NCBI GenBank assembly: GCA_024699715.1
Contig: JANPRD010000009.1
Coordinates: 1-64,000 of the forward strand
DNA length: 64,000 nt
Source of the DNA: Candidatus Methanophagales archaeon
Lineage (GTDB): Archaea > Halobacteriota > Syntropharchaeia > Alkanophagales > Methanospirareceae
Reading direction: 5' to 3'
This document shows, piece after piece, positions 1-64,000 of this stretch (positions are counted from its first letter, which is position 1; each line of letters begins with the position of its first letter). The translations under genes were made by a program, and so were the position numbers. Below the pieces are notes generated by a model. It had not been told where the DNA came from, searched no databases, and saw only the letters and a list, made by a program, of their open reading frames with translations.

Positions 1-2
1 GC

Positions 3-259
3 TCACCTCCTCTCAAGCTGTTTCCTCCTCGTTAAGAAGGCAGTAGTTACAAATTCATCTTCTTTACTTAATTCTCTATACTTTCTCTCACCGCTATGCA
101 TTCATCCATCTTACCCTCATAAATTGCCTCTGGTTCCTTCACTGTTTCAAGAACCTCAAAATAATAGCCTGCCATCTCTGAATGCTCTTCTGTAATATGA
201 ATCCATCTTTCCTCTGTTAATCCGATTGGCACACCATTTTTGGATTTAACTATGCCCAT
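3..259 (-). pseudogene. PBECR-like toxin nuclease, frameshifted
   Basis: The frame from the ATG at 259 reads 63 residues and stops (TAA) after the segment CIAVRESIEN. The N-terminal part, with GVPIGLTEERWIHITEEH, resembles small prokaryotic proteins of the phage Barnase-EndoU-ColicinE5-RelE-like (PBECR) nuclease fold. Shifting frame at about position 95 continues the protein as RKYRELSKEDEFVTTAFLTR and ends at a TGA at 3-5, which is the expected C-terminal strand of such proteins. The strand normally lying before YREL is also shorter than I expect, so the break may be a small deletion. Seen: two frames that join into one plausible protein. Inferred: an inactivated toxin. No partner gene is recognisable next to it. 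The family assignment is from memory and moderate; decay is better supported than function. Confidence 0.55.
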
Positions 260-437
260 CTCTTCTCAATCCTATTGTCATGCAAGCTTTTTTGCCATGG
301 ACTTGTGGTTCTAAGTTATCCTTATCCATAACTCTTTTCACCGCTATGAAACCGCTTCTTACATCTCCAATTGCTTCCCGCTGAAGCATCCACAAAATGA
401 GGGTCTATGCATTATCTCCAAAAACCAACAACAGAAA

Positions 438-593
438 TCATTTTATCAGCTCCTTTATCCTCTTAACGAATTTCCTAACATTTTCCATACCATCCTTAAC
501 AGTTTCCTCAGGTAACCAATTCTCATAGAAGTTCTGATGCAGAGAATTTGCAGAGAACCTCTCTTCAGCCTGCCTTAAATATGATTTTGCCAT
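438..593 (-). pseudogene. HEPN-domain protein remnant (partner of MNT)
   Basis: A 51-residue reading frame begins with MAKSYLRQAEERF, a typical start of archaeal HEPN proteins, then jumps directly to LHQNFYENWLPEETVKDGME, which looks like the last helix of the same family. HEPN proteins are usually 110-140 residues, so the central helices, where the RNase motif Rx4-6H lies, appear to be missing. It sits 7 bases after the stop of the MNT nucleotidyltransferase gene at 601-1092, the usual order of a HEPN-MNT toxin-antitoxin module. The frame is still open, so the deletion was in frame or was followed by a compensating change. Function as an RNase toxin is unlikely without the core. Confidence 0.6.
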
Positions 594-600
594 TTTGATG

Positions 601-1092
601 TTATCCAATCCTTATCACCTCCCCAAAACGATAGTCAGGCTTCAAAATCCAATACCACTTCCTGCCCATTCTAACCCTCTTTGACCCCAACTCTTCAAGC
701 CTTTTCCTGACCCTCTCCAAGATTTTCATGAAGAAATCCTCTTTATCGTATGCGATTATTGCATCCTCAACCATGTCCAAATACAGAGGTGAGAGCCTCA
801 TCGCCTCCTCAGGTGTTTTTATTATGGGAGAGAAGTCAATGAAGTAACCCTCATCAAAAAGCTCATTCAAATATCCTTCCAACTCTTTTTCAACTTCCAT
901 GAATTCCTTCTGCCTTTCAAGCCTCCTTTTCGGGATTGAATCTATGACCAACAGCAAATCTACATCGCTATCCTTTCTCGCCTCTCCCCTCGCAACAGAC
1001 CCAAAAACGACTAAGGAGATAAACTTATCCCCGTATTTCCTTTTCAAAGCCTCACTCAACCTCTCTATTAGAGTTTTGTATGGTTCTCTCAT
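601..1092 (-). CDS. MNT-type nucleotidyltransferase (HEPN-MNT antitoxin)
   Basis: A 163-residue minimal nucleotidyltransferase of the pol-beta superfamily. The signature GSVARGEARKDSDVD (G-S, then D-x-D) lies at about residues 32-46 and gives the metal-binding aspartates. In characterised HEPN-MNT modules such as MntA-HepT, this protein silences the HEPN RNase by adding AMP groups. The frame is intact and followed 7 bases later by a gutted HEPN gene (438-593). The antitoxin has therefore outlived its toxin, as expected once selection against toxicity is gone. It could still act on a HEPN protein encoded elsewhere. Family call is firm; present activity is not known. Confidence 0.85.
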   Translation of the reverse strand: MREPYKTLIERLSEALKRKYGDKFISLVVFGSVARGEARKDSDVDLLLVIDSIPKRRLERQKEFMEVEKELEGYLNELFDEGYFIDFSPIIKTPEEAMRLSPLYLDMVEDAIIAYDKEDFFMKILERVRKRLEELGSKRVRMGRKWYWILKPDYRFGEVIRIG

Positions 1093-1143
1093 TTCCTACA
1101 TTTCTAAGCCAAGAAGGAAAAGTCCATCGGTTTAAGCTCCCCG

Positions 1144-1552
1144 TTATCGGATCACCTGTAAGCCAAGTAATTCAAGCGTTGTGACGCCAAGAAGGGTGTT
1201 GCACCTCTTGGAAGGAACGCAACAATTGAAGTGACTCCCTCCCCTGCAATCTCTATGTATGCCTCCCCCACCGGAAGCTCCTTCAGCTCTCCACTTGCCG
1301 TCTTAAATCGCCTCTTTCCCCTCGCAACAATCCCAAATCCTTCAAAATATCCTCTGGAATCGCCGTATATATCGCACCAGTATCTGCTATCAGCTCTATT
1401 TCTTTACTCCTTTCCCTCTCCACATTTGATACCTTCGCCCTCACTTTTATCCCATTTCTCATCTCCTCATACATCTCATATTCTTCAAAGGCTTTTTTCG
1501 CTTCCACTTGCATATTCTTTTTCTCAGAGCTTGATTGCTTTGAAGATTTCAT
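1144..1552 (-). pseudogene. Clan AA (retropepsin-like) aspartic protease, two frameshifts
   Basis: The first frame, from the ATG at 1552, gives a charged N-terminus followed by IELIADTGAIYTAIPEDIL, the D-T-G-A flap-strand motif of retropepsin-like aspartic proteases, then stops early. At about 1325 a one-base shift restores RRFKTASGELKELPVGEAYI and onward. At about 1195 a second shift restores TLLGVTTLELLGLQVIR and a TAA at 1144-1146, matching the usual C-terminal LLG motif of these about 130-residue proteins. The whole family sequence is recoverable across three frames with no large deletion. Seen: the three-frame mosaic. Inferred: a dead gene. Such small aspartic proteases are common orphan genes near toxin-antitoxin loci in archaea and cyanobacteria. 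Confidence 0.75.
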
Positions 1553-1658
1553 CGCAATTTTGTTTCGTATTTAAAGCAATTCCGTAGGCTCTTTCCCGTA
1601 ACAACATCTACCTCTCCAACGCCTCTAAGGCTGTTCCGCCAAGCAAGCCTTCCCTTTC

Positions 1659-2390
1659 CTACTCCCTGAATAGAGTGCCGATGCCGAAGGAAGTGCCGGA
1701 GGTGCCAGAGCTGCCTGCGCCTGAAGGCAGGAATGGTCTGAGAGCGGCTGCGAGGTTAGCAAGCGTCATTGACTGAAGAAGCACACGACCGGGTCCTCGC
1801 AAAGTTGTGAGGAATATGCCTTCACCGCCGAAGAGCATGCTCTTCACATTTCCTGCGAGTGCGATGTCATACTCAACAGAGGCGTCAAAACCGACAACAC
1901 TGCCCGTGTCAACCTTCACGACCTCACCAGGAGCGAGTTCCATCTCAACGAAATCGCCGCAGGCGTGAATGAACGCTGTGCCTTTGCCGCTCAATCGCTC
2001 AAGAATGAAGCCCTCTCCGCCGAAGATGCCTGCACGCAACTTCTTCGTGAAAGCAATATCGAGGTCAACGCCCTCTTGAGCGCAGAGGAAAGCGTCCTTC
2101 TGTGCGATGAACTCTTCGCCTTTCAACTCTATCGCCTTTATTCTTCCGGGAGCGTTCCCTGCGAAAGCGACGAAGCCCTCACCGGAACGAGGCGTGAATT
2201 CCGTCAGGAAGAAAGTCTCACCTGCGAGCTTACGCTTCAAGCCTTTTAGAAAACCTCCTCTCGCCCTCGCATTCATTTCCATGTTCTCGCTCATGTAAAC
2301 CATCGCTCCCGCCTCCCCATACACCATCTCGCCCGCTGAAAGATGCACTACTACCATCTGCAAGTTGTCCCCCACAATTTCATACCTCAT
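1659..2390 (-). CDS. TIGR00266 / AIM24 family protein
   Basis: A 243-residue beta-rich protein of the AIM24/TIGR00266 family, with the paired repeats FGGEGFILERLSGKGTAFI and FGGEGIFLTTLRGPGRVLL typical of the double-psi fold. The family is widespread in bacteria and archaea; its biochemical role is unknown, though the mitochondrial relative AIM24 affects inner-membrane organisation. The frame is open up to 2429, but the ATG at 2390 (MRYEIVGDN) is preferred: it has a purine-rich Shine-Dalgarno stretch (GGAGGCGGGAG) just upstream and aligns with family N-termini. A TATA-like element lies about 44 bases upstream, inside the 3' end of the broken tnpB. The C-terminal GAGSSGTSGTS stretch is low complexity. 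This is the first intact ordinary gene of the left island. Confidence 0.85.
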   Translation of the reverse strand: MRYEIVGDNLQMVVVHLSAGEMVYGEAGAMVYMSENMEMNARARGGFLKGLKRKLAGETFFLTEFTPRSGEGFVAFAGNAPGRIKAIELKGEEFIAQKDAFLCAQEGVDLDIAFTKKLRAGIFGGEGFILERLSGKGTAFIHACGDFVEMELAPGEVVKVDTGSVVGFDASVEYDIALAGNVKSMLFGGEGIFLTTLRGPGRVLLQSMTLANLAAALRPFLPSGAGSSGTSGTSFGIGTLFRE

Positions 2391-2428
2391 TCTTACTCCC
2401 GCCTCCTCTGCTCCTTTTCTTTCTTTCA

Positions 2429-2438
2429 CTATTTAAAG
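2429..2438 (-). promoter_or_regulatory. TATA-like box of the AIM24-family gene
   Basis: Read on the minus strand, CTTTAAATAG lies about 44 bases before the preferred ATG at 2390, giving a short leader with a Shine-Dalgarno site. The same bases encode the last two residues and stop codon (TTT AAA TAG) of the truncated tnpB, so the element end was lost right at this gene's own promoter. Confidence 0.5.
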
Positions 2439-3226
2439 CAGAGAGTCAAGTCTAACAATCCTAACTTTCTGAGGCGCTTTGATGTGTTTCTGTCGTTCAC
2501 TCGCTTCAGCTCCGACTGATGCTCTGAGATTTTGTGATTCCAATACCACCAGTCCGAAAGCAAGGGTTTTCCGCTGAACGCTATGCTCTGCTTCTCATCT
2601 TCTATCCAAGCGGTTATGATGTTCGCTACGCCTAAATCTACAAAGGCTTTTCTCGAGGAGGTGGTATGCCTTGGTTGATCAACTTCAACGCTCTGATGTG
2701 CATACCACCTCCCCGTCAGGTCATCATAATAAATTTCCAAGCGACCTTGCTTACCTTCCCATCTGATTGAGCCTGTCACTCTAACTCTCAAACCTTTAGG
2801 TAGAACTAACCACTTCTTCTTCCCTTCTTCCTCAATCCTATAACTATCGTTCCTGATGACTGTCATTAGCCTTCTCCTTCCAGTCTTTCTATCTTTCCAG
2901 TAGCGTGGTGGAGAGACGTTGTGGATGTGTGGAGGAAGCTTACCTTCACCTTTCAGCTTGAGCAGTGCGAAGAAGCTTCTCCACGCCTCGTTGTTCTTTC
3001 TTATGATTTGCTGAGCAGTCGCAGCCCCTATGATAGGCTTGAACTCATCATATAGCTCAGCGACGCCTTCTTCCCAGTCAAATAAGCCTTCAAAGAAGCG
3101 TTGTCGTCTGATGTAGTTGAGCTTGTTCCAGAGGACTGCTGACATCTCACAGAGGTTGAGCAGGGCTTTCTCTTGTTCTTCAGTGGGTCTGAGCCTGAGC
3201 TTGTTCGTTCTTCTCATCGCTCTCAT
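2429..3226 (-). pseudogene. tnpB: TnpB-type RNA-guided nuclease of an IS200/IS605 element, 3'-truncated
   Basis: The product has the TnpB N-terminal helix-turn-helix and wedge region (TNKLRLRPTEEQEKALLNLC), the beta-strand region containing KKWLVLPKGLRVRVTG, and the first RuvC motif as FVDLGVANIITAW (Asp of RuvC-I present). It ends about 265 residues in; complete relatives are about 370-430. RuvC-II (Glu), the Cys4 zinc finger and RuvC-III (Asp) are all absent, so nuclease activity should be lost, and the 3' omegaRNA/right end is lost too. The last residues LLDLTLCFK are read from sequence that forms the AIM24 promoter. Start ATG 3226 is chosen over the longer frame at 3250 because the conserved part begins just after; 3217 is also possible. 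It overlaps the small ORF 3180-3353. Confidence 0.85.
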
Positions 3227-3353
3227 CACTCTCGTTGAAAACCATCTCATAGATTTTATCTGCGAGCTCGTTCCAACTCATGCACCTCAGCCTTACTTGA
3301 ACCTCTTTCAGCTTCCAGAACGCCTCATCCGAGAGCGTTACGTTCTTTGGCAT
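3180..3353 (-). CDS. Small RHH/VapB-like protein preceding tnpB
   Basis: A 57-residue frame: MPKNVTLSDEAFWKLKEVQV, then a predicted helix with SWNELADKIYEMV, then an acidic Gln/Ala tail. The pattern (short beta strand followed by two amphipathic helices) is that of ribbon-helix-helix antitoxin-like proteins. It overlaps the start of tnpB in another frame by about 45 bases, an arrangement I associate with some archaeal IS605-type elements where a small antitoxin-like protein precedes tnpB. A TATA-like box (3374-3383) sits about 26 bases before its ATG, so the transcript would be leaderless. It would have been the first gene of the element. The RHH assignment rests on pattern only. Confidence 0.5.
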   Translation of the reverse strand: MPKNVTLSDEAFWKLKEVQVRLRCMSWNELADKIYEMVFNESDESDEKNEQAQAQTH

Positions 3354-3373
3354 CACTTCATATAAGGGAAAAG

Positions 3374-3383
3374 AGTATTTAAG
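3374..3383 (-). promoter_or_regulatory. TATA-like box for the small ORF and tnpB
   Basis: On the minus strand CACTTAAATACTC occurs 22-30 bases before the ATG at 3353, the spacing expected for a leaderless archaeal transcript covering the small ORF and tnpB. Confidence 0.45.
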
Positions 3384-3420
3384 TGTTTCAGTTGTTTAAC
3401 TGAGACCCACTCTCCTCCCC

Positions 3421-3450
3421 TAATTCATCCCCGCCCTGAAGGGCTAGGCT
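3421..3450 (-). repeat. IS200/IS605-type terminal hairpin
   Basis: GCCC-TGAA-GGGC (3433-3444) is a perfect palindrome. Read on the minus strand, the segment AAGCCTAGCCCTTCAGGGC followed by GGGGATGAAT is very like the subterminal hairpin at ends of IS200/IS605-family elements. It lies immediately upstream of the tnpB transcription unit. The stop codon of the TOPRIM-like gene (3444-3446) lies inside it, so this gene was probably cut short by the insertion. Which element end it represents is unclear: as read, it looks more like a right end of a lost neighbour copy than a left end of this one. Confidence 0.55.
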
Positions 3451-3944
3451 TTCTCGGCGACATTTTGTAGGAAGGATAAAAGTGTTCTCAATTCATGCCT
3501 ATCTGCTAAATCTTCCACAAATGTGCGAAATCTATTAAGAATCTCCTGCCTGCTTGGCTTCAAATGCCTGTGCAATTTCTCCGCATCTTCAGGAAGTCCA
3601 TATTTCTTCACATCAAGTCCTGAATTTCTCGCCACTTCAAGTATCCATTCCTCCACTCTCGGTCGTAAAATTATGAGTTTCGCCTCATTTAACCTTAATA
3701 TGCGGATGTTCGCACGCTCATCATTCGCAAATTCTTCAAAATTCCTGAGAAGCGGAGGTTGAGTTTTATCAGGGTCTTCGTCCACAACGCCTACAATATG
3801 CTCCTTACTCTCTTCCTTTAGTGCCTTCAAGACCTCAGTCTTGCACATTCCTTTGAATCTCACCTGCTTCCTTGAAACTTTTGTCAGCACTAATACAAGT
3901 TCTCGGTGCGCAACATCCTCAACATAAAATTTAACTATATTCAT
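3444..3944 (-). CDS. TOPRIM-like (OLD/DUF4276-type) partner of an AAA ATPase, C-terminus replaced by IS
   Basis: A 166-residue protein. KFYVEDVAHRELVLVLTK near the N-terminus carries a Glu, and IVGVVDEDPDKTQPPLL at about residues 50-66 carries a D-x-D, the spacing and context of a TOPRIM nuclease core. It follows the AAA ATPase gene (stop at 3966) by 21 bases on the same strand, as in two-gene OLD-like or PARIS-like anti-phage systems where an ABC-type ATPase senses and a TOPRIM protein cuts nucleic acid. The final residues VAEKA and TAG stop are encoded by an IS-end hairpin (3421-3450), so the native C-terminus may be missing. The family assignment is by motif and neighbourhood; defence function is inference. 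Confidence 0.6.
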   Translation of the reverse strand: MNIVKFYVEDVAHRELVLVLTKVSRKQVRFKGMCKTEVLKALKEESKEHIVGVVDEDPDKTQPPLLRNFEEFANDERANIRILRLNEAKLIILRPRVEEWILEVARNSGLDVKKYGLPEDAEKLHRHLKPSRQEILNRFRTFVEDLADRHELRTLLSFLQNVAEKA

Positions 3945-3965
3945 GCCTCTTCTTGCATTAAAGCA

Positions 3966-4940
3966 TCAAGATTGATATATGAAATCTGAGCCGAATTCAA
4001 GCACATCTTCAGTTTTTAAGGGCGTTACTCTCGTGTATTCTTTGAATGAAGTTGCGAATATGCTCACATCCCCTTCTTTTGCCTTCTCAATTACCCTAAT
4101 AACAAAGGAAGGATTGTGCGTTGATATGAAATATTGGTTGCGTGAGTCGGATGCGATTCGCTCTGCGAGGTCAACGGTGTAGAAAGGGAATGCGTGAGCC
4201 TCAGGCTCCTCAAACACAAGAACGGAATTTTCGTTTGTGTAAATTGCGGCGATGTGGAAAATAAAGCGCTGAAGCGTGTCGGAGATGAGCGAATATGGAA
4301 CTGAAGTGACGACGCCCTTGCGCAACTCATGCTGAATGCTTATTCTACGCTCACTAATGTCAAGTTTCACTTCAAGCCCAAAGCGTTGAAAGAGCCTGCT
4401 GAATTCCTCCATTAGTTCGTCGTGTTCAAGAAGCACCTGAAGCAAGTTCTTACCGTCTGGCGGCAAAAGAGGTCTCGGCTCCTCTCTAGGAAATTTGTGC
4501 ATTGCGCGGAAACGGTAAAATTTAAATCGCTCTAAATCCTTCCATTCCTTTTTTCTTTCTCTTGTCTTTCTTCTCTCTTCTTTCTCGACTTTTTAGCACT
4601 CGGCTCCCTTAATTATTAATTCACTGTCTCCTTTGAGTAAATGTATGTCTTCACCCTCCCATTTCAGCGTATAAATATTGTTGTTAATAGCAATTTTCGC
4701 AATACGAGTTCCGTAATAGAAAATATCTGAGGCTTTTTCGCAACGCACAAATGGCGATAGGCTTATAATATTTTCTCCCTCTCCGTAATATGCGAATGAA
4801 AGCAAGCCTAAAGCCTCAAGAATATTTGATTTTCCCGCATTAGGCTCACCGATAAAGAAATTCACTCGCTTGCACTCAAGTTCCAATTCCTTGACAGACT
4901 TGAAGTTTTCAATGCGAAGACGCTTAAGCCACTCTGTCAT
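3966..4940 (-). pseudogene. AAA_15/AAA_21 (OLD-like) ATPase, one frameshift
   Basis: Two frames form one protein. From ATG 4940 (preceded by GGTGAGG): MTEWLKRLRIENFKSVKELE, Walker A GEPNAGKSN, then stop TAA at about 4593-4595. A one-base shift just before that stop gives a Lys/Glu-rich stretch (SRKKREERQEKEKKEWKDLE) leading into RFKFYRFR and on to the C-terminal half with Walker B VLVFEEPEAHAFP and the switch motif ISTHN. Joined length is about 325 residues, near the usual 350-390 of these archaeal ATPases. The C-terminal half could also start at ATG 4502 without an ATP-binding P-loop. The gene heads a two-gene unit with the TOPRIM-like protein. The frame break plus the charged linker points to decay, though an assembly indel is possible. 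Confidence 0.7.
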
Positions 4941-4997
4941 GCTTTCCTCACCTTTAATATTTTCTTTCCGCAAATATATTTTTCATTCATGAAAAAA

Positions 4998-5345
4998 ATG
5001 GTTGTCTGGCCCGCATATATTGACGCAACGAAGACGAGAAGCGAGGGCAGAAAAATCTCACAGCACGATGCTGTTAAGTCTCCTTCGCTGCGAGAGATTG
5101 CTTATGCTGCTTCTGCGCTCCGCTTGGAATACGAAGTTGAGGAGGGGCATGCATACCCTAGGTCGCACTGGGAGCGCTCTGGCAGGGTTCTCGTTGAGAA
5201 AGCAGGAAAGAAAACGGAGATTTTGAGGGAAATCGCTGCCAAAATAAAAGAGAAGAGGAGCAAATCTGCGACAGAAAGAGAGGCGGAAGGAGAGAGGCGT
5301 AAAGTGAAGAAAAAGAAGAAGAAAGAAAAGAGAAAAAAGCAGTGA
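4998..5345 (+). CDS. srp19: Signal recognition particle 19 kDa protein
   Basis: SRP19 binds the tips of 7S RNA helices 6 and 8 and helps SRP54 assemble in archaea. The N-terminus VVWPAYIDATKTRSEGRKIS is the conserved SRP19 opening, and LRLEYEVEEGHAYPRSHWE matches the central part. It ends in a long basic Lys/Glu/Arg tail, longer than usual but typical in character. The ATG at 4998 is preferred to 4989 because family members begin MVVWPAYID and an AT-rich TATA-like stretch (AATATATTTT, about 4974-4983) lies about 20 bases upstream, suggesting a leaderless transcript. It is divergent from the broken ATPase and marks the left edge of the core genome. Confidence 0.93.
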   Translation: MVVWPAYIDATKTRSEGRKISQHDAVKSPSLREIAYAASALRLEYEVEEGHAYPRSHWERSGRVLVEKAGKKTEILREIAAKIKEKRSKSATEREAEGERRKVKKKKKKEKRKKQ

Positions 5346-5374
5346 AGAACGAAAACATGGAGGAGGCGTGCAAT

Positions 5375-6604
5375 ATGAATTCCGCTGAAATCATAGAGAA
5401 GGAGCGAAAATACATCATGCAGTCATACGGAAGGCAGAAGATAGTGATAGTTGAGGGCAAAGGAGCGGTTGTTAAGGACATAAATGGCAGAGAATACATA
5501 GATTGTGTCGCTGGAATTGCCGTAAATGGCGTTGGACACTGCCATCCTCTTGTTGTGAAGGCGATATGCGAGCAAGCGAAGCGGCTTATTCACACATCTA
5601 ACCTTTACTACACGGAACCGCAGGTGGAACTCGCTGCGAAACTCACCGAACTAACGGGAATGAGCAAGGTATTCTTCTGCAATTCAGGTGCGGAGAGCGT
5701 TGAGGCTGCTTTGAAACTTGCGTTCAAAATCACGGGAAAGCGGAAGTTCGTCGCAGCGAAAGGAGGCTTTCACGGCAGAACACTCGGAGCGTTGAGCGTA
5801 ACGCACTCAAAAAGGGGCATTTTTGAGCCTTTGCTTCTGAAAACTGTTGATTTCGTGCCTTACGGTGATGCTCTTGCGTTGAGAAATGCGATTGATGAAG
5901 ATACTGCTGCTGTTATTCTTGAGCCTATTCAGGGAGAAGGAGGCGTTGTCGTTCCTCCTGAAGGATATTTGCGGGAGGTTCGTGAGATTTGCGACGAGAA
6001 AGGCGTCATTTTCATCTTGGATGAGATTCAAACGGGCTTCGGACGCACAGGAAAATGGTTCTGCAAGGAACATGAGGGCGTTCAACCCGACATCCTCACG
6101 GTTGCGAAAGCTCTCGGCGGAGGCTTCCCCATCGGTGCGATGCTCTCTCTTGATGCGGAATTTCAGCGTGGTGAGCATGCATCCACTTTCGGCGGGAATC
6201 CGCTTGCTTGCGCAGCTGCCCTTGCAGCCTTGAATGCGATTGAGAGCGAAAATCTGGTTCAAAGAGCGGCAGAGCTCGGCTCTTACTTTCTGAGCAGGGC
6301 GAAAAAGGAGCTTGAGACGCTTCCTGCGGTGAAAGAAGTGAGAGGTCGTGGCTTAATGCTCGGCGTTGAGTTGAGCGAGTGCTGCGAGGGATGCGAGAGC
6401 GTCGTTGAGCGGGCTTGCGAGCGAGGCGTCCTGCTTAACTGCACCGCTGGGCGAGTTATCAGGCTTGTCCCGCCTCTTGTCATTCAAAAATCGCAGTTAG
6501 ACACCGCTTTCTCCGTTCTAAAGGAGATTCTTGAGGAAATGAGCAAAAATTGCAAAGATTTTCACGGCAAAAACGGTGAGAATGGCGAGAATAGTGGAAA
6601 TTAG
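5375..6604 (+). CDS. argD: Acetylornithine / class III aminotransferase
   Basis: A 409-residue PLP-dependent class III aminotransferase. Acetylornithine aminotransferase converts N-acetylglutamate semialdehyde to N-acetylornithine in arginine synthesis and often accepts succinyl-diaminopimelate semialdehyde too. Family features: CNSGAESVEAALKLA (phosphate-binding), GGFHGRTLGALS, ILDEIQTGFGRTG with the ring-stacking Asp, and AKALGGGFPIGA containing the Schiff-base Lys. ATG 5375 is preceded by GGAGGAGG, so the upstream frame from 5342 is not needed. It follows srp19 by 29 bases. argB lies far away at 47353, so arginine genes are scattered. A related 4-aminobutyrate or LysW-type role cannot be excluded from sequence alone. 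Confidence 0.88.
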   Translation: MNSAEIIEKERKYIMQSYGRQKIVIVEGKGAVVKDINGREYIDCVAGIAVNGVGHCHPLVVKAICEQAKRLIHTSNLYYTEPQVELAAKLTELTGMSKVFFCNSGAESVEAALKLAFKITGKRKFVAAKGGFHGRTLGALSVTHSKRGIFEPLLLKTVDFVPYGDALALRNAIDEDTAAVILEPIQGEGGVVVPPEGYLREVREICDEKGVIFILDEIQTGFGRTGKWFCKEHEGVQPDILTVAKALGGGFPIGAMLSLDAEFQRGEHASTFGGNPLACAAALAALNAIESENLVQRAAELGSYFLSRAKKELETLPAVKEVRGRGLMLGVELSECCEGCESVVERACERGVLLNCTAGRVIRLVPPLVIQKSQLDTAFSVLKEILEEMSKNCKDFHGKNGENGENSGN

Positions 6605-7412
6605 GCGGACTATTGGCGTTGATATAGGCGGAACGAACATAGATATTGTGCTTTTTGATGTTCATAGAGATAAATATGAGCATATTGCGACGCTCCCCAC
6701 CGAGAAACACCTCAAAAGCGTTGGAGAGACGCTTAAAAAATATGTTTTGGAGTTTTCAGCGGATGCTCTCGGCGTAGGTGCTGCGGTTTGGCTTAAAAAA
6801 GGCTCTGTTATTCACGCTCCCAACTTGCCTTCACGCTCAATTAAGTTAGAAGAGATGCCTGTTCCTGTATTTTTGGAGAATGATGCGAATTGCTTCGCAA
6901 TTTTCGCACACAGAAAACTGAAATTTGATTATATTTTTGCTGTTACTATCGGAACTGGCATCGGCAGCGGAATCATCGTGAACGGAAAGATCTACAAGGG
7001 CGAGGGAATCGCAGGCGAAATCGGACACTTTGAGGTTTCTGCGGAGATGCCTGCGCTTCGTTGCAGATGCGGAGGTTTCAACCATCTTGAATGCTACTTC
7101 AGCGGCTGGGCGCTTCAGGAAAGATACGGGAAGAGCGTTGAAGAGCTGATGAAAGAGCGAGATATACACGATTTAGAGGAATTTGATGTGTTTTGCAGAG
7201 CAGTTTCAAACGCAATCAAGCTGCTTGACCCTTCAGCAGTCGCCTTAGGCGGCAGAATAGGAGCGAGATTGGACGAAAAGAGGGTGAAAGCGTGCATTTA
7301 TCGCCACCTCTTGAGAGGTTTTTCACCAGAAATAAGCGTTTTGAACGACGAATTTGCGGTTGCGAAAGGGGCTTGCTTGCTCCCTCTCCTCCATTCTGGT
7401 TTCACGCCTTAA
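6582..7412 (+). CDS. ROK-family sugar kinase (glucokinase-like)
   Basis: A 276-residue ROK protein. The N-terminal ATP phosphate-binding motif is TIGVDIGGTNIDIVLF, the catalytic Asp lies in FLENDANCFAIF, and the ROK signature continues with TIGTGIGSGIIVNG and GEGIAGEIGHFEV. The zinc motif is unusual: ROK proteins normally have a His followed by C-x-C-G-x4-C-x-E, whereas here RCRCGGFNHLECY has His in place of the third Cys. That may still bind zinc, possibly as His2Cys2. It overlaps the 3' end of argD by 23 bases on the same strand (GTG 6576 is an alternative start). Substrate is probably a hexose or N-acetylhexosamine, but cannot be read from sequence. Confidence 0.85.
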   Translation: MARIVEIRRTIGVDIGGTNIDIVLFDVHRDKYEHIATLPTEKHLKSVGETLKKYVLEFSADALGVGAAVWLKKGSVIHAPNLPSRSIKLEEMPVPVFLENDANCFAIFAHRKLKFDYIFAVTIGTGIGSGIIVNGKIYKGEGIAGEIGHFEVSAEMPALRCRCGGFNHLECYFSGWALQERYGKSVEELMKERDIHDLEEFDVFCRAVSNAIKLLDPSAVALGGRIGARLDEKRVKACIYRHLLRGFSPEISVLNDEFAVAKGACLLPLLHSGFTP

Positions 7413-7528
7413 TAATTTTCCCTTTTTCTATTTATTTTTTCCATCTCTTCTGTTATTTTTAGCAAAATATATAATTTTGGAGTTTTTATTTATGGAATAA
7501 GGTGTGGTATGCGTTCAAAAACATACAA

Positions 7529-7540
7529 ATTTTTAAATAG
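7529..7540 (+). promoter_or_regulatory. TATA box upstream of the DIP operon
   Basis: ATTTTTAAATAG lies in an AT-rich 190-base gap after the ROK kinase. It is followed about 50 bases later by a strong Shine-Dalgarno (GGAGGTGA) before the ATG at 7605. It is the only clear promoter-like element before ino1 and its overlapping partner. Confidence 0.55.
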
Positions 7541-7604
7541 AGCGTTTCAATTGTGTGAGAAGACGAACTCTTCTTCCTTTTTCGTTCGGAGGAGGTGAGA
7601 GAAA

Positions 7605-8756
7605 ATGAGGACTGCTATTTTCGGACAGGGGTATGTTGCCTCCATTTTGGCTGTCGGACTGCAGCGGATAAAGGAAGGAGAGATAGGCTACGAGGGCATT
7701 CCGCTCGCAGACACGATACCGAGGAGCATAGAGGACATTGAACTCGTGCTTGCTTTTGACATCGACGAGAGGAAGGTGGGCAGGCGTCTTTCAGAAATCG
7801 CAGAGGAATACTGGGGCAGAATAGATTTTGATTGCGATTACGAAGTGAAAAGGGGCTTCGGTGGCGGAGGAATGAATGGAATGTGGAACGGTGATGGTGA
7901 ATCGGAGGATTTAGAGGAGGTAATAGGGCGTCTCGTGGATGAATACGAGAGGAATGATGTGGAAATATTCATAAATCTGATAACGACGGAGCGAGTTCAG
8001 CCGTTTTTTGATGCGGATAAGATGGAGCGTGCGATAAAAGAGAACGATGTTGCGAGGCTCTCGCCATCACAAATATATTTCTACTCTGTGGCGCAATACG
8101 AGCGACAGACAGCATTCATAAATTGCATTCCTGCGCATATTGCGAATGACCCCGCATGTGTTCGCATCGCAGAGAGGAACGAATGCGTGATTTTCGGCGA
8201 CGACGGCGCATCTGGCGCCACACCGCTGACCGCAGACATCCTTGAGCATTTGCATCAGAGGCGACGAAGAGTGAAGTGCATCGCTCAATTCAACATCGGC
8301 GGAAACACAGACTTTCTTACGCTTCAAGAGCCCGAAAGGAATCTTGCGAAAGAAGAGACGAAGAGTTCAATCGTGAAGGACATCTTAGGATACGATGTCC
8401 CGCACTTCATAAAGCCAACAGGCTACTTGGAGCCTCTCGGCGACAAGAAGTTCGTTGCGATGCACATTCCTTACATCTCTTTCAACGAGGCAGAGGACGA
8501 ACTCATCATAACAGCGAGAATAAACGACAGTCCTGCGCTCGCAGGAATGCTCATAGACCTCATAAGACTCGCTGCGATAGCGATAGAGCGAAAAGAATTC
8601 GGCACAGTATATCCTGTGAATGCGTTCTACATGAAAATGCCAGGGCCGAGAGAGGCGCTTGCAACATCAAAAATGCGAGCGTATGAGATGCTGAAGGCGT
8701 GGGTGGGCTATGAAAGTATTGATTTTGGCGGCAGGGAGGGGCTCAAGACTGCATGA
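7605..8756 (+). CDS. ino1: Inositol-1-phosphate synthase
   Basis: Converts glucose 6-phosphate to L-myo-inositol 1-phosphate with NAD, the first step of di-myo-inositol phosphate and archaeal phosphatidylinositol synthesis. The 383-residue product has the N-terminal NAD-binding AIFGQGYVASILAVGL, the family motif FGDDGASGATPLTADILEHL, and the core stretch QFNIGGNTDFLTL. An acidic/Gly-rich insertion (GFGGGGMNGMWNGDGESED) at about residue 85 interrupts the Rossmann region. Its last 47 bases overlap the start of the next gene, so INO1 and the IPCT/DIPPS enzyme are probably translationally coupled. A good TATA and Shine-Dalgarno precede it. The pairing argues for the solute pathway rather than lipid synthesis alone. 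Confidence 0.93.
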   Translation: MRTAIFGQGYVASILAVGLQRIKEGEIGYEGIPLADTIPRSIEDIELVLAFDIDERKVGRRLSEIAEEYWGRIDFDCDYEVKRGFGGGGMNGMWNGDGESEDLEEVIGRLVDEYERNDVEIFINLITTERVQPFFDADKMERAIKENDVARLSPSQIYFYSVAQYERQTAFINCIPAHIANDPACVRIAERNECVIFGDDGASGATPLTADILEHLHQRRRRVKCIAQFNIGGNTDFLTLQEPERNLAKEETKSSIVKDILGYDVPHFIKPTGYLEPLGDKKFVAMHIPYISFNEAEDELIITARINDSPALAGMLIDLIRLAAIAIERKEFGTVYPVNAFYMKMPGPREALATSKMRAYEMLKAWVGYESIDFGGREGLKTA

Positions 8757-10020
8757 AATCACGAAGAGGAAGCCGAAGCCTGCGATTGAAATATGCGGTG
8801 TTCCTCTCATCCTTCGCAATTTTTTCATTTTAAGGAAGCTAAATGCGGAAGTTATTGTCGTTGTGGGGTATAAAGCTGATATAATAGAGGGAATTTTTGA
8901 GAAGGAAGGGATTTCTGATGTTGAATTCGTGAGAAATGACGATTTGGAGCGAGGTAACGCATATTCAGCGCTTTGTGCGAAGTCTGCTTTGAAGCACGAA
9001 GCGAAATTTGTCGTGCTTATGGGCGACCACATATTCAGCGAGTCATTCTTGAGAGAAACACTGAGGAAAGCGGAAGAAGTAGAAGGCAATTATGCGATTG
9101 TTTGCTCAAAAAATGATTTCATTGATGAGGGAGAGGCGACAAAAATACTTGCAAAAGATGGAGAAGTGCATGAAATAGGAAAGAATTTGAGCGAATGGAC
9201 GCACATAGACACCGGTGCTTTCATCTGCACAAACGAAATTTTTGATATTTTAGAGGAGATTTTCAGGAAGAAGAGAGAAGTTGCGTGGTCTGATGTCGTG
9301 AGAACGGCGAAAATGAAGATTCACGAAATCAACGATTTCTGGATGGATATTGACACTATTGATGACTTGAAAAGGGCAGAAAAAGCATTATTAAAGCAAT
9401 TAATAAAGGAAGATGACGGAATAATTTCAAAAAATATCAACAGAAAGATATCGTTAAGAATATCATCGTATTTAAGTTCATTTAATATAGACCCTAATGC
9501 GATATCTCTTGCCTCATTTTCGCTTTCTATTGCCGCATCTTTCCTCTTCTTGCTCCATTCTTACATTCTTGCAGGCATATTAGCGCAAATATCATCAATA
9601 ATTGACGGTGTTGACGGTGAGATTGCCCGCTTAAAGTTCAGAACGACAAAGTTTGGGGGATTTTTTGATGCTGTTTTGGACAGATATGCGGATTTCATCC
9701 TGCTTTCTTGCATTTTTTTGTCGTTACCGTTCAATATATTTGATTTTTTGGCTTTTCTATTCGCTATATCAGGCTCTTCTCTCGTCAGCTACACCGCTTC
9801 AAAGTTCAAAGAGACTTTCGGAGAGAGGGCAGAGCATTTTGAACGCTTTTCTTCGTTTATTCCTGCGAAAAGGGACGAAAGGACATTCCTAATTTTCGTT
9901 TTTTCAATACTCGCAGCATTAGACATGATTTTTATAAGAGTTCTGCTTATTTCGCTCGCAATACTCACGAATTTGAGGGTAATAATGCGTATAATGATTG
10001 CGAAGAATTTGAAGGATTGA
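8710..10020 (+). CDS. Bifunctional CTP:inositol-1-P cytidylyltransferase / DIPP synthase
   Basis: A 436-residue fusion. Residues 1-235 are a nucleotidyltransferase (MKVLILAAGRGSRLHEITK, then KPKPAIEICGVPLI) that makes CDP-inositol. Residues about 245-436 are a membrane CDP-alcohol phosphotransferase with the signature D-G-x2-A-R-x8-G-x3-D-x3-D, seen as IDGVDGEIARLKF followed by FGGFFDAVLDRYAD, with hydrophobic segments around it. The second domain joins CDP-inositol to inositol phosphate to give phosphorylated di-myo-inositol phosphate. This fusion is characteristic of hyperthermophiles such as Archaeoglobus and Thermococcus. Its start lies inside the end of ino1. The final phosphatase could be an inositol monophosphatase encoded elsewhere. 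Confidence 0.92.
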   Translation: MKVLILAAGRGSRLHEITKRKPKPAIEICGVPLILRNFFILRKLNAEVIVVVGYKADIIEGIFEKEGISDVEFVRNDDLERGNAYSALCAKSALKHEAKFVVLMGDHIFSESFLRETLRKAEEVEGNYAIVCSKNDFIDEGEATKILAKDGEVHEIGKNLSEWTHIDTGAFICTNEIFDILEEIFRKKREVAWSDVVRTAKMKIHEINDFWMDIDTIDDLKRAEKALLKQLIKEDDGIISKNINRKISLRISSYLSSFNIDPNAISLASFSLSIAASFLFLLHSYILAGILAQISSIIDGVDGEIARLKFRTTKFGGFFDAVLDRYADFILLSCIFLSLPFNIFDFLAFLFAISGSSLVSYTASKFKETFGERAEHFERFSSFIPAKRDERTFLIFVFSILAALDMIFIRVLLISLAILTNLRVIMRIMIAKNLKD

Positions 10021-10053
10021 TTTTTTGCCTTGATTTTTTTAATGCTGGCAGTT

Positions 10054-10656
10054 TTAGAGCAGTAGTAGGTCTTCAGGCGTGTTAATGTTCGTGAATGTGC
10101 GTAGCAGAGGGTCAAACTTTCTGATTTTTGCGACGGGCACGAAATTCACTTTGAGCGAAGAGATTGCGCATGAAATCTTGTGTTCTCCCTTTCTGATTGC
10201 TTCTTTTGTCGCTTTCAGCATCGCTTTCTTTCGGTAAATCGCATGCAAAGGCTCAATTTTACCGTCTTCCCAAAGAGGGACGACCGCATCGTAATTTGAA
10301 CGCTGCTCTGCGAGAAATTTCAACGCCTCTTCGCTCAAGAAAGGCATGTCGCAACCGACGACGATGGAAAAAGGGTTTGAAGAAGCTTGAAGACCTGCGA
10401 GTATGCCTGCGAGCGGACCGAAGTTTTGAATGCGGTCAAAAGTGAGCGTGATTTCGTGCGGTATTTCGCATTTCAACGCAGCACCCTGCTCTTCATCCCT
10501 CGCAACGACAACAATCTCCGATGCGACGCTGCGAAGTCGTTCAACGACATGCAAGATTAGCGGCTTTCCCTTGAACAGAGCGATGCACTTCTCAACGGGA
10601 AAGAAGCGCTGACAACGACCTCCCGCAAGGATGACAGCGGAAATTTTTGGAGACAT
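10054..10656 (-). CDS. mobA: Molybdenum cofactor guanylyltransferase
   Basis: Attaches GMP to molybdopterin to form the MGD cofactor used by formylmethanofuran and formate dehydrogenases. The product starts SAVILAGGRCQRFFPVEK: the usual LAGGxSxRxGxxK motif is present, with CQRFFPVEK in place of the common SRRMGxxK, so the Gly after the Arg is missing. IVVGCDMPFLSEEALKFL is the metal-binding aspartate region. The ATG at 10656 is chosen because GGGGAGATG precedes it; the frame opens at 10683. About 200 residues, normal for the family. It converges on the DIP operon with a 33-base gap. A related nucleotidyltransferase such as MobA-like/CofC is possible but the motif order fits MobA better. Confidence 0.78.
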   Translation of the reverse strand: MSPKISAVILAGGRCQRFFPVEKCIALFKGKPLILHVVERLRSVASEIVVVARDEEQGAALKCEIPHEITLTFDRIQNFGPLAGILAGLQASSNPFSIVVGCDMPFLSEEALKFLAEQRSNYDAVVPLWEDGKIEPLHAIYRKKAMLKATKEAIRKGEHKISCAISSLKVNFVPVAKIRKFDPLLRTFTNINTPEDLLLL

Positions 10657-10731
10657 GGAAGCATCTCCCCTTTTTATTTTCAAAATATTAAAGGGAAAAG
10701 GGAGATTGTAGGATAAGGGAGGAGAGGCGTC

Positions 10732-11049
10732 GTGGTAGTGGAAGTGAGAGATGCCATATTTGCGGTTGTGATGGTCTGCGCCGCTTTCGTTCTATCCTTA
10801 CGAATTTTAAGCACATATAACAAGAACGACCCGGTGATAGTGCTTGCAGTTGTTGTTCTAACAGCGATGATTGCGCTACTATTTTTGAGCGTTGAGGAGC
10901 GATTAAGGAGAATAGAGAACGATATTTCGGAGAAAGAGCGCTCTATTAGGGTGAGTATGCAATCCGTTGAGGATGAAGTTCGTGAGAGAGTGGATGCGGC
11001 GATGAGCAGATTTGAGGAGATAGCAAGGAAATGGGGGAGGCACCGATGA
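10732..11049 (+). CDS. Small membrane protein with coiled-coil tail
   Basis: A 105-residue protein of unknown function starting at GTG 10732 after a purine-rich stretch (GGGAGGAGAGG). Two hydrophobic segments (AIFAVVMVCAAFVLSLRIL and VIVLAVVVLTAMIALLFLSV) are followed by a charged heptad-like helix (EERLRRIENDISEKERSIRV and on) of about 50 residues. The tail should face the cytoplasm. It precedes an HTH-ACT regulator, a PGF-CTERM surface protein and another small membrane protein on the same strand with short gaps, so these may act together at the envelope. No family recognised. Confidence 0.6.
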   Translation: MVVEVRDAIFAVVMVCAAFVLSLRILSTYNKNDPVIVLAVVVLTAMIALLFLSVEERLRRIENDISEKERSIRVSMQSVEDEVRERVDAAMSRFEEIARKWGRHR

Positions 11050-11115
11050 GCGTGAATGTGCGTGTGCGTGAAAACGAAGGAAATTGGTGAGGGATGTGAG
11101 GGAGGAGTATGTAGT

Positions 11116-11652
11116 ATGTGGTCAGAGATAATGGCGAGATTTGAGAGGACGCCGTCGCAACGAAAAGTCGTCTCTTTGTTGCTTGAGCGAGGATTCGGCG
11201 TGAGTCCTTCTGGAAAAGTCGTTTCAGGCGGAATAGAAATACCACATGCGCAAGTGGCGAAGGAGGCAGGCGTTGACAGGCGAGTTGTAGATGCGACTGT
11301 TAAGCGCATTCTGAGCGATGCGACGCTGCGAAAAATATTTGAAAATATGAGAACTGTGCCTTTTCTTGCGGATGTCGCACCCATGCTCGGCTTAACTGTG
11401 CTTGTGATTCATGCTGTTGACCCGAAGGAGCGTGGAATTTTGGGAGAAGTCGCCGCTAAAATCGCAGAGCGGGGCATAAGCATCCGCCAAGCGGTGAGCG
11501 ACGACCCTTACTTCGTGAAAGAGCCGAAACTCACAATTATTACTGAGGGGAACATCCCAGGAGATTTGCTTGAGGAGATTGCGTGTCTGAAGAAGGTGAA
11601 GAGCGTTCAAATTTACCGCAGTGGTGCAGAGAGCGAGGAAAACACAAAATAA
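11116..11652 (+). CDS. HTH–ACT domain regulator (amino-acid binding)
   Basis: A 178-residue archaeal regulator-like protein. Residues 1-75 hold a winged helix-turn-helix-like region (IPHAQVAKEAGVDRRVVDAT as the helix-turn-helix); residues 90-170 hold an ACT-type domain (LTVLVIHAVDPKERGILGEV, then EPKLTIITEGNIPGDLLEEI). ACT domains bind amino acids and usually tune enzymes or transcription. ATG 11116 is chosen because GGGAGGAG lies 8 bases upstream; the open frame begins at 11056. It sits within a run of envelope genes. Whether it regulates them or distant amino-acid genes is unknown. Confidence 0.75.
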   Translation: MWSEIMARFERTPSQRKVVSLLLERGFGVSPSGKVVSGGIEIPHAQVAKEAGVDRRVVDATVKRILSDATLRKIFENMRTVPFLADVAPMLGLTVLVIHAVDPKERGILGEVAAKIAERGISIRQAVSDDPYFVKEPKLTIITEGNIPGDLLEEIACLKKVKSVQIYRSGAESEENTK

Positions 11653-11666
11653 GAGAGAGGAGAGAG

Positions 11667-12743
11667 ATGTTTGAGGGGAAGGAAGAGAGGCGTTTGTTTT
11701 TGATTTCCGCATTCACAGTTTTTGCATTTTTTGCGGTTGTCTCTTTGCTTGCGACACTCGGCGGAGGTTTGGAGCCTGGGCGACCTTTCCTCACAATCGC
11801 AGGCGTGGACATCTCAGCATACGCAGAGAGCGTTAATAGAGCCATTTTGAATGTTTCCGTGTGCATTGACAACAGTGGAGACGCATACTCGGGCGAAGTT
11901 GAAGTGGAAGTGAAAGCTTACGACGCAGAAACGAATTTGTTAGTGGCAACAAACAGAACTACAGTCGGTAAAATCGCACCGAAGAAGTCCGAATATGCTT
12001 TCTGCTTGCTCTCGCTTCCGAAAGAGGGAGGCTACCGCATTGAAGTCGTTGTTTTTGAGAACGGAAAGGGCATACTGCGAGCGGAGCGCAAAATCTACGG
12101 GCTTGAGACGCTTGAACCTCCAGGGACAGCGAAAATTTCACTGCGAGAGCTGGACTTCATGGTCGCCTCTGTTGAGAGCGTCGGCGGTAAGGAATATGCG
12201 AAAATCAACACGACACTTTTTATTGACAATCTCGGCGGAGATGTCAGCGGACTGAAAGCACTTGTGAAGGCGAGAGACAACGAGACGAGGCTCATCGCAG
12301 ACAGGAAGTGGGTGGAACTCGGCACGCTGAAAAGCGGGACGACATCTTTGCGTTACGCCACATTGACCGTGCCGAACCGCCGAGACTACATCGTTGAGGT
12401 TCAAGTGTTTCAGCACGGAAGAATAATTAAGGAAAGCAGTGGAATGGTTCTACTCTCTCCTTTCGCAAATAGGACAGTTGTGCTTGAAGCGCAGGAGAAG
12501 CGGGTGGAAATCTCACCTTCGTTCAAAATATCCGATTTCATTCCGCTTGAGAAAGGTAGAATGCCCTATGCGACGCCGATTCCGAGGATTCCGAAGCCTG
12601 AAAGAGCGCCTGCACCGCCAGCCCAGCCGGGATTTGAGGCTTTATTCGCTCTCTCCGCCCTCGTCCTCACAGTCGTCTTAGGGAAGGCGAGGAAGGGAAA
12701 GAGCAGAAAGAGCAAAATGGAGGGAGAGCGTAGGAAGTTGTGA
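11667..12743 (+). CDS. PGF-CTERM surface protein with tandem CARDB-like domains (DUF7490-like)
   Basis: A 358-residue exported protein. Residues about 10-30 are a signal or membrane segment (LFLISAFTVFAFFAVVSLL). Two beta-sandwich repeats of about 120 residues follow (NVSVCIDNSGDAYSGEVEVE and NTTLFIDNLGGDVSGLKALV). The Pro-rich stretch ends in PGFEALFALSALVLTVVLGK plus a basic cluster, the PGF-CTERM tripartite sorting signal cut by archaeosortase A, which attaches the protein to a lipid. N-x-S/T sites are frequent, fitting N-glycosylation. ATG 11667 has GAGAGGAGAGAG upstream. Its 12-base spacing to the next small membrane protein suggests co-expression. Similar proteins occur in methanogens and Archaeoglobi; function unknown. 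Confidence 0.72.
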   Translation: MFEGKEERRLFLISAFTVFAFFAVVSLLATLGGGLEPGRPFLTIAGVDISAYAESVNRAILNVSVCIDNSGDAYSGEVEVEVKAYDAETNLLVATNRTTVGKIAPKKSEYAFCLLSLPKEGGYRIEVVVFENGKGILRAERKIYGLETLEPPGTAKISLRELDFMVASVESVGGKEYAKINTTLFIDNLGGDVSGLKALVKARDNETRLIADRKWVELGTLKSGTTSLRYATLTVPNRRDYIVEVQVFQHGRIIKESSGMVLLSPFANRTVVLEAQEKRVEISPSFKISDFIPLEKGRMPYATPIPRIPKPERAPAPPAQPGFEALFALSALVLTVVLGKARKGKSRKSKMEGERRKL

Positions 12744-12755
12744 GAGGGGGAAGCA

Positions 12756-13031
12756 ATGGAAGGTAAAGGTGAAGAGGTAGAAAGGGAGAAGGAAAAAGGA
12801 GATGTGTTTTCTCCCGAAAACCTTTTCAGATATTTCAGGTTTGGTGTGTTTGTCATTTTGATGCTCTTGCTTCTCGTTGCGGTCTTCCAGTTCTATTTCT
12901 CTGCCCTCTCTGCGATTTCAAGCATGTTCAAATACGAGTTTGAGCCGTTGGTGCAAGCCATTTTTGCTCTCTGCGTCGCTGTTGTCGTCCTCTGCTCGCT
13001 GCGCTGGGTAATTGCATCGGGGAGAAAGTAG
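12756..13031 (+). CDS. Small two-helix membrane protein
   Basis: A 91-residue protein with a charged N-terminus (EGKGEEVEREKEKGDVF), then two membrane segments (FGVFVILMLLLLVAVFQFYF and LVQAIFALCVAVVVLCSLRW). GAGAGGGGGAAGC precedes the ATG. It follows the PGF-CTERM protein by 12 bases, so it is probably translated from the same message. No family recognised; a membrane partner of the surface protein is a guess from position. Confidence 0.6.
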   Translation: MEGKGEEVEREKEKGDVFSPENLFRYFRFGVFVILMLLLLVAVFQFYFSALSAISSMFKYEFEPLVQAIFALCVAVVVLCSLRWVIASGRK

Positions 13032-13103
13032 TAGAGTAGTGAGCGGTGCGACGGCGGTGTGCGAGAGAACGGTGCGAGAGAACGGAAGCAAACGAGAGCG
13101 TGA

Positions 13104-13673
<570 letters not shown>

Positions 13674-13764
13674 GCGGATATTGTGAAGAAGAATTTCTCG
13701 TAGAAAAAGGTTAAAAAGTGTGTGAGAGGAGAGAGGAAAAAAAGGAGCGGAGGAGGGGAGCGTG

Positions 13765-14670
13765 ATGGAGAAATTTAATGAGCGGGCGAATGCCCTCGCA
13801 TCAGAATATTGGAGGTTAAAGCATCTCGCTTCAAAGGAGGAGGACGAAGAGAGGCTTGAAGAGATTGAAAGGCTCTTGGAGAAAGGCATCGGCGGTAAGC
13901 TGCGTGAGAAATTAGAGCGTGAGGCTCGCTTGCTTCGTCAGGCAAGAGAGGAGCGTAGTAATGCGATGCGAAATTTAGAGATTGTGAGGAACGAGCTTTT
14001 GGAGCTCACCGCAGAGTTCGCTCCTAATCTTGACCTTGCGGAAGGTTCTTTCTTCCCATACGACAGCGAACCCCTTTCTGAAGATTTCTTCAGGGCAATC
14101 ACAGACATTTTGTTCGGAAAACCTGAGAAAAGTATAGAGCTGAAGGAGGCATCTTTCTCAAAAGAAGGCATAAAAGTGAAAGTTGACGCTTCTCCACTCA
14201 GCATCCTCGACCATGTAATAACTATTTTGCAGGAGACTGCGAAGAAGAAGCTCGGATTACCGAACAAAATGGACGAGAGTTGGAGGAAACTTGCGCAGAA
14301 AGAGTATGCATTCGTCGCCCTGAATGTGCTTGTGAATGCGGAGCAGGCACTTCCATTTGAGGAAGTAAAGAGGATTTCGCATGAGAACGATAACGAATTC
14401 AAAGAGCTTGTGAAAGACGCTTATTATGACCGAAAATTGAGAGATGCGCTCTCTTTCCTTGCTGGCGACGGCTGGGAATACAAGCTCGTGACATCAAAAG
14501 GAGGAAAATACGAGGCGACAAGCTTCGGCGAATGGCTCTGGAAACTCTGCAATTCAGAAATGAAGAGAACGCTTAACAAAACAAACGGCAAAACAAACGG
14601 CGAAGAAAGAACAGGAATACTGCAAGAGCGCATGAGTATGCAGAAAATCATAAAATTCTTCAGGAAATAA
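13765..14670 (+). CDS. Coiled-coil protein with C-terminal winged-helix-like region
   Basis: A 301-residue soluble protein without a recognised family. Residues 1-85 are highly charged and heptad-like (coiled coil). The middle has a beta-rich stretch (SIELKEASFSKEGIKVKVDA). Residues about 170-260 look like one or two winged-helix units (LAQKEYAFVALNVLVNAEQA, then DALSFLAGDGWEYKLVTSKG). The C-terminus is Asn/Lys/Thr rich (LNKTNGKTNGEE). GTG 13762 or ATG 13765 may be the start; AGGAGGGG lies upstream. It stands two genes upstream of cetZ. Confidence 0.65.
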   Translation: MEKFNERANALASEYWRLKHLASKEEDEERLEEIERLLEKGIGGKLREKLEREARLLRQAREERSNAMRNLEIVRNELLELTAEFAPNLDLAEGSFFPYDSEPLSEDFFRAITDILFGKPEKSIELKEASFSKEGIKVKVDASPLSILDHVITILQETAKKKLGLPNKMDESWRKLAQKEYAFVALNVLVNAEQALPFEEVKRISHENDNEFKELVKDAYYDRKLRDALSFLAGDGWEYKLVTSKGGKYEATSFGEWLWKLCNSEMKRTLNKTNGKTNGEERTGILQERMSMQKIIKFFRK

Positions 14671-14786
14671 TTAACGAAAGGGGGAGAAGCGTCAAAGTGA
14701 CTGCGGAGCGGTGGCTGTAAGGGCAGCGTGGGTGCGTAAATTGTATTGTCTGGTTGTTGCGTTGGCGTTGAGAGGGGTGTGCTGTG

Positions 14787-15770
14787 ATGAGGAGCGGAAG
14801 GAGGCGTATTGAGAAAGAGAAAGTGATAGCTTACAGGCGTTCAAAGTTGTTTCCTTGGAATTTCATTTTTGAGGATGTTGAGCCTGCTGCGATTGAGCAT
14901 TTCGTTCCTTATGCGGTGCAAGTGCTCGGAGACCTAAGAAACAGTGGCGAGGAGAATGCAAAGACTGAGACTGAGGCTAAGGCGACGACAGAGGCGACAG
15001 AGGAGGCATTGGCATGGGCGTCATCCGCAACGGTGCGGAGAAGGATGTGGAGTGGCGGTGCGAGTAGTGTCGGTGCGAGCAGGGGGAGATTGAGAGGTCT
15101 GCGAGAGGAGCAAAAAGACGCAGAAGCGAGGAAAGGAGAAAAGGAGCGTTTGAGGGAGCGCATTCGTGAGGAGGTTCACCTTGCGGTCTCCGATTTCCTA
15201 TCTGACACGGACGACGAGGACGCCCTGAGGATGCACGGGGACTTCGCAATGCTTTTCCCATTTGCATTCTCGCAGTGCCTCGTTCAAGCGATGCTCCAGA
15301 AACTCAATCTTCGCTTGGAGGATGTAATAGATGTGCGTGCAATAAGCGAGTTGATGGGAGTAAGTGTGCGTGATATAAGGAGAAGGGAGGATTTTATCCG
15401 TGATTTGCTTGCTCATCAGCGTAATATGCGTTTTCTTGGGGCGAACATATTTGGGAAAAAGGTAATGTCTGCGGAGGGAGAGCGAATAGGTAGCGTTGCT
15501 GACATTATTTTTGATGCTGAAACGGGTGTATTACGAGGAATAATGGTGAAAACGGAAAAGCGAGAATGGGTGAAAGAGAGTGCTGCGAAAGAGGGAGAAA
15601 GAGGCGTGAGTTCAGCATCATCGGCGAATGAATCGCAGTTTGCGGAGAAGAGCGGGGAAGTGAAAAGAGGTGGCGTGGAAAAGCGTAAAGGTTTAGTATA
15701 TTTGCCCATTCAAGCAGTGCGCTTCAATTCCTACAACGGAGGTTTCGTGCTGAAATCCACAGTGTTCTAA
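14787..15770 (+). CDS. PRC-barrel domain protein (possible cell-division partner)
   Basis: A 327-residue protein. The N-terminal half holds an Ala/Glu/Thr-rich low-complexity linker (residues about 50-125) between short conserved parts. The C-terminus is a PRC barrel: GANIFGKKVMSAEGERIGSV, then DIIFDAETGVLRGIMVKTE, a Ser/Ala/Glu insertion, and GLVYLPIQAVRFNSYNGGFV. In haloarchaea the PRC-barrel proteins CdpB1/CdpB2 bind SepF at the division ring. The next gene here, 149 bases on, is the tubulin-like CetZ, so a cytoskeletal link is plausible but is inference. The barrel split by a disordered insertion is unusual. ATG 14787 follows a GTG at 14784. Confidence 0.72.
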   Translation: MRSGRRRIEKEKVIAYRRSKLFPWNFIFEDVEPAAIEHFVPYAVQVLGDLRNSGEENAKTETEAKATTEATEEALAWASSATVRRRMWSGGASSVGASRGRLRGLREEQKDAEARKGEKERLRERIREEVHLAVSDFLSDTDDEDALRMHGDFAMLFPFAFSQCLVQAMLQKLNLRLEDVIDVRAISELMGVSVRDIRRREDFIRDLLAHQRNMRFLGANIFGKKVMSAEGERIGSVADIIFDAETGVLRGIMVKTEKREWVKESAAKEGERGVSSASSANESQFAEKSGEVKRGGVEKRKGLVYLPIQAVRFNSYNGGFVLKSTVF

Positions 15771-15794
15771 AGCAGAATTTCAAACGAAAGAAAA

Positions 15795-15804
15795 TTTTTA
15801 TAAG
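15795..15804 (+). promoter_or_regulatory. TATA-like box before cetZ
   Basis: TTTTTATAAG occurs 116 bases before the cetZ ATG, in the gap after the PRC-barrel gene. The downstream leader is purine-rich and ends with GGGGGGAGTC next to the start codon, so cetZ probably has its own promoter. Confidence 0.45.
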
Positions 15805-15919
15805 GCGTGCAGGACGAATGTAACAGGAGGCGTGGAGGAAAGAGAGCGAAGAGAGAGAAGAAAATGTAGGAAAGGGTAAAATGGTAAGAGAGGCGAGGGG
15901 ATAAAGGGGGGAGTCAGGT

Positions 15920-17092
15920 ATGAAAGTGTTTGTGATAGGCTTCGGACAGGCGGGTGGTAAAATTGCGGACATGTTTATGAAGTTTGAGAAGGAGCGTCGC
16001 ATGGGTTGCATCGTCAGGGCGTTGGCGATAAACACCGCAAGGTCAGATTTGAAAGGTTTAGAACACATTCCGATGGAGGATAGGCTGCTAATTGGAGAGG
16101 CAATAGCGAAAGGACACGGCATCGGCGCTAATAATGAGCTGGGTGCAAGGGTCGCAATGGAGGAAATTCACACAATTCAGAGTGCAATTGACAAAAAAGG
16201 GACTCACTTGGTTGATGCTTTCCTAATTATTGCGGGTCTCGGCGGCGGAACAGGCTCAGGTGGCGCTCCAGTCCTCGCTCGCAGATTGAAGATGCTGTAT
16301 GATGAACCTGTCTATGGGCTTGGCATCCTTCCCGCTCGTGAAGAAGGCTCTTTGTATGCGTTAAATGCCGCTCGCAGCTTGAAAACTTTTGTTAAGGAGG
16401 TTGACAACTTATTTTTATTTGACAATGACGCTTGGAAGCGCTCTGGAGAGAGCGTGAAGTCCGCATACGAGGACATAAATATGGAAATAGTGCGACGCTT
16501 CAGCATACTTTTCGGCGCTGGTGAATCAAATGAAGTCGGTCAAATGGTCGTTGACGCTGCTGAAATCATAGAAACGCTCAGAGGCGGTGGCATCTCTACA
16601 ATCGGATACGCAGCAGAAGAAGTGAGCGAGGAATACGACGGCGGTGGAGGCGGCTTTCTGAAAATCTTCGGCAGAAAGAAAAAGACTTCCATTGAAACAA
16701 TTGACGGCGTCACTCGCATCCTTTCGCTTACGAAGCGTGCAATCGTCGGCAGATTGACGATTCCTTGCGATGTCTCAACCGCAGAGCGAGCGTTAATTAT
16801 TGTTGCGGGTCCGCCTGAGCATCTCAGCAGGAAAGGCGTTGAAAGTGCGAAACTGCGAATTGAAGAGTTAATCAGAGGCACAGAAGTGAGAGGCGGAGAT
16901 TTCCCCATTCCAAAGAGCAGGCATGTCGCAACTCTCGTCCTCTTCTCCGGCGTTTCTGACATTCCGAGAGTGAAAGAGCTTCAAGAAATGGCTGTCTCCG
17001 CTCAAGAGCAACTGAAAGAAATCTCAGAAGAGAAGCAGCGTGAATACGAAGAACTCCTCGAAAGCAGGGATGAAATAAAACCGCTGTTCTGA
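15920..17092 (+). CDS. cetZ: CetZ tubulin-like GTPase
   Basis: A 390-residue member of the FtsZ/tubulin superfamily, closest in pattern to CetZ (the archaeal cell-shape branch). VIGFGQAGGKIADMF starts the Rossmann core. AGLGGGTGSGGAP is the tubulin signature (G-box T4) and the NNELGA region follows the T3 loop. The T7 catalytic region appears as LFLFDNDAWKRSG with acidic residues; the FtsZ-type NxDxxD order is altered as in CetZ proteins. A Gly/Lys insertion (DGGGGGFLKIFGRKKKT) lies in the linker before the C-terminal domain. The C-terminus is a charged helix. The Shine-Dalgarno is GGGGGG. In Haloferax CetZ controls rod shape and motility rather than division; the same role here is inference. 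Confidence 0.88.
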   Translation: MKVFVIGFGQAGGKIADMFMKFEKERRMGCIVRALAINTARSDLKGLEHIPMEDRLLIGEAIAKGHGIGANNELGARVAMEEIHTIQSAIDKKGTHLVDAFLIIAGLGGGTGSGGAPVLARRLKMLYDEPVYGLGILPAREEGSLYALNAARSLKTFVKEVDNLFLFDNDAWKRSGESVKSAYEDINMEIVRRFSILFGAGESNEVGQMVVDAAEIIETLRGGGISTIGYAAEEVSEEYDGGGGGFLKIFGRKKKTSIETIDGVTRILSLTKRAIVGRLTIPCDVSTAERALIIVAGPPEHLSRKGVESAKLRIEELIRGTEVRGGDFPIPKSRHVATLVLFSGVSDIPRVKELQEMAVSAQEQLKEISEEKQREYEELLESRDEIKPLF

Positions 17093-17293
17093 AGTTTTCT
17101 TTTTTCTCTTCTCAAAGCTCGGAGAAGTCGGAGGGGAGTTGGAGAGGCAGGGGGGAGGAGAGAGGTAGACTTAGGCGTGTGGTGGAGTGTGTGGTGAGCT
17201 AAGAGTGAAAAGAACGAAAAAATAAAAAGGAATAAAAGGGGAGAACGAAGAGTGCGGTAGAGAGTAAAGAGGGAAGGGATTAGGAGGGGGAGC

Positions 17294-18183
17294 ATGTTGA
17301 ACGCAAGGCATTTTGGCTTTTCCGTTCTGCTCGTTTTCTGCGTTTCTGCGCTGCTCTTCGCTGTGTCGGTGCCTGCGGCTGTCTCTACTGCACAGCTCGG
17401 CGACGGGGGTTCGGAACTGCTTCTGACACCTTTTTTGGAGAACAAGAGTTCAATCTCTTGCCCGGATAAATCCGCTCAAGAATTCCTTAATTCGTATGGA
17501 ATGCTGAAGAATGGCAGTGAATTCACGCTAAAAGTCACACTGACACCGACAAATTACAGCAAAGAGATAGGAAAAACGAAACTATTCCTCTACTCTTACT
17601 TCATAGACAGGGGAATTGAGCCTTCAATATGGGTGAACGATGAGAATATTGGCTACCGTAATCCTTTTGAAATGAATCCGGAGACGGATAAGAAGGTTGA
17701 AGTGATATTAAGCGCAGAAAGCACCAGAAGTAAGCGTAAAAGAACACCAATAACTCTGCTTAAAATTGTTCAAGAGACTTCAAAAGGAGAAATATTTAGT
17801 TGTGAATATTACGAAAAATGTCTCTTCTCCGCTGATAGAGGAGGCTCTTGCAGAGATAGAAAAGGCAAAAGATGAGATAGAGAAGGCGAAGAAAGTCATC
17901 AAATGAGACAGCTCGGAAGAGGCTTCCAAATTATCTGCAAACTGCTGAGTTGCACCTACGGAATGCGGAGAATGCTTATAACGAAGGCAGACCTGTGGAG
18001 GCTCGTGAAGAGGCGAAAAACGCAATTGAGAGCGCAAGGCTCGCATGCGAGAAGGCGAGTGCTGCGAGAGGCTTCGCAGGCATGCTGAAGCTCGTCGCCC
18101 TCGCTGTCGTCGTTGTCGTTGTCGTCATCGCAGTCCTGCTTCTGCTCTTGAAACGGCAGAGAGAGCGAGGAAAACTCGGCTGA
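17294..18183 (+). pseudogene. Membrane-anchored surface protein, two frameshifts
   Basis: Three frames make one protein. Frame one, from ATG 17294 after GGAGGGGG, has a signal peptide (LLVFCVSALLFAVSVPAAVS), then a beta-rich ectodomain with N-glycosylation sites (TPTNYSKEIGKTKLFLYSYF), and runs into a Cys/Arg-rich false tail ending at 17875. At about 17795 the next frame continues as YLVVNITKNVSSPLIEEALA and a Lys/Glu coiled coil ending KAKKVIK, stop at 17904-17906. At about 17903 the third frame continues ETARKRLPNYLQTAELHLRN, more coiled coil, and a Val-rich membrane anchor (LVALAVVVVVVVIAVLLLLL) with basic end. The joined form is about 295 residues: signal, ectodomain, coiled coil, anchor. 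Family not recognised. Two breaks argue for a dead gene or poor consensus. Confidence 0.65.
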
Positions 18184-18262
18184 ATAATTAAATAGGAGCA
18201 ATTAACTGCTTCAATTAGAATTTTCCTCTTTTTTGGGAATCAGAGATAACAGAGACAAGAAG

Positions 18263-20599
18263 ATGCTTGAGGGGCAAAAGCGTAATGATGCGAGAGAAGT
18301 GCGTGTGCAGCGCATTCGTTTGAGGGACGCAAGCGATGAGGAATTAATGCGTTTAAGTGAAAATTTAGGTCTTTCGCTGAATTCCGACGAAATGAAAAGA
18401 ATTCAACGCTACTTCAGCGAGAAGGGCAGAGACCCTACGGATATTGAGCTGCAGAGCATAGCACAGGCGTGGTCTGAGCACTGCTGCTACAAGAGTTCAA
18501 AAAGCATACTCCGCAAGTTCATTTTCAGCACGGCGGACAGCAGATGCATCTGCAATGAGGACGCAGGCGTCGTTGAGTTTGACGAGGAGCATGCGTATGT
18601 CGTCGCTTTTGAGTCGCACAACCACCCCTCGGCGATTGAGCCTTACGGCGGCGCAGCGACAGGCATCGGCGGAATCGTCAGAGATGTCGTATGCATGGGT
18701 GCGCAGCCCGTCGCTTTGATTGATGCGCTCTTCTTCGGACCGCTTGACTTCTCACGAAAACTGCCGAAGGGCGTGAAGCATCCTCGCTATTTGTTTGAGG
18801 GCGTCGTTGCGGGAATAAGCGACTACGGGAACCGCATCGGCATTCCGACATGTGCGGGCATGCTTTTCTTTGACGAGGGCTTCGTCGGCAACTGCATCGT
18901 GAATGTCGGATGCGTCGGCGTGCTTCGCAAGAAAGACATTAGGCACAGTTCAGCAGCGCCAAACGAGGCTCTCGTTCTCGTCGGCGGTCTCACGGGCAGA
19001 GATGGCATTCACGGCGTCACATTCGCATCCGCAACGATTGAGGCTCGCACAGAAGAGGCGTTCAGGAGTGCCGTTCAGCTCGGCGACCCCATTAAAAAAG
19101 AACCGCTCATTCACGCAATCCTTGAGGCGAACTCGCAAGGTCTAATCAGCGGAATGAAGGATTTAGGCGGTGGCGGTCTTTCATGCGCAGTAACTGAAAT
19201 GTGCGCCGCTGGAAACTGTGGTGCTGATATTTATTTAGAGCGAGTGAAGTTGAAGGAAGCGGGGCTTTTGCCTTGGGAAATATGGCTTTCTGAATCGCAA
19301 GAACGCTTCCTCATTTCCACATCACACGAAAATGTCCCCCGTTTGCTCAAAATTTTTGAAGATTGGGACATTGACGCATCTGTTATTGGCGAAACTCGTG
19401 AATACGAGAGAGGAAAGGAGAAAATAAGGATTTTTTACGAAGGAGAACTCATCTACGAGCTTGAGATTTCATTTTTGGCAAACTCACCAGTCTACGAGCG
19501 TCCTCGCAAAGTGCGTAAGGTCGTGGAGAAAGAAGTGGCGTTTTCAGAGCCTTCTGACTATGAGGAAGTGCTTACGAGGCTACTTTCAACGCCGAATATC
19601 GCATCAAGGGAATATGTTGTGCGTCAATACGACTTTGATGTGCGAGCATCAACAATTGTGAAGCCATTACATGGCATAATTGGTTTGGAAACGCATGCAG
19701 ATGCAACAGTTTTGAAGCCTCTCGCTCACTCATTCAGGGGAATTGCGCTCACTGCGGATGTAAATCCCGCTTACACACGCATAAATCCATTTTGGGGCGC
19801 GGCATCCGCCGTTGACGAGGCGTGCAGGAATTTGGTTGCTGTGGGAGCGAGACCTCATGCTTTTGCAGACTGCCTGAACTTCGGCAATCCTGAAAACGAG
19901 GAAGTGATGGGCGACTTTTACGAATGCTGCCGGGCGTTGAATTTCATGGCTGAATCGCTGAAAATTCCATTTGTGAGCGGAAATGTGAGCTTTTATAATG
20001 AAAATGAGGAGACTGGCGAGGCGATTCCACCAACTCCGACAATTTTAGGCATTGGAATTTGCGAAGATGTGCGTTCATGCGTGACTGTTGATGCTAAATT
20101 GCCCTCTAATCCGCTCTATATTGTGGGAGAAACGAGGAACGAGCTTGGAGGAAGTGCATATTTTAAGCTGCGAGGTATTGAAGGCGGAATAGTGCCGAGG
20201 ACATCGCCCGTTGAGCTGAAGAGGCGAATGGATGCGGTTCTGAACGCAATTCATGCTGGCTTTGTGGCAGCGTGTCACGACATTTCCGAGGGGGGTCTCG
20301 CAGTCTCGCTCTGTGAAATGCTCTTCGGCGGCGATTTGGGTGCTGAAATTGACCTGCGAACTCTCGGAGAGGCGAGGAGCGACATAAAACTCTTCGCAGA
20401 GACGAACTCACGGTGGATTGTTGAGGTTAAGCGTTCAAAGGAAGAGGATTTTGAGGCTGAAATGAGGAGAAGAGGCGTTTTTGTGAGGCGAATAGGTGAA
20501 TTAAAGCGGGATAAGAGCCTTGTAGTCATTGATTTCGGTGGAGAAATTTTGAATGTTCCGCTTGATGTCCTCAGGAATGCGTGGAGAAGTGCTTTTTAA
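18263..20599 (+). CDS. purL: Phosphoribosylformylglycinamidine synthase subunit PurL
   Basis: Catalyses step four of purine synthesis, FGAR + glutamine + ATP to FGAM, with PurQ and PurS (not in this window). About 778 residues, slightly above the usual 720-760 of the stand-alone archaeal form. AQAWSEHCCYKSSKSILRKF holds the catalytic His, SHNHPSAIEPYGGAATGIGG is the ATP/Mg site, and MKDLGGGGLSCAVTEM and CHDISEGGLAVSLCEM are the paired AIRS-type repeats. No clean Shine-Dalgarno precedes either the TTG at 18233 or the ATG at 18263; the ATG is taken. It lies 79 bases after the broken surface protein and converges on an FtsX remnant. Confidence 0.95.
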   Translation: MLEGQKRNDAREVRVQRIRLRDASDEELMRLSENLGLSLNSDEMKRIQRYFSEKGRDPTDIELQSIAQAWSEHCCYKSSKSILRKFIFSTADSRCICNEDAGVVEFDEEHAYVVAFESHNHPSAIEPYGGAATGIGGIVRDVVCMGAQPVALIDALFFGPLDFSRKLPKGVKHPRYLFEGVVAGISDYGNRIGIPTCAGMLFFDEGFVGNCIVNVGCVGVLRKKDIRHSSAAPNEALVLVGGLTGRDGIHGVTFASATIEARTEEAFRSAVQLGDPIKKEPLIHAILEANSQGLISGMKDLGGGGLSCAVTEMCAAGNCGADIYLERVKLKEAGLLPWEIWLSESQERFLISTSHENVPRLLKIFEDWDIDASVIGETREYERGKEKIRIFYEGELIYELEISFLANSPVYERPRKVRKVVEKEVAFSEPSDYEEVLTRLLSTPNIASREYVVRQYDFDVRASTIVKPLHGIIGLETHADATVLKPLAHSFRGIALTADVNPAYTRINPFWGAASAVDEACRNLVAVGARPHAFADCLNFGNPENEEVMGDFYECCRALNFMAESLKIPFVSGNVSFYNENEETGEAIPPTPTILGIGICEDVRSCVTVDAKLPSNPLYIVGETRNELGGSAYFKLRGIEGGIVPRTSPVELKRRMDAVLNAIHAGFVAACHDISEGGLAVSLCEMLFGGDLGAEIDLRTLGEARSDIKLFAETNSRWIVEVKRSKEEDFEAEMRRRGVFVRRIGELKRDKSLVVIDFGGEILNVPLDVLRNAWRSAF

Positions 20600-20651
20600 C
20601 TTTCTTCTTCGTCTTTGCGGCACCCTGCACTGCTCTGATGCTTATGATGCT

Positions 20652-21017
20652 TTATTCGTATCTGACAGCCTCAACGGGACTCATTTTCGCCGCTTTCCTT
20701 GCGGGATAAATGCCTGAGAGAACGCCGACGATGACTGCGACTGCAAGACCGCCAAGCAAGACTTCAGCATGCAAAATCGCAGGAATTTCAACACCGAATG
20801 CGGATTCCAAGCCAACACTTATCACATTTGCACCTATTGCTCCGATAAGTATGCCTAAAATGCCACCAATCACGCTAATTATCCCAGATTCAAGCAGGAA
20901 AATGGTGAGAATATCCCTATTTCTCGCACCTATCGCTTTCATCACGCCTATTTCATGCGTTTTTTCGTTCCAACCATTTTTCGTTCCAACCACAATTAAC
21001 GGAAATGCACACGACAT
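20652..21017 (-). pseudogene. FtsX/MacB-type ABC permease, C-terminal remnant
   Basis: A 121-residue frame whose KTHEIGVMKAIGARNRDILT, GGILGILIGAIGANVIS and VGVLSGIYPARKAAKMSPVE motifs are the C-terminal third of FtsX-like (MacB) permeases, with three membrane segments and the ending AVRYE. Complete proteins are about 400 residues. The first about 20 residues (MSCAFPLIVVGTKNGW) do not match the family, so the upstream two thirds are gone. No ATPase partner is nearby. The remnant ends 56 bases from a tRNA-Met gene, a common site of insertion and deletion. Confidence 0.8.
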
Positions 21018-21072
21018 AAACCCTGTTGCCGCAGATAGTGTGAGATGCGTGAGAAGCGTGTGAGAAGCAGGA

Positions 21073-21145
21073 TGCCGGGGGCGGGGTTCGAACCCGCGAC
21101 CTTCAGATTATGAGTCTGACGCCCCTCCAGCTAGGCCACCCCGGC
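21073..21145 (-). tRNA. tRNA-Met (CAU), elongator-type
   Basis: A complete cloverleaf without intron: acceptor GCCGGGG / CCCCGGC, D stem GCCT/GGGC, anticodon stem TCAGA/TCTGA with loop CTCATAA (anticodon CAT), T arm GCGGG TTCGAAC CCCGC, discriminator A. CCA is not encoded. The acceptor fits archaeal elongator Met rather than initiator. A tRNA-Ile2 that is modified at C34 to agmatidine also has CAT and cannot be fully ruled out. Confidence 0.9.
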
Positions 21146-21200
21146 TCGTCGCCGCACCCATTCACTCCATTCACACCATCACCTTTTCACAAGCACTGAA

Positions 21201-22287
21201 TTAATTCCTCACATCTTTTTGCCTTTTCTCTTTCTCTGTGCAGCCAGCCGTTGCCGCCAAACTGCCCGCTTCTTCGCTGTTGCAGCCGAGTTCCCTGCGC
21301 AGTTCGCCGAGCAGAGCGATTCTTTCAGCGACCGCCTCATGCTGATGTATGCTCTCTTCATTTATTTGAATTATGCGCACAACCGCATCATCAGGCAGCT
21401 CCTTGAAATTCTCAACGACACGAAGCGCCATCTCTCTCACGCAGTCCTCCGCAAACTTCGGATTTCTGTGCGCTTTCATCGTAACAAAAGCCTCGTCAGG
21501 TCGCTTTAGCAGTTCATATGTGCGGGCACTCATGGATTCCCCTATTATTCCTATTATTTTCTCCAAAGGAATTTTGTATTTTCCGTCAACTTCTATTGAA
21601 ATTATGCCTCTTCCTCGCTGATTATGCGTTGCAATAGGCACAACACTCAAAATCTCCTCTATTTCACGCTCAGACCTTCCTTGCTTCTTCAATGCTTCTC
21701 TCGCCAACTCCTTCATTAATTCCTGCGCACAGGGGCATGTCGTCACGCCGACGACCTCCGCACCTATCCGCTTGCGAATGACAACGCCCTCACGCCTGTC
21801 CTCCGCCTCCTCTCGCTCTCGCTGCATCCTGCAGTCGCTTCTGCTGGGCTATCCCACCGCTCTCTTCTCTGAACGCCTTCGCCTCCGCAAAAATGACGAC
21901 AGGCTCTTGGCATTCCATCGCAGTCACGGGCGTTTTTCGTTTTGCGATGAACTCGCTGCGCATCCTGACCTCTGCGACGCTCGCATATTTGTGTCGCTGA
22001 AGCAGTCTTTTTGCAACTTCCACACACAACTCTTCAATCTCGTAGAAAGGCGTATTCACCGCAGACTCAAGCACCTCATACATCGCCTCAAAGTTCCGTG
22101 AGAGGTTCGCTCCCTTCATTGAAGAGGGCAAGTCAACGAAGATGTCAAATGTGGAGACGAGAACAATCGGTCGCTTGCCTCCTTTCCTTGCGAGCTCAAC
22201 AAGCTTCTTCACATTCCTGACGCCCACTCTCGTCAGGTTGAGCGGAATCTCTGGACTGCTCGCTTGCACATCCGGTAAGTGCTTCAT
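21201..22287 (-). pseudogene. mptA: GTP cyclohydrolase MptA (FolE2 superfamily), one frameshift
   Basis: MptA makes 7,8-dihydroneopterin 2',3'-cyclic phosphate from GTP, the first step of tetrahydromethanopterin synthesis. The first frame (22287 down to 21790) holds [39 protein letters not shown] and [15 protein letters not shown]. The second frame (from about 21820) holds [29 protein letters not shown] with metal-binding His, [17 protein letters not shown] and [20 protein letters not shown]. These are in the order of Methanocaldococcus MptA, and a one-base shift in the GCGAGAGCGAGAG stretch at about 21810-21820 joins them into about 350 residues, with a short C-terminal extra. The essential role of the pathway in such an organism makes a sequence error likely. 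Start ATG 22287 has GGAGGAGAAG upstream. Confidence 0.85.
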
Positions 22288-22340
22288 CTTCTCCTCCTCA
22301 CACGCAACCGCTTTAAACTTTTCTATTTTTATTTGAATGC
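22288..22340. promoter_or_regulatory. Divergent promoter region, mptA and AIR-synthase relative
   Basis: On the minus strand AAGTTTAAAG (22311-22320) is a TATA-like box about 28 bases before the mptA ATG. On the plus strand TTTTTATTTG (22323-22332) lies close before the GTG at 22341. Only 53 bases separate the two starts, so the promoters are back to back. Confidence 0.4.
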
Positions 22341-23387
22341 GTGAGGGAAAAAGGCTGCGGTGCTTCTCACAATCCTTCGCTTTTAGGCGTTGGCAAACTG
22401 GAATACGGCGTGCTTGATGCTTTGCTACGCATTCTCAGCGTTGAGGATGAGCGGGTGATTGTGCGACCCCGTGTGGGCGAAGATGCAGCTGTCATTGACT
22501 TCGGCGAAAGGTATTTAGTGGCGAAAGCGGACCCGATTGTGTGCGTTGAGGAGGACATCGGCTATTACGCACCGATAATTAATGCGAATGATGTTGCAGT
22601 GATGGGAGCAAAGCCACGCTGGTTCCTCGCAACAGTGCTTCTTCCGAGAAATGCGGACGAGGAACTTGCGAATGAAATATTCAGGCAAATGAGCGAGAGT
22701 TGCAGAGAGCTAAATGTCTCAATCGTCGGCGGACACACGGAAGTCGTCGCAGATTTGGAGCGTCCGATTATTGCGGGTGCGATGCTCGGCGAGGTTGAGC
22801 GAGAGAATCTTGTGCGGAAGTGTGCGAGAGCGGGGGACGCTGTCGTGCTTGTGAAGGGCGTTGCAATTGAAGCGACGAGCATTATTGCGAGTGAGCGAAG
22901 CGAAGAGGTGAGAGCGAGGCACGGCGAAGCTTTCTACGAGCGCTGCAGAAACTTTGTGCGAGAGCCTGGCATTTCAGTTGTGCGAGAGGCGTTGCTCGCA
23001 AGAGATGTTGCGACGGCGATGCACGACCCCACAGAAGGCGGTCTGCTCGCAGGTCTCTACGAGCTCGCAGTCGCTTGCGGAAAAGGCATACTCGTTTGGA
23101 AGGATAAGATTCCGATTTACGAAGAAACTGCGGTATTGTGTGAAGATTTCGGGCTGAATCCTCTCGCAATATTCGCATCAGGCGCACTCATCGTCACCGT
23201 TCCTGAAGATAAATTGGGTTATTTGCTGCGTAAATATGAAGAGAATGGGATAAATGCGGTGAAAATAGGTGAAATAAGGGCGAAGGAGGAGGGTTTATGC
23301 ATCGTAAATGAGAGGGGCGAGAAAGAAGAGCTGAAATGCTCAGCAAAGGACGAAATAAGCGTGAAATTCGCATCTTTGCAGCACTGA
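22341..23387 (+). CDS. AIR synthase-related protein (HypE/PurM/ThiL superfamily)
   Basis: A 348-residue ATP-binding protein. Superfamily motifs: N-terminal [14 protein letters not shown] (metal-binding Asp), [31 protein letters not shown] (Gly-rich), and [20 protein letters not shown]. It has the domain order of HypE and thiamine-phosphate kinase but lacks the C-terminal Pro-Arg-Ile-Cys of true HypE. Archaeal paralogues of this group have no assigned reaction. Start is probably GTG 22341 (short upstream gap); an internal TTG just before [16 protein letters not shown] would give a more typical N-terminus. It stands between mptA and metV. Confidence 0.78.
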
Positions 23388-23450
23388 CACCGTTTGCACA
23401 CGCCCTCGCTTGATTGGGATGGGAAAAGGCATGAGGAAAAAAGCATAAGA

Positions 23451-23460
23451 TTTATTTATA
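23451..23460 (+). promoter_or_regulatory. TATA box of metV-metF
   Basis: TTTATTTATA ends 20 bases before the metV ATG. At this spacing transcription should start at or very near the start codon, so the message is probably leaderless. Confidence 0.6.
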
Positions 23461-23480
23461 GGAAAATGGGAGCATAGAAC

Positions 23481-24155
23481 ATGATTATAACGAAGGAGAA
23501 GCCGTTGGAGGAGATTTTGAGTTTCTTGGAGCCATACCGCAAGGTGCTTGTCGTGGGATGCGACGGGTGCGTGCAACCTCCTCGTGGCTTAAGAGAGGCG
23601 GAGACATACGCATCGCTCATTGAGATGGCGTCAAAAGCTCGTGGTAAGCCGATTGAGTGCAAAGCGATAACAGTTTCGAGGCAGTGTTGCGAGGAAGGAC
23701 TTCCGAACTGGGTGAAGCCTGATGGATTTGAAGCGATGCTTTCGATGGCTTGCGGGATAGGCGTTCAAGTGATGAACATGATTTTCCCCGAGATACCGAC
23801 ATACCCTGCGCAGAACACCGTTTTCATGGGTGCGGAAGAGAAGCGAGAGGGTCGCATGTATGAGCTTTGTCGTGCATGTGGCGACTGCATTCTCGGCGAG
23901 ACTGGCGGTATATGCCCACGCACGAGATGTGCGAAAGGACTCATGAATGGTCCCTGCGGTGGATGCGTCGGCGGCAAGTGCGAGGTCACTGTTGAGATCA
24001 AGAATTGGAAGGGCGAAGTGATTGAAGAGGTGCAGAATGACTGCGCATGGTATCTCATCTTTGAGCGACTGCGAACATTGGGAAGGATTGACCTTTTCAG
24101 GAAGCTGAGAGACCCGACTGACCACAGCATCTGGGTGCCGCCTCGCAGGATTTGA
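23481..24155 (+). CDS. metV: MetV-like zinc/iron-sulfur partner of MetF
   Basis: A 224-residue protein of the methylene-tetrahydrofolate reductase C-terminal (MetV, DUF2148-like Cys-rich) family. VVGCDGCVQPPRGLREAETY opens a Rossmann-like domain. The C-terminal part carries dense Cys: CRACGDCILGETGGICPRTR and CAKGLMNGPCGGCVGGKCEV, enough for one [4Fe-4S] cluster and a zinc. In acetogens MetV binds MetF and connects it to iron-sulfur electron carriers. Here it precedes metF by 32 bases under a leaderless promoter, so the two should form the same complex. Together with the Hdr-like fusion downstream it indicates MetF is not driven by NAD(P)H alone. Confidence 0.88.
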   Translation: MIITKEKPLEEILSFLEPYRKVLVVGCDGCVQPPRGLREAETYASLIEMASKARGKPIECKAITVSRQCCEEGLPNWVKPDGFEAMLSMACGIGVQVMNMIFPEIPTYPAQNTVFMGAEEKREGRMYELCRACGDCILGETGGICPRTRCAKGLMNGPCGGCVGGKCEVTVEIKNWKGEVIEEVQNDCAWYLIFERLRTLGRIDLFRKLRDPTDHSIWVPPRRI

Positions 24156-24187
24156 TGTTAAATAGGAAGGAGAGGTGGTGATGGAAA

Positions 24188-25126
24188 ATGGCGGAGGAGA
24201 AGAAGGCATTTTCGGAATTAATGAAGAAGATACAGGCAGGAGAGTTCGTATACACGGGAGAATTGGAGCCGCATCGCAGTATAGATTTGTCAGAAGTGAT
24301 AAGTTGGGCGAATACTTTGAAAGAGACGGGTAGAATTACCGCTGCAAATGTCACAGACAATCCGAAGAGCGATTCAGCAATAAGCAGTTTGGCAGCATCA
24401 TACATCATTCAGCGGGAGACAGGTCTTGAAATGATTTATCAGTTGCGGACAGCAGACAGAAACAGGCTCGCACTCGTTTCAGACATTTTAGGAGCAGCGG
24501 CGCTTGGATTGAAGAACATTCTTGCGCTGACTGGCGACCACACGAAGTCAGGCACAACGCCGAGTGCGAAGCCCGTTTTTGACCTTGACGGGACGAACCT
24601 TGTGAGGCTCGTTCACACGATGGTCTACGAGGGCAAAGACCTCTGGGGAAATGAAATACATGGTCCTCGCCCCGAGCTGAATGTCGGCGCAGCAGGAAAT
24701 CCCGGCATGGAGCCTCTGGAGGCTGAGGTGCTGAAATTGGAGCGGAAGGCGGAGGCGGGTGCGGACTTCTTCCAGACGCAAGCGGTTTTTGATGTTGAGA
24801 TTGCTCGCAGATTCTTGAAGGCGATTGAACACATCGGCGTCCCGACGCTCATCGGCATCTTCCCGCCTCGCACATACGGGCAGGCTGAGTTCTTCGACAA
24901 GTTCGTCCCTGGTGTGAGCGTCCCAGCGGAGTTCATGGAGGCGTTCGCTAAATTCAAGGAACTCCCAAAAGAAAAGCGAAGAGAGAAGATAAATGAGTTC
25001 AATGTGGACTACTTCGTCGCATTCATAAAGGAAATAAAGAAAGAGAAGGCGTGTGCTGGATGCCACATCATGGCTGTCGGCTACCCAGAAGTCATCGGAC
25101 CTATAATTGAAGGCGTGGAAAAGTAA
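24188..25126 (+). CDS. metF: 5,10-methylene-tetrahydro(methano)pterin/folate reductase MetF
   Basis: A 312-residue MetF TIM barrel. YTGELEPHRSIDLSEVISWA carries the catalytic Glu region, NILALTGDHTKSG is the FAD/folate Asp loop, and GADFFQTQAVFDVEIARRFL matches the substrate strand. It interconverts methylene- and methyl-pterin using bound flavin. In ANME-1 archaea MetF is known to replace the F420-dependent Mer of methanogenesis, and the neighbouring mptA argues the carrier here is methanopterin. No obvious NAD-binding extension. It is followed 163 bases later by the flavoprotein-Hdr fusion. The substrate and electron donor are inference from family and context. Confidence 0.92.
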   Translation: MAEEKKAFSELMKKIQAGEFVYTGELEPHRSIDLSEVISWANTLKETGRITAANVTDNPKSDSAISSLAASYIIQRETGLEMIYQLRTADRNRLALVSDILGAAALGLKNILALTGDHTKSGTTPSAKPVFDLDGTNLVRLVHTMVYEGKDLWGNEIHGPRPELNVGAAGNPGMEPLEAEVLKLERKAEAGADFFQTQAVFDVEIARRFLKAIEHIGVPTLIGIFPPRTYGQAEFFDKFVPGVSVPAEFMEAFAKFKELPKEKRREKINEFNVDYFVAFIKEIKKEKACAGCHIMAVGYPEVIGPIIEGVEK

Positions 25127-25289
25127 ATAAAACAACACAAAACAACGCAAAATTTTGTGTTTTCTCTCCCTCCCCTCTCCTCCTCTCCTCTTCTTCCTCC
25201 TCACCTTCCTCTCCACCTTCCTCCCCTCTTAAGAGATGCTTACTGCATGAGGGGGATTGGGGCATGTGTCGTGGGGGAAGTGAGCGGGG

Positions 25290-28088
25290 ATGGCGTCGGA
25301 AGAGCGTCTTGCATTTTTCAAGCGTTTTGAAGCGAAGGATTTTTCGGTTGCGAGGGAAGTGCCTCGTTGCATTTCAGCGTGTCCTGCGGGTTGCGATGTG
25401 CAGCGCTACATAAAATTGATTGCGGAGGGTCGCCTCGCTGAAGCGTATGCGGTGATTCGTGAGACCGTGCCTTTTCCGGCGACAATCGGCAGGATATGCT
25501 ACCATCCATGCGAGGATGCGTGCAGGCGAAGATTCTTTGACGAGGCGGTGGCAATCGCAGCACTCAAGCGTTTCGTCGGCGACAAGTATCGTCGTAGTAA
25601 AGCGGAGAAAGCGAGGGCGGAAATAGCAGGCTCGCAGCGCTCAATTGCGGTCATCGGTGCTGGACCTGCAGGTCTCACTGCCGCTTACAGGCTCGCAAAG
25701 AAAGGCTACTCCGTGAAAATATTTGAGCGTTCGCATGTTGCGGGTGGCATGTTGTATGCGGGAATTCCGCCTTACAGACTTCCGAAGGATGTTTTAAAGA
25801 GGGAAATAGAGGATTTATGCGAGGAAGTTGATGGAAAAATAGAAATAGAGTATGGAGTTAATGTGGATAGAGAAAGATTTAGAGATATTTGTGAGGAGTA
25901 TGATGCAGTTTTTGTTGCGGTAGGGGCGCAGAAGAGCAGGCGGATGGGCATAGAAGGTGAGGATTTGGATGGAGTATTACACGGTTTGGAATTTTTGAGG
26001 CGTTTGAATCTCGGAGATGATGCAGAGATAGAGGAATTGAAGCGAGTTCTTGGCAAGAAGGTGCTTGTCGTTGGCGGAGGAAATGTTGCGATGGATGTTT
26101 CACGAAGCGCTCTCCGCTTGGGGGCGGAAGTCACGATTGCATACAGGCGGAGCAGGGAAGAGATGCCTGCGAGAGAAGAAGAGGTTCGTGAGGCTGAGGA
26201 AGAAGGCGTCAAATTCATGTTCCTGGTGAATCCTAAGCGGATAATAGGCGAAGAGAGGGTTGAGAAAGTTGAACTGATAAGGATGCGATTAGGCGCTCCA
26301 GATGCATCAGGTAGAAGGAAACCCATTCCAATTGAGGGTTCAGAGTTCTTTTTTGATGCTGATTCGGTGATAATTGCGATTGGTCAAGAGGTGGATTACG
26401 ATTTTCTGGAAGGTAGCGGCGTCAAAATTGAAAGAGGTCTGATAAAAACAGACGATAAAGGATACACAGGCGTTAAAAACATATTCGCAGGCGGTGACTG
26501 CGTCAGGGGAGCAGCTTTCGCTGTTGATGCGATTGCTGACGGTAACAGAGTTGCGGAAGCCATACACGATTTCCTCAGTGGTGCTGCTGCAGAGGATGCA
26601 GAGGGGCGTGGCTCCGCAGAGACAGAAGCGGCTGCCGGCGGCACAAAAGAGGAGGAAGAGTTCATTCGTGAGGAGCTGATGGATGAGGAGGCTCTCGGCT
26701 TGATAAAGCGAGAGAGGCGTCGTGAGATGCCCTCGCTCAGTGCGGAGGAGCGTGTTCGGAGCTTTGCGGAAATATACAAAGGCTTTTCAGAGGAGGATGC
26801 TCTCGCAGAAGCGGGGAGATGCCTGCGTTGCAGGAGTTGCTTGCTCGTTGCAGAGCCTGCTGAGGAGGCTGCTGTTGAAGCGGTTGCGAAGGCGGGCGTT
26901 GAGATTGAGCGTGATTTAGAGCATCTTGCGCTCCTGAAGGGCGTGAACAAGTGTGCGGAGTGCGGTGAATGCACTGCAGCGTGTCCCGTCACTGCGCTTG
27001 AACCCGCTTTCTCGCCTCGCAGGGTTGCAGGAATGGCGTTAATGGAGAGCGCTTCAAAGCTCGTGAATGGCGAAGACATTTGGCTCTGCCTCTCCTGCGG
27101 CATCTGCAATGCCTTGTGTCCTTACGGCGTTGACTTTCTCGGCTTCATGCAGGGTCTCCGAAAATTCGCATTCATGCGGGGCAACTTCCCTCGCTACGAG
27201 GAAGGGCGTGTTATTGCTGTTGAGAATGTTGCGGGAGCGGAAGGAGGAGAAGAGAAGAAGAAAAAAGCAGCATTCAGCGGCAGGTTGAACTGGTTGTTGC
27301 GAGGAGGAGGGGACTCGCTGAAGGTTGCGGAGAAGGGCGAAGTTTACTACTTTGCGGGCTGTCTCTCTTATTTAAGCAGGATTTACGCAGAGCGGGAGAA
27401 TTTGCATTTGGAGGAAATTGCGAGGTCAGCAGTGAGGCTTCTGAACGCAGTCGGCGTCGTTCCTGCGGTGAGCGAAGAAGAGAGATGCTGCGGTCACGAC
27501 CTGCTCTGGGCGGGAGACGAGCATCGCTTCAAAGAGCTCATGCATGCGAACATAGAAGCGATAAAGAAAAGCGGGGCGAAGGTTGTCGTTTTCACATGTG
27601 CGGAGTGCCTGCGAACATTTGAAGTGGATTACAGACGCTTCCTTGCGGAAGAGGGCGTTGAACTCGACCTGAAATTCATGCATATTTCGGAGTTCTTGAT
27701 TGAGCGTGGCATTTTTGAAAAAATTCGCCCCTCCGCTTCCGCAGGAATCGTTACTTACCACGACCCTTGCAGGCTGAGGCATCTACGCATTTTTGAAGCG
27801 CCCCGTGAGCTCTTGCGAAATGTTGCGGAATTGCGAGAGATGCCCCATAATAGAGAGCGGGGGTTGTGCTGCGGTGTCGGAGCGATGCTCACATGCGGGG
27901 CGGTGGCGAGAGCAATTCAGGCTCAAAGACTGGACGAAGCAGAGCGGACGGGGGCGTCAAAATTGGTTGTGGCATGCCCCAAATGCTGGATTCATCTTGA
28001 CTGTGCTGTCTCCGCGCTCGGACGGAAAATAGAAGTGGAGGACTTGACGCTCACGCTCGCTAACGCACTGCTTGGAAAAAGCGAATAA
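25290..28088 (+). CDS. NfnB/GltD-like FAD-iron-sulfur oxidoreductase fused to HdrC- and HdrB/D-like modules
   Basis: A 932-residue fusion. Residues 20-80: two Cys groups (C27, C31, C35 and C70, C74, C78) of the GltD-type iron-sulfur domain. 117-130: FAD fold IAVIGAGPAGLTAAYRL. About 260-275: second Rossmann VLVVGGGNVAMDVSRSAL for NAD(P)H. About 395-410: GVKNIFAGGDCVRGAA. Then a linker with C-L-R-C-R-S-C, and two [4Fe-4S] motifs CAECGECTAACP and CLSCGICNALCP as in HdrC. The last 230 residues have two CCG domains (ERCCGHDLLW ... CAECL; GLCCGVGAMLTCG ... CPKCW) as in HdrB/HdrD, where a noncubane cluster reduces disulfides. The layout looks like an electron carrier between NAD(P)H, ferredoxin or a thiol and MetFV. 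Start ATG 25290 follows GGGGGAAG. Confidence 0.85.
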   Translation: MASEERLAFFKRFEAKDFSVAREVPRCISACPAGCDVQRYIKLIAEGRLAEAYAVIRETVPFPATIGRICYHPCEDACRRRFFDEAVAIAALKRFVGDKYRRSKAEKARAEIAGSQRSIAVIGAGPAGLTAAYRLAKKGYSVKIFERSHVAGGMLYAGIPPYRLPKDVLKREIEDLCEEVDGKIEIEYGVNVDRERFRDICEEYDAVFVAVGAQKSRRMGIEGEDLDGVLHGLEFLRRLNLGDDAEIEELKRVLGKKVLVVGGGNVAMDVSRSALRLGAEVTIAYRRSREEMPAREEEVREAEEEGVKFMFLVNPKRIIGEERVEKVELIRMRLGAPDASGRRKPIPIEGSEFFFDADSVIIAIGQEVDYDFLEGSGVKIERGLIKTDDKGYTGVKNIFAGGDCVRGAAFAVDAIADGNRVAEAIHDFLSGAAAEDAEGRGSAETEAAAGGTKEEEEFIREELMDEEALGLIKRERRREMPSLSAEERVRSFAEIYKGFSEEDALAEAGRCLRCRSCLLVAEPAEEAAVEAVAKAGVEIERDLEHLALLKGVNKCAECGECTAACPVTALEPAFSPRRVAGMALMESASKLVNGEDIWLCLSCGICNALCPYGVDFLGFMQGLRKFAFMRGNFPRYEEGRVIAVENVAGAEGGEEKKKKAAFSGRLNWLLRGGGDSLKVAEKGEVYYFAGCLSYLSRIYAERENLHLEEIARSAVRLLNAVGVVPAVSEEERCCGHDLLWAGDEHRFKELMHANIEAIKKSGAKVVVFTCAECLRTFEVDYRRFLAEEGVELDLKFMHISEFLIERGIFEKIRPSASAGIVTYHDPCRLRHLRIFEAPRELLRNVAELREMPHNRERGLCCGVGAMLTCGAVARAIQAQRLDEAERTGASKLVVACPKCWIHLDCAVSALGRKIEVEDLTLTLANALLGKSE

Positions 28089-28211
28089 TTACGCATGTGA
28101 ATTAGAATGCTTTTTCATCTTTTCATTCCACCTGCTCGCTCCCCTTCTTGCTTCTTTTTAGGCTTGCGATGTAAGATGTAAGGTAGGGGGAGGAGGGGAA
28201 AGCAAAAAGCA

Positions 28212-30509
28212 TCATCTATCCGCTTCAGGCGGGAAGTATCCAAAGCTAATGTAAACAGCCCAGAAGTCGGCGAGTCTTTCGCCCTTCACCGCCTCCATGA
28301 AAGCACGCAAGTTAGCGAGGCAGGGTGTTGCCGCTCTCACTCTGTAAGGCACATTTGACTCGCCATCGCTTATGATTGAGTATAGTAGCGAGCCACGAGC
28401 AGCCTCTGTAATTGCTGAGAACTCTCCACGAGGCAGCACAATATTCCCGAATGCTCGGTAGAAATATCCTCGTATGTCTGAAGAAAACATGTCCTTGCAC
28501 TCACCGAGAACATCCTCGCTCAAAATCTCACCTTTAATATGCTGGAGGGCGTCGACAGCCTGCTGAATGATGCGGAAACTCTGCTTCATCTCCTCAACAC
28601 GCACGAGAAACCTCGCAAGTGCGTCGCCTTCGTCGCTCACAGGAATCTCAAACTCAACATCGTCGTAAGCCTCGTAAGGCTCAATCTTCCTCACATCATA
28701 CTCAACGCCTGAAGCCCTCAAGAAGGGTCCTACGCATCCCAAACGAATCGCATCTTCCTTTGAAAGCACGCCAACGCCCTTCAATCTCGCAATCGTCACA
28801 GGGTTTCGCACAAATATGTCCATGTAGCGTTCCCATCTTTTCCTCACCGCAGATGTGAATTTCTTCACCGCTTGAAGCACTTCTTGAGGAACATCCCGCC
28901 TTATCCCGCCAGGAACAATGAAAGAAGTGGTGATTCTCGCACCTGTTATCTTCGTAAGGAGGTCGACAAGCACCTCTCGCAGTGCAAAGCAATACATAAA
29001 TCCTGTTGTATGACCGAGAAACATCGGACCAATCGCAGCATCGTAAAGGAAAGTGCCTATTCTGCTCAGCTCTGCAAGAATCATTCTGATGTATTTTGCA
29101 CGCTCAGGCACTTCAATTTTAAGCGCACGCTCAATCGCACGCACATATCCGAGTGTGATGTTCGCACTGTCAACGATTGAGCAGCGCTCAAATAGCGGCA
29201 TGCTTTGAATGTAAAGCAGGTTCTCTGCGGTTTTCTCCATGCCACGATGCACATACCCAGGGTCAGGAATCGCATCCGTGATGATGTCGCCTTTCACCCT
29301 CAATATTGTGCGGAGATGCCCGCTTCCCGGATGGTGAGGCCCTACGAACACCACATATTCATCGCTCTCATGAGCCTCCTTCAAATCAAAAGGAACGGGC
29401 AACTCCAAGTCCGAAGGAGGCTCATTCCTCACATCTTCTTCGCCCTTCTCAAGCACATATCTCGCCTCTCTCAACTTGAAATCCTTCCTCAACGGGTATT
29501 CTGGCGAGTCAGGCGCAAGAAAGAACTTCTTGCCCATCCAAGGGTTTCCATCAAACCACACACCGAAGAACTCGTGCATCTCCCTTTCCTGATAATCCGC
29601 ACTCTCCCAAACATCTTTCAAGCTCGCAACTCTCGCATCTTCACGAGGAATCTCGCAGAAAACGCTCAAAAGAACGGGCTTCAATTCCTCATGCGAATAA
29701 CTGGAGACCACATATTCAACAATAAATTTATTCTCATGCGGAACATCAACGACATTCACGCTCTTCACATGGTCAAATCCCATCTCCTTTAATTTCAGAG
29801 CAACATCTTTCATTTTTTCTCGTGTGGTTTTCAACGCAATCCTGTTCATTCCGATGATTGTCGCCTTTGCATTCTCACCGCTCAGCTCAGCGACCAATTC
29901 CCTGCCGAAAGACCATGCCTTTTCCGCATTTTCATCTCGCATGTCTATGCGAACTGCAGGCGTAAGCGCAAAAATTTTCGGCGTCGTCGGGACAAGACGC
30001 TCTTCAATCGCCTCTTTCGGCGGAAGTTCAGCATCCTTAAACTGAATTGTTGTGCGGTCAATGCCCTCTATTTTGTCTTGAACCGCTCTGCAGCCCCTAA
30101 GCAAGCCCTCAGGCGTCGGCGGACACCCTGGCACGAAAAAATCCACAGGAACAACATCCGAAGGTCGCACAATATTGTAGCCGTTCCAGAAGAGTCCGCC
30201 TTTCTGACCGCATGCACCAAGCACAATCACAAACTTCGGCTCGGGCATCTGACCCCAAACGAAGCGCAAAGCACGAGCCATTTTTCGTGTGATTGCACCC
30301 TCCACGATGATGAAGTTCGTTTGTCTTGAGATGCCGTAGTTGAGAACGCCCCAGCGCTCACCGTCATATCCGCAGGCGAAAGCGTGAGCCAACTCAACAC
30401 CGCAACACGCAGTCACAAAGTGCGCAGGCCACAAACTCCAGCGAGTCCCCCACCTCTTTATCGGTGCAAGCACGCCCGAATTCAAAAATTCAACGCTCTC
30501 ATCCGACAT
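28212..30509 (-). CDS. Fused complex I subunits B-C-D (Fpo/Fqo/Nuo type)
   Basis: One 765-residue chain holds three peripheral-arm subunits. B, residues about 1-175: TACCGVELAHAF, LGACGQKGG and PGCPPTPEGLL give the four Cys of cluster N2. C, about 190-370: WESADYQEREMHEFFGVWFD and PEYPLRKDF, the 30-kDa signature. D, about 390-765: FVGPHHPGSGHLRTILRV, PGYVHRGMEKTAENLLYIQS and a long helical body, the quinone-site subunit. In methanogens and most bacteria these are separate; CD fusions are common and BCD fusions rarer. ATG 30509 is preceded by GGGAAGGGG, so the frame up to 30557 is leader. It is last in the J-K-M-L-N-A-BCD operon. Subunits H and I, needed to couple it to the membrane arm, are not adjacent. 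Confidence 0.92.
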   Translation of the reverse strand: MSDESVEFLNSGVLAPIKRWGTRWSLWPAHFVTACCGVELAHAFACGYDGERWGVLNYGISRQTNFIIVEGAITRKMARALRFVWGQMPEPKFVIVLGACGQKGGLFWNGYNIVRPSDVVPVDFFVPGCPPTPEGLLRGCRAVQDKIEGIDRTTIQFKDAELPPKEAIEERLVPTTPKIFALTPAVRIDMRDENAEKAWSFGRELVAELSGENAKATIIGMNRIALKTTREKMKDVALKLKEMGFDHVKSVNVVDVPHENKFIVEYVVSSYSHEELKPVLLSVFCEIPREDARVASLKDVWESADYQEREMHEFFGVWFDGNPWMGKKFFLAPDSPEYPLRKDFKLREARYVLEKGEEDVRNEPPSDLELPVPFDLKEAHESDEYVVFVGPHHPGSGHLRTILRVKGDIITDAIPDPGYVHRGMEKTAENLLYIQSMPLFERCSIVDSANITLGYVRAIERALKIEVPERAKYIRMILAELSRIGTFLYDAAIGPMFLGHTTGFMYCFALREVLVDLLTKITGARITTSFIVPGGIRRDVPQEVLQAVKKFTSAVRKRWERYMDIFVRNPVTIARLKGVGVLSKEDAIRLGCVGPFLRASGVEYDVRKIEPYEAYDDVEFEIPVSDEGDALARFLVRVEEMKQSFRIIQQAVDALQHIKGEILSEDVLGECKDMFSSDIRGYFYRAFGNIVLPRGEFSAITEAARGSLLYSIISDGESNVPYRVRAATPCLANLRAFMEAVKGERLADFWAVYISFGYFPPEADR

Positions 30510-30567
30510 TTTAAAACACCCCTTCCCTCTCTCTTCCACTCTCTCTCCCACTTTCACCGCTCCTCTT

Positions 30568-30963
30568 TTATCCTTTCCTCACGCCACGCACTCGCTCCCT
30601 CACTCTGACTCGCTCCGCCTCCGCAATCTCAACCGCAAGTTTGTATCCCACGAAAACAGCAGGCAACACAATCGCAAGCGAAAGCAGCAGGAACACTGCG
30701 AAGTTCAGCATTTCACACGCAGTAAAAAGCAAATAAAGAACTGCAACAGGCTCTACTGCCATGAATAAAAACATAAATCCGAAATATTGCATCGGCAATA
30801 CATACTTTTGGTCAGGCATGGGGACATTTCCCGCCTCCCATCTCGCCATCTTCACATCCGTTGGCTTGTATCTCGGCAATATCTTTATGACAATAAGCAT
30901 TACTCCGTCAACAATCAGACAAATTAGTATCAATAATGCTATCACTAAAGCCTCCCCCAGCAT
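30568..30963 (-). CDS. Complex I subunit A
   Basis: A 131-residue three-helix membrane protein. YKPTDVKMARWEAGNVPMPD followed by MQYFGFMFLFMAVEPVAVLY is the NuoA/FpoA loop and second helix, with the bacterial Y-E-C-G loop replaced by W-E-A-G as in archaeal F420H2 dehydrogenases. The conserved Glu in the second helix (AVEP) is present. A charged repeat (ERVRVRERVRGVRKG) ends the protein. It lies 58 bases before the BCD fusion start and 91 bases after subunit N. Confidence 0.88.
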   Translation of the reverse strand: MLGEALVIALLILICLIVDGVMLIVIKILPRYKPTDVKMARWEAGNVPMPDQKYVLPMQYFGFMFLFMAVEPVAVLYLLFTACEMLNFAVFLLLSLAIVLPAVFVGYKLAVEIAEAERVRVRERVRGVRKG

Positions 30964-31054
30964 TACCGCATCCCCCTCCTGCTCTTTCTCATTTCACTCC
31001 CACTTATTTCATTCATTCCATTTCCGCTCCTTTTCTTCTTTACGCCCCACGACT

Positions 31055-32347
31055 TCATATTCCAAGCGTTAGAGGCAGCGTCTTTACGCCCTGAACGAAC
31101 CATTCAGGCGGGATTACAGTTATTAAAGCAATTATTACAACGGCGATTGCGATGAAATTTGCGATATTTGCCCGCCAATCAACGCCCAATTCACGAGCAA
31201 TCCGCACATAATACGGAATGGATATGGCTGAATTAAGCACAAGAATGCCCGCAAGCCAATAGAATTTGATTTCTACGAGTGAAAGCAGTATGAAAAGTTT
31301 TCCCCAGAAGCCCAGAAGGGGAGGGACGCCGATGAATGAGAAAGCGAGTATGTAAAGGAGGGGAGCGAAAGCACCTTCGCCCTTTATTGCGTTGAAGAAG
31401 CCGATTTTTCCCGCTGCATTACCAAAGAGCAGGAGCAGACCGCCGATGACCGCAGCGTAGACAAATTCCTCTTCCGCAGAAGGATGCGAGACCACTGCGA
31501 TGCACGCAAGCACATATCCCATGTTCGCAACCGTTGAATATGCGAGCACTCTCGCATGCTCCCTCGCAGTCAACGCACCGATATTCCCTACGAACATTGA
31601 GAAGGCTGCGAGAACCGCTGTGAGTGCGACTGCCGTCATCGGAATTTCACCAAATGAAGCAATAATCCTCAAAGCAACGACAAAAGGCACAATCTTCGCT
31701 ATTGATGCGATTACTGAAACTGGAACAGGGTCAGCAACAGTGAAAACATCGGGAACCCACTCGTGAAACGGTGCAACGCCAACCTCTAAACATAATCCAA
31801 GCACAAGCATCACATATCCGACAAGAAAAATCACACCTTCCGCACCTGAAGCGAGGATAATTGCACCCGTTAAGAATAAAACAGTGGCGAAAACCATGAA
31901 AACTATGTATTTTACGCCTATTTCCACATCTACAGCACCCTCTCTGAGCATCACAAGTATGTAAGTAGGCACTGAAATGATGACAAGAGCGGTGAGAACG
32001 GTTGCGAGATTCGCAGTGCTGAACACGATAAATGTTGCGAGTGCGATTAAACCGACGAGACCGAAGTCCACGCCCTTTATTTCATTAGGCAGCGCTTCAA
32101 GCGAAAAGAGGTTCAGAAGGGCGATTGCGAGAATGAACACCGCATAGACGAAGCAATTTGAGATGAATGAAGATGCGAGGAATCCTATGAAAACGGCAAT
32201 AACTGCGGTAATAAGCCCCAATCTATGATATTTATACGAGAAAACGGAGCCAAGAACAAGAATAATTAAAGCAATTAGGAAGGCTGAAATACTTTCCATG
32301 CTCATTCCTGCATTTAGCATTCCACCGTTCATGGCATCACACCCCAT
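31055..32347 (-). CDS. Complex I antiporter-like subunit N
   Basis: A 430-residue membrane protein with about 13 helices. VAPFHEWVPDVFTVADPVPV is the Mrp/NuoN signature containing the loop before the key helix, and VLAYSTVANMGYVLACI matches the second Lys/His helix region (ARVLAYSTVAN). It forms a proton channel of the membrane arm. Its start overlaps the 3' end of subunit L by 19 bases. Several Met codons lie near the start (residues 1, 6, 10, 15, 17), so the true start is uncertain; MSMESISAFLIALII is plausible. Confidence 0.88.
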   Translation of the reverse strand: MGCDAMNGGMLNAGMSMESISAFLIALIILVLGSVFSYKYHRLGLITAVIAVFIGFLASSFISNCFVYAVFILAIALLNLFSLEALPNEIKGVDFGLVGLIALATFIVFSTANLATVLTALVIISVPTYILVMLREGAVDVEIGVKYIVFMVFATVLFLTGAIILASGAEGVIFLVGYVMLVLGLCLEVGVAPFHEWVPDVFTVADPVPVSVIASIAKIVPFVVALRIIASFGEIPMTAVALTAVLAAFSMFVGNIGALTAREHARVLAYSTVANMGYVLACIAVVSHPSAEEEFVYAAVIGGLLLLFGNAAGKIGFFNAIKGEGAFAPLLYILAFSFIGVPPLLGFWGKLFILLSLVEIKFYWLAGILVLNSAISIPYYVRIARELGVDWRANIANFIAIAVVIIALITVIPPEWFVQGVKTLPLTLGI

Positions 32348-34272
32348 ATTGCACTTAAAATAAGGAAAAACATCACGAATCCGAGAACAATTTTCGTGTA
32401 GTCTTTCAAATATCCCGTTTGGATTGCTCTTATTCCCTTTGAGATGATTTCGAAGAGAGCGGGCATGACCTTCGTGTTGCAGAACGCATCTATGCCCTTG
32501 TTTCCGTAATTCACGGCTTTCGCAACCGCAAACCCGATTGCAGGCGCTATGAAGTCGTTAAGTGCGGGAAGAAGCATCCTGTCGTTGAAGAAAGTTCCGA
32601 TTTTTGAAAGTGCTGATATTCTCGGCCTCAGAACTGCGCCAATATACGCAATAAATACCGCAGAACCGACCGCAAGTGATGCAGGCATGAATCCTGCGGA
32701 AACAAATTCGGGAAGTTGCGTTAGAATGATGAAAATGAGGATGAAAAGCACAGAAACCATCATCAAATATCCCGCTTTCATGAGTGTTGCGCCTTCTACA
32801 TGCTCGTGATGCGGCTTCTCTCCCTTCAAAAAGTTCAAACTGAGGAATCTTGCGAGTATCGCTGCGTAGCATATTGACGCTGCGACGAGAAGGAAGAGGG
32901 GAATGCTCATTTTTTCGTGTATGAGGAGATGCTCCATGACCTCATCCATTGCGGACTTCACCCAATAAGCAGGCGGCAGGAATCCCACCAAGAGTGCGGT
33001 TGCAAGCACGGTCGCAAGAAATGCGGGAAGCATTTTCTTTCCGAACTCAAGGTCGCCCTCAGAGAAGCGTGAGTGCGTCGCATGAATCAGATGACCGCTG
33101 ACGAGGAATAGCGTCGCCTTCGCAAAAGCGTGAACCGCCATATACCAGAACGCTGCGAGGAGAGCGAAGTTCATTCCACCGCCAACAGCATGCTCATGCG
33201 TCGGAATCCAGTAAGAAGCGGCGGCGCTCCCGAACATTAAACCCAGCGAACTCATCGTTGAGGCAGCAAGCAAAACCTTACGCTCAAGCATTCCTGTTGC
33301 GACGAGTGCGCCGTAGAGCGCAGACACGAGACCGACGAAGAGGACGAGAGCATAAACGAACTCCAAGCCTTCAACATGATGCAAATCCCACGGATGAATA
33401 TACCAGCTCACCTTAATGAAAACGAAAGCGCCTGCTGCGACCATCGTTGCGCTGTGAAGCAATGCACTCACAGTCGTCGGACCTGTCATTGCGGTCATGA
33501 GCCACTCGCTGAATGGCAACTGCGCAGATTTCGTGAACAAGCCGAGAAGGAACATCGTGAAAATGATTATTGTGCCTGCGGCTCCAGCCTTTAAAAACAA
33601 AGATTCCCAATTAATCTCAGAAATATTGATGTTATGCCCATCAGAAAGCATCCAAATCGCTGCGATTGCGAGGAACATCGGCACATCTCCGAAACGGATT
33701 GTTGAAATTGCTCGCCACCCTCCAAAGCTCGGCGGCCACCAGAGCTTCAGCGGTCCCAAACGCCTCTCAGGCACGCCAACAAATGTGATTTCGTCGTCGT
33801 CACGATACCAATGCCCAATAAGACCCCAAGAGGCGATTCCGAGACCCTCCCAGCCGACGAAAAGCAGGAATAGGTTGTCGCTGTAAACGACAAGAAGCAT
33901 GGATGCAGTGAAAAGATTGAAAAAGAACCAATACCAAGGCAGCCTGTAATCATCTTTCATGTAATCAAGCCCATAAATCGCAATAATAAATGCGATTAAT
34001 GCCGTTATTACGCCCATACTCGCACTCAAATAGTCAATACGAAGCACCATGTCTATGCCGAGTTGTGGTATCCATTCGTAAGAGAAGGACTTGTCCATGA
34101 AAATTTCAGGGTGGAAAAGGATGTAGAGGCTGCAAATGAGCGAGACGAATATGCCTGCGACTGAAAGCGGTGGCATCTTCCGCACGAGCTCCTTGCGCCT
34201 GTATGCTAAGGCAATTGGAATGCTGCTCAACACAGGTGCAAGGAACAGAACGGGAAAAATCCATTCGTTCAA
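32329..34272 (-). CDS. Complex I antiporter-like subunit L
   Basis: A 647-residue membrane protein, normal NuoL/FpoL length. SYEWIPQLGIDMVLRIDYLS at the N-terminus, FVGWEGLGIASWGLIGHWYR with the helix-5 Glu, SAQLPFSEWLMTAMTGPTTV, and SALLHSATMVAAGAFVFIKV are the family's proton-channel motifs. A long C-terminal part should form the lateral amphipathic helix and anchoring segment. The stop overlaps the start of N and its own start overlaps the end of M by 4 bases, so M-L-N are tightly coupled. Confidence 0.92.
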   Translation of the reverse strand: MNEWIFPVLFLAPVLSSIPIALAYRRKELVRKMPPLSVAGIFVSLICSLYILFHPEIFMDKSFSYEWIPQLGIDMVLRIDYLSASMGVITALIAFIIAIYGLDYMKDDYRLPWYWFFFNLFTASMLLVVYSDNLFLLFVGWEGLGIASWGLIGHWYRDDDEITFVGVPERRLGPLKLWWPPSFGGWRAISTIRFGDVPMFLAIAAIWMLSDGHNINISEINWESLFLKAGAAGTIIIFTMFLLGLFTKSAQLPFSEWLMTAMTGPTTVSALLHSATMVAAGAFVFIKVSWYIHPWDLHHVEGLEFVYALVLFVGLVSALYGALVATGMLERKVLLAASTMSSLGLMFGSAAASYWIPTHEHAVGGGMNFALLAAFWYMAVHAFAKATLFLVSGHLIHATHSRFSEGDLEFGKKMLPAFLATVLATALLVGFLPPAYWVKSAMDEVMEHLLIHEKMSIPLFLLVAASICYAAILARFLSLNFLKGEKPHHEHVEGATLMKAGYLMMVSVLFILIFIILTQLPEFVSAGFMPASLAVGSAVFIAYIGAVLRPRISALSKIGTFFNDRMLLPALNDFIAPAIGFAVAKAVNYGNKGIDAFCNTKVMPALFEIISKGIRAIQTGYLKDYTKIVLGFVMFFLILSAIWGVMP

Positions 34273-35801
34273 GGCAAGAGACCACCTCCCACAGCAGCAG
34301 AAGCGGAAAGACCGCCACTCACGACACTACTACCGCCCATGCCGACAGAGACCGCTTTGAACAGCTCGGGGACCCATGCGGAGGAGAAAGGTGGGAAGAA
34401 GAAAAGCACGGAAAGGGCGCCGAGAACGAAGAGCGGGACGAAAAGATATGCACTGGCGTGACTGCTTTCTGCTGAAGAAGATGCGATTGAAGAGCGGGGT
34501 CTGCCGTAGAAGACTTTGCGAAGCGTGTAGAAGCCATACCATCCTGAGAGGATGAAAATGAAAACGACAGGCAGAATGAAAGCGAGGTTTGCGCCGAAAG
34601 CCTCCACAAGACCTCTCAAAATGAAGAACTCGCCGAACATTCCGACGGTCAAAATGCCTGCGAGGTTCATGAATCCAATCACGGCAGCGTTTGAAATCTC
34701 AGGCACGAAATCGTGGAGACCGCCCATCTTCTCAATGTCTCGCAGACCGAAGAGGGCAATCAAACCGCCCGCACTGCAGAACAGGATTGACTTGCCGAAT
34801 GCATGCGACATGTATTGCACCGCAACGCCCATCGCACCGAATTTCACCGCCTCCTCGTTTGGACTGCCGAGCAGACACAACGCAATCAGAATGTAGCCCA
34901 TCTGCGAGACGGTTGAATATGCGAGAAGTCGCTTGAAGTCTGTCTGAACAAATACAGAAAATCCAGCGTAAATGCTTGAAATCGCAGCGTAAATGAATAT
35001 CGGAACGGTGAAAACTCTGAAGAAAACAGCATCAATAAGCGCAACCCTCAACATAATATAACCTGCGAGTCCGACAGTAAGGGGAGAAAGCAAAGCACTA
35101 ACAGGCGTCGGCGCCTCCGCATGCGCCCAAGGAAGCCAAATGTGCGGTCCTAAGCCGGGAAGCTCAATAATCATTCCTGCGAAAATGAAAGCCCATGCGA
35201 CCATTCCGACGGTGCGTAGAGCGTCCAAAGCGAGCGTCCCGTTCTCAAATGCAATTATAAGGAAGCCGACAAGCGTCAGAACGCCCGCAATGCAACACCA
35301 AATTAAGTAAAGGAGACCGACCCATTGCCTGTTTCCATACCCATACATGTAAATTAAGAGAAAAGCAGTTATCAACATAACCTCCAAGAATATGTAAAGC
35401 ATGATTAAGTTGCCGCAATGAACGAGCCATAGCATAGAAACAGCATATAAATTGTATATGAAAATGTATTTTCTGAACTCACTTTCAATATCAACACCCA
35501 TCTCTTTGAAGCGATGCTCCATGTAAGGTATCGCATAAAGGGCAACCATCGCAGATACCGCACAAATTGAGAGTGCAAAGATTGAAGTTATGCCATCTGA
35601 AAACAAATAGAATTCACCAATAGGCTCTGAAAGTGTGATTAGTGTCTCTTTAGGCGGAAAACCTGTGAAAATGAAATTAAGAATGCCGAAAAATGGGACT
35701 AAGAATGCGATTGAAGAGAGCCAAGATGCGATGCGACGAGGTAAAAGCGGTGCAACGAACACCGCCACAAGAGGAACAAGCAGAAGGTAAAGCAAAATCA
35801 C
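34269..35801 (-). CDS. Complex I antiporter-like subunit M
   Basis: A 510-residue membrane protein. LGPHIWLPWAHAEAPTPVSA is the NuoM signature (usually HTWLPDAHxEAP; here Asp is replaced by Trp-Ala context), and KRLLAYSTVSQMGYILIALC marks the second half channel. The C-terminal 60 residues are Ser/Gly/Val rich (GGSSVVSGGLSASAAVGGG), an atypical soft tail that overlaps the start of L by 4 bases. It starts 4 bases inside the end of subunit K (ATGA-type coupling). Confidence 0.9.
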   Translation of the reverse strand: MILLYLLLVPLVAVFVAPLLPRRIASWLSSIAFLVPFFGILNFIFTGFPPKETLITLSEPIGEFYLFSDGITSIFALSICAVSAMVALYAIPYMEHRFKEMGVDIESEFRKYIFIYNLYAVSMLWLVHCGNLIMLYIFLEVMLITAFLLIYMYGYGNRQWVGLLYLIWCCIAGVLTLVGFLIIAFENGTLALDALRTVGMVAWAFIFAGMIIELPGLGPHIWLPWAHAEAPTPVSALLSPLTVGLAGYIMLRVALIDAVFFRVFTVPIFIYAAISSIYAGFSVFVQTDFKRLLAYSTVSQMGYILIALCLLGSPNEEAVKFGAMGVAVQYMSHAFGKSILFCSAGGLIALFGLRDIEKMGGLHDFVPEISNAAVIGFMNLAGILTVGMFGEFFILRGLVEAFGANLAFILPVVFIFILSGWYGFYTLRKVFYGRPRSSIASSSAESSHASAYLFVPLFVLGALSVLFFFPPFSSAWVPELFKAVSVGMGGSSVVSGGLSASAAVGGGLLP

Positions 35802-36169
35802 ACCTTGTCACCTCCTTCGCTCACTAATTCCGCATCTATGCTCCTTTTACGCCTGTCAAAAATGGTAATCGCCGCAATTAATATGAGGAGTTCGCTACTA
35901 CTCACAAAAATTGTCAAAATTAGGATGGCAAATGCCGTGCTTTGCATCGCAGGAAGCGAGAAAAGTGGTATGAGTGCGAGGAAAACTGCACCAAACATCA
36001 TCTCTAAAGAGATTAAAAGGCGAATCAAATCCTTGCTTGAGACCGCTGTCAGATATGCAACAAGCAGAACTGCGAACGCAGTTGCGTAGATTAAAGAGGC
36101 TTCGCTCATTTCCACTTGTGCTGCTGTCGCTGAAGATGCCACCGCTGACGACGCACCTGCGAGGAGCAT
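35798..36169 (-). CDS. Complex I subunit K
   Basis: A 123-residue protein with three hydrophobic helices, matching NuoK/FpoK (about 100 residues) plus an Ala/Ser-rich N-terminal extension (LLAGASSAVASSATAAQVEM). SSKDLIRLLISLEMMFGAVF carries the conserved helix-2 Glu (bacterial G-x-E-xx-x-N), and STAFAILILTIFVSSSELLI the second acidic helix. The native start may be the internal Met at MSEASLIYATAF. Placed between J and M with 0-4 base junctions. Confidence 0.82.
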   Translation of the reverse strand: MLLAGASSAVASSATAAQVEMSEASLIYATAFAVLLVAYLTAVSSKDLIRLLISLEMMFGAVFLALIPLFSLPAMQSTAFAILILTIFVSSSELLILIAAITIFDRRKRSIDAELVSEGGDKV

Positions 36170-36643
36170 TCAAGCCTCCCTCCCGTAGATTCTCAAAATT
36201 GCGGAAACAAGCAGAACGACAAGCGAAATGAGGAAAATAACGAGCAATATGTTTTCAGGAGTGAGGAAATCACGCATTTTAAATCCAATTTCAGAGAGAT
36301 TAGGGGAATGAGCATGCCAAAGGAATGCGGAATATCCTAAAATTGCAGCGGTTATGACAGAAGGAGCAATCCAAAGCGGAGAAATCTGACGCTCTGGCGG
36401 CTTTCTGTATGTGGCTGCGAGAGCAACTGTGACGATGCCGATTGCACCGACGAAAACGAATGCGATGAGGACAAATGCCGGGTGCAGCCCGAAGAATCCG
36501 TAGCAGGAAGCGACGAAAATCATCGTGAGTGCCATGTAGAGCGCAGCGTAAAAATTATCTTTGGTGAGCAGGACGCCGAGAGATGCTAAAACGGTGAGGC
36601 AGGAAACCGCTGCGAGAACGCCGAACTCCGCCGTCATCTGCAT
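36170..36643 (-). CDS. Complex I subunit J
   Basis: A 157-residue membrane protein, a complete NuoJ rather than the split FpoJ of Methanosarcina. ALYMALTMIFVASCYGFFGL followed by HPAFVLIAFVFVGAIGIVTV is the diagnostic helix 3 with its pi-bulge Tyr region. It is the first gene of the complex I cluster on the minus strand, 129 bases after the Yip1-domain gene. Its stop codon abuts the start of K. Confidence 0.88.
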   Translation of the reverse strand: MQMTAEFGVLAAVSCLTVLASLGVLLTKDNFYAALYMALTMIFVASCYGFFGLHPAFVLIAFVFVGAIGIVTVALAATYRKPPERQISPLWIAPSVITAAILGYSAFLWHAHSPNLSEIGFKMRDFLTPENILLVIFLISLVVLLVSAILRIYGREA

Positions 36644-36772
36644 GTCTCACTTCACTCCCCGAAGATTATTTAAAAAACTTACGGTTTTTTCCGCCCCTCT
36701 CTCTGCCGCAAGCAAATGGAAAACGGCAAACGCTTACGCACCTACCCCCTCGCACACTCACGCCTCTCTCTT

Positions 36773-37342
36773 TCAAGACGGCGGTGGAGCGAGGAAAGGC
36801 TGAAGCATGGGCATCAGAACGGCGAATGCCACCGCAAGTGCAATCACCAAAGGAATGAGAAGCGCAAGAAGCACGACGAGAATCGCCTTTCCAGATGTCA
36901 TTTCTTGAAGTTGCATCACGCCGCTTATCACGACAATCAACGCCCATATCGGCGCAATCAGAATGTTAGGACCGGGAAGCCACCCAATCACATAAATCGG
37001 CGTTGCACCGTAAGCAACCGCCTTGAATGTCTGCGTCAAGCCCTTTCTGCCGCCGAGCAGGAAGACAAATATGTGAAGCCAGACGCTTCCGTAGAGGATT
37101 AGTAAGAAGCCGCCGACAAGGACGCCTGCGAATGTCCCTCCTACAACTAAGGGGAAAAACTCCGAAAGAAGCGCACTTATGCCTGTCGCATTTAAAGCGC
37201 CGAAGACGAGAGCAGTGAGAAGAACCGCAAGAAACACGAGCCAAGGCAGGAAATACTTGAATGCGTCGCTTAAGGCGTCTTGCCTCGCTTCCTTGAATGC
37301 CTCCGCAGGATGAAATAAAATGCCTCGCACTTGCTCAAGCAT
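36773..37342 (-). CDS. Yip1-domain membrane protein
   Basis: A 189-residue protein with the YIP1 pattern: an N-terminal amphipathic stretch (VRGILFHPAEAFKEARQDAL) and five or so membrane helices, with VWLHIFVFLLGGRKGLTQTF and KAVAYGATPIYVIGWLPGPN as the family core. YIP1 proteins in archaea have no known role. It lies between metG and the complex I operon, on the same strand, with AT-rich gaps on both sides. A membrane-assembly role is unproven. Confidence 0.8.
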   Translation of the reverse strand: MLEQVRGILFHPAEAFKEARQDALSDAFKYFLPWLVFLAVLLTALVFGALNATGISALLSEFFPLVVGGTFAGVLVGGFLLILYGSVWLHIFVFLLGGRKGLTQTFKAVAYGATPIYVIGWLPGPNILIAPIWALIVVISGVMQLQEMTSGKAILVVLLALLIPLVIALAVAFAVLMPMLQPFLAPPPS

Positions 37343-37403
37343 GTGTTCGCATTCTCACATTCATTATTTAAATCTTACTCATTTCTCACGAAGCACCGAG
37401 AAC

Positions 37404-39029
37404 TCAAGGAACACGCTCAAAGAGTTTCTTTGGCTTGCCCAAAGGCTGTCCGCTCTTCAGCGGAACGGTCATTTCCTCAATGCCTACGGCGTGAATGTCG
37501 CTGTCCATGCCGAGTTGCGACCACAGTTCCTCCATTTTTGAGGGCATCACAGGCTCAAGCAGGACGCAAACCGCCTTGAGCAATTGAAGCGTGTTCTTCA
37601 CGATTTCACCGCACCGCTTCCTTTCTGCCTCGCCACCTTTGATGAGATGCCACGGCTCTTCACGCTGAAAATACTTGTTTGCGAAGTCAGCGAGCTTCAT
37701 TGAAGCATCAACGAACTTTTTGAAGTCGTATGCGAATATCGCTTTCACCGCCTCTTCCCTCGCCGTTTGAATGCGAGCGAGAACCTCTTCGTGCAGTTCA
37801 CCCTCAGGCACCGCCCCGAAATGCTTTTGAGCGAATGAAAGCACCCGCAGCGCCAAATTCCCGAGAATCGCAACAAGCTCGTTATTCACCCTCGTCTTGA
37901 ATGCATCCCACGAGAAATCCAACTCTTTAGTGTGGCTTGAATGCGAAACTAAGAAGTATCTTAGCGTGTCTGCGTGGAATTTCTTCAGGAAATCCGCAAC
38001 CCAAACGACATTTCCTCTGCTTTTTGAAAGTGGTTTGCCGTTTATTGTGACCATTCCGGAGGCGACGACCGCATTAGGAAGCGAATATTCAGCAGCGATG
38101 AGCATCGCAGGCCAGAAAATGCAGTGGTGGTAAATGATGTCTGTGCCGATGAAGTGGACGATTGTCGCCTTGCTCTCCTTCCAAATCTCTCGCCACGCCT
38201 GCTCCCAGTTGTCAGATTTCCGCTTCAACGCCTCTTCCGTGAATGAAATGTAGCCGATGGGAGCGTCAACCCAGACATAAACGACGAGGTCTTCCCTTGA
38301 GGGAAACTTAACGCCCCAGTCCAAGTCACGAGTGATGCACCAGTCCTTCAACTCACGCCGAACCCACTCAAGAGCGTAATTGCGAGCATTCGGAGTGCCG
38401 TCCAAATTCCGCAGGAAATCTTCAAGCTGCGATGCGAATGCCGAAAGCTTGAAGTAGTAGTGAGTGCGTTCCTTGAATGTCGCTTCAGAGCCACAAATCT
38501 TGCACACAGGCTCAAGAATCTCGCCAGGCTCCAAATGACGCCCGCAACCCTGGTCGCACTCGTCACCACGAGCATGCTCACCGCAGTAGGGGCATTTTCC
38601 CTCCACATATCTGTCAGGCAGAAACCTGTTGCAGCGCTCACAGAACGCTAACTTCACCTTCTTCTCGTAAACATACCCTTTCTCAATTAGCGTCCTCACA
38701 ATCTCTTGCGTCCTTTTGTGGTTGCTTTCGTCATCAGTGCTGCCGTAGTAGTCAAAATTGATGCCTAAGGCGTTGAAAATGCGCTGAAAATGCTCATGAT
38801 ACCGCTCAACTATTTCTTTTGGGGAGACGCCTTCCGCTTCTGCGCTGAAAACAATTGGCGTTCCATGCGTGTCTGAACCGCAGACAAATAGAACTTCGTA
38901 GCCGAGCTTGCGAAGCATCCTCGTGAATATGTCCGCAGGCACATATGTGCGAAGATGACCTATGTGGCACTCCCCGTTCACATACGGCAACGCAGCCGTC
39001 ACAAGCACCTCTCTATCCCTCGGAAACAT
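37404..39029 (-). CDS. metG: Methionyl-tRNA synthetase
   Basis: Charges tRNA-Met. 541 residues. VNGECHIGHLRTYVPADIFT has the HIGH motif, KPLSKSRGNVVW is the KMSKS equivalent (here P-L-S-K-S), and four zinc-knuckle pairs (CERC, CPYC, CDQGC, CKIC) mark the two-zinc MetRS1 type of archaea. The C-terminal anticodon-binding helices are complete, but the EMAP-like tRNA-binding domain of longer versions is absent; in archaea that part is often a separate gene. The start ATG 39029 follows GAGAAGGTG. An elongator tRNA-Met gene lies at 21073. Confidence 0.95.
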   Translation of the reverse strand: MFPRDREVLVTAALPYVNGECHIGHLRTYVPADIFTRMLRKLGYEVLFVCGSDTHGTPIVFSAEAEGVSPKEIVERYHEHFQRIFNALGINFDYYGSTDDESNHKRTQEIVRTLIEKGYVYEKKVKLAFCERCNRFLPDRYVEGKCPYCGEHARGDECDQGCGRHLEPGEILEPVCKICGSEATFKERTHYYFKLSAFASQLEDFLRNLDGTPNARNYALEWVRRELKDWCITRDLDWGVKFPSREDLVVYVWVDAPIGYISFTEEALKRKSDNWEQAWREIWKESKATIVHFIGTDIIYHHCIFWPAMLIAAEYSLPNAVVASGMVTINGKPLSKSRGNVVWVADFLKKFHADTLRYFLVSHSSHTKELDFSWDAFKTRVNNELVAILGNLALRVLSFAQKHFGAVPEGELHEEVLARIQTAREEAVKAIFAYDFKKFVDASMKLADFANKYFQREEPWHLIKGGEAERKRCGEIVKNTLQLLKAVCVLLEPVMPSKMEELWSQLGMDSDIHAVGIEEMTVPLKSGQPLGKPKKLFERVP

Positions 39030-39111
39030 CCTAATACACCTTCTCTCCTCTACTACGCACCACCACTACTACGCACTCACCCTTCCCTCGCTCACACCCC
39101 TCTGGTTTGAC

Positions 39112-40137
39112 TCAACTTTCAAATTTCTCCTTGAACCACTCAAAAGTCAGCCTCAAGCCCTCCTCAAGGCTCACCTTAGGCTCAAAGCCCAAGAGCGTTC
39201 TCGCCCTCGTAATGTCGGGGCATCGCCTCCTCGGGTCATCCGGAAGAGCGGGCAGAAACTCCAGCGGAACTTTTCTGGCTGCGACACGCTGAATAACAGC
39301 AGCGAGCTTCAAAATCTCTATCTCTTGCGGACTTCCGATATTCACAACAGCGCCTCTCGCATTTTCAACGCAAAGAAGCCGAAGCAATCCCTCAATCTGA
39401 TCGGTAATATAGCAAAAACTTCTTGTTTGATGCCCATCTCCGAAGATAGTAATGGGTTTTCCGCTCAAAACTTGATGAATAAAGCGTGGTATTACCCTTC
39501 CGTAGACGCCTTCAGCCCTCATTCTCGGCCCATAAGTGTTGAATATGCGGGCAATTCGCACATCCAAATTGTGCTGTCTCTCGTAAGCCTTGCAGAGCGC
39601 CTCACCGCACCGCTTCGCCTCGTCGTAGCATGAACGCACACCAACGCAGCTCACATTCCCGTTGTAATTTTCAGGCGTCGGAATGACCTCTGCATCGCCG
39701 TAAACCTCGCTTGTTGATGTGAATAATAGTCTTGCACGCTTTCTCTTTGCGATTCCGAGAGCAATCCAAGTGCCAATTGTGTTCGCCTTCACGATTTGAA
39801 TGGGAAATTTCTCAAATTCCAGCGGTGAAGCCCTTGATGCAAGGTGCAAAATTGCGTCTACTCTGCCCTCAACCTCTAACGGTTTCACAATATCGTGTTT
39901 GATGAAACTGAAATTCTCTCGCTCAAGCAGATGCGAGATGTTCTCTCTCAGCCCAGAGGCAAGATTGTCAACACACAACACAAGCTCAGCGCCATTCTCA
40001 ACCAAAACATCGCAGAGCCAAGAGCCTATGAATCCTGCTCCTCCAGTAACGATTATTCTTTTGTCTTCCACACAGTCCCTCACATTAAAATTCCTGCTTA
40101 TTTCCTCAATTCCTCTCGCAATAACCTCATCAATCAT
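39112..40137 (-). CDS. UDP-glucuronate decarboxylase / NAD-dependent epimerase
   Basis: A 341-residue extended short-chain dehydrogenase. RIIVTGGAGFIGSWLCDVLV is the NAD site, and FTSTSEVYGDAEVIPTPENY followed by YDEAKR gives the S-x-Y-x3-K catalytic set. GPRMRAEGVYGRVIPRFIHQ and ITIFGDGHQTRSFCYITDQI match UDP-xylose synthase (UXS) more than 4-epimerases. It makes UDP-xylose from UDP-glucuronate with internal NAD recycling. ATG 40137 overlaps the galU stop codon (ATGA), so the two are coupled. With galU and ugd it forms a glucose-1-phosphate to UDP-xylose path, probably for surface glycans. Confidence 0.85.
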   Translation of the reverse strand: MIDEVIARGIEEISRNFNVRDCVEDKRIIVTGGAGFIGSWLCDVLVENGAELVLCVDNLASGLRENISHLLERENFSFIKHDIVKPLEVEGRVDAILHLASRASPLEFEKFPIQIVKANTIGTWIALGIAKRKRARLLFTSTSEVYGDAEVIPTPENYNGNVSCVGVRSCYDEAKRCGEALCKAYERQHNLDVRIARIFNTYGPRMRAEGVYGRVIPRFIHQVLSGKPITIFGDGHQTRSFCYITDQIEGLLRLLCVENARGAVVNIGSPQEIEILKLAAVIQRVAARKVPLEFLPALPDDPRRRCPDITRARTLLGFEPKVSLEEGLRLTFEWFKEKFES

Positions 40138-40994
40138 AGCACACCAGCCCACTTTCCGCTCAAATAAAGCGCCTCAGCATAAAATTCCGGCGTTCCTATG
40201 TCTAATCTACGCTCATCATCGCCAAGTTTCACCGCATAAACACTGAATCCCCATTCTATTAACTTCTGAATGCCGTCTGTCAGCTGCTTCTCTCCGCCCT
40301 TACCTCTCGGAATCTTCTCCAATGCACGGAAAATTATGGGTTTGAAAACATAAACGGGCAGAATTGCGATTGAGGATGGTGGCTCTTCTGGCTTCTCCAC
40401 AACCCTTTTTACCTTAAAAACGCCTTCTTCAACCTCTTCTCCCTCCACAACGCCATACATACGGGGATTTTCCACCTCAAAAGTGAGGAAAGCAGCATCC
40501 GCATTCATGGATTCAAACACGGAAACAAGCATTTTGAAGCAATTGTTCGCCGGAGATTGAATGTAAGTGTCGCCCGCACAAACCAAGAAAGGCTCGTCCT
40601 GAACGAAAGGCTCGCTCAGCAGAACCGCAGCGCCAAATCCCTCAGGCTTAGGCTGATATTTCCAAAAAATATTTGAATTGTCAAGCATTTTGTAGAAATT
40701 TTCCAGCTCTTTCGCCAAATCATCCTTCCCTTTGCTCCTCAAATACTCTAAATATGCGTAATCTTGCGTGAAATGCTCCTCAATACTGCGCTTCCCCCGC
40801 CCTGTAATGAAGCAGAAATCACGAATTCCGAACCGATACAACTGCTCAAATACGATTTGCAAGAGTGGTTTGACGCAAACGCCACCGCTCACGCTTCTGT
40901 CAAATAGAGGAAGCATCTCCTTCGCCTGCTCCTTCGTTGCGGGAAGCATTCTCGTCCCTTCACCCGCCGTCGTGATTACCGCTTTCCTCAACAT
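40134..40994 (-). CDS. galU: UTP–glucose-1-phosphate uridylyltransferase
   Basis: Makes UDP-glucose. 286 residues. KAVITTAGEGTRMLPATKEQ, then AKEMLPLFDRS, is the GalU-specific nucleotide-binding start; QPKPEGFGAAVLLSEPFV and FLVCAGDTYIQSP are the sugar-nucleotide and metal regions. GTP/dTTP variants are usually RmlA-type and look different. GGAGGTAGG precedes the ATG. Middle gene of the three-gene UDP-sugar run. Confidence 0.9.
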   Translation of the reverse strand: MLRKAVITTAGEGTRMLPATKEQAKEMLPLFDRSVSGGVCVKPLLQIVFEQLYRFGIRDFCFITGRGKRSIEEHFTQDYAYLEYLRSKGKDDLAKELENFYKMLDNSNIFWKYQPKPEGFGAAVLLSEPFVQDEPFLVCAGDTYIQSPANNCFKMLVSVFESMNADAAFLTFEVENPRMYGVVEGEEVEEGVFKVKRVVEKPEEPPSSIAILPVYVFKPIIFRALEKIPRGKGGEKQLTDGIQKLIEWGFSVYAVKLGDDERRLDIGTPEFYAEALYLSGKWAGVL

Positions 40995-41071
40995 TTCCTA
41001 CCTCCGTTGTTCCTTCGTCCCTCTTCCGCTCTTCTCTCGCTTTCACTCTCTTCGCTTTCACTCCCTCGCTT

Positions 41072-41932
41072 TCACTCTCGCACCCCATACTTCTCCCGCA
41101 TTTCCTCATTTATCTCATCAACAGCACGCAAAAGCTTCACATCCCTGAACTTTGAGGCGAAGGAAATGAATGCTTTGAGGTCTTTTGGCAGGCACTTACC
41201 CCCAAAAGCTTTCCCATGAATTGTTCCATACTTGCCGATGCGTGGGTCAAGACCTACAATATCAGCAACAATCTTTGAATCTACGCCTATTTCCTTGCAA
41301 ATGAGGAAAATTTCGTTCCAGAATGATATTTTTGTTGCAAGCATGCAGTTTGAAGCATATTTTATCATCTCTGCTGTCTTTAAATCCGTTCTGAATATCG
41401 GAATACGCAATGGTTTATATAATTCTTCAAGAATATCCCCTGATTTCTTGTCATATTCGCCTATAACTATTCTATCTTCTGTGAAGAAATCCTTTTTGAA
41501 TGTTGAATTTTGAGTCCAAGTATGCTCTATTTCTGTCAAGAACTCTGGATTCATGCAAACACCGAAGTCTTCCCCGCATTTCTTACCAGAGGAACGCTCA
41601 AGAGCGGGGATTACGACGCTTTCTGTCGTTCCGGGAATAACAGTGCTTTTCACAACGACTAAATGGTAATTCTGCTTCTCCGCAAGCACATTTCCTATGC
41701 TTTCAGATGCATTTTCAACATAACTTAAGTCTATTTCGCCGTCCTCTTTTGTGGGAGTAGGCACGCAAATGAATGAAATATCCGAATTCTTCACCGCTTC
41801 TTCTATGTTCTTCGTGAAATTTGGGAGTTCTTTGTCCACGATGTCGTGGAAAATCACATAGTTGCCCATTTTTGCGAGACCTTTGCCTATCGCAGTCCCG
41901 ACCCAGCCAGAGCCTACAATGCTGACCCTCAT
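41072..41932 (-). CDS. UDP-glucose/GDP-mannose-type 6-dehydrogenase, short form
   Basis: Oxidises UDP-glucose to UDP-glucuronate with two NAD. MRVSIVGSGWVGTAIGKGLA is the NAD site, VKSTVIPGTTESVVIPALER and AEMIKYASNCMLATKISFWN are family core, and GKAFGGKCLPKDLKAFISFA has the catalytic Cys. The protein stops at 286 residues, where the third (UDP-binding) domain of the usual 420-450-residue enzyme would begin; 77 bases later galU starts, so no room remains for it. It may be a natural short form or a truncated one. It is the first gene of ugd-galU-uxs. Confidence 0.85.
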   Translation of the reverse strand: MRVSIVGSGWVGTAIGKGLAKMGNYVIFHDIVDKELPNFTKNIEEAVKNSDISFICVPTPTKEDGEIDLSYVENASESIGNVLAEKQNYHLVVVKSTVIPGTTESVVIPALERSSGKKCGEDFGVCMNPEFLTEIEHTWTQNSTFKKDFFTEDRIVIGEYDKKSGDILEELYKPLRIPIFRTDLKTAEMIKYASNCMLATKISFWNEIFLICKEIGVDSKIVADIVGLDPRIGKYGTIHGKAFGGKCLPKDLKAFISFASKFRDVKLLRAVDEINEEMREKYGVRE

Positions 41933-42003
41933 TTTCTATTCACCACCTCTCCCCCCTCATCGCTTACTTCCTTCTTTCCTTACTTTTATTTCTTTTAATA
42001 GTT

Positions 42004-42456
42004 ATGTGGCAGGCGAGAGTCAGGCAGATAGGCATTATTCACACGCCATTCAGAGAAATGAGCGAAGTGCCTCGGCAGAGTGCCCTCGCTGAAGCGATAT
42101 GCGAGGTGGAAGTATTCAAAGAATATGAGGAGGGCTTGAAAGACATAGAGACTTTCTCGCACATTTTCGTCCTGTATTGGTTGCACAAGTCCGAAGGTTT
42201 CTCTTTGCTCGTGAAAACGCCTTGGGATGACGCCCCTCATGGTGTATTCGCAACGAGGTCGCCGAGAAGACCGAATCCGATAGGTATTTCCGTCGTTAAA
42301 CTCATTGAACGCAGGGGAAATGTTCTCGTTGTCAGCGGAATTGATGCGATTGACGGCACTCCTCTTATTGATATTAAGCCTTTTATACCAGAATTTGACA
42401 GCAAAAATGCGAATTCAGGATGGCTTGAGGGGAAAATTAAAAAGGAGCGTGTCTAA
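42004..42456 (+). CDS. tRNA adenine-N6 methyltransferase TrmO (TsaA family)
   Basis: A 150-residue TsaA/TrmO protein. QIGIIHTPFREMSEVPRQSA at the start, FSHIFVLYWLHKSEGFSLLV in the middle, and VFATRSPRRPNPIGISVVKL are the conserved barrel segments that bind S-adenosylmethionine. TrmO methylates N6-threonylcarbamoyladenosine at position 37 of tRNA-Thr in bacteria; archaeal members are assumed alike. Divergent from the UDP-sugar run. No promoter stands out. Confidence 0.87.
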   Translation: MWQARVRQIGIIHTPFREMSEVPRQSALAEAICEVEVFKEYEEGLKDIETFSHIFVLYWLHKSEGFSLLVKTPWDDAPHGVFATRSPRRPNPIGISVVKLIERRGNVLVVSGIDAIDGTPLIDIKPFIPEFDSKNANSGWLEGKIKKERV

Positions 42457-42592
42457 TGCGGGCAAATAACAATCCAAACTCCGAAAGCGTGCATCTCAAA
42501 TCTCAATTCCTATTTTTCCCCTCCTCCTAAAATCTCAACTCCTTTACCTTCTTCCTCTTCCCCCTTCCATTTTTTGTTTCCCCTCGTCCCCC

Positions 42593-43156
42593 TCATTCTT
42601 TCTTCTCGCTCTTCGCCACAAGCACTTCAGTCGCTTTTATCACCGCTTCCACATCGTCTCCCTCATTCAAATTCAATTCTTCAACCGCTTCCCTCGTTAT
42701 TAATGCCGTTATTTCCGCAGGTGCCTTTATTTCTATTCTCACTTTCGCAGCAATTCCATCCTTCTCAACGCTCTTCACAACGCCACGCAAATAATTCCTC
42801 GCACTTATCTTCATAAATATCGCCTCCAAACATTCCTCTTCAATCAAATTATCCAAAAACCGCTCATATCTCTCATACTCTCGCAGTATTCTCTCTCCTT
42901 CATGTGTGAGTTTCGCAGAGCCACCGCCCCTCGCACCTCCCCTTCGTGTCTCAACGATTTTCTTACCCAACACTCGCTCAATCCTGCGAATATGCTCCCA
43001 TGCGGTTCGGTAAGGCATTGAAAGGTTTTCAGCCGCCTTCGCTATTGAATTCGTTTGTCGAATCTCTCGCAGTAGTTTCGCCATTCCCTCGCCCAAGATT
43101 TGCCTTCCTTGACCCTTTTCCTTCCGCTCAATCCACACCTTCGCAGCTTGAGGCAT
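42593..43156 (-). CDS. ModE-type molybdate/tungstate regulator
   Basis: A 187-residue regulator: LysR-like winged helix (IRQTNSIAKAAENLSMPYRT, then WEHIRRIERVLGKKIVETRR and the Gly-rich wing) followed by a single TOBE/Mop domain (SARNYLRGVVKSVEKDGIAA and LITREAVEELNLNEGDDVEA). ModE binds molybdate or tungstate oxyanion and controls uptake and cofactor genes. mobA lies elsewhere in the window (10054) but no transporter genes do. ModE usually has two Mop units; one is common in archaea. Confidence 0.88.
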   Translation of the reverse strand: MPQAAKVWIERKEKGQGRQILGEGMAKLLREIRQTNSIAKAAENLSMPYRTAWEHIRRIERVLGKKIVETRRGGARGGGSAKLTHEGERILREYERYERFLDNLIEEECLEAIFMKISARNYLRGVVKSVEKDGIAAKVRIEIKAPAEITALITREAVEELNLNEGDDVEAVIKATEVLVAKSEKKE

Positions 43157-43466
43157 ACGCCTGCTCGCTCACACGGTTAGAAAAGTTTTTAAAAAGGGTT
43201 GCGAAGGCGAAAGCGGAGGTGAAGTGCGAGAAACAGTGAAAATAATTCTATCGGAAGCAGGTGACAGGAAGTCATGGCGAAGACGAATAGCTGGGCAGCT
43301 CGCAACACGCATCAACAGGAAGGCAATTCCGAATGTTGTTCCGAGCAGCGATTGCAAGCCGATTATCAGTACGAGAATAGTGATGCTCGTTGATGTTATT
43401 GGCATGAACAAAACGAACTGCAGAACATAGAGAGAACCATAATGTCGCAATATCACGTGAGGGATT
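43157..43466. other. 310-base gap without a supportable gene
   Basis: The part next to modE holds a TTTTTAAAAAG stretch (about 43185-43195) that could serve as the modE promoter TATA. The remainder has several short overlapping frames on both strands, one with two hydrophobic stretches, but none matches a family or has a convincing start. It is followed directly by a gene fragment, so it may be decayed sequence of a former dihydropteroate-synthase-like gene or of an insertion. Confidence 0.5.
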
Positions 43467-43660
43467 GTGATGCTTCGCAAGGTACCAACTCATACATTTG
43501 TCGCTCCCTTTGATTCATCTGGCATCTTTGAGGCAGGTGTCAAGATGGTGCAGGAGATGATGCCAGAACTTGAGCCGAAGTCTGCACTCATCGTGGATGT
43601 AAAGGAAATTTTCGTCACATCTCCAGGACCCGATGCGGAAAAAAGATTGAATAGAAACAT
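43467..43660 (+). pseudogene. Dihydropteroate synthase-like protein (TIGR00284), C-terminal fragment
   Basis: The frame beginning at 43467 reads VPTHTFVAPFDSSGIFEAGV, then MMPELEPKSALIVDVKEIFV and TSPGPDAEKRL, which I recognise as the last about 55 residues of the archaeal dihydropteroate synthase-related family (about 500 residues), a pterin-pathway associated protein. No family-like sequence precedes it and an in-frame TGA lies just upstream. After about 43650 the frame runs on into unrelated codons and overlaps the next gene. So this is the tail of a deleted gene. The homology is from memory of the motif order. Confidence 0.6.
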
Positions 43661-43749
43661 AACACAAGCTGAAAATTTTCTTTTATGTTTTCAATTTCCA
43701 GCTGCGTGTAAAGGCAAACAGAATAGGCGAGAAGGAGGGGAGAGTAAAG

Positions 43750-44274
43750 ATGAAAATAGGGGTGATTTCAGACACACACGACAATTTAGAGATGATTAAG
43801 CGAGCAGTTGATTTATTCAACAGCGAGGGAGTTGAGCTTGTGATTCACGCAGGCGACTTCGTCTCTCCTTTCACGGAGAAGCCGTTCAGGGCGTTGAATG
43901 CGAAGTTCGTTGGCATCTTCGGGAACAACGACGGCGACAAATTGCTTCTTCGTGAGAAATATCGTGGCGTCGGAGAGTTGAGCGAAGAGCCTCTCGTTTT
44001 AGAGATGAATGCACGAAAGATTGTTGTGACGCACAAGCCGAAGATTGTTGAAGCCCTCGTTGCCTCTCGCATTTACGATGTCGTGATTTTCGGACACACG
44101 CACAAGGCGGAGGTGCGAAAGGAGAAAGAAGAGAAGAGCGAAGACAGCGGAGGGAAGAAGGGGAAAGAAGTTTTAGTGCTGAATCCTGGTGAGTGCTGTG
44201 GCTACCTCACAGGTCGCAAGACGGTCGCAATTTTGGATTTGGAGACGCTTTCCGCTCGCATTGAAGAGATTTAG
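43750..44274 (+). CDS. YfcE/MJ0936-type metallophosphoesterase
   Basis: A 174-residue calcineurin-like phosphoesterase. MKIGVISDTHDNLEMIKRAV, HAGDFVSP, GNNDGDK, VTHKPK (where the usual His is seen as V-T-H) and FGHTHKAEV are the five metal motifs in order. A charged insertion (KEKEEKSEDSGGKKGKE) precedes the end. Such enzymes act on phosphodiesters such as p-nitrophenyl substrates in vitro; the native substrate is unknown. GGAGGGGAG lies upstream of the ATG. Confidence 0.88.
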   Translation: MKIGVISDTHDNLEMIKRAVDLFNSEGVELVIHAGDFVSPFTEKPFRALNAKFVGIFGNNDGDKLLLREKYRGVGELSEEPLVLEMNARKIVVTHKPKIVEALVASRIYDVVIFGHTHKAEVRKEKEEKSEDSGGKKGKEVLVLNPGECCGYLTGRKTVAILDLETLSARIEEI

Positions 44275-44371
44275 GTGTGCTGGCGTGTGCTTGAAGCGGT
44301 TGGGAAGCGAGTGAGAGGAAGGAGTTGGGAGTGTGAGGGGAGCGTGGAGGGAAGAAGGAAAAAAATAGAAA

Positions 44372-44382
44372 GTTATTTAAGG
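44372..44382 (+). promoter_or_regulatory. TATA box of hdrC-hdrB
   Basis: GTTATTTAAGG lies about 45 bases before the preferred hdrC start and is followed by a short purine-rich leader carrying GGGAGGT. Confidence 0.5.
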
Positions 44383-44421
44383 TAGAGAGAGGAAGGTGGG
44401 GAAAAACGGGAGGTAATGCTC

Positions 44422-44979
44422 ATGGGAGAGCTTTTGGAAGAGATAATAGAGTATGGAGGCGAGATCTTCGGCAGGGAGCACATGGAGACGATTCGTGAGT
44501 GCGTTCAGTGCGGGAAATGCACAGGCAGCTGTCCATCAGGCAGAATAACGGCATACAGAACAAGGAAGATGATACAAATGGCGAGGATGAACATGCGAGA
44601 AGTGCTGAGCATGTATGAACTTTGGTTCTGCACGACATGCTTCACATGCTACGAGAGGTGTCCTCGTGGTGTGAAAACGACTGATATCGTGCGAACAATC
44701 AGGAATATCGCCGTGAAGGAGGGTCATATGTCTCTCAGTCACAAGAAGGTCGCAACATATGTGTTCAAAACGGGTCATGCGGTCCCGATAGGAGAACCGC
44801 AGATGAAGCAGCGAGAGGCGGTCGGCTTGGAACCGATGGCGCCGACAACACAGAAATTCCCGGAACAGCTTGAACAGGTGCGAACAATCGTGAAGACCAC
44901 CGGCTTCGACAAGAAAGTCGGCTTTGACTGGGAGACGATGAAGTTGAGGGAGGAGTTAGAGAGCGAAAGTAAGAAATAG
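44422..44979 (+). CDS. hdrC: Heterodisulfide reductase subunit C-like
   Basis: A 185-residue iron-sulfur protein with two [4Fe-4S] motifs, CVQCGKCTGSCPSGR and CTTCFTCYERCPRGV, spaced as in HdrC. It passes electrons between HdrA and HdrB. ATG 44422 is preferred to 44416, since GGGAGGT ends only two bases before the latter. The C-terminus (VGLEPMAPTTQKFPEQLEQV) is the usual HdrC extension. hdrB follows after 68 bases; no hdrA is in the window, so the flavin subunit must be encoded elsewhere. Confidence 0.92.
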   Translation: MGELLEEIIEYGGEIFGREHMETIRECVQCGKCTGSCPSGRITAYRTRKMIQMARMNMREVLSMYELWFCTTCFTCYERCPRGVKTTDIVRTIRNIAVKEGHMSLSHKKVATYVFKTGHAVPIGEPQMKQREAVGLEPMAPTTQKFPEQLEQVRTIVKTTGFDKKVGFDWETMKLREELESESKK

Positions 44980-45047
44980 ACGAGGGAGAAGTAAATAATG
45001 GCAAATAAAAGTAAGAAAAGCAGCAGAAGAATGGAGAGGTGATGTGA

Positions 45048-45941
45048 ATGGCGGAGAAATTGGGCGAATATGCTTACTTTTTGGGATGCATCACGCCGAA
45101 CCGCTACCCTGGGATTGAAGCGGCGACGAAGAAAGTGTTCAAGGCATTCGGCATAGAGACGAAGGAGATGGTCGGTGCTTCATGCTGTCCCGCACCTGGC
45201 GTTTTCGGCTCTTTTGACCTTCACACATGGCTTCCGATTGCGGCTCGCAACCTCGCTATTGCAGAAGAAATGGACCTTGAAATATATGTGACATGCAACG
45301 GATGCTACGGCTCGCTTCAAGAGGCGGACCATTTGCTGAAGCATAACGAGAGATTGAGGGAGAGAGTGAATAAGGTGCTCGCAAAAATAGGTAGAGAATA
45401 CAAAGGGAAGACGAAAGTGAACCATTCAATTGTGATTTTGCACGATGTTATCGGGCTTGACCGCATAAGAGAGGCGGTGAAGAAGCCGATGGACGATGTG
45501 AATGTCGCAATCCACTACGGATGCCACTTCCTCAAGCCTTCAGAGGTCAGAGGACATGGCTCTCCAGAGCGACCTTACATACTTGAAGACCTCGCTCATG
45601 CGATAGGTGCGAAGACACCTTACTACAAGGACAAACTCATGTGTTGTGGCGCAGGTGGCGGTGTCCGCAGTTTTGAAGCGCCCACTTCTCTCGAATGGAC
45701 ACGACAGAAAATCGTGAACATGATTGAGGCGGGTTGCGACTGCATCATGCATCCTTGTGCCTTCTGCCACCTGCAACTCGACAGAGGTCAGGCGGAAATG
45801 CAACAGCTCTTCGGCATTGAACCGAAGATGCCCGTCCTTTTCGCCACCCAACTCATCGGTCTCGCAATGGGATTCTCCGAAAAAGAGCTCGGTTTGGACC
45901 AGCATGTGGTAAAGATGCCAGAGAAACTGCTGAAGAAGTGA
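45048..45941 (+). CDS. hdrB: Heterodisulfide reductase subunit B-like
   Basis: A 297-residue protein with two CCG domains: GASCCPAPGVFGSFDLHTW and CNGCYGSLQ in the first, VAIHYGCHFLKPSEVRG, LMCCGAGGGVRSF and HPCAFCHLQL in the second. In HdrB these bind two noncubane clusters and reduce the CoM-S-S-CoB disulfide. Start ATG 45048 follows GGAGAGGTGATG. With hdrC it forms a two-gene unit without hdrA. In an ANME-type organism it would work in the oxidative direction with CoM-SH and CoB-SH, but the substrate cannot be told from sequence. Confidence 0.93.
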   Translation: MAEKLGEYAYFLGCITPNRYPGIEAATKKVFKAFGIETKEMVGASCCPAPGVFGSFDLHTWLPIAARNLAIAEEMDLEIYVTCNGCYGSLQEADHLLKHNERLRERVNKVLAKIGREYKGKTKVNHSIVILHDVIGLDRIREAVKKPMDDVNVAIHYGCHFLKPSEVRGHGSPERPYILEDLAHAIGAKTPYYKDKLMCCGAGGGVRSFEAPTSLEWTRQKIVNMIEAGCDCIMHPCAFCHLQLDRGQAEMQQLFGIEPKMPVLFATQLIGLAMGFSEKELGLDQHVVKMPEKLLKK

Positions 45942-45960
45942 AATCTTTCTCCCTTTTCTT

Positions 45961-46275
45961 TTAATAATGCAAGATTCTGAAATGAATTATTGTGACGAAC
46001 TCCTCGTCGTGCAATTTTCCATAAATTTTACGCAAGTCTCTCAGTAAAGCCTCTTTGCTTGCGAAGCCGTCCCTGCGTGCATCTCTCTTGTCAATCTCAG
46101 AGAGCCTCTTGACCTCAACAGAAACCACTTCTGCGGTCGCAAAAGGCTTGTTTGATGCGACGAGCTGAACTCGCTCGCCGACCGCATACCTTCGGATGCC
46201 CCTCCTTACGGTCGTCGTCTTCTCGCCTGTCAGTATTTGCGGGATGTATTTGCTGTCAAAATGAATGCGCTTCAT
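45961..46275 (-). CDS. ASCH-domain protein
   Basis: A 104-residue protein with the ASCH/PUA-like fold: IHFDSKYIPQILTGEKTTTV, then RRGIRRYAVGERVQLVASNK and a C-terminal FVTIIHFRILHY. ASCH domains bind RNA or modified nucleosides; some act as N4-acetylcytidine amidohydrolases. It converges with hdrB (19-base gap). Confidence 0.8.
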   Translation of the reverse strand: MKRIHFDSKYIPQILTGEKTTTVRRGIRRYAVGERVQLVASNKPFATAEVVSVEVKRLSEIDKRDARRDGFASKEALLRDLRKIYGKLHDEEFVTIIHFRILHY

Positions 46276-46508
46276 ATCGTTTTATTCGTTTATGCCTATA
46301 TCTCCTTTAAATAGTTTTCGTCAGCTCGCCACTCCCTCGTGCTGAAGGCGAGGCGTCGTGGTGAATGATGTGGTGGGTGGGGTGCTTTAAGCAGCAGAAG
46401 GGCTGCGGGAGCGGAATGAGTGTCTGCTGCTCGCAGTGAAGACACAGTAGAGACACAAGGGATGCGAGAAAGACAAAGAATAAGGAGGCATGCGAAAGGT
46501 GAGGAGGA

Positions 46509-47414
46509 ATGAGCAAGCGTAGCATGGTAGAAGTGGAGAGGAAGGAGGAAGGGGTTAAGAGCATCGTTGTGGGCGGTAGGAGATTTCTGCCGGAGGTTCG
46601 GAGGCTGAAGGACATGGTTGAAGTTGTCTGCGACAAGCAATTTTTGGAGCATGCGGACTTGAACGCAGCGTTGTATTTCATGTTCAGGGATGTGTTCGCA
46701 AGCGAGGAGGACTTGCGAAAAATAAAAGAGCGGGGATTGCGCTACGACATCACGGTCATGCCGCCGAACACGCTCGGAAAGGAGTTCGTGAAGACGGTGG
46801 GACACTACCACCCGCCTGCGTCCCCGCACTCAAACATCTCTTACCCTGAAATATACGAGGTTCTTGAGGGGAAGGCTCACTTCCTACTGCAAAAGCGGGA
46901 AATCGTGAGTGAAAGTGAGAAAGAGAATGAGGAGGCGGAGGAGCGGATAGTAGATGTCGTGGTGATTTCCGCAAGAGAAGGGGATAAAGTTTTGATTCCG
47001 CCGAACTACGGGCATGTAACGATTAATCCTGCGGGAGAAACGCTGAAGATGGCGAATTTTGTTGCGAGGCACTTCTCCTCAATCTACGAGCCTTACCGCA
47101 GGAAAGGAGGCGCTGCATACTTTGAGCTCACGAGTGGGAAGTTCGTGAAGAATGAGAGGTATGGGGAAGTCCCTGAAATCCGCTTCTTGAATGCGCCTTC
47201 GCTTGACGATTTCGGCATATACCACGACACTCCGATGTATGAACTCATCAGGGAGCCACATAAACTTGAATTTTTGACACGCCCTGAGAAATTCAAAGAG
47301 CTGTTTGAGCGTGCTTTAAGAAGAAAGCGGATGAGCGAGTGGGTGTTGAGAAATGAGGAGAGAGGATGTTTTGATAGAGGCACTGCCATACATTCGCAGA
47401 TTTTACGGAAGTAA
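46509..47414 (+). CDS. Cupin-type glucose-6-phosphate isomerase
   Basis: A 301-residue cupin phosphoglucose isomerase (cPGI). VKTVGHYHPPASPHSNISYP (metal His-x-His) and EIYEVLEGKAHFLLQKR (Glu) are the first cupin motif; LIPPNYGHVTINPAGETLKM is the second, with His. Archaeal cPGI is about 190-200 residues; here there is an N-terminal extension of about 50 residues, an acidic insertion, and about 40 C-terminal residues that lie over the start of argB (62-base overlap). It links glucose 6-phosphate (also the INO1 substrate) to glycolysis. AGGTGAGG precedes the ATG. Confidence 0.88.
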   Translation: MSKRSMVEVERKEEGVKSIVVGGRRFLPEVRRLKDMVEVVCDKQFLEHADLNAALYFMFRDVFASEEDLRKIKERGLRYDITVMPPNTLGKEFVKTVGHYHPPASPHSNISYPEIYEVLEGKAHFLLQKREIVSESEKENEEAEERIVDVVVISAREGDKVLIPPNYGHVTINPAGETLKMANFVARHFSSIYEPYRRKGGAAYFELTSGKFVKNERYGEVPEIRFLNAPSLDDFGIYHDTPMYELIREPHKLEFLTRPEKFKELFERALRRKRMSEWVLRNEERGCFDRGTAIHSQILRK

Positions 47415-48297
47415 AATCGTGATAAAGGTCGGCGGTCATGCATTAATCAGCGAAGAATTGATGGAAAACATCACTAAAGATATTGTTTTACTCAAGTTCG
47501 TTGGCATAAATCCAGTTGTTGTGCATGGAGGAGGTCCAGAAATAACAAAACTGATGGAGAGATTGGGGAAGAAGCCGAGATTTGTCGCAGGCTTAAGAAT
47601 TACGGACGAGGAAACGATGAAGATAGCGAGGATGGTTCTCGTAGGCGATGTGAATGAGAAAATAGTTTCGCTCATCGGAAAGCACGGCGGAAAGGGCATA
47701 GGTCTCTCAGGAAACGACGGCAAATTAATCGTTGCTCGTAGGAAGGAGAAGTTGCTTGTGAAAGTGGAGGGCGAAGAGAAGGAAGTAGACTTGGGATGGG
47801 TCGGTGATGTTGAGAAGATAAACCCTGAAATACTTGAAATCACAGCGGAGAAGGGATACATTCCCGTTGTTGCACCTATTGCTGTTGATAAAGAAGGCAA
47901 CAGTTTGAATGTTAACGCTGATTCCGTCGCAGGAGAGATAGCAATTGCGCTGAAAGCTTCAAAACTCATACTTCTGACGGATGTTCCAGGCATTTTAAAG
48001 GATGCGAGTGACGAATCTTCGCTTATTTCGTCTTTGAGATGTGAAGAGTTGCGTCGCATGATTTCCGAAGGCATTGTCGCTGGAGGGATGCTACCGAAGG
48101 CGGATGCATGCTTGAGGGTCGCTGATGAGGGAATCGCTTGCCACATCATTGACGGCAGGAGACCGCATTCTTTGCTGCTTGAGCTCTTCACTGACGAGGG
48201 CGTAGGGACGATGGTCGAAATGAAACAAAATGAAAGCGAGATGCGAAGCTCGGCTAATGGCTCTTATTCTGCTATTTTTCTGCTTTTATGGATTTGA
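47353..48297 (+). CDS. argB: Acetylglutamate kinase
   Basis: Phosphorylates N-acetylglutamate in arginine synthesis. IVIKVGGHALISEELMENIT, VVVHGGGPEITKLMERLGKK, VGLSG-type Gly loop, NVNADSVAGEIAIALKASKL and LLTDVPGIL are in order. The conserved C-terminus ELFTDEGVGTMV is followed by an extra about 25 residues (MRSSANGSYSAIFLLLWI) read over the start of the downstream PLD gene. The start lies inside the PGI gene, so these three genes overlap head to tail. argD is at 5375. Confidence 0.93.
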   Translation: MRREDVLIEALPYIRRFYGSKIVIKVGGHALISEELMENITKDIVLLKFVGINPVVVHGGGPEITKLMERLGKKPRFVAGLRITDEETMKIARMVLVGDVNEKIVSLIGKHGGKGIGLSGNDGKLIVARRKEKLLVKVEGEEKEVDLGWVGDVEKINPEILEITAEKGYIPVVAPIAVDKEGNSLNVNADSVAGEIAIALKASKLILLTDVPGILKDASDESSLISSLRCEELRRMISEGIVAGGMLPKADACLRVADEGIACHIIDGRRPHSLLLELFTDEGVGTMVEMKQNESEMRSSANGSYSAIFLLLWI

Positions 48298-50094
48298 GAT
48301 TTCAGATGCGAAAGTGCTGATAACTGAGGTTTATGCCGATACTTTGATGAAAGGAGAGCCTGATGAGTTCATAGTGTTGGAGAATTTTGGCGATTCCGCC
48401 GTGAATTTAGAGGGATGGAGCATTTCAGACGGCGAAGGAGAGATTATTTTTCCCGATTTTGTCGTTCAACCGCATCAAAAAGTGTATGTTGTTCGTGAGG
48501 CGGAGGCATTTGAGCGGCAGGCACTTGATTTCGGTGTTGCTGTGAGAGCAGACTTTGAGTATGAAGATTCTTCTGAGGAAGTGCCGAATTTGCAGGAGAG
48601 AGGCGTTTTCGCCTTGCGGAACAAGGGCGATGAGGTCATTCTGCGGGACAAAGGCGGAGAAGTCGTTGACGCAGTCATATTCGGAGATGCGAAATTCAAC
48701 GGCGACGCTTGGCGAGGCGCTCCACTTCAGCGACCTGTTGAGGGCATGGTATTCAAGCGTAAAGGTGGCAAAGACACGAACACGAGGCGGGATTGGGTGC
48801 TTCTCTGGCTTCACACACCATATTTTGATGCAAAAAGATTCAATTGCGTGGAGGCAGTTGCTTTCGTCTCTCCTGATTGCAGTTTTGAAGTCATTTGCGA
48901 CGAATTAGCGAGAGCTTCTTCGTTTATATGCTTAAATGTTTATGAATTTGAGAGTTTTGCGTTGAAAGATGCGTTGAGGAATGCGATTTTGCGAGGTGTT
49001 AAAGTGAAGATTTTGCTTGAAGGCTCTCCAGTTGGAGGAATGAGCGATGAAGAGGAGGAGATTGTGGAAGAATTGCGTGAAGCGGGTGCGGAAGTGAGAT
49101 TTTCAGACGAACATTTCGTGAATCATGCGAAATATGCGGTTATTGACGGCGAATCAGTGATAATAATGACAGAGAATTGGGGAAATTCGGGAGTTCCACA
49201 CGAAAAAACATTCGGAAATCGTGGCTGGGGCATCATATTACGAAGTAAAGAGCTTGCGGAATATTTCAAAAATGTGTTTGATGCGGACTTCCGCAGGGGA
49301 AAGGCAGAGTTGAATGAGGGGGCGAAGGAAAATCGGGAAGCGTATGGAAAGGCAGGAAAAGGAGGGGAAGTGGAGGGAAAAGGAATGCCGGAATTGCTTC
49401 TTGCATCTTCAGATGCGGAATATGTGCTTGTTGGTGATATTGAGCCTTTTTATGCGTGTGGAAACATCACGGTTGAGCCTATTCTCGCTCCTGACAACGC
49501 ATATGAGGAAATTTTGAGCATGTTAGAAGGTGCGAGAGAGCGAATATATGTTGAAATGTTCTCTGCGGAGAAGATAGGTTTAATAATGAGTGCATGATGA
49601 ATCCGTTTTTTGATGCTTTAATCTCAGCTGCTCGTCGTGGATGCGAAGTGAAAGTGCTTTTAGATGCGAAGGAATACAATCTTGACGGAAATAACGACAA
49701 CGATGAAGTAGTTGCATGGCTGAATGGCGTTGCTCGTGCTGAAAATCTCAATTTGAGAGCGGAGATTGCTGATTTAGATGCATTAGGACTGCTTAAAATT
49801 CATAATAAAGGTGCGATTATTGACGGTCAGAAGGTGCTTATTTCGTCGTTGAATTGGAAATCTTGCTCTTTGCATAATCGTGAGGCGGGAGTAATTGTTG
49901 AAAGTGAGCCTGTTGCACGATATTATGAGCAGGTTTTCATGCACGATTGGAACTTAACAGTGAAAGGAGGCGGTGAAATTTTGCATCCGAGTGGTAAAAC
50001 AATGAGTGAAGAATGGGGCAAAATTTTTTATATTGCTCTGACCTTTGTCATTACTGTTGTCATATTTCTGTTAATTAAGAGATACAGAGGATAG
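48257..50094 (+). pseudogene. Exported LTD–phospholipase D-like protein split in two frames
   Basis: First part, to 49597: signal peptide (ALILLFFCFYGFEISDAKVL), lamin-tail domain (DEFIVLENFGDSAVNLEGWS and VVRE..., VILRDKGGEVVDAVIFG), then a PLD unit with HAKYAVIDGESVIIMTENW. Second part, 49594-50094: rest of a second PLD unit with HNKGAIIDGQKVLISSLNW and a C-terminal membrane anchor (IFYIALTFVITVVIFLLI) plus basic tail. The split falls inside the second PLD domain, between VEMFSAEKIG and NPFFDALISAARRG, where stop and restart overlap as ATGATGA. Joined, it is a normal LTD-PLD-PLD-anchor protein (about 610 residues). Two HxK units suggest a nuclease or phosphodiesterase outside the membrane. 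The overlap might allow reinitiation, but a half domain on each side argues for a frameshift. Confidence 0.72.
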
Positions 50095-50120
50095 AGATAG
50101 AGGTAGAGGTGAGCGTGTAA

Positions 50121-50750
50121 ATGTTCATTGTGTTGGAGGGTTGCGATGGTTCTGGTCTGACGACGCAAACGAAACTATTGAGTGAAGCTCTTAAGAGGGC
50201 GAAAATGAAGGTATGGGCGACGAAAGAGCCTACAAAATCTGAAATTGGCATCCTAATCAGAAAGATTCTCGCAAAGCAAGAGAAGAACGAGAAAATGGCT
50301 ATGTATGATGCGAAAGCACTCGCACTTCTTTTTGCAGCAGACAGAATGATGCACCAGAAAGAAATTAGAAAGCGACTTAGTGAAGGCTATATTGTCATTT
50401 CCGATAGATATTTGCTCTCTTCTTATGTTTATCAGGTGGAAGAAGGACTTCCTTTTGAATGGGTGAAGTGCATAAATGAGGGTTGCATCGCACCAGACAT
50501 TACTTTTGTGTTGAATGTGCCTCCTGAAGTGTGCATGGAACGCTTAAAGAGGCGGAAAAACTTTGAAATATTTGAGAACGAGGCGAAACTCAGAAAAATT
50601 CACAAAAGATATTTGAAACTTGCCTCGCTGATGGAAAATGTGTTCGTAATTGACGGCGACAGACCGAAAGAGGAGGTTCTCGCCGATATTTTGGAATGTC
50701 TGAAAAGAAAATACGCTTTCGGCGTTAAGGAAGAGCGAAGTGGAAAGTGA
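50121..50750 (+). CDS. tmk: Thymidylate kinase
   Basis: A 209-residue dTMP kinase. FIVLEGCDGSGLTTQTKLLS is the P-loop, with Leu where Lys is usual (GSGKTTQ). TKEPTKSEIGILIRKILA, DRYLLSSYVYQVEEGLPFEW (DR-Y motif) and DITFVLNVPPEVCMERLKRR with a short LID are present. Some archaeal Tmk proteins share the GSGLTT form, so it may be a lineage feature rather than loss of function. GAGGTGAGCG precedes the ATG. It begins 26 bases after the PLD gene and ends overlapping the upstream frame of the PRTase. Confidence 0.88.
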   Translation: MFIVLEGCDGSGLTTQTKLLSEALKRAKMKVWATKEPTKSEIGILIRKILAKQEKNEKMAMYDAKALALLFAADRMMHQKEIRKRLSEGYIVISDRYLLSSYVYQVEEGLPFEWVKCINEGCIAPDITFVLNVPPEVCMERLKRRKNFEIFENEAKLRKIHKRYLKLASLMENVFVIDGDRPKEEVLADILECLKRKYAFGVKEERSGK

Positions 50751-50779
50751 AAAATAGAAAAGAGAAGCAACATGGGAAT

Positions 50780-51478
50780 ATGCGAGAGTTCAAGTGCATC
50801 TTTGTGGATTGGGAGCGTGCTTACGACATTTGCAGGGAAGTCTGCGAGGCGGTTCGCCGTTCTGAATTCAGACCTGAGGTTGTCGTCGGCATCTCTCGTG
50901 GCGGTTTGTTCCTTGCTCGCATACTCTGCGACTTCTTTCTTTTGAAGGATTTATTATGCTTGAAGATGGAGCATTGGGGCATTACAGCAACAATCACAGG
51001 AAAAGCGGAGATGAAATATGGAATTGATGAGCGTGCAAAGGAAATTTTGCGAGGCAAAAAAGTGATTATTGCGGATGACATCACTGATACAGGCGAAAGT
51101 TTGCGTCTCGCATCATCTTTCCTGCGTTCAATCGGTGCGGTAGAGGTGAAAACTGCGACAATGCATCACAAAACCGTCTCTTCATTCGTGCCTGACTTCT
51201 ACGGCGAGCGGATGGAGGAGTGGAAGTGGGTGATTTACCCCTGGAGCTTCTACGAGGACTTTTCAGAGCTCGTCCTCAAAATATTAGTAGATGCGGCGAA
51301 GATATCCGTTTTTGATTTGAGAGAGGAGCTTTTCAAGCGTTTTGGCATCTGGTTGTCTCTGCATAAACTGCAAGAAGTATTGGAAAACATGGCTTTTCAT
51401 GGAAAAATAATGGTAGAGAAGGAGAAAAATGGCAAAGAAATCGTGGTGGAAGCGGTAGAGAAGAAGCGTGAGAAATGA
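50780..51478 (+). CDS. Phosphoribosyltransferase with C-terminal winged-helix-like tail
   Basis: A 232-residue type I PRTase. VVVGISRGGLFLARILCDFF is the core loop and KKVIIADDITDTGESLRLAS is the PRPP-binding motif. The last about 60 residues (VFDLREELFKRFGIWLSLHK) look like a small winged helix. Archaeal relatives are annotated as purine PRTases or regulators; the base is not known. ATG 50780 is preferred (the open frame begins at 50747 overlapping tmk). The stop overlaps the radical SAM start by 4 bases. Confidence 0.82.
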   Translation: MREFKCIFVDWERAYDICREVCEAVRRSEFRPEVVVGISRGGLFLARILCDFFLLKDLLCLKMEHWGITATITGKAEMKYGIDERAKEILRGKKVIIADDITDTGESLRLASSFLRSIGAVEVKTATMHHKTVSSFVPDFYGERMEEWKWVIYPWSFYEDFSELVLKILVDAAKISVFDLREELFKRFGIWLSLHKLQEVLENMAFHGKIMVEKEKNGKEIVVEAVEKKREK

Positions 51479-52506
51479 GATTGCCGTATTTTCGGTTAGT
51501 GAAAGGCATTTTAAAGAATAAAATTGGTGTGCAAGCACCACTGACACTCGCCTACGAAGCGACAGCAGCGTGTAATCTTCGCTGTCGTTTCTGCTCTTTC
51601 TGGAAGCGTCAGAGAGGAGATGAGCTTGAGCTAAGCGAGGTGAGAGACGCAATCGCTCAGGCGGTTTCAGAGGGAGCCTCATTCTTCGCTGCGACTGGCG
51701 GAGAGCCGCTTTTGCGAGAGGACATCCCTCAAATCTTGAAATTCGCTCGCAAGCGGATGCTCACGCTTCTCGTGACGAATGGCGTGCTTCTCGCAGAGAG
51801 AATAGATGAAATCGCTCCATTTTTGGATTTTCTTACCGTGAGTCTTGACACTTTGAACCCTTCAAAATACAAATATTTGAGGGGTTGCGACTGTTTAGAG
51901 GATGTTCTTGAGGGAATATCCGCATATGAGGAGAGAAGAAAGAAGTATCCGCATCTGAAATTCAACATAAACACGGTTTTGATGCGTGAAACGCTGCCTG
52001 AAGTCCCTTATTTACTGAATTTCGCATTGAAAAAGCGAATAGGCATAACTTTCGAGCCCGTCGTTCCACTCACATCCGACGCTTCATGCGAAAATCCGCC
52101 TGAATGGGGAAGTCCTGAAGATTTTAATAATGCATTGAAGGAGATTTTGCGGTTTAAAGCGAGGCATCCTGCGACAGTTTGGAACACCGATTACTATTTG
52201 AAATGGATTTTGGAGCGCAAAAATTTCATCTGTCGCTCAGAAACGCTCATAAGAATGGATGCCTGCGGAAATATTATTGCTCCTTGCTACGACCATCCTT
52301 CCTACGATGTCGTCGGGAACATTCGTGAGAAGCGTTTGAGCGAGATTTTGCACTCAAAAAAGGCGAGAGAACTGCATGAAAGTGCGCACAAATGTCCTCG
52401 TAAGGACTGCTATTTGATGTGTTATGTTGAGCCTTCACTCGTTATTTCAAGCTTTTCGCTCGCTTTCAGGGGTTTGGCGAGCATGTTCATGAAACTTAGG
52501 GCATGA
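51475..52506 (+). CDS. Radical SAM/SPASM-like protein
   Basis: A 343-residue radical SAM enzyme. EATAACNLRCRFCSFWKRQR holds the CxxxCxxC cluster motif, FAATGGEPLLREDIPQILKF the GGEP strand, and FLTVSLDTLNPSKYKYLRG the substrate region. The C-terminus has Cys at DACGNIIAPCYDHP and KCPRKDCYLMCYVEPS, enough for a SPASM/Twitch auxiliary cluster. The layout is like HpnH-type lipid-modifying radical SAM proteins. It is followed by a UbiA prenyltransferase, so a lipid or quinone substrate is possible, but this is inference. Confidence 0.82.
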   Translation: MRLPYFRLVKGILKNKIGVQAPLTLAYEATAACNLRCRFCSFWKRQRGDELELSEVRDAIAQAVSEGASFFAATGGEPLLREDIPQILKFARKRMLTLLVTNGVLLAERIDEIAPFLDFLTVSLDTLNPSKYKYLRGCDCLEDVLEGISAYEERRKKYPHLKFNINTVLMRETLPEVPYLLNFALKKRIGITFEPVVPLTSDASCENPPEWGSPEDFNNALKEILRFKARHPATVWNTDYYLKWILERKNFICRSETLIRMDACGNIIAPCYDHPSYDVVGNIREKRLSEILHSKKARELHESAHKCPRKDCYLMCYVEPSLVISSFSLAFRGLASMFMKLRA

Positions 52507-52571
52507 ATATGCAAGAGATGCAAGGCAAGAGAAGGGAAGAAGAGGGGAAGTAGCATTTGAGGGGATGGGAA

Positions 52572-53567
52572 ATGGGCATTAAGACGCTTTGTGCATGGTT
52601 TGAGCTTGCAGCTCTGCCGAAGTTTGCGACCACGCTGCTTCCTTTCACGCTGGGTGCGGTTCTCGCATGGTCAGAGGGTTTTACGCCAGATTTCCCCGCT
52701 TTCGCCGTCTCTTTGCTTGCGGTCTTCCTGCTGACGGCATTCTGCTTCGTTTTGAATGCTGCGAGTGTGTTCTCCGACCTCTGTTCTGTTCGTGCAGAAG
52801 CAGGAAGCGTGCTTGAAGAGGGAGCGAAGGAGGGAGAAAAAAAGCGTTCAGCAGCGTCAAGTTTCCACTCAACAGCCTCAACAGGAAGGTTCAGCACACT
52901 CGCAAGCGGTAAAATAACGGTGAAGGAGGCAACATTAGGGGCATATTTGTGCGTTATTCTCGCACTCCCTCTCGGATTTCTCTTGCAGTTTTACTTTCGC
53001 ACTGGCGATTTCACACTACTACTCGGATTTATTGGCATTTTCACCGCTTATTCTTACTCAAGGGGCTTGCGTTTTTCTTACAGAGGCTTCGGGGAACTCG
53101 CACTCGCATTCGGCGTCGGCTTCCTCACGGTGTTCAGCGGCTTCTACCTGCAGGCTCGTTCTTTGAGCGTGCTTCCTGCGGTCTTTTCGCTGCCATTCGT
53201 TGTTGAAGTGTTCAAAATGAAATTGGCTCGTGAGGTCCCAGACTACGAGTGCGACAGCGCTGTGAATCGCCGAAACCTCGTCGTTCGCTTCGGCAAAGAA
53301 TTCGCAACCCGCCTCTACGCCCCTCTCACGCTCATCGCTTGGCTCTCTTTCGTTCCCGTTTTCTTGCTCGTGAGCATTCCCCCATTTTCGCTACCGCTTC
53401 TCGCAGCGCCAGCATATTTCTCGTGGAAGAGTGCGATTCTTTCACTCGCAAATAAGTGGAAAACGAGAGAAGGGACAATTGAAATATGCAAAAATGGCTT
53501 CACGGGCATGACTTTGCTCCCAATTGCTTTAATTGTGATGCTTTTGCTTAAGATGTTTTTCGCTTAA
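52572..53567 (+). CDS. UbiA-family prenyltransferase (MenA-like), altered first Asp motif
   Basis: A 331-residue membrane prenyltransferase. The C-terminal Asp motif is present (AREVPDYECDSAVNRRNLVV). The first motif, normally NDxxDxxxD, is not evident: the corresponding stretch is CFVLNAASVFSDLCSVRAEA, followed by a 40-residue hydrophilic insertion (EEGAKEGEKKRSAASSFHST). TLASGKITVKEA matches the cytosolic loop seen in MenA. Eight or nine membrane helices. MenA attaches an isoprenoid chain to a quinone ring; with the Fqo/Fpo complex at 28-36 kb a menaquinone role would fit. ATG 52572 is preferred to TTG 52557. Confidence 0.78.
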   Translation: MGIKTLCAWFELAALPKFATTLLPFTLGAVLAWSEGFTPDFPAFAVSLLAVFLLTAFCFVLNAASVFSDLCSVRAEAGSVLEEGAKEGEKKRSAASSFHSTASTGRFSTLASGKITVKEATLGAYLCVILALPLGFLLQFYFRTGDFTLLLGFIGIFTAYSYSRGLRFSYRGFGELALAFGVGFLTVFSGFYLQARSLSVLPAVFSLPFVVEVFKMKLAREVPDYECDSAVNRRNLVVRFGKEFATRLYAPLTLIAWLSFVPVFLLVSIPPFSLPLLAAPAYFSWKSAILSLANKWKTREGTIEICKNGFTGMTLLPIALIVMLLLKMFFA

Positions 53568-53586
53568 AATGATTGAGTAGTAGAAA

Positions 53587-54420
53587 TTAATGCCATAGTT
53601 TCTCCTTCACCTTCAACAAATGAGGACGCACCCTCACGAACAAAGCGGGTTCGCCCCTCGTGATTTCAATGTGTTCGTTTGTTGCGACATTTCGGTAGAA
53701 TTGACCGTCTATGACGAGAAGCGCATCCTTTTCAGAGAGCAGTTCAACGCTCACCTTCTTCTCAATGTCCAAGACAAGCGGGCGGGCAGAAAGCTTGAAA
53801 GGAGCAATAGGCACGACAATCATCGCTTTAACGCTCGTGTCCACAATTGGACCGCCTGCGCTCATTGCGTAAGCGGTGCTTCCTGTTGGAGTTGCGAAAA
53901 TCACGCCATCCGCACGAAGACGCTCAAACTCCTCGCCGTTGATGAGAATTGCGAAATGCAGCATCTTCCCGGGCTTTGATGTGATTACGACCGCCTCGTT
54001 CATCGCAAAAGGAATTCTTTCTTTAGCGGAGATGCTCACTGAGAGCCTTTCCTCCTCCTCAACCTCGTAATTGCCTGCGAGAATTTTTTCAAGCACTCCA
54101 AACACATCAGAAGGCTGAACTTCCGTTAAGAAGCCTAAACCTCCCATATTTACACCAAGAATGGGAATTGATTGCCTCAGAAAATGTAATGTTCTGAGTA
54201 TAGTTCCGTCGCCACCCACGCAAATAATAAGGTTCGCATCATCCATATCTTCTATTTTCGTCCCTTTCACATTCAACTTTCGTGCTGTGTCCTCACCAAT
54301 TAGCACTTCCACGCCCCTTTCTGAAATGAAATCGCTCAATTTTTTCACTGCGAGTATGTCATCAGGTCTGCCCCTGCTCACGATGCCTATGCAGCGTGGT
54401 GGCGACGAGGGCATTGCCAT
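53587..54420 (-). CDS. nadK: NAD kinase
   Basis: Phosphorylates NAD to NADP. LIICVGGDGTILRTLHFLRQ (GGDGT), LGVNMGGLGFLTEVQPSDVF, MNEAVVITSKPGKMLHFAIL (NE-A) and ADGVIFATPTGSTAYAMSAG are the family motifs. 277 residues. The ATG at 54420 follows the nac stop codon by less than a codon, so the genes are coupled (a TTG at 54426 also fits). It converges with UbiA. Confidence 0.93.
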   Translation of the reverse strand: MAMPSSPPRCIGIVSRGRPDDILAVKKLSDFISERGVEVLIGEDTARKLNVKGTKIEDMDDANLIICVGGDGTILRTLHFLRQSIPILGVNMGGLGFLTEVQPSDVFGVLEKILAGNYEVEEEERLSVSISAKERIPFAMNEAVVITSKPGKMLHFAILINGEEFERLRADGVIFATPTGSTAYAMSAGGPIVDTSVKAMIVVPIAPFKLSARPLVLDIEKKVSVELLSEKDALLVIDGQFYRNVATNEHIEITRGEPALFVRVRPHLLKVKEKLWH

Positions 54421-54422
54421 TT

Positions 54423-54854
54423 TCAATTCTCTCCGCTCTTACCTGCAGAGAGCCTTGAAATCGCTTCTGCAAGGTCGCCTCCCGTCTCCTCAAGCATCTT
54501 CCTCGCCTCTTCTTCAGTGCAGCCCGCAGTAGCGGCAACGAGAGCAATGTCCTCTTCTGGAATTTCCTCCTCAGCCTCTTCTTCAACTGCCTCCGAAGAC
54601 GCCTCTTCCGCTGCCTTTGCTTTCTCCTCGCTGCGCTCTCTTATTTGAGGCGTTCCGAAGATTTGAAAGATTTTAGAGCCTTGAGCGTCCATTACAGTTA
54701 CAGAAGCGTCCTCAAACACAATCTCCGCATCCGCAGTTTTGATAACCACTTGCTCAACGCCCTCCAATTCCTCCACACGAATGCCCGCCTGACGCATCAG
54801 TTGAGAAAGCATCTTCGGACTCAATCCCGCCCTGAATCCCCCTCGCATCCGCAT
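54423..54854 (-). CDS. nac: Nascent polypeptide-associated complex protein
   Basis: A 143-residue archaeal NAC. MRMRGGFRAGLSPKMLSQLM is the basic N-terminus, GVEQVVIKTADAEIVFEDAS and KIFQIFGTPQIRERSEEKAK the NAC beta-barrel, followed by an Ala/Glu linker and a C-terminal UBA helix bundle ([20 protein letters not shown]). It binds ribosomes near the exit tunnel. The upstream frame to 54926 is not conserved; ATG 54854 is taken. The same strand continues into nadK. Confidence 0.92.
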   Translation of the reverse strand: MRMRGGFRAGLSPKMLSQLMRQAGIRVEELEGVEQVVIKTADAEIVFEDASVTVMDAQGSKIFQIFGTPQIRERSEEKAKAAEEASSEAVEEEAEEEIPEEDIALVAATAGCTEEEARKMLEETGGDLAEAISRLSAGKSGEN

Positions 54855-54934
54855 TTTTACTTTTTTATCTTCATTTTTAATAGAAGGTGTGAGAGGCATG
54901 TGTGAGAGGCGTGGGATGTGCAACAAGCAGAAGG

Positions 54935-55006
54935 GGGCCCGTGGTCTAGGGGTATGACGTCGCCTTTACGAGGCGAAGGTCGTGCGTTCGAATCGCATCG
55001 GGCCCA
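54935..55006 (+). tRNA. tRNA-Val (UAC)
   Basis: Cloverleaf without intron: acceptor GGGCCCG/CGGGCCC, D arm GTC-TAGGGGTAT-GAC, anticodon stem TCGCC/GGCGA with loop TTTACGA (anticodon TAC), T arm GTGCG TTCGAAT CGCAT, discriminator A. Decodes GUA/GUG. CCA is not encoded. It lies between nac (divergent) and a small zinc-ribbon gene. Confidence 0.93.
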
Positions 55007-55073
55007 TTCTCCCCTCTCCTTTCACTTGTGACCTCGTAGGGTCGTAGGGATTTGGAAGTAGAAGCCTCGTCTC

Positions 55074-55292
55074 CTATTGTTTCCGCCTTTTTTCTCGCTC
55101 CTCTTCCTCACTGCCCTCCTTTCTCTTCTCCTCCTCTACCCACTGCTTCTCGCTCTCTCGCCCCGCAACAACAAGTTCTCCGTCCTCAACGACGAAGGAG
55201 CCACGAAATCCGCAGTCCTTGCATTCGTAAATCTCGCCGAGCCAAGGCATGTATTTCAGGTTTTTAGAACCGCACATCGGACATATTTTCAT
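55074..55292 (-). CDS. Small zinc-ribbon protein
   Basis: A 72-residue protein starting MKICPMCGSKNLKYMPWLGE, with a second pair as ECKDCGFRG: a C-x2-C...C-x2-C zinc ribbon. VVEDGELVVAG follows and the tail is Glu/Lys rich. The frame opens at 55328 but the ATG at 55292 starts the conserved part. Such proteins occur throughout archaea without known role. It stands 59 bases after tpiA on the same strand. Confidence 0.75.
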   Translation of the reverse strand: MKICPMCGSKNLKYMPWLGEIYECKDCGFRGSFVVEDGELVVAGRESEKQWVEEEKRKEGSEEEEREKRRKQ

Positions 55293-55351
55293 TTCCTCCC
55301 TCTTCTCCCTCTCCCGCTCTCTCCTCACTTTACCGTGCCGTCGCAGCGCAT

Positions 55352-56059
<708 letters not shown>

Positions 56060-56081
56060 CTATTCCTCCATTTTTCCCACA

Positions 56082-56831
56082 TCACAGCAAAATATCTCTC
56101 AATTGCCTTATATCTTTCACCCAAAATTTCGGCTCGCATTCAACTTTCGTTCTTGAGACAAGCACCGCATCCATTCCCGCTCTCTTCGCTGCGAGGATGC
56201 CCAAAGGGCTGTCGTCAACCAAAATTGCATTTTCACGAGGCACTTTCAACTCATCCAGCACGAGATTCAAGTGGAAAGGATTCGGCTTTCGCAGCGACAA
56301 AGCACGCAAATCGCTTGAACGACCATGCCAGACAGCAAAAAATGGCTTGAGTTTGAAATGCTCAAGGGCGAACTCAACGCATTCTTGCTGTGAATCGCTC
56401 ACAACAGCAAGCAAAAAGTCCTCGCTCAAGTCCTTTACTACATCGTAAGCGCCTTCACAAAGCGTTATTTCACCGCTTCTCATCGCTTCCTTCTTCGCTT
56501 CAATCACATCTCGCTCCCTGTTACGCCAGAAATCCTCAACATTTAGATTGAAGCGACGGCAGAACTTCCTCACGCCTTCCTCGTTCTCCGCATGTAGCGG
56601 TGCAAGAAAGAGCGTGTCTATTTCTCTGCGGGAGAGTGAGAGACCGTAGCGGCTGAGTGTCTTCTCAAACGCCCGGTATGCCCACTCGTAAGCCACCGCA
56701 GAGCGACCCCTGGAGTTCAAAAGCGTGTCATCCATGTCAAATATCACAAGCCTGTATTTGCTCCCTCTCCTCTTCCGCACCCGCTCACTTCGCCCAATTC
56801 GCCCAATTCGCTCACTTCGCTCACGAGCCAT
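56082..56831 (-). CDS. HAD-family phosphatase
   Basis: A HAD-superfamily hydrolase with motif I VIFDMDDTLLNSRG, motif II AVVSDSQQECVEFA, Lys region LSLRKPNPFHLNLV and motif IV AILVDDSPLGILAAKRAGMD: the phosphoglycolate phosphatase / beta-phosphoglucomutase pattern with an alpha-helical cap. 249 residues from ATG 56831. The N-terminus before KYRLVIFDMDD is encoded by a 9-base tandem repeat (see 56782-56826) giving S-E-R-I-G-R units, so the conserved enzyme starts about 25 residues in. Substrate unknown. Confidence 0.85.
   Translation of the reverse strand: MARERSERIGRIGRSERVRKRRGSKYRLVIFDMDDTLLNSRGRSAVAYEWAYRAFEKTLSRYGLSLSRREIDTLFLAPLHAENEEGVRKFCRRFNLNVEDFWRNRERDVIEAKKEAMRSGEITLCEGAYDVVKDLSEDFLLAVVSDSQQECVEFALEHFKLKPFFAVWHGRSSDLRALSLRKPNPFHLNLVLDELKVPRENAILVDDSPLGILAAKRAGMDAVLVSRTKVECEPKFWVKDIRQLRDILL
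56782..56826 (-). repeat. Five 9-bp tandem units in the HAD gene N-terminus
   Basis: On the plus strand five consecutive 9-base units occur: CGCTCACTT, CGCCCAATT, CGCCCAATT, CGCTCACTT, CGCTCACGA. The unit is a multiple of three, so copy-number change keeps the frame. They encode the charged SER-IGR-IGR-SER stretch before the HAD domain. Confidence 0.85.
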
Positions 56832-56955
56832 TTCCCACACACACTCGCACTCCCGCTTTTTCCATTTCTTCTTATCCCATTTCTTCCCGCCTTTGCTCTT
56901 GCGGTTAGTGCGTGTCAAGCCCTTCTTCGCTTACATCGGGCTGATTTGCGAATGC

Positions 56956-57984
56956 TTATCCGAAGTAAGCGAGTGTGCGTTCCACTCTCTCGTAAATCCT
57001 GCGCAGAGCATCGGAAAAATCCTCGTAGCAGTGAAATGAAGTTCTGCGAGATGCCTTCCGCTCAAATTCTTTAAGTGTGCGTTCAACCCGCTCCTTCGCT
57101 CTCTCAAGATTTATCCACCGCATATCTACGACCTCCTCAACATTAAAATCTTCTAAATATGTTGTGAAATACATATTTTCTAACGCATAAGTCGCCTCTT
57201 CTCGCCCTATTTCACCCTCTAAAAAACGCAAAATTATTTTACCCGCTCTTAAAATATCCGCCCTCCGCCTTATTCCAAATTTTTTATCCGCATTAAGCCA
57301 TGGTGGTGTCGCCAAACCTGCGTAAGAGAAGTTCTGCGTCCTCAAAAACACACGAACAAAATCAGGAGCATGCTCGCTCAATTCAGCGAAAAACGAAAGA
57401 ATGTCGTCCCTGCGTGGCATTCCCATTAAACCGAGCGTCTCCATTAAAACTAAAGGCTCCTCGTATTCCCCTAAAACGCTCCCTCTTTCTTCTCCCGCTC
57501 CTCTCTCTTCCCCTCCGCTGCTTGCCTCCTCCGCCTCCGCTTCCGCTCCGAGTTTCAAACGAATGAAGCTGCGAAGTCCTTGAGCAGTTACCTCAACGAG
57601 GGCATCCGGAAGAAAGTGCGCAACTCGCAAATTCGCCCGCTGCATCGTCGTAACAAATTGCGATTGCTCATGCAAAAACATATTCAAATCACCACTGTAA
57701 AACTCTTCAATGTCCGCAAGATACGCAAAATTGTGGCTCACTATGCCCAACTTTGAGAGAAATGAGCCGTAATAATCAAATCTCACCCTCTCATTTGGAG
57801 TTGAAAAACGCATCTCCCTCTCCATAGGATATATTAATGCTGGATTCTTGAAACGATACCATGTTCTCGCATCATAAGTTATGCTGAAAGTGTCGAAAAT
57901 TTCGTTATAAAAGTATTTCTTCATCTCCCTGAACGCAGCCTGCCACTCCGATTTCAACCCCTCAATTTCCCGCTCAACGCTCAT
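56956..57984 (-). CDS. Protein of unknown function, 342 residues
   Basis: A soluble, mainly helical protein. Conserved-looking segments: FDTFSITYDARTWYRFKNPA, EREMRFSTPNERVRFDYYGS, SFAGL-type region as NFSYAGLATPPWLNADKKFG, and ATYALENMYFTTYLEDFNVE. An Ala/Glu/Gly low-complexity stretch (residues about 155-180) interrupts the middle. No signal peptide, membrane segment or Cys motif. It precedes the HAD gene and follows the AIR-synthase relative on the same strand with short gaps. I do not recognise the family. Confidence 0.6.
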   Translation of the reverse strand: MSVEREIEGLKSEWQAAFREMKKYFYNEIFDTFSITYDARTWYRFKNPALIYPMEREMRFSTPNERVRFDYYGSFLSKLGIVSHNFAYLADIEEFYSGDLNMFLHEQSQFVTTMQRANLRVAHFLPDALVEVTAQGLRSFIRLKLGAEAEAEEASSGGEERGAGEERGSVLGEYEEPLVLMETLGLMGMPRRDDILSFFAELSEHAPDFVRVFLRTQNFSYAGLATPPWLNADKKFGIRRRADILRAGKIILRFLEGEIGREEATYALENMYFTTYLEDFNVEEVVDMRWINLERAKERVERTLKEFERKASRRTSFHCYEDFSDALRRIYERVERTLAYFG

Positions 57985-58028
57985 TTAATCCTTCTCTCAT
58001 TCTTCTTGCGTCCTCACAACGACACCGC

Positions 58029-59465
58029 TCATTTCGCTCCCTCGCTCAGTAGCCATTTTTTCACCCGCTCCTTCTTCGCTCTCGCAGATTTCGCTGCAAG
58101 TTCCACACGGCGAGCCATCTCCTCAAATTCGGCATCCGAGACGCTTTCACCGACGACCTTTTTAAGAGGCGTGTAGGCGGACTCACGAAACTTCGGCACA
58201 AGCGGATTACGCTCGCCTCCCACGACAATCTCAGCAGAACCTCCTTGCGACGACGCCTCCTCCACAAAACCGACCTCAGAGATTTTGACGCCCGCCCGCT
58301 CAACTGCCTCTCGCACACAAGCAGCGACATCTTCAGGACATATAACAAGCAAAGCATCAAGAGAGACACCTAAATAGTCAATTTTCAAGCGATTGAGCAT
58401 GTCAAGCACCTTCTTATTGACTAATTCCCTTATTTTATCTTCATAAAGAACTAATTTAACGCCTGCAACCTTCGCAATTTCGTTCGCATCGCCTCTTATT
58501 CCGCCGTTAGTGACATCAGTCATTGTATGAATGTTTGAAATTCCCTCGTTAATGATTGCTTCGCATGCACGGATGAATTTAATATTGAGTGTCTCACGAA
58601 CGACCTCATAGAAGCCGTTGTAGAGGGCAGTGGTTGATATAGTTCCGCCGCCTGCTCCTTCTGTCATGAGGATGACATCGCCCGCCTTGCGCAGCGCTTT
58701 TTGTGAATATTTGAGAGGCAACGCCAACAGCACCGACGCAGCCCGTCATGCGTGTTCCTATGACTGAATCGCCACCTATGCGGAGCGTTGAGCCTGTCAC
58801 GAGAGGGACGCCCACCGCCTCAGCGACCGCAGAGATGCCCGCAATATGCTCAAATATTTTCGCAACATCTCCGTCGTCTGCGACATGAATGTCTGAGAAG
58901 AGGGCGAGTGGCTTCGCTCCCATCACATAGACATCCCTTAATGCCGCTCTCGCAACATGAAATCCCGCAAGAAACGGAAAATCGCTCAGCCTTGAGTGCA
59001 TTCCATCAACAGTCACAACGATGTATTTCTGCTTTGTCTGCGCTTTCTTCTGCCCATTCTGCCCTTTCTGCGCTTCGTGTCCATTCTGCTCGTCTTGCGG
59101 TAAGCTCACAACGCCTGAATCGCTCAGTGTTGAAGAGTCTGCGATTGCATTCGTCCTGCCGATGATTTCTGCGATTTTCTCATGCGTGTAGAAGTCGCCT
59201 GAACCTCTTGAGCCTACGCCGAATTCTCCCATGCGAACGCCTGAATGCGACATCTGAAGCACGCTCCGAAGTATTTCGTCGTCTTCACTTCGCTGAAAAC
59301 ACGCAGCGTGCATTTCGCCTCCTCAAGCACCGCAGAAGCGAGCCTTTCAGCATAATCCTCGCTCACATCTTTGATTTCCAAAATCCTCTTCCGCATCTCT
59401 GAAATGATTTCCTCTTCTTTCGCCCCTCGCTTTAGCATCCGCTTCGCAAAGCCCTCTAAATCCAT
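58029..59465 (-). pseudogene. AIR synthase-related protein (methanogen type with N-terminal helix domain), two frameshifts
   Basis: Three frames give one protein. Frame one from ATG 59465: MDLEGFAKRMLKRGAKEEEI to EEAKCTLRVFSEV. Frame two from about 59305: SEDDEILRSVLQMSHSGVRM, GEFGVGSRGSGDFYTHEKIA, VTVDGMHSRLSDFPFLAGFH, LRDVYVMGAKPLALFSDIHV, GVPLVTGSTLRIGGDSVIGT, GAVGVASQIF. Frame three from about 58715: LRKAGDVILMTEGAGGGTIS, HTMTDVTNGGIRGDANEIAK, YLGVSLDALLVICPEDVAAC. The second break falls in an A5 run (ACAAAAAGC). The joined protein, about 475 residues, matches archaeal AIR synthase-related proteins widespread in methanogens and ANME, with HypE-like ATP-binding motifs. A Gln/Lys-rich insertion (NGHEAQKGQNGQKKAQTKQK) lies in the first core domain. 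No reaction is known. Confidence 0.78.
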
Positions 59466-59512
59466 ATTCTCTCCTCTCCCTTCCTCACCCTCAAAATTCC
59501 TCCGCTCAAACA

Positions 59513-60613
59513 TTATTCCTTCGCATTCAAACGAGCGTTTCTCGCCCTCAAAGCGTGGTCTGCGAGGACGATTGCGAGCATCGCCTCCGCAACAGGCACA
59601 ATACGAGGGCAAATGCAGGGGTCATGCCTCCCCTTAATGCTTAATTCAACCTCTTCCATGCGTTCAATGTCCACGCTTTGTTGCTTTTTTGATATTGATG
59701 GCGTCGGTTTGACTGCGATTCTGCAAATAATCGGCTCTCCCGTTGAAATTCCGCCGAGAATTCCTCCCGCTCTGTTCGTTTTCATCCTTACTTTTTTTCC
59801 ATTAATGAAAAATTCATCGTTCATCTCGCTTCCGAGCATTCTTGCGGACTGAAAACCTGCGCCTATTTCAACGCCTTTAACGGCGCCGATGCTCATTAAT
59901 GCCTTCGCAATATCCGCATCTAACTTGTCAAAAACGGGTTCGCCCAAGCCAGCAGGCACATTCAAAGCGATGACCTCAACAATTCCGCCGACGGAGTCGC
60001 CTGAAGCCTTCGCCTCCCTTATGCGTTCTTCCATTTTCCTCGCTGCGTTCAAATCTGCGCAACGCACCGCATTCCTCTCTGCGTTCCTGCGAATCTCTTC
60101 AACGCTCAATCCCTCACGAGCTCTGACGCCACCGATTTCAACGACATGCCCGAGAATTTCAGTATTGTGAAGCGCTGCAAGAAGACGCTTTGCGATTGCT
60201 CCCGCTGCAACTCTTCCGACGGTCTCACGAGCGGATGCACGACCCCCGCCCCTGTAATCTCTGAAGCCGTATTTCAGCGTGTATGTGATGTCCGCATGCC
60301 CCGGTCTCGGAATGCTCTTCATCGGCTCGTAGGGCTTTGAATCCACATCCCTGTTCCACACAAGCATTGATATGGGCGTTCCGAGCGTTCTGCCCTGAAA
60401 TATGCCTGAGAGAATTTCAACCTCGTCCTCCTCCTTCCTCGCACTCACAAACTCGCTCTTACCCGGCTTCCTGCGGTCAAGCTCTCTCTGAATATCCTCT
60501 TTCGTGATTTCAAGCCCCGCTGGACATCCATCCACGACGACACCGACCGCTCTCCCGTGAGATTCGCCCCAAGTGGTGACTCTGAACGCCTCTCCGAATG
60601 AATTGCCGGGCAT
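59513..60613 (-). CDS. aroC: Chorismate synthase
   Basis: Last common step of the shikimate pathway, EPSP to chorismate with reduced [23 protein letters not shown] is the N-terminal signature, [20 protein letters not shown] the FMN-binding Arg/Ala stretch, and [20 protein letters not shown] the third signature; [17 protein letters not shown] ends the core. 366 residues, normal. The open frame extends to 61054 but the added 147 residues are non-conserved and lie over the gene on the other strand, so ATG 60613 is taken. The AIR-synthase relative follows downstream. Confidence 0.95.
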
Positions 60614-60674
60614 CTTCTTCTTTAAGCGAGCCGCCTTAAACCCTTTTGTGCAGTCAGTCCTCACAGCAGGGAAG

Positions 60675-61220
60675 GTGCGAGAGCGTTTAGAATATTTGAG
60701 GAGGGTGAGCGTTTCTGTTGTTGCGAGCAGCGAAGAGGATGCAGTCGTTGCGAAGGAAGTGCTGAAGAGCATGCGTTTGCGTGAGATCAGAGTATTTGAA
60801 GCTTCCTCCAACGCCTCTCGCACAGATTTTAAGCGGGCTTTCATCCGCACAGACGCTGTTTTGGGCGGTTTTGACTTCCAAATGCAGAAAATTTCAGCGG
60901 AAGCAGCATCAGAGCTCGGAATTCCTTTCGTCTCTTGGGGCGTCGTCACCGTGATTCTGCCTGATGGCTTCTCTTTTGACGAGATTGAATTTGAGACATT
61001 CCTCAAAGAATTGAACGCACTCATTCGCTTTGACACACTGCGAGGCGTTCTCAACGGCGTTGTCCGCTCGCTTCAGTCGCTTGAAATTTTCAAACTGTTC
61101 GCAGGTCTCGGCGAGCCCGCTTTCGCACCACAGGCACTTGTCCCCTCTCTCTCACCCTCACGATTTGAATTAAGTGTGAAAAAGAGGCAGTTGAGGCTAA
61201 AAAAAGATGAAAGTGGATAG
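60675..61220 (+). CDS. Divergent E1/ThiF-like protein
   Basis: A 181-residue protein from GTG 60675 (open frame from 60573). [20 protein letters not shown], then [40 protein letters not shown] and [40 protein letters not shown] follow the order of the second half of ThiF/MoeB-type E1 enzymes (crossover helix, catalytic-region loop, C-terminal dimer strand). The N-terminal Gly-rich ATP loop (GxGxxG) and the Cys-x2-Cys zinc pairs are missing. It could be an inactive relative or an unrelated Rossmann-like protein. It starts divergent from aroC with 61 bases between the starts. Confidence 0.4.
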
Positions 61221-61247
61221 CAAAATGTTGAATTGTGTGTTCGTATG

Positions 61248-62012
61248 CTATCGGATGTATTCAAGTTCTTCGCCTGCACGCATGGGAGCTTGAGCCTGTT
61301 CCATCTTTTTCAATCGCTCAACGACACGCTCCATCTCCTTTGCCCGCTCTTCAAGCGCATGCATGTCCATTTCAAGTCCGAGAATCTTGCAAAGCACACG
61401 CAGGACTGCTTGAGCGCTCTTCGGGTCAACGAGGTATCCGGAGGTGACGCCGAGCAAGCAGACAGCGGGAATGCCTCGCATCTTTCCGAGACCGAGGAGC
61501 AGACCTGAGGCGCCGACGATGCTGCCACCGGGCTCTTCTTCCATGAATTCCACGCCGAATCGCCTCATTTCTTCCACTAATTCAGGAGTGTTCGCAGCAC
61601 CGATGACCCTTTGCTCCTCTACGAGATGCCCAATTCCGTAACCGCCGAGTGTGAAAATGCGTGAGACACCGAACTTTTCCGCAATATCCAAGTATTTTTC
61701 CGTGAGAATGTAGTGTCCCTCGTTTGTGATGCTCTGTTGGTCGCCTGTGAGTATGAGCAGGTCCAATTTCGGCGAAGACCACGCATATATCTCATTCCTA
61801 CAGAGGCGAACAGTGCCATCATCCTTCACAAATACCTGCGGTGGAAAGTGCCATGAGTATATTTCTATTATTTTTTCCGCATGCAACTCCTCTATCATGT
61901 GCTCTACTACCAATTTACCGACATTTCCGACGCCCGGCAAACCCTCTATCATCACAGGTGCGTTCAACTTCACACGCTTCAACTCACGAATCTCTATCTC
62001 TTTCATTCCCAT
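61248..62012 (-). CDS. PAC2-family proteasome assembly chaperone-like protein
   Basis: A 254-residue PAC2/PbaB-type protein. APVMIEGLPGVGNVGKLVVE, then FPPQVFVKDDGTVRLCRNEI, DLLILTGDQQSITNEGHYIL and RIFTLGGYGIGHLVEEQRVI, GASGLLLGLGKMRGIPAVCL are conserved in the archaeal family. It may help proteasome alpha-ring assembly (PbaA/PbaB in Pyrococcus). The C-terminus is a coiled coil with Met/Lys. It follows nop10 by 14 bases, an order that is common in archaea. Confidence 0.88.
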   Translation of the reverse strand: MGMKEIEIRELKRVKLNAPVMIEGLPGVGNVGKLVVEHMIEELHAEKIIEIYSWHFPPQVFVKDDGTVRLCRNEIYAWSSPKLDLLILTGDQQSITNEGHYILTEKYLDIAEKFGVSRIFTLGGYGIGHLVEEQRVIGAANTPELVEEMRRFGVEFMEEEPGGSIVGASGLLLGLGKMRGIPAVCLLGVTSGYLVDPKSAQAVLRVLCKILGLEMDMHALEERAKEMERVVERLKKMEQAQAPMRAGEELEYIR

Positions 62013-62026
62013 CCTCCATCCTTTCC

Positions 62027-62305
62027 TTACCCCTTTACCCCTCTACCTCCTCTACAACCTCTCTCTTTTCCTCTCCGCTTCCTCCACTTTCTCCCTCTCC
62101 GCCTCCTCTCCATCTTTTCTCCTCTCCTGCCCGCAGCGCACGCAAGCCCCCTCTCCCTCTTCAGCATCCTTCGGTATTTCCCATATCTGTCCGTGGGAGA
62201 GAAGCGAGGAGGCAGCGGGCTCACCGTCCTCGCACCACAACGCACACAAACTTCCTTCAGCGTGTATTCCCCGCATGCCTCACACTTCCTCATCCTTGCC
62301 TTCAC
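62027..62305 (-). CDS. nop10: H/ACA RNP protein Nop10 with long basic tail
   Basis: Nop10 binds Cbf5 in the box H/ACA pseudouridylation complex. MRKCEACGEYTLKEVCVRCG is the zinc ribbon (C-x2-C, C-x2-C) and RFSPTDRYGKYRRMLKRERG the conserved linear part that lies on Cbf5. The usual protein ends there at about 60 residues; here the frame continues about 37 residues with Arg/Gly-rich sequence (ERRRRGRKWRKRRGKERGCR), an atypical tail that may bind RNA or be spurious readthrough of a lost stop. The start may be Met1 or Met5. Confidence 0.88.
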   Translation of the reverse strand: MKARMRKCEACGEYTLKEVCVRCGARTVSPLPPRFSPTDRYGKYRRMLKRERGLACAAGRRGEKMERRRRGRKWRKRRGKERGCRGGRGVKG

Positions 62306-62515
62306 ATCATCCTTTTAAACCTGACGGATTTTAATTATTCCCTGCCCCTTGCTCTCTTTCCCTTATCCCAGCTGTCACTGTCGGATGCGGTTGAGAAGAG
62401 GCAAAATACTGCCCTTGCTCGTGAGAACGATGCTCCTGACTGCGTTTTAAAAAATTTCAGAGTAAGAGAAAAAAAGAAAATTAATTTAGCCATTTTTATT
62501 ACATAAGTAAGAGAG

Positions 62516-63293
62516 ATGGTGAGGTTGCGAATAAGGGGCGTGGAATTCGGCTACGGAAGCGAGGCGGTGCTGAAAGGCATCAGCATAGAAATACCGCAGG
62601 GAGAGATGCTCAGCATCGTAGGTCCGAATGGTGCGGGCAAGACAACACTTTTAAGGTGCATAAATCGCATTTTGAAGCCGAGAAGAGGGCGTTATTATGG
62701 TAAATGGTAAGAGTATAGAGGAGATGAGCAGGCGGGAGATAGCGAAAAAGATGGGATATGTTCCTCAAAGCACGCATCAAGTGTTCCCAAACACTGTTTT
62801 TGATGTCATTTTAATGGGCAGACGCCCACATTTCGCATGGAAATGCAACGAGAAAGACATAGAAAAGGTGCTTGAAACGCTTAAGATGCTCGGAATTGAA
62901 AATCTTGCGATGCGAGACATCACCGAACTCAGCGGAGGACAACAACAGAAGGTCTTCATCGCAAGAGCGCTCGCTCAAGAGCCTGAAATTCTGCTTTTGG
63001 ACGAACCTACATCAAATTTAGATATAAAACATCAACTTGAGGTGATGAATATCATAAAAAGTATAACGAATGAGAGGGGAATAACTGCGATTATGGCGAT
63101 TCACGACTTGAACTTGGCTTCAAGATATGCTGATAGGGTGATAATGATGCACAAAGGTAGGATTTTTGCGGTTGGTTCGCCGGAGGAAGTGCTGACGCCT
63201 GAGAATATTCGTGAAGTCTACGGCGTTGAAGCCGAAGTCTTGTGCGGGAAAGACGGGAAACCTCTCATTCTGCCCATCCGTCCATATTATTAA
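62516..63293 (+). pseudogene. FecE/BtuD-type ABC transporter ATPase, one frameshift
   Basis: First frame from ATG 62516: VRLRIRGVEFGYGSEAVLKG, Walker A SIVGPNGAGKTTLLRCINRI, then stop after RRGRYYGKW. One base fewer in the GGG at about 62687 gives RRG-VIMVNGKSIEEM and continues in the second frame: GYVPQSTHQVFPNTVFDVIL, signature ELSGGQQQKVFIARALAQEP, Walker B EILLLDEPTSNLDIKHQLEV and switch AIHDLNLASRYADRV. Joined length is about 258 residues, the normal size of iron-siderophore/cobalamin importer ATPases. A TATA-like stretch (CATTTTTATT) lies about 20 bases upstream. The following gene is a cobN start, suggesting a cobalamin or metal-tetrapyrrole link. The break is most likely a one-base insertion. 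Confidence 0.82.
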
Positions 63294-63384
63294 TTCCGTT
63301 TATTTTGCAAAAATTTAAGAAAATAAGAGCAATAAGTGAGAGGAAAGGGGAATAGAAGAAGAAAGGTGTAAAGGTGAGAGGGGG

Positions 63385-64000
63385 ATGAGGCTTGTTGCGA
63401 TAGTCTGGCGTGCTGACATCTCGCTTTTGAGGCGGGCGTGTGAGGCGTTGCAAATAGATTTAGTTGCGTGGAGTCGTGAGGATTTGCGAGAGCGTTTGGA
63501 TGAATGCTTGAAATCGCTTGAGCGTGCGGATTTCGTGCTTCTGCATCCTTCGCATGAGGACGCTTGGTCAGCGGTTGAGGTTGCGTTGGAGAAAATTCAT
63601 GTGCCTGCGGTCGCTGTGGGCTACGACACATCCCTTTGGTCGCTTTCAAATGTGAAGCCTGAAGTCGTTGCGACTGCAAACGCATACTTCGTCAAAGGTG
63701 GCTACGAGAATGTGCTGAACATGCTGAAGTTTCTCGTGAGCGAAATTCTTGGTGCAAGCGGCGAGAAATGGGCGTATGAGCCGCCGAAAGAAGAGCGCTG
63801 GCAGGGATTTTACCACCCAGATGCGGAAAGCGTGTTCGGTAGCATTGAAGATTACCTTTCCTGGTATGCCACACGCTCACAAGGAAGCAAGGGGCAGAAG
63901 CAGGCAGCGTCGGATGTAAGAGTGGAGCGTAAGCCTCGTGTAGGCATTCTATTCTACCGCACTTACTTTTTGAACGAAGATTTAGAAGTTGTGGATGCGC
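63385..64000 (+). CDS. cobN: Cobaltochelatase CobN-like large subunit, 5' part
   Basis: Open reading frame that runs off the right edge. ATG 63385 is preceded by GGTGAGAGGGGG. The product begins MRLVAIVWRADISLLRRACE and contains ERWQGFYHPDAESVFGSIED, YLSWYATRSQG and KPRVGILFYRTYFLNEDLEV, the N-terminal hallmark of CobN/BchH-type chelatases (GILFYR). These large proteins (about 1200 residues) insert cobalt, magnesium or, in archaea, possibly nickel into tetrapyrroles, powered by AAA partners. It is 92 bases after an ABC importer ATPase. Only about 205 residues are visible; the metal cannot be told. Confidence 0.85.
   Translation, partial: MRLVAIVWRADISLLRRACEALQIDLVAWSREDLRERLDECLKSLERADFVLLHPSHEDAWSAVEVALEKIHVPAVAVGYDTSLWSLSNVKPEVVATANAYFVKGGYENVLNMLKFLVSEILGASGEKWAYEPPKEERWQGFYHPDAESVFGSIEDYLSWYATRSQGSKGQKQAASDVRVERKPRVGILFYRTYFLNEDLEVVDA

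Follow-up and report, generated by a model that had tools for sequence, protein, structure and literature searches.

Among the described systems closest to the locus analysed here is that of CetZ1 from Haloferax volcanii, whose localisation and relation to cell shape are, judged by the excerpts of both papers, the subject of PMC11621097 and PMC10869688. The gene neighbourhoods of cetZ were analysed in Halobacteria and in four other orders, and the excerpt of that work names sugar epimerases, cofactor and purine genes, and type IV pili among the neighbours (PMC9856176). According to the excerpts of further papers, a CetZ-like protein of divergent sequence is tied, together with a membrane protein, to a haloarchaeal adaptin system, which is a different context (PMC10936438), CdpB1 and CdpB2 are PRC-barrel proteins that stabilise the divisome (PMC12186497) and SepF is the archaeal anchor of FtsZ (PMC8178401).

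We analysed a window of 64,000 nucleotides, the whole stretch of DNA presented here, from a Candidatus Methanophagales archaeon. Its list of open reading frames contains three co-directional genes on the forward strand, separated by intergenic gaps of 113 and 149 bases: the first (13765..14670) encodes a protein of 301 residues that we refer to as CC, the second (14784..15770) a PRC-barrel protein that we refer to as PRC, and the third (15920..17092) a CetZ. The ATG of CC at position 13765 matches the conserved start, and a GTG is also present at 13762. A fourth gene of the forward strand, D (17294..18183), which encodes a single-pass membrane protein, was absent from the trio that the earlier note had described. 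Predicted bacterial-type promoters and terminators were found at near chance level.

The third gene is certainly a cetZ on the strength of its sequence. Its product matches the CetZ_C domain with an E-value of 1.7e-65 (220.3 bits for a curated cut-off of 21.6) and the tubulin/FtsZ GTPase domain with 118.9 bits (cut-off of 33), and it carries at residue 108 the motif GGGTGSG, which we take to be the glycine-rich GTPase motif of CetZ proteins. The best solved chain for this tubulin-superfamily GTPase was 4b46_A (residues 1-390 aligned to 1-395, E 1.2e-138), presumably CetZ1 of H. volcanii (the structure record says FtsZ), and the match is a full-length one. The protein ends with IKPLF (17075..17089), and a PLF-type C-terminal peptide was found in nearly all the CetZ sequences listed. 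The neighbourhood is what differs: the conserved neighbours of published cetZ1 regions, as the excerpt of PMC9856176 gives them, are sugar epimerase, cofactor and purine genes, whereas those of the window are CC, PRC and D.

The earlier note had proposed that CC and PRC, preceding cetZ, form with it a cytoskeletal unit. A search of genome contigs with single proteins gave no match, and a search with an alignment of CC sequences found 44 named loci. The order of CC and PRC before cetZ turned out to be conserved, with the three genes standing together in 38 of these 44 loci. This set spans ANME-1 to lineages labelled Methanocellales, and it was also found in metagenome-assembled genomes from outside the class that are labelled Methanocellales or Methanosarcinales (L168, L170, L172 and L174). 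Among the six exceptions, three lie at a contig edge (L144, L175 and L179), two have their CetZ elsewhere (L167, from Alkanophaga, and L178, from Syntrophoarchaeum) and in one (L137) the contig continues for about 2 kb with no CetZ there. Clustering of the neighbouring genes showed that the genes flanking the set differ between lineages. Since the order was held in so many loci, we consider that a cytoskeletal unit made of CC, PRC and CetZ, probably with D, is well supported on genomic grounds, but the trio of the earlier note would then be a quartet and one of its members, PRC, is also found in genomes that lack CetZ. In a tree of a chosen subset of CetZ sequences, in which some rows labelled CC come from genomes without a CC match (G053/L118 and G130/L254), the 28 rows of the CC lineage were set apart from the others by a branch with an SH-aLRT of 91, a result that is consistent with a single origin of the CC-CetZ pairing.

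We then compared presence and loss of the genes among genomes. CC was found in 43, PRC in 53 and CetZ_C in 41 of the 58 genomes of the class, while CC was found in 55 and CetZ_C in 281 of the 392 genomes of the phylum. Within the class, 39 genomes had both CC and CetZ, four had CC only, two had CetZ only and 13 had neither (Fisher's test, 6.7e-8, which ignores relatedness and genome incompleteness), and the cluster is cut at a contig edge in three of the four genomes with CC only. The clearest absences of CC together with CetZ were those of genus g11 (six of six genomes) and genus g4 (five of seven). PRC was kept in class genomes without CetZ, showing that it is not exclusive to CetZ. Among the matches listed, full-length matches to PRC (or matches cut by a contig edge) were restricted to the class and to families f11, f17, f20 and f29, which are the outside families that hold CC, and beyond these only the barrel part of PRC was matched.

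D is a more general finding than the set of CC and PRC. The clustering of neighbouring genes revealed a family of proteins of about 285 residues encoded directly after cetZ in 36 loci, including that of the window; D is in one frame in 35 of the 44 named loci, and the copy of L145 is cut short by the contig end. Sequence and hydropathy indicate an N-terminal hydrophobic signal and a helical outer part; close to the C-terminus comes a single membrane helix, after which a short basic tail lies in the cytoplasm. The D of the window is made of three co-linear pieces in three frames (17309-17791, 17760-17903 and 17935-18180, as aligned to the protein of L136), and these frame breaks may stem either from sequencing error or from decay. 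No curated family scored over its cut-off when nine D members were compared with Pfam and six with NCBIfam, and the best match in a sequence search of solved structures (E 0.00036) was to a designed binder, which we take for a helical look-alike.

Where CC-PRC and CetZ are apart, it is CetZ that D adjoins (L118 and L121-L124). In the class, 39 genomes had both D and CetZ, one had D only, two had CetZ only and 16 had neither (Fisher's test, 3.1e-11, likewise blind to relatedness and incompleteness), the broken D of the window being counted as present and partial weak D matches as absent. The D profile matched 152 of the 392 genomes of the phylum, and many of these matches were partial and weak. 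When CetZ loci were examined across the phylum, D was directly downstream of cetZ in 61 of 80: in 47 of a first 60, which were not chosen blindly since they were picked for family spread after the distribution of the D profile had been seen (seven were of the CC lineage), and in 14 of a further 20, which came from genomes without D among the matches listed. The profile used in these downstream scans had been rebuilt with matches from the first 60 loci. Sorted by place in the CetZ tree, D followed cetZ in all 31 loci of the clade that is sister to the CC lineage, in all seven of the CC lineage and in 23 of the 42 others, leaving 19 loci of these haloarchaea-like CetZs without D after cetZ.

The cytoplasmic tail of D, RGKLG in the window (18166..18180), takes the form [WY]D[EKR]LG in many relatives. 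This terminus was found in 44 of 60 D proteins (a set that excludes L230) versus none of 1016 control ORFs, which were the other ORFs of at least 200 residues from the same loci, and a looser tail pattern was found in 56 of the 60 versus 11 of the 1016. Only 13 of the controls had a C-terminal membrane-like segment, one of which displayed the looser pattern. Many D proteins of ANME-1 end with RGIY or a similar sequence. We also considered that the tails of CetZ and D may co-vary, as two genomes of family f18 (L210 and L270) whose CetZ lacks PLF have an odd D tail, but we rejected this idea on account of crown ANME-1, in which the D tail is RGIY and CetZ keeps its PLF.

What we observed directly is the order of the genes, their joint presence and loss, the domain anatomy of their products and the conserved tails. 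We read the four genes as one membrane-linked CetZ module made of a CetZ filament, a D anchor and CC and PRC as adaptors or regulators, a reading for which we see an even balance of chances. CetZ would form a tubulin-like filament. D, with its helical domain outside and its short conserved tail inside, would bind CetZ as a receptor or anchor and couple the filament to the envelope, and it is the likely anchor of CetZ. CC would bind the membrane through the amphipathic helix at its C-terminus and would adapt or regulate CetZ together with its presumed partner PRC, which in ANME-1 may have a link to FtsZ division as well. Through these contacts the module might influence cell shape or division. 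The RGIY tails of crown ANME-1, the loci without D among the 42 others, the occurrence of PRC without CetZ and the broken D of the window are points against such a module. The likeness to SepF is one of analogy, in that a filament of the tubulin family would be held at the membrane by a protein: the SepF domain (PF04472) gave no match in CC, PRC or CetZ of the window (up to E 1) or in nine D proteins (up to E 1 or E 0.1), and the genome of the window has a separate SepF match on contig C11, apart from the four genes.

A broader form of this reading, which we find possible and somewhat doubtful, would make D the anchor of CetZ across much of the phylum, with [WY]D[EK]LG docking on CetZ (or on its PLF region) and the outer domain gripping the S-layer or sheath. 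CC and PRC would then have been added once, in ANME-1 and its relatives, and would couple the system to FtsZ division.

In PRC, the PRC barrel (Pfam, profile positions 4-46 of 78, E 1.8e-9) is the only curated domain over cut-off; a helical domain comes before it, and the N-terminal segment is conserved too. The AlphaFold2 model, made with 42 sequences (pLDDT 79.7, pTM 0.71), places the barrel at about residues 214-327 of 327; the protein is 328 residues long in the window, as opposed to some 230-280 residues in relatives, and it has conserved regions in addition to the barrel. The earlier note had described a disordered insertion splitting the barrel, and the model does show low-confidence residues 272-296 (15600..15674) lying between two confident barrel parts, but the long insertion is confined to the species of the window and is not a feature of the family: the loop is shorter or absent in the relatives compared, L102 and the nearest relative L136 having more residues there. 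Because of this confinement, we rejected the insertion as a functional hallmark. A second stretch, residues 82-97, is also of low model confidence and also missing in relatives.

In structural alignments, the barrel matched the chains of A. fulgidus PRC1/PRC2 and CdpB (Z 9.4 for 8onw over 77 residues with an rmsd of 2.4, and Z 8.2 for 8qzo over 75 residues with an rmsd of 2.2), MTH1859 (Z 8.3) and, more weakly, CdvA (9s9i, Z 6.8 over 62 residues), while Foldseek gave no match to the PRC model at E up to 0.001. These alignments, like those of CC below, cover mainly the PRC barrel and the CC winged helix, so the fold of the remaining parts is barely sampled. CdpB is a short protein that is mainly barrel. 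The fold of CdpB1/CdpB2 is common to the C-terminal part of the window PRC, but the solved CdpB chains have 150-168 residues, whereas PRC is longer and has its barrel in the C-terminal part only, and because of this architecture, with its extra conserved N-terminal segment and helical domain, we did not accept PRC as a CdpB ortholog. The genome of the window has two further PRC matches in short frames of 97-98 residues, which are closer to CdpB in size. CdvA, a protein of ESCRT-type division, consists of an N-terminal PRC barrel and then a coiled coil. A PRC barrel is joined to helices in both CdvA and PRC, but it is N-terminal in the aligned CdvA chain (residues 6-68) and C-terminal in PRC, and the neighbouring gene is that of CdvB in the CdvA system and that of CetZ in the window.

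The resemblance of the barrel to PRC1/PRC2 and CdpB favours an account in which CC and PRC mainly serve FtsZ division, forming an accessory set like that of CdpB that has CetZ and D as neighbours. It is also favoured by the retention of PRC in class genomes without CetZ and by the position of ftsZ: in 21 of the 44 named loci, this gene and CC are arranged head to head. A profile was used to check four of the head-to-head FtsZ proteins, including one whose locus has no CC, and FtsZ-like ORFs show the same arrangement with PRC in L112-L115, four loci that lack both CetZ and CC. However, CC is lost along with CetZ and not with FtsZ, the ftsZ neighbourhood was not seen outside ANME-1 among the named loci, and the FtsZ matches in the genome of the window are on other contigs (C9 and C13), so that the link between CC and ftsZ is not universal. 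We therefore regard this account as unlikely; within the CetZ module, PRC may bridge the CetZ and FtsZ systems.

CC itself is more than the coiled-coil protein of the earlier note. No curated domain scored over its cut-off in a domain-family scan, and the nearest named relative is from Candidatus Methanoxibalbensis ujae (67% identity), which makes the archaeon of the window a probable relative of the ANME-1c type. The AlphaFold2 model, made with an alignment of 43 sequences (pLDDT 84.8, pTM 0.78), begins with a helical hairpin at the N-terminus, which is followed by a middle alpha/beta part and, at about residues 165-275, by a winged helix; from there a disordered linker leads to an amphipathic helix at the C-terminus. 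The coiled-coil label is incomplete, and we rejected a coiled coil alone on the basis of the model and of the structural alignment of the winged helix. The terminal helix (residues 292-300; 14638..14664), of low model confidence, is a candidate for membrane targeting, since its hydrophobic moment of 0.78 is the highest of its own protein (median of 0.77 over the 43 sequences) and since, in most members, the corresponding helix exceeds nearly all other segments of the same CC (median fraction of 0.003; 0.22 in L168). Searches with CC gave no Foldseek match to the model at E up to 0.001, a best E of only 0.092 among solved structures and no match in viral contigs.

The winged helix of CC could also be taken for a DNA-binding one, in which case the set would work like TubZRC in moving DNA, or CC would be the transcriptional regulator of the operon. 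It aligns with TubR (6aht_B, Z 9.7), RosR (Z 10.3) and many MarR proteins, and it is encoded beside a tubulin-like GTPase, a possible parallel to TubZRC. These scores are tied with those of unrelated winged helices, though, and winged helices are common; the net charge of the domain has a median of -8 over 43 sequences (range of -14 to 7), even if it is 0 in the window; and CC has extra domains, among which the amphipathic C-terminal helix. TubZRC systems have a centromere array of iterons near their genes, whereas no iteron-like array was found in the four intergenic stretches, which gave short two- or three-copy matches only. We consider a DNA-related role improbable. Least probable of all, the order would be an inherited linkage of genes whose products have no functional link, as a shared origin of the CC-lineage CetZs might allow, but the set persisted through changes in the flanking genes, the absences of CC, CetZ and D coincide, and the tail of D is conserved across the phylum.

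The earlier note had also suggested that the unit might not have been described for this lineage, and our literature search agrees with it: no paper dealing with both ANME-1 and CetZ was found in the literature covered, which left preprints and most subscription papers outside its scope. In the same literature, nothing relevant to the cytoskeleton or cell shape of ANME-1 was found, apart from one incidental mention of ANME-1. No description of the CC-PRC-CetZ-D set appeared in the titles and abstract openings retrieved for CetZ with PRC-barrel, membrane anchor, haloarchaea, transmembrane protein or genomic neighbourhood, and nothing like D was seen in the excerpts of PMC11621097 and PMC10869688. 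Within that scope, the partner proteins are undescribed.

With the CetZ module as our preferred reading, CC, PRC and D are candidate cytoskeletal partners for ANME-1, the methane-consuming archaea. Since D follows cetZ in much of the phylum and carries a strongly conserved five-residue tail, the way in which CetZ filaments may be held at the membrane, and the targets that they may have, become directly testable.

Upstream of the window's CC-PRC-CetZ-D cluster, which encodes a winged-helix protein (CC), a long PRC-barrel protein (PRC), CetZ and a single-pass membrane protein (D), we found a gene at 11664-12743 whose product matched DUF7490 and CARDB, and weakly PGF-CTERM, and is likely a surface protein. 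An ANME-1-type CC-PRC-CetZ cluster was also present in DYFG01000004.1 (L146), a record entitled Candidatus Nitrosotalea that is probably a mislabelled bin. Two further loci (L111 and L134, genomes G013 and G014) carried a second long PRC protein of ~229 residues, which was more divergent and had no CetZ nearby.

In genome G032, a stop cuts the CetZ adjoining CC and PRC into two pieces (L082, 428-1603), and a second contig of this genome (L133) carries an unbroken PRC-CetZ-D stretch. Several ANME-1 genomes (G003, G004, G006, G050, G051 and G052) contained further CetZ copies of ~357-450 residues located apart from the CC-PRC cluster (L119, L126-L132), and no D match was found when D was looked for at these loci. 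As for FtsZ, the window genome displayed two near-equal matches on the minus strand of contig C13 (116192-117139 and 123788-124735), ~7.6 kb apart, possibly reflecting a recent ftsZ duplication, and a third match on contig C9.

Concerning genome family f22, D followed the examined CetZ at none of the 10 loci inspected (L217-L225 and L274), and the genomes carrying these loci were not among the matches listed from the D profile search. The presence of D after haloarchaea-like CetZ seems to vary by CetZ subfamily.

Follow-up and report, generated by a model that had tools for sequence, protein, structure and literature searches.

The metV–metF–fusion locus

The DNA analysed here (the window) is a stretch of 64,000 nt, positions 1-64,000 of the forward strand of contig JANPRD010000009.1, from the assembly of a Candidatus Methanophagales archaeon (GCA_024699715.1). 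Three ORFs of the plus strand, already delineated as such in a first-pass annotation, encode MetV, MetF and a 932-residue fusion protein (table 1), and their neighbours include mptA, an AIR-synthase-like gene and convergent fqo genes. The divergent mptA–metV order is common in ANME-1, including two further genomes (G023 and G024) in which the fusion gene likewise follows metF. The cysteine motifs of MetV are common to all four loci linked in this way, and a sequence search of the PDB returned no relative of this protein; the window MetF is of the Syntropharchaeum/Alkanophaga type by its position in the MetF tree. The tract between metF and the fusion gene is T/C-rich and terminator-like, and comparable T/C-rich tracts occupy this position in the other three linked genomes, so co-transcription of the two genes is uncertain; no clear TATA box was seen in the window's intergenic gap. 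The ORFs and their Pfam matches revealed neither HdrA nor MvhD in the metVF–fusion gene group, and no NfnA gene at the locus.

Table 1. Features of the metVF–fusion locus in the window (residue numbers refer to the fusion protein).
Feature	Coordinates	Strand	Supporting match
mptA/folE2-type GTP cyclohydrolase, divergent neighbour, two overlapping ORFs	21201..22287	-	PF02649
metV (MTHFR C-terminal-domain MetV subunit, Cys-rich, 224 aa)	23481..24155	+	PF12225 E=3e-26
metF (methylene-(H4F/H4MPT) reductase, 312 aa)	24188..25126	+	PF02219 E=2e-32
Intergenic gap metF–fusion, 163 nt, long pyrimidine-rich tract after metF stop	25127..25289	+	
GltD–HdrC–HdrB fusion, 932 aa	25290..28088	+	
Fer4_20 + FAD/NADP(H) two-Rossmann module, StnC/NfnABC (K93) type, residues 24-430	25359..26579	+	
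Helical segment ending RCLRCRSC (C511, C514, C517), residues 478-517	26721..26840	+	
HdrC-like CxxCxxCxxxCP pair (555-566, 600-611), residues 549-614	26934..27131	+	PF13183, HdrC PDB matches
HdrB-like part, two complete CCG motifs, residues 686-918	27345..28043	+	PF02754 x2

The earlier suggestion that MetFV replaces Mer fits the gene content of the window's own MAG (80% complete), which has no Mer (TIGR03555, E<=1e-40) and a single MTHFR-family gene. This genome also has no F420:NADP oxidoreductase (Fno) above threshold. Fno was rejected as a general NADP link, as it exceeded the cut-off in one genome only (G015), which also encodes Mer and has no MetF match.

Domain architecture of the fusion protein

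The first-pass annotation described the fusion as a GltD/NfnB-like module joined to HdrC-like [4Fe-4S] clusters and two CCG domains, and this list of parts is borne out by Pfam, which recognizes Fer4_20 (PF14691), PF07992, PF13183 and two PF02754 CCG stretches; the top NCBIfam matches are PRK12771 for the N-terminal half and TfrB (CoM/CoB fumarate reductase) for the C-terminal half. No second flavin domain, no thioredoxin-reductase-like FAD domain of HdrA and no NuoG-like domain was detected in the chain by Pfam. Both CxxCxxCxxxCP motifs are conserved in 20/20 sequences, as are the cysteines of the two CCG motifs (C691/C733-C734/C770/C773 and C827/C860-C861/C896/C899), and each of the 27 Fe-S cysteines is kept in every alignment row having a residue at that position. 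The structure predicted for the whole chain (pLDDT 67.5, pTM 0.45) is unreliable as to domain arrangement, and its best Foldseek matches confirm the GltD part only. The fusion is real and more than a chance arrangement, being found in 22 genomes with its Fe-S cysteines all conserved, and the literature compared holds no name or description for the order GltD–HdrC–HdrB in one chain.

Among solved structures, the A subunit of NfnABC and StnC come closest to the fusion, closer than NfnL. These proteins (8oh5, 9n5u, 9bov) are the top match, by sequence and by fold, for residues 25-562, and they share with the fusion a lysine at the flavin-proximal cluster and a GltD module with the RCLxC segment and ferredoxin clusters behind it; in NfnB, by contrast, the helical segment precedes the module. 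They differ in their NuoG/FdhF-like parts, in place of which the fusion has HdrC–HdrB, and the bifurcating module StnAB is not encoded at the locus. The lysine (K93) is invariant (18/18) at the position where bifurcating NfnB has a glutamate; the fused GltD modules extracted from ANME-1 all have lysine, and canonical NfnB-size proteins have glutamate. The GxGxxA fold and the YRR motif of NADP-binding Nfn are conserved in the full-length rows, which supports the earlier proposal of NAD(P)H use and suggests that NADP would be the nucleotide preferred. With NfnB/NfnL of NfnAB (5jca, 4ylf) the fusion shares the two-Rossmann FAD/NADPH module, two [4Fe-4S] clusters and an arginine (R163) aligned with the N5-contacting R201 of NfnB, but an NfnAB-type bifurcating module was rejected on account of the lysine, the order of the modules and the missing NfnA. 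R163 does not discriminate the bifurcating type, since StnC has the equivalent arginine as well, and the GltD flavin of StnC is non-bifurcating according to structure and mutagenesis (PMC10482914). Judging from these residues, the single flavin of the fusion most likely does not bifurcate.

Distribution and genomic context

The fusion occurs in 22 of the 58 genomes of the class, all from ANME-1 or its sister family Alkanophagaceae, and no full-length counterpart was found in about 340 further genomes of the phylum. It is absent from many MetF-bearing ANME-1 genomes, and strict co-occurrence of MetF with GltD modules fails as well, genome G018 (95% complete) having MetF and no GltD module. The first-pass annotation had asked whether the fusion is always next to metFV, and took a location mostly far from these genes as evidence against its model. 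The fusion gene directly follows metF in only four of the 22 genomes and lies elsewhere in the other 18, so that a fixed partnership must be rejected. The four linked genomes, which represent the window's lineage (ANME-1c) and the genus g6, nevertheless fall into two distinct clades in the tree of the fusion and carry two deeply different MetF types. Because two lineages with two MetF types share the gene order, the pairing is unlikely to be due to chance, and the tie to metFV appears to be real, although partial. The idea of a dedicated metFV enzyme is not supported, given the unlinked copies and the other neighbours in Alkanophagaceae. The CCG motifs are intact in the unlinked copies too, which suggests a disulfide/dithiol chemistry independent of MetF.

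In most genomes the fusion gene is solitary. Its flanks differ from genus to genus in ANME-1, and no other fixed partner emerged there; in Alkanophagaceae two hdrA genes lie beside it, joined in genome G002 by hdrCB. The fusion (22 genomes) and a protein of about 850 aa of the HdrA(N)-GltD type (14 genomes) never occur together in one genome (n=53; P=1e-4, ignoring phylogeny), as if the two might replace each other.

Comparison with known systems

The Hdr-type MetVF-HdrCBA-MvhD systems of Moorella thermoacetica and Sporomusa ovata (PMC9430772) share with the window locus MetV, MetF, HdrC, HdrB and a GltD module, which in Moorella is inserted in the MetVF-linked HdrA; in Sporomusa, contact between HdrB and MetF has been demonstrated, each pulling the other down (PMC9430772). 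The locus likewise combines adjacent metV and metF with HdrC and HdrB in the same gene group. It differs in having no HdrA and no MvhD, in the union of GltD, HdrC and HdrB in one chain, in being archaeal (and presumably H4MPT-dependent) and in that the fusion is usually unlinked to metVF in relatives.

The type III HdrA proteins HdrA9/10/11 of ANME-1, which bear a GltD/NfnB insert and for which a role in linking MetF electrons to NAD(P)H has been proposed (PMC9012536, PMC12054007), occur in the same organisms, one being encoded on contig C13. Their GltD modules cluster with that of the fusion in the tree and share the lysine at the cluster site. Unlike them, the fusion has no HdrA FAD domain around its GltD module, which is N-terminal and joined to HdrC–HdrB. 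Finally, a pair of CxxCxxCxxxCP clusters with two CCG motifs, both complete, behind them, as in HdrD, HdrBC and TfrB, marks the C-terminal half as a putative catalytic unit of this kind, here fused to GltD and with neither membrane HdrE nor the FAD-containing TfrA as a partner at the locus.

Possible function of the fusion protein

The fusion is best read as a soluble, NADP(H)-linked electron-transfer subunit of the Hdr type, probably non-bifurcating and with interchangeable partners, which in the window's organism would probably work with MetVF as an Hdr-type enzyme devoid of HdrA. We put this forward tentatively, giving it a little less than an even chance. It draws support from the domains with their conserved cysteines, lysine and NADP-binding motifs, from the kinship with StnC and NfnABC, from the metV–metF–fusion order in two clades, from the joining of metVF to other redox modules in the class, from the Sporomusa and Moorella enzymes and from the lack of Mer and Fno above threshold in the window genome. 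Weighing against it are the 18 genomes with unlinked copies, the many MetF-bearing ANME-1 genomes devoid of the fusion, the terminator-like tract behind metF, the intact CCG motifs of the unlinked copies and the unreliable domain arrangement in the structure model. Electrons would pass between NADP(H), FAD, the [4Fe-4S] clusters of the GltD part, the two [4Fe-4S] clusters of the HdrC part and the two non-cubane [4Fe-4S] clusters of the HdrB part. In Alkanophagaceae its partner may be the tandem HdrA pair; for the window's lineage and g6 it may be MetVF, and in the window's organism electrons from CH3-H4MPT oxidation would then reach NADP+ in a near-isoenergetic reaction. The intact HdrB end might serve as a docking and exit site towards MetV/MetF, or else as a second site for CoM-SH/CoB-SH.

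The strongest rival, which we consider somewhat unlikely, sees in the fusion an oxidoreductase that operates on its own across ANME-1, between NADP(H) and CoM-S-S-CoB (or another dithiol/disulfide), its proximity to metFV in four genomes being incidental or only regulatory. The mostly solitary genes, the TfrB-like C-terminal half (TfrB being a CoM/CoB enzyme) and the mutual exclusion with the HdrA(N)-GltD type speak for it, as do the two complete CCG motifs, the first of which is degenerate in the aligned chain of 9ojn, a CCG protein without Hdr annotation. It is harder to reconcile with the fusion directly behind metF in two lineages with two MetF types. Moreover, textbook potentials make it strongly uphill for NADP+ to oxidize the thiols, and in the opposite direction the enzyme would squander heterodisulfide needed by reverse Mcr.

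In a bolder version of the preferred reading, which we regard as unlikely, ANME-1c and g6 would possess a methyl-H4MPT dehydrogenase made up of MetVF and the fusion, free of HdrA, linked to NADP(H) and also in electron exchange with the thiol pool of CoM and CoB. Rather improbable, too, is the possibility that bifurcation takes place at a separate HdrA, unlinked in ANME-1, which would obtain its NADP(H) and HdrBC functions from the fusion, with GltD as a mid-potential port as in StnABC. The hdrCB–fusion–hdrA–hdrA cluster of Alkanophagaceae (G001/G002), the location of the other ANME-1 GltD modules inside HdrA proteins (PMC9012536; PMC12054007) and the StnC precedent (PMC10482914) would all accord with it. 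However, the ANME-1 flanks examined show no hdrA next to the fusion, an HdrCB part is already built into the fusion itself, and dependence of ANME-1 on the Alkanophagaceae HdrA pair is not supported, an ortholog at E<=1e-120 being missing from the window genome and most other carriers. As for the first-pass model of a MetV–MetF–fusion complex confurcating at the fusion's own flavin, from methyl-pterin oxidation to NAD(P) and a disulfide or ferredoxin, the presence of NADP(H), dithiol and MetVF modules in one gene group and of R163 hardly outweighs K93, the StnC-like order, the non-discriminating nature of that arginine, the lack of NfnA and HdrA at the locus and the unlinked copies in 18/22 genomes, and we deem it very improbable.

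Metabolic implications

ANME-1 archaea lack Mer and generally also F420:NADP oxidoreductase. A quarter of the electrons from methane are released at MetF, and the route by which these return to energy metabolism is named as an important open question in PMC9012536. The fusion offers a concrete candidate for this re-entry, encoded by an expressible and assayable gene set. If the bolder version of the preferred reading is correct, a direct junction between MetF, NADP(H) and the heterodisulfide would replace Mer and F420:NADP oxidoreductase and would explain the connection of NADP(H) to methane oxidation in ANME-1. That electrons from methane are linked to NADP(H) by the fusion is plausible but unproven, and most related genomes have the fusion elsewhere or not at all. 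In our survey of the class, metVF is also joined to several other redox modules (hdrA–FrhB–hdrA, MvhD/MvhG and NuoB/Mrp), and the metVF-linked hdrA clusters recovered in ANME-1 were not found in the genome set of PMC9012536.

Gene content of the metVF locus

As proposed in the first-pass annotation, metV, metF and a long open reading frame (ORF) lie on one strand at the positions listed in the table. Searches against NCBIfam placed residues 1 to ~560 of the encoded fusion closest to PRK12771/GltA-like proteins and the final ~380 residues closest to TfrB, a subunit of the CoM/CoB-dependent fumarate reductase.

Features of the metVF locus and its surroundings.
Feature	Position	Strand	Annotation
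mptA-like gene	21201-22287	-	GTP cyclohydrolase, two overlapping ORFs (165 + 208 aa)
AIR-synthase-like gene	22341-23387	+	
metV	23481-24155	+	Pfam MetV family PF12225
metF	24188-25126	+	Pfam MTHFR PF02219
fusion ORF, 932 residues	25290-28088	+	Pfam Fer4_20, Pyr_redox_2, dicluster ferredoxin domain, two CCG domains
781-aa ORF	28212-30557	-	NuoB, NuoC and NuoD domains; fqo/nuo-like cluster

The window's MAG (1.49 Mb, ~80% complete) contains one MTHFR-family gene; at this completeness, neither Mer (E<=1e-40) nor F420:NADP oxidoreductase (above cut-off) was recovered from it. The sole member of the same family with both of the latter above cut-off is G015, which has neither a MetF match nor a GltD module. 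The nearest relative in the class scan is G033, matching the locus of Candidatus Methanoxibalbensis ujae in the species collection. Since Methanoxibalbensis is assigned to ANME-1c in the literature, the window organism most likely belongs there too.

The mptA homologue is a single ORF of ~320-350 aa in most relatives, and its split in the window is a frameshift, possibly an assembly error. The AIR-synthase-like protein encoded between mptA and metV scored under every curated cut-off for HypE, ThiL, SelD and methanogenesis marker 2; in G049 (L200), metF is followed by a genuine HypE gene. The Nuo-type ORF is convergent with the fusion gene.

Distribution and conservation of the fusion

The fusion is a genuine, conserved protein. 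In a species-level scan, every full-length relative belonged to a MAG of ANME-1 or a related group, labelled Methanophagales, Methanoxibalbensis, Alkanophagales or more broadly (Methanosarcinales and similar). Within the class it occurs in 22 of 58 genomes, 20 from the window's family and two from the sister family Alkanophagaceae, counting one divided between two contigs (G026); the genomes are mostly MAGs, many 60-90% complete, and absences are soft. A scan of 394 genomes of the phylum added no full-length fusion from outside the class at E<=1e-110, and its two additional matches (G090 and G098) end near residue 530.

Across 20 aligned fusions, the GltD-cluster cysteines (27, 31, 35, 70, 74, 78), those at 511, 514 and 517, those of two HdrC motifs (555-565, 600-610) and the residues of CCG motifs 1 (691/733/734/770/773) and 2 (827/860/861/896/899) are kept in every row with a residue there. 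The two motifs for non-cubane clusters are thus complete, as in HdrB/HdrD and unlike in the CCG protein 9ojn, whose first CCG motif is degenerate in the alignment. The whole-chain structure model was poor (pLDDT 67.5, pTM 0.45).

Linkage to metVF and other MetVF partners

Gene order was read around the fusion and around metF in genomes of the whole class. Four genomes have metV-metF-fusion in this order on one strand: the window's own, Methanoxibalbensis (G033), G023 and G024. In the remaining 18 carriers the fusion lies away from metF, mostly alone among unrelated genes; the first-pass annotation itself named such a distance as refuting, and it argues against a dedicated metFV enzyme. The linkage itself is not random, since it appears in two fusion clades with two distant MetF types. 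The window and G033 form one fusion clade, with G023 and G024 in another, beside the unlinked G052; in the MetF tree, a long, fully supported branch divides the Syntropharchaeum/Alkanophaga type of the first pair from the common ANME-1 type of the second. Upstream of metV, the window shares a divergent mptA with G023, G024 and many further ANME-1 genomes. Taken together, these patterns mean that either the fusion was relocated behind metF twice or it was placed there early and metVF was later exchanged in place. All four linked genomes have a terminator-like stretch, rich in pyrimidines or in T, in the metF-fusion gap.

Other redox genes also adjoin metV-metF. The pair is followed by hdrA–FrhB/FdhB-like–hdrA in the ANME-1 genomes G004 (L212), G013 (L171) and G047 (L196), and by hdrA and an FrhB/FdhB-like gene in G051 (L202), where the examined stretch covers only these two. 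MetF in these four clusters is of a third type, which Syntropharchaeum-level genomes also carry. Several hdrA genes stand behind metV-metF in the Syntropharchaeum-level G056 and G057, and MvhD- and MvhG-like genes in G005. PMC9012536 reports MetF–HdrA clusters in none of the ANME-1 genomes analysed there. In Alkanophagaceae (G001, C150, L204; G002, C6, L205/L215), NuoB- and Mrp/NuoL-like antiporter genes follow on the same strand, as if MetVF were feeding a complex-I-like membrane complex. MetVF seems as a rule to exchange its partners, of which the fusion is one.

The flavin module

By sequence, the solved structures nearest to the module are NfnABC subunit A (9n5u, 9bov) and StnC (8oh5), with NfnL (5jca) behind; by fold, NfnL is intermixed with them. 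In StnC and NfnABC-A, as in the fusion, a helical segment ending in RCLxC follows the GltD module, whereas in NfnL the helical segment precedes it. According to PMC10482914, StnC has a lysine (K170) and NfnB a glutamate at the flavin-proximal [4Fe-4S] cluster, and the StnC flavin is non-bifurcating. The corresponding lysine, K93, is present in 18/18 fusion sequences; a motif scan, from which two fusion rows matching elsewhere were left out, found Lys in all fused GltD modules from ANME-1 and Glu in canonical NfnB-size proteins. R163 is the counterpart of the NfnB arginine contacting N5, likewise present in StnC. Because the RCLxC order and K93 are StnC-like, and StnC is non-bifurcating, the flavin of the fusion itself is likely to be of the ordinary NADP(H)-dehydrogenase kind. 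A GxGxxA fold and a YRR motif, shared with an NADP-bound Nfn structure, suggest that the cofactor may be NADP(H) rather than NAD(H); for type III HdrA, PMC12054007 argues for NAD from a GxGxxG motif.

Possible role

The accessible open-licence literature, searched mostly by term, names no GltD–HdrC–HdrB chain. PMC9430772 describes mutual binding of HdrB and MetF in Sporomusa and a GltD insert in the MetVF-linked HdrA of Moorella. Compared with these Hdr-type MetVF enzymes, the window locus would in the simplest reading be an HdrA-less form, in which the fusion would open NADP+ to MetVF electrons along a path linking NADP(H), FAD, [4Fe-4S], HdrC clusters and HdrB non-cubane clusters. An adapter from MetVF to NADP+ is the likeliest of the four readings considered, if tentative. 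On textbook potentials, transfer from methyl-H4MPT to NADP+ would be near equilibrium, since methylene-/methyl-H4MPT and NADP both lie at about -320 mV; the heterodisulfide lies at about -140 mV.

A stand-alone NADP(H):dithiol enzyme, to which the many solitary fusion genes might point, is rather unlikely: thiol oxidation by NADP+ is uphill and would require ferredoxin and a bifurcating flavin. The candidate for such a flavin would be HdrA, not the fusion, and two hdrA genes do follow the fusion in both sister-family genomes (in G002 a separate hdrCB precedes it); set beside its unrelated neighbours elsewhere, an HdrA-dependent unit appears distinctly improbable. Very doubtful is confurcation at the fusion itself, as first suggested, given the invariant lysine and StnC-like module order versus the NfnB glutamate.

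Relation to other GltD proteins of ANME-1

GltD modules with lysine occur in the class in three settings: inside ~1150-aa HdrA (HdrA9-11/type III in PMC9012536 and PMC12054007), in ~850-aa HdrA-fragment–GltD proteins adjoining hdrA and an MvhD-like gene, and in the fusion. A quick tree with some long branches groups all three, separate from canonical NfnB. The fusion (22/53) and the ~850-aa type (14/53) were found together in none of the genomes (P=1e-4 on the assumption of independent genomes, which does not hold). The window's MAG also carries an HdrA9-11-like HdrA–GltD gene (G000:C13:147877-149405; L003, L006, L158). Identical or near-identical nucleotide tracts (67/67, about 104/107) within an alignment averaging 80% point to gene conversion between this gene and the fusion gene. 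The HdrA–GltD gene is read in two overlapping frames (438 + 779 aa), the shift sitting in a purine-rich simple repeat.
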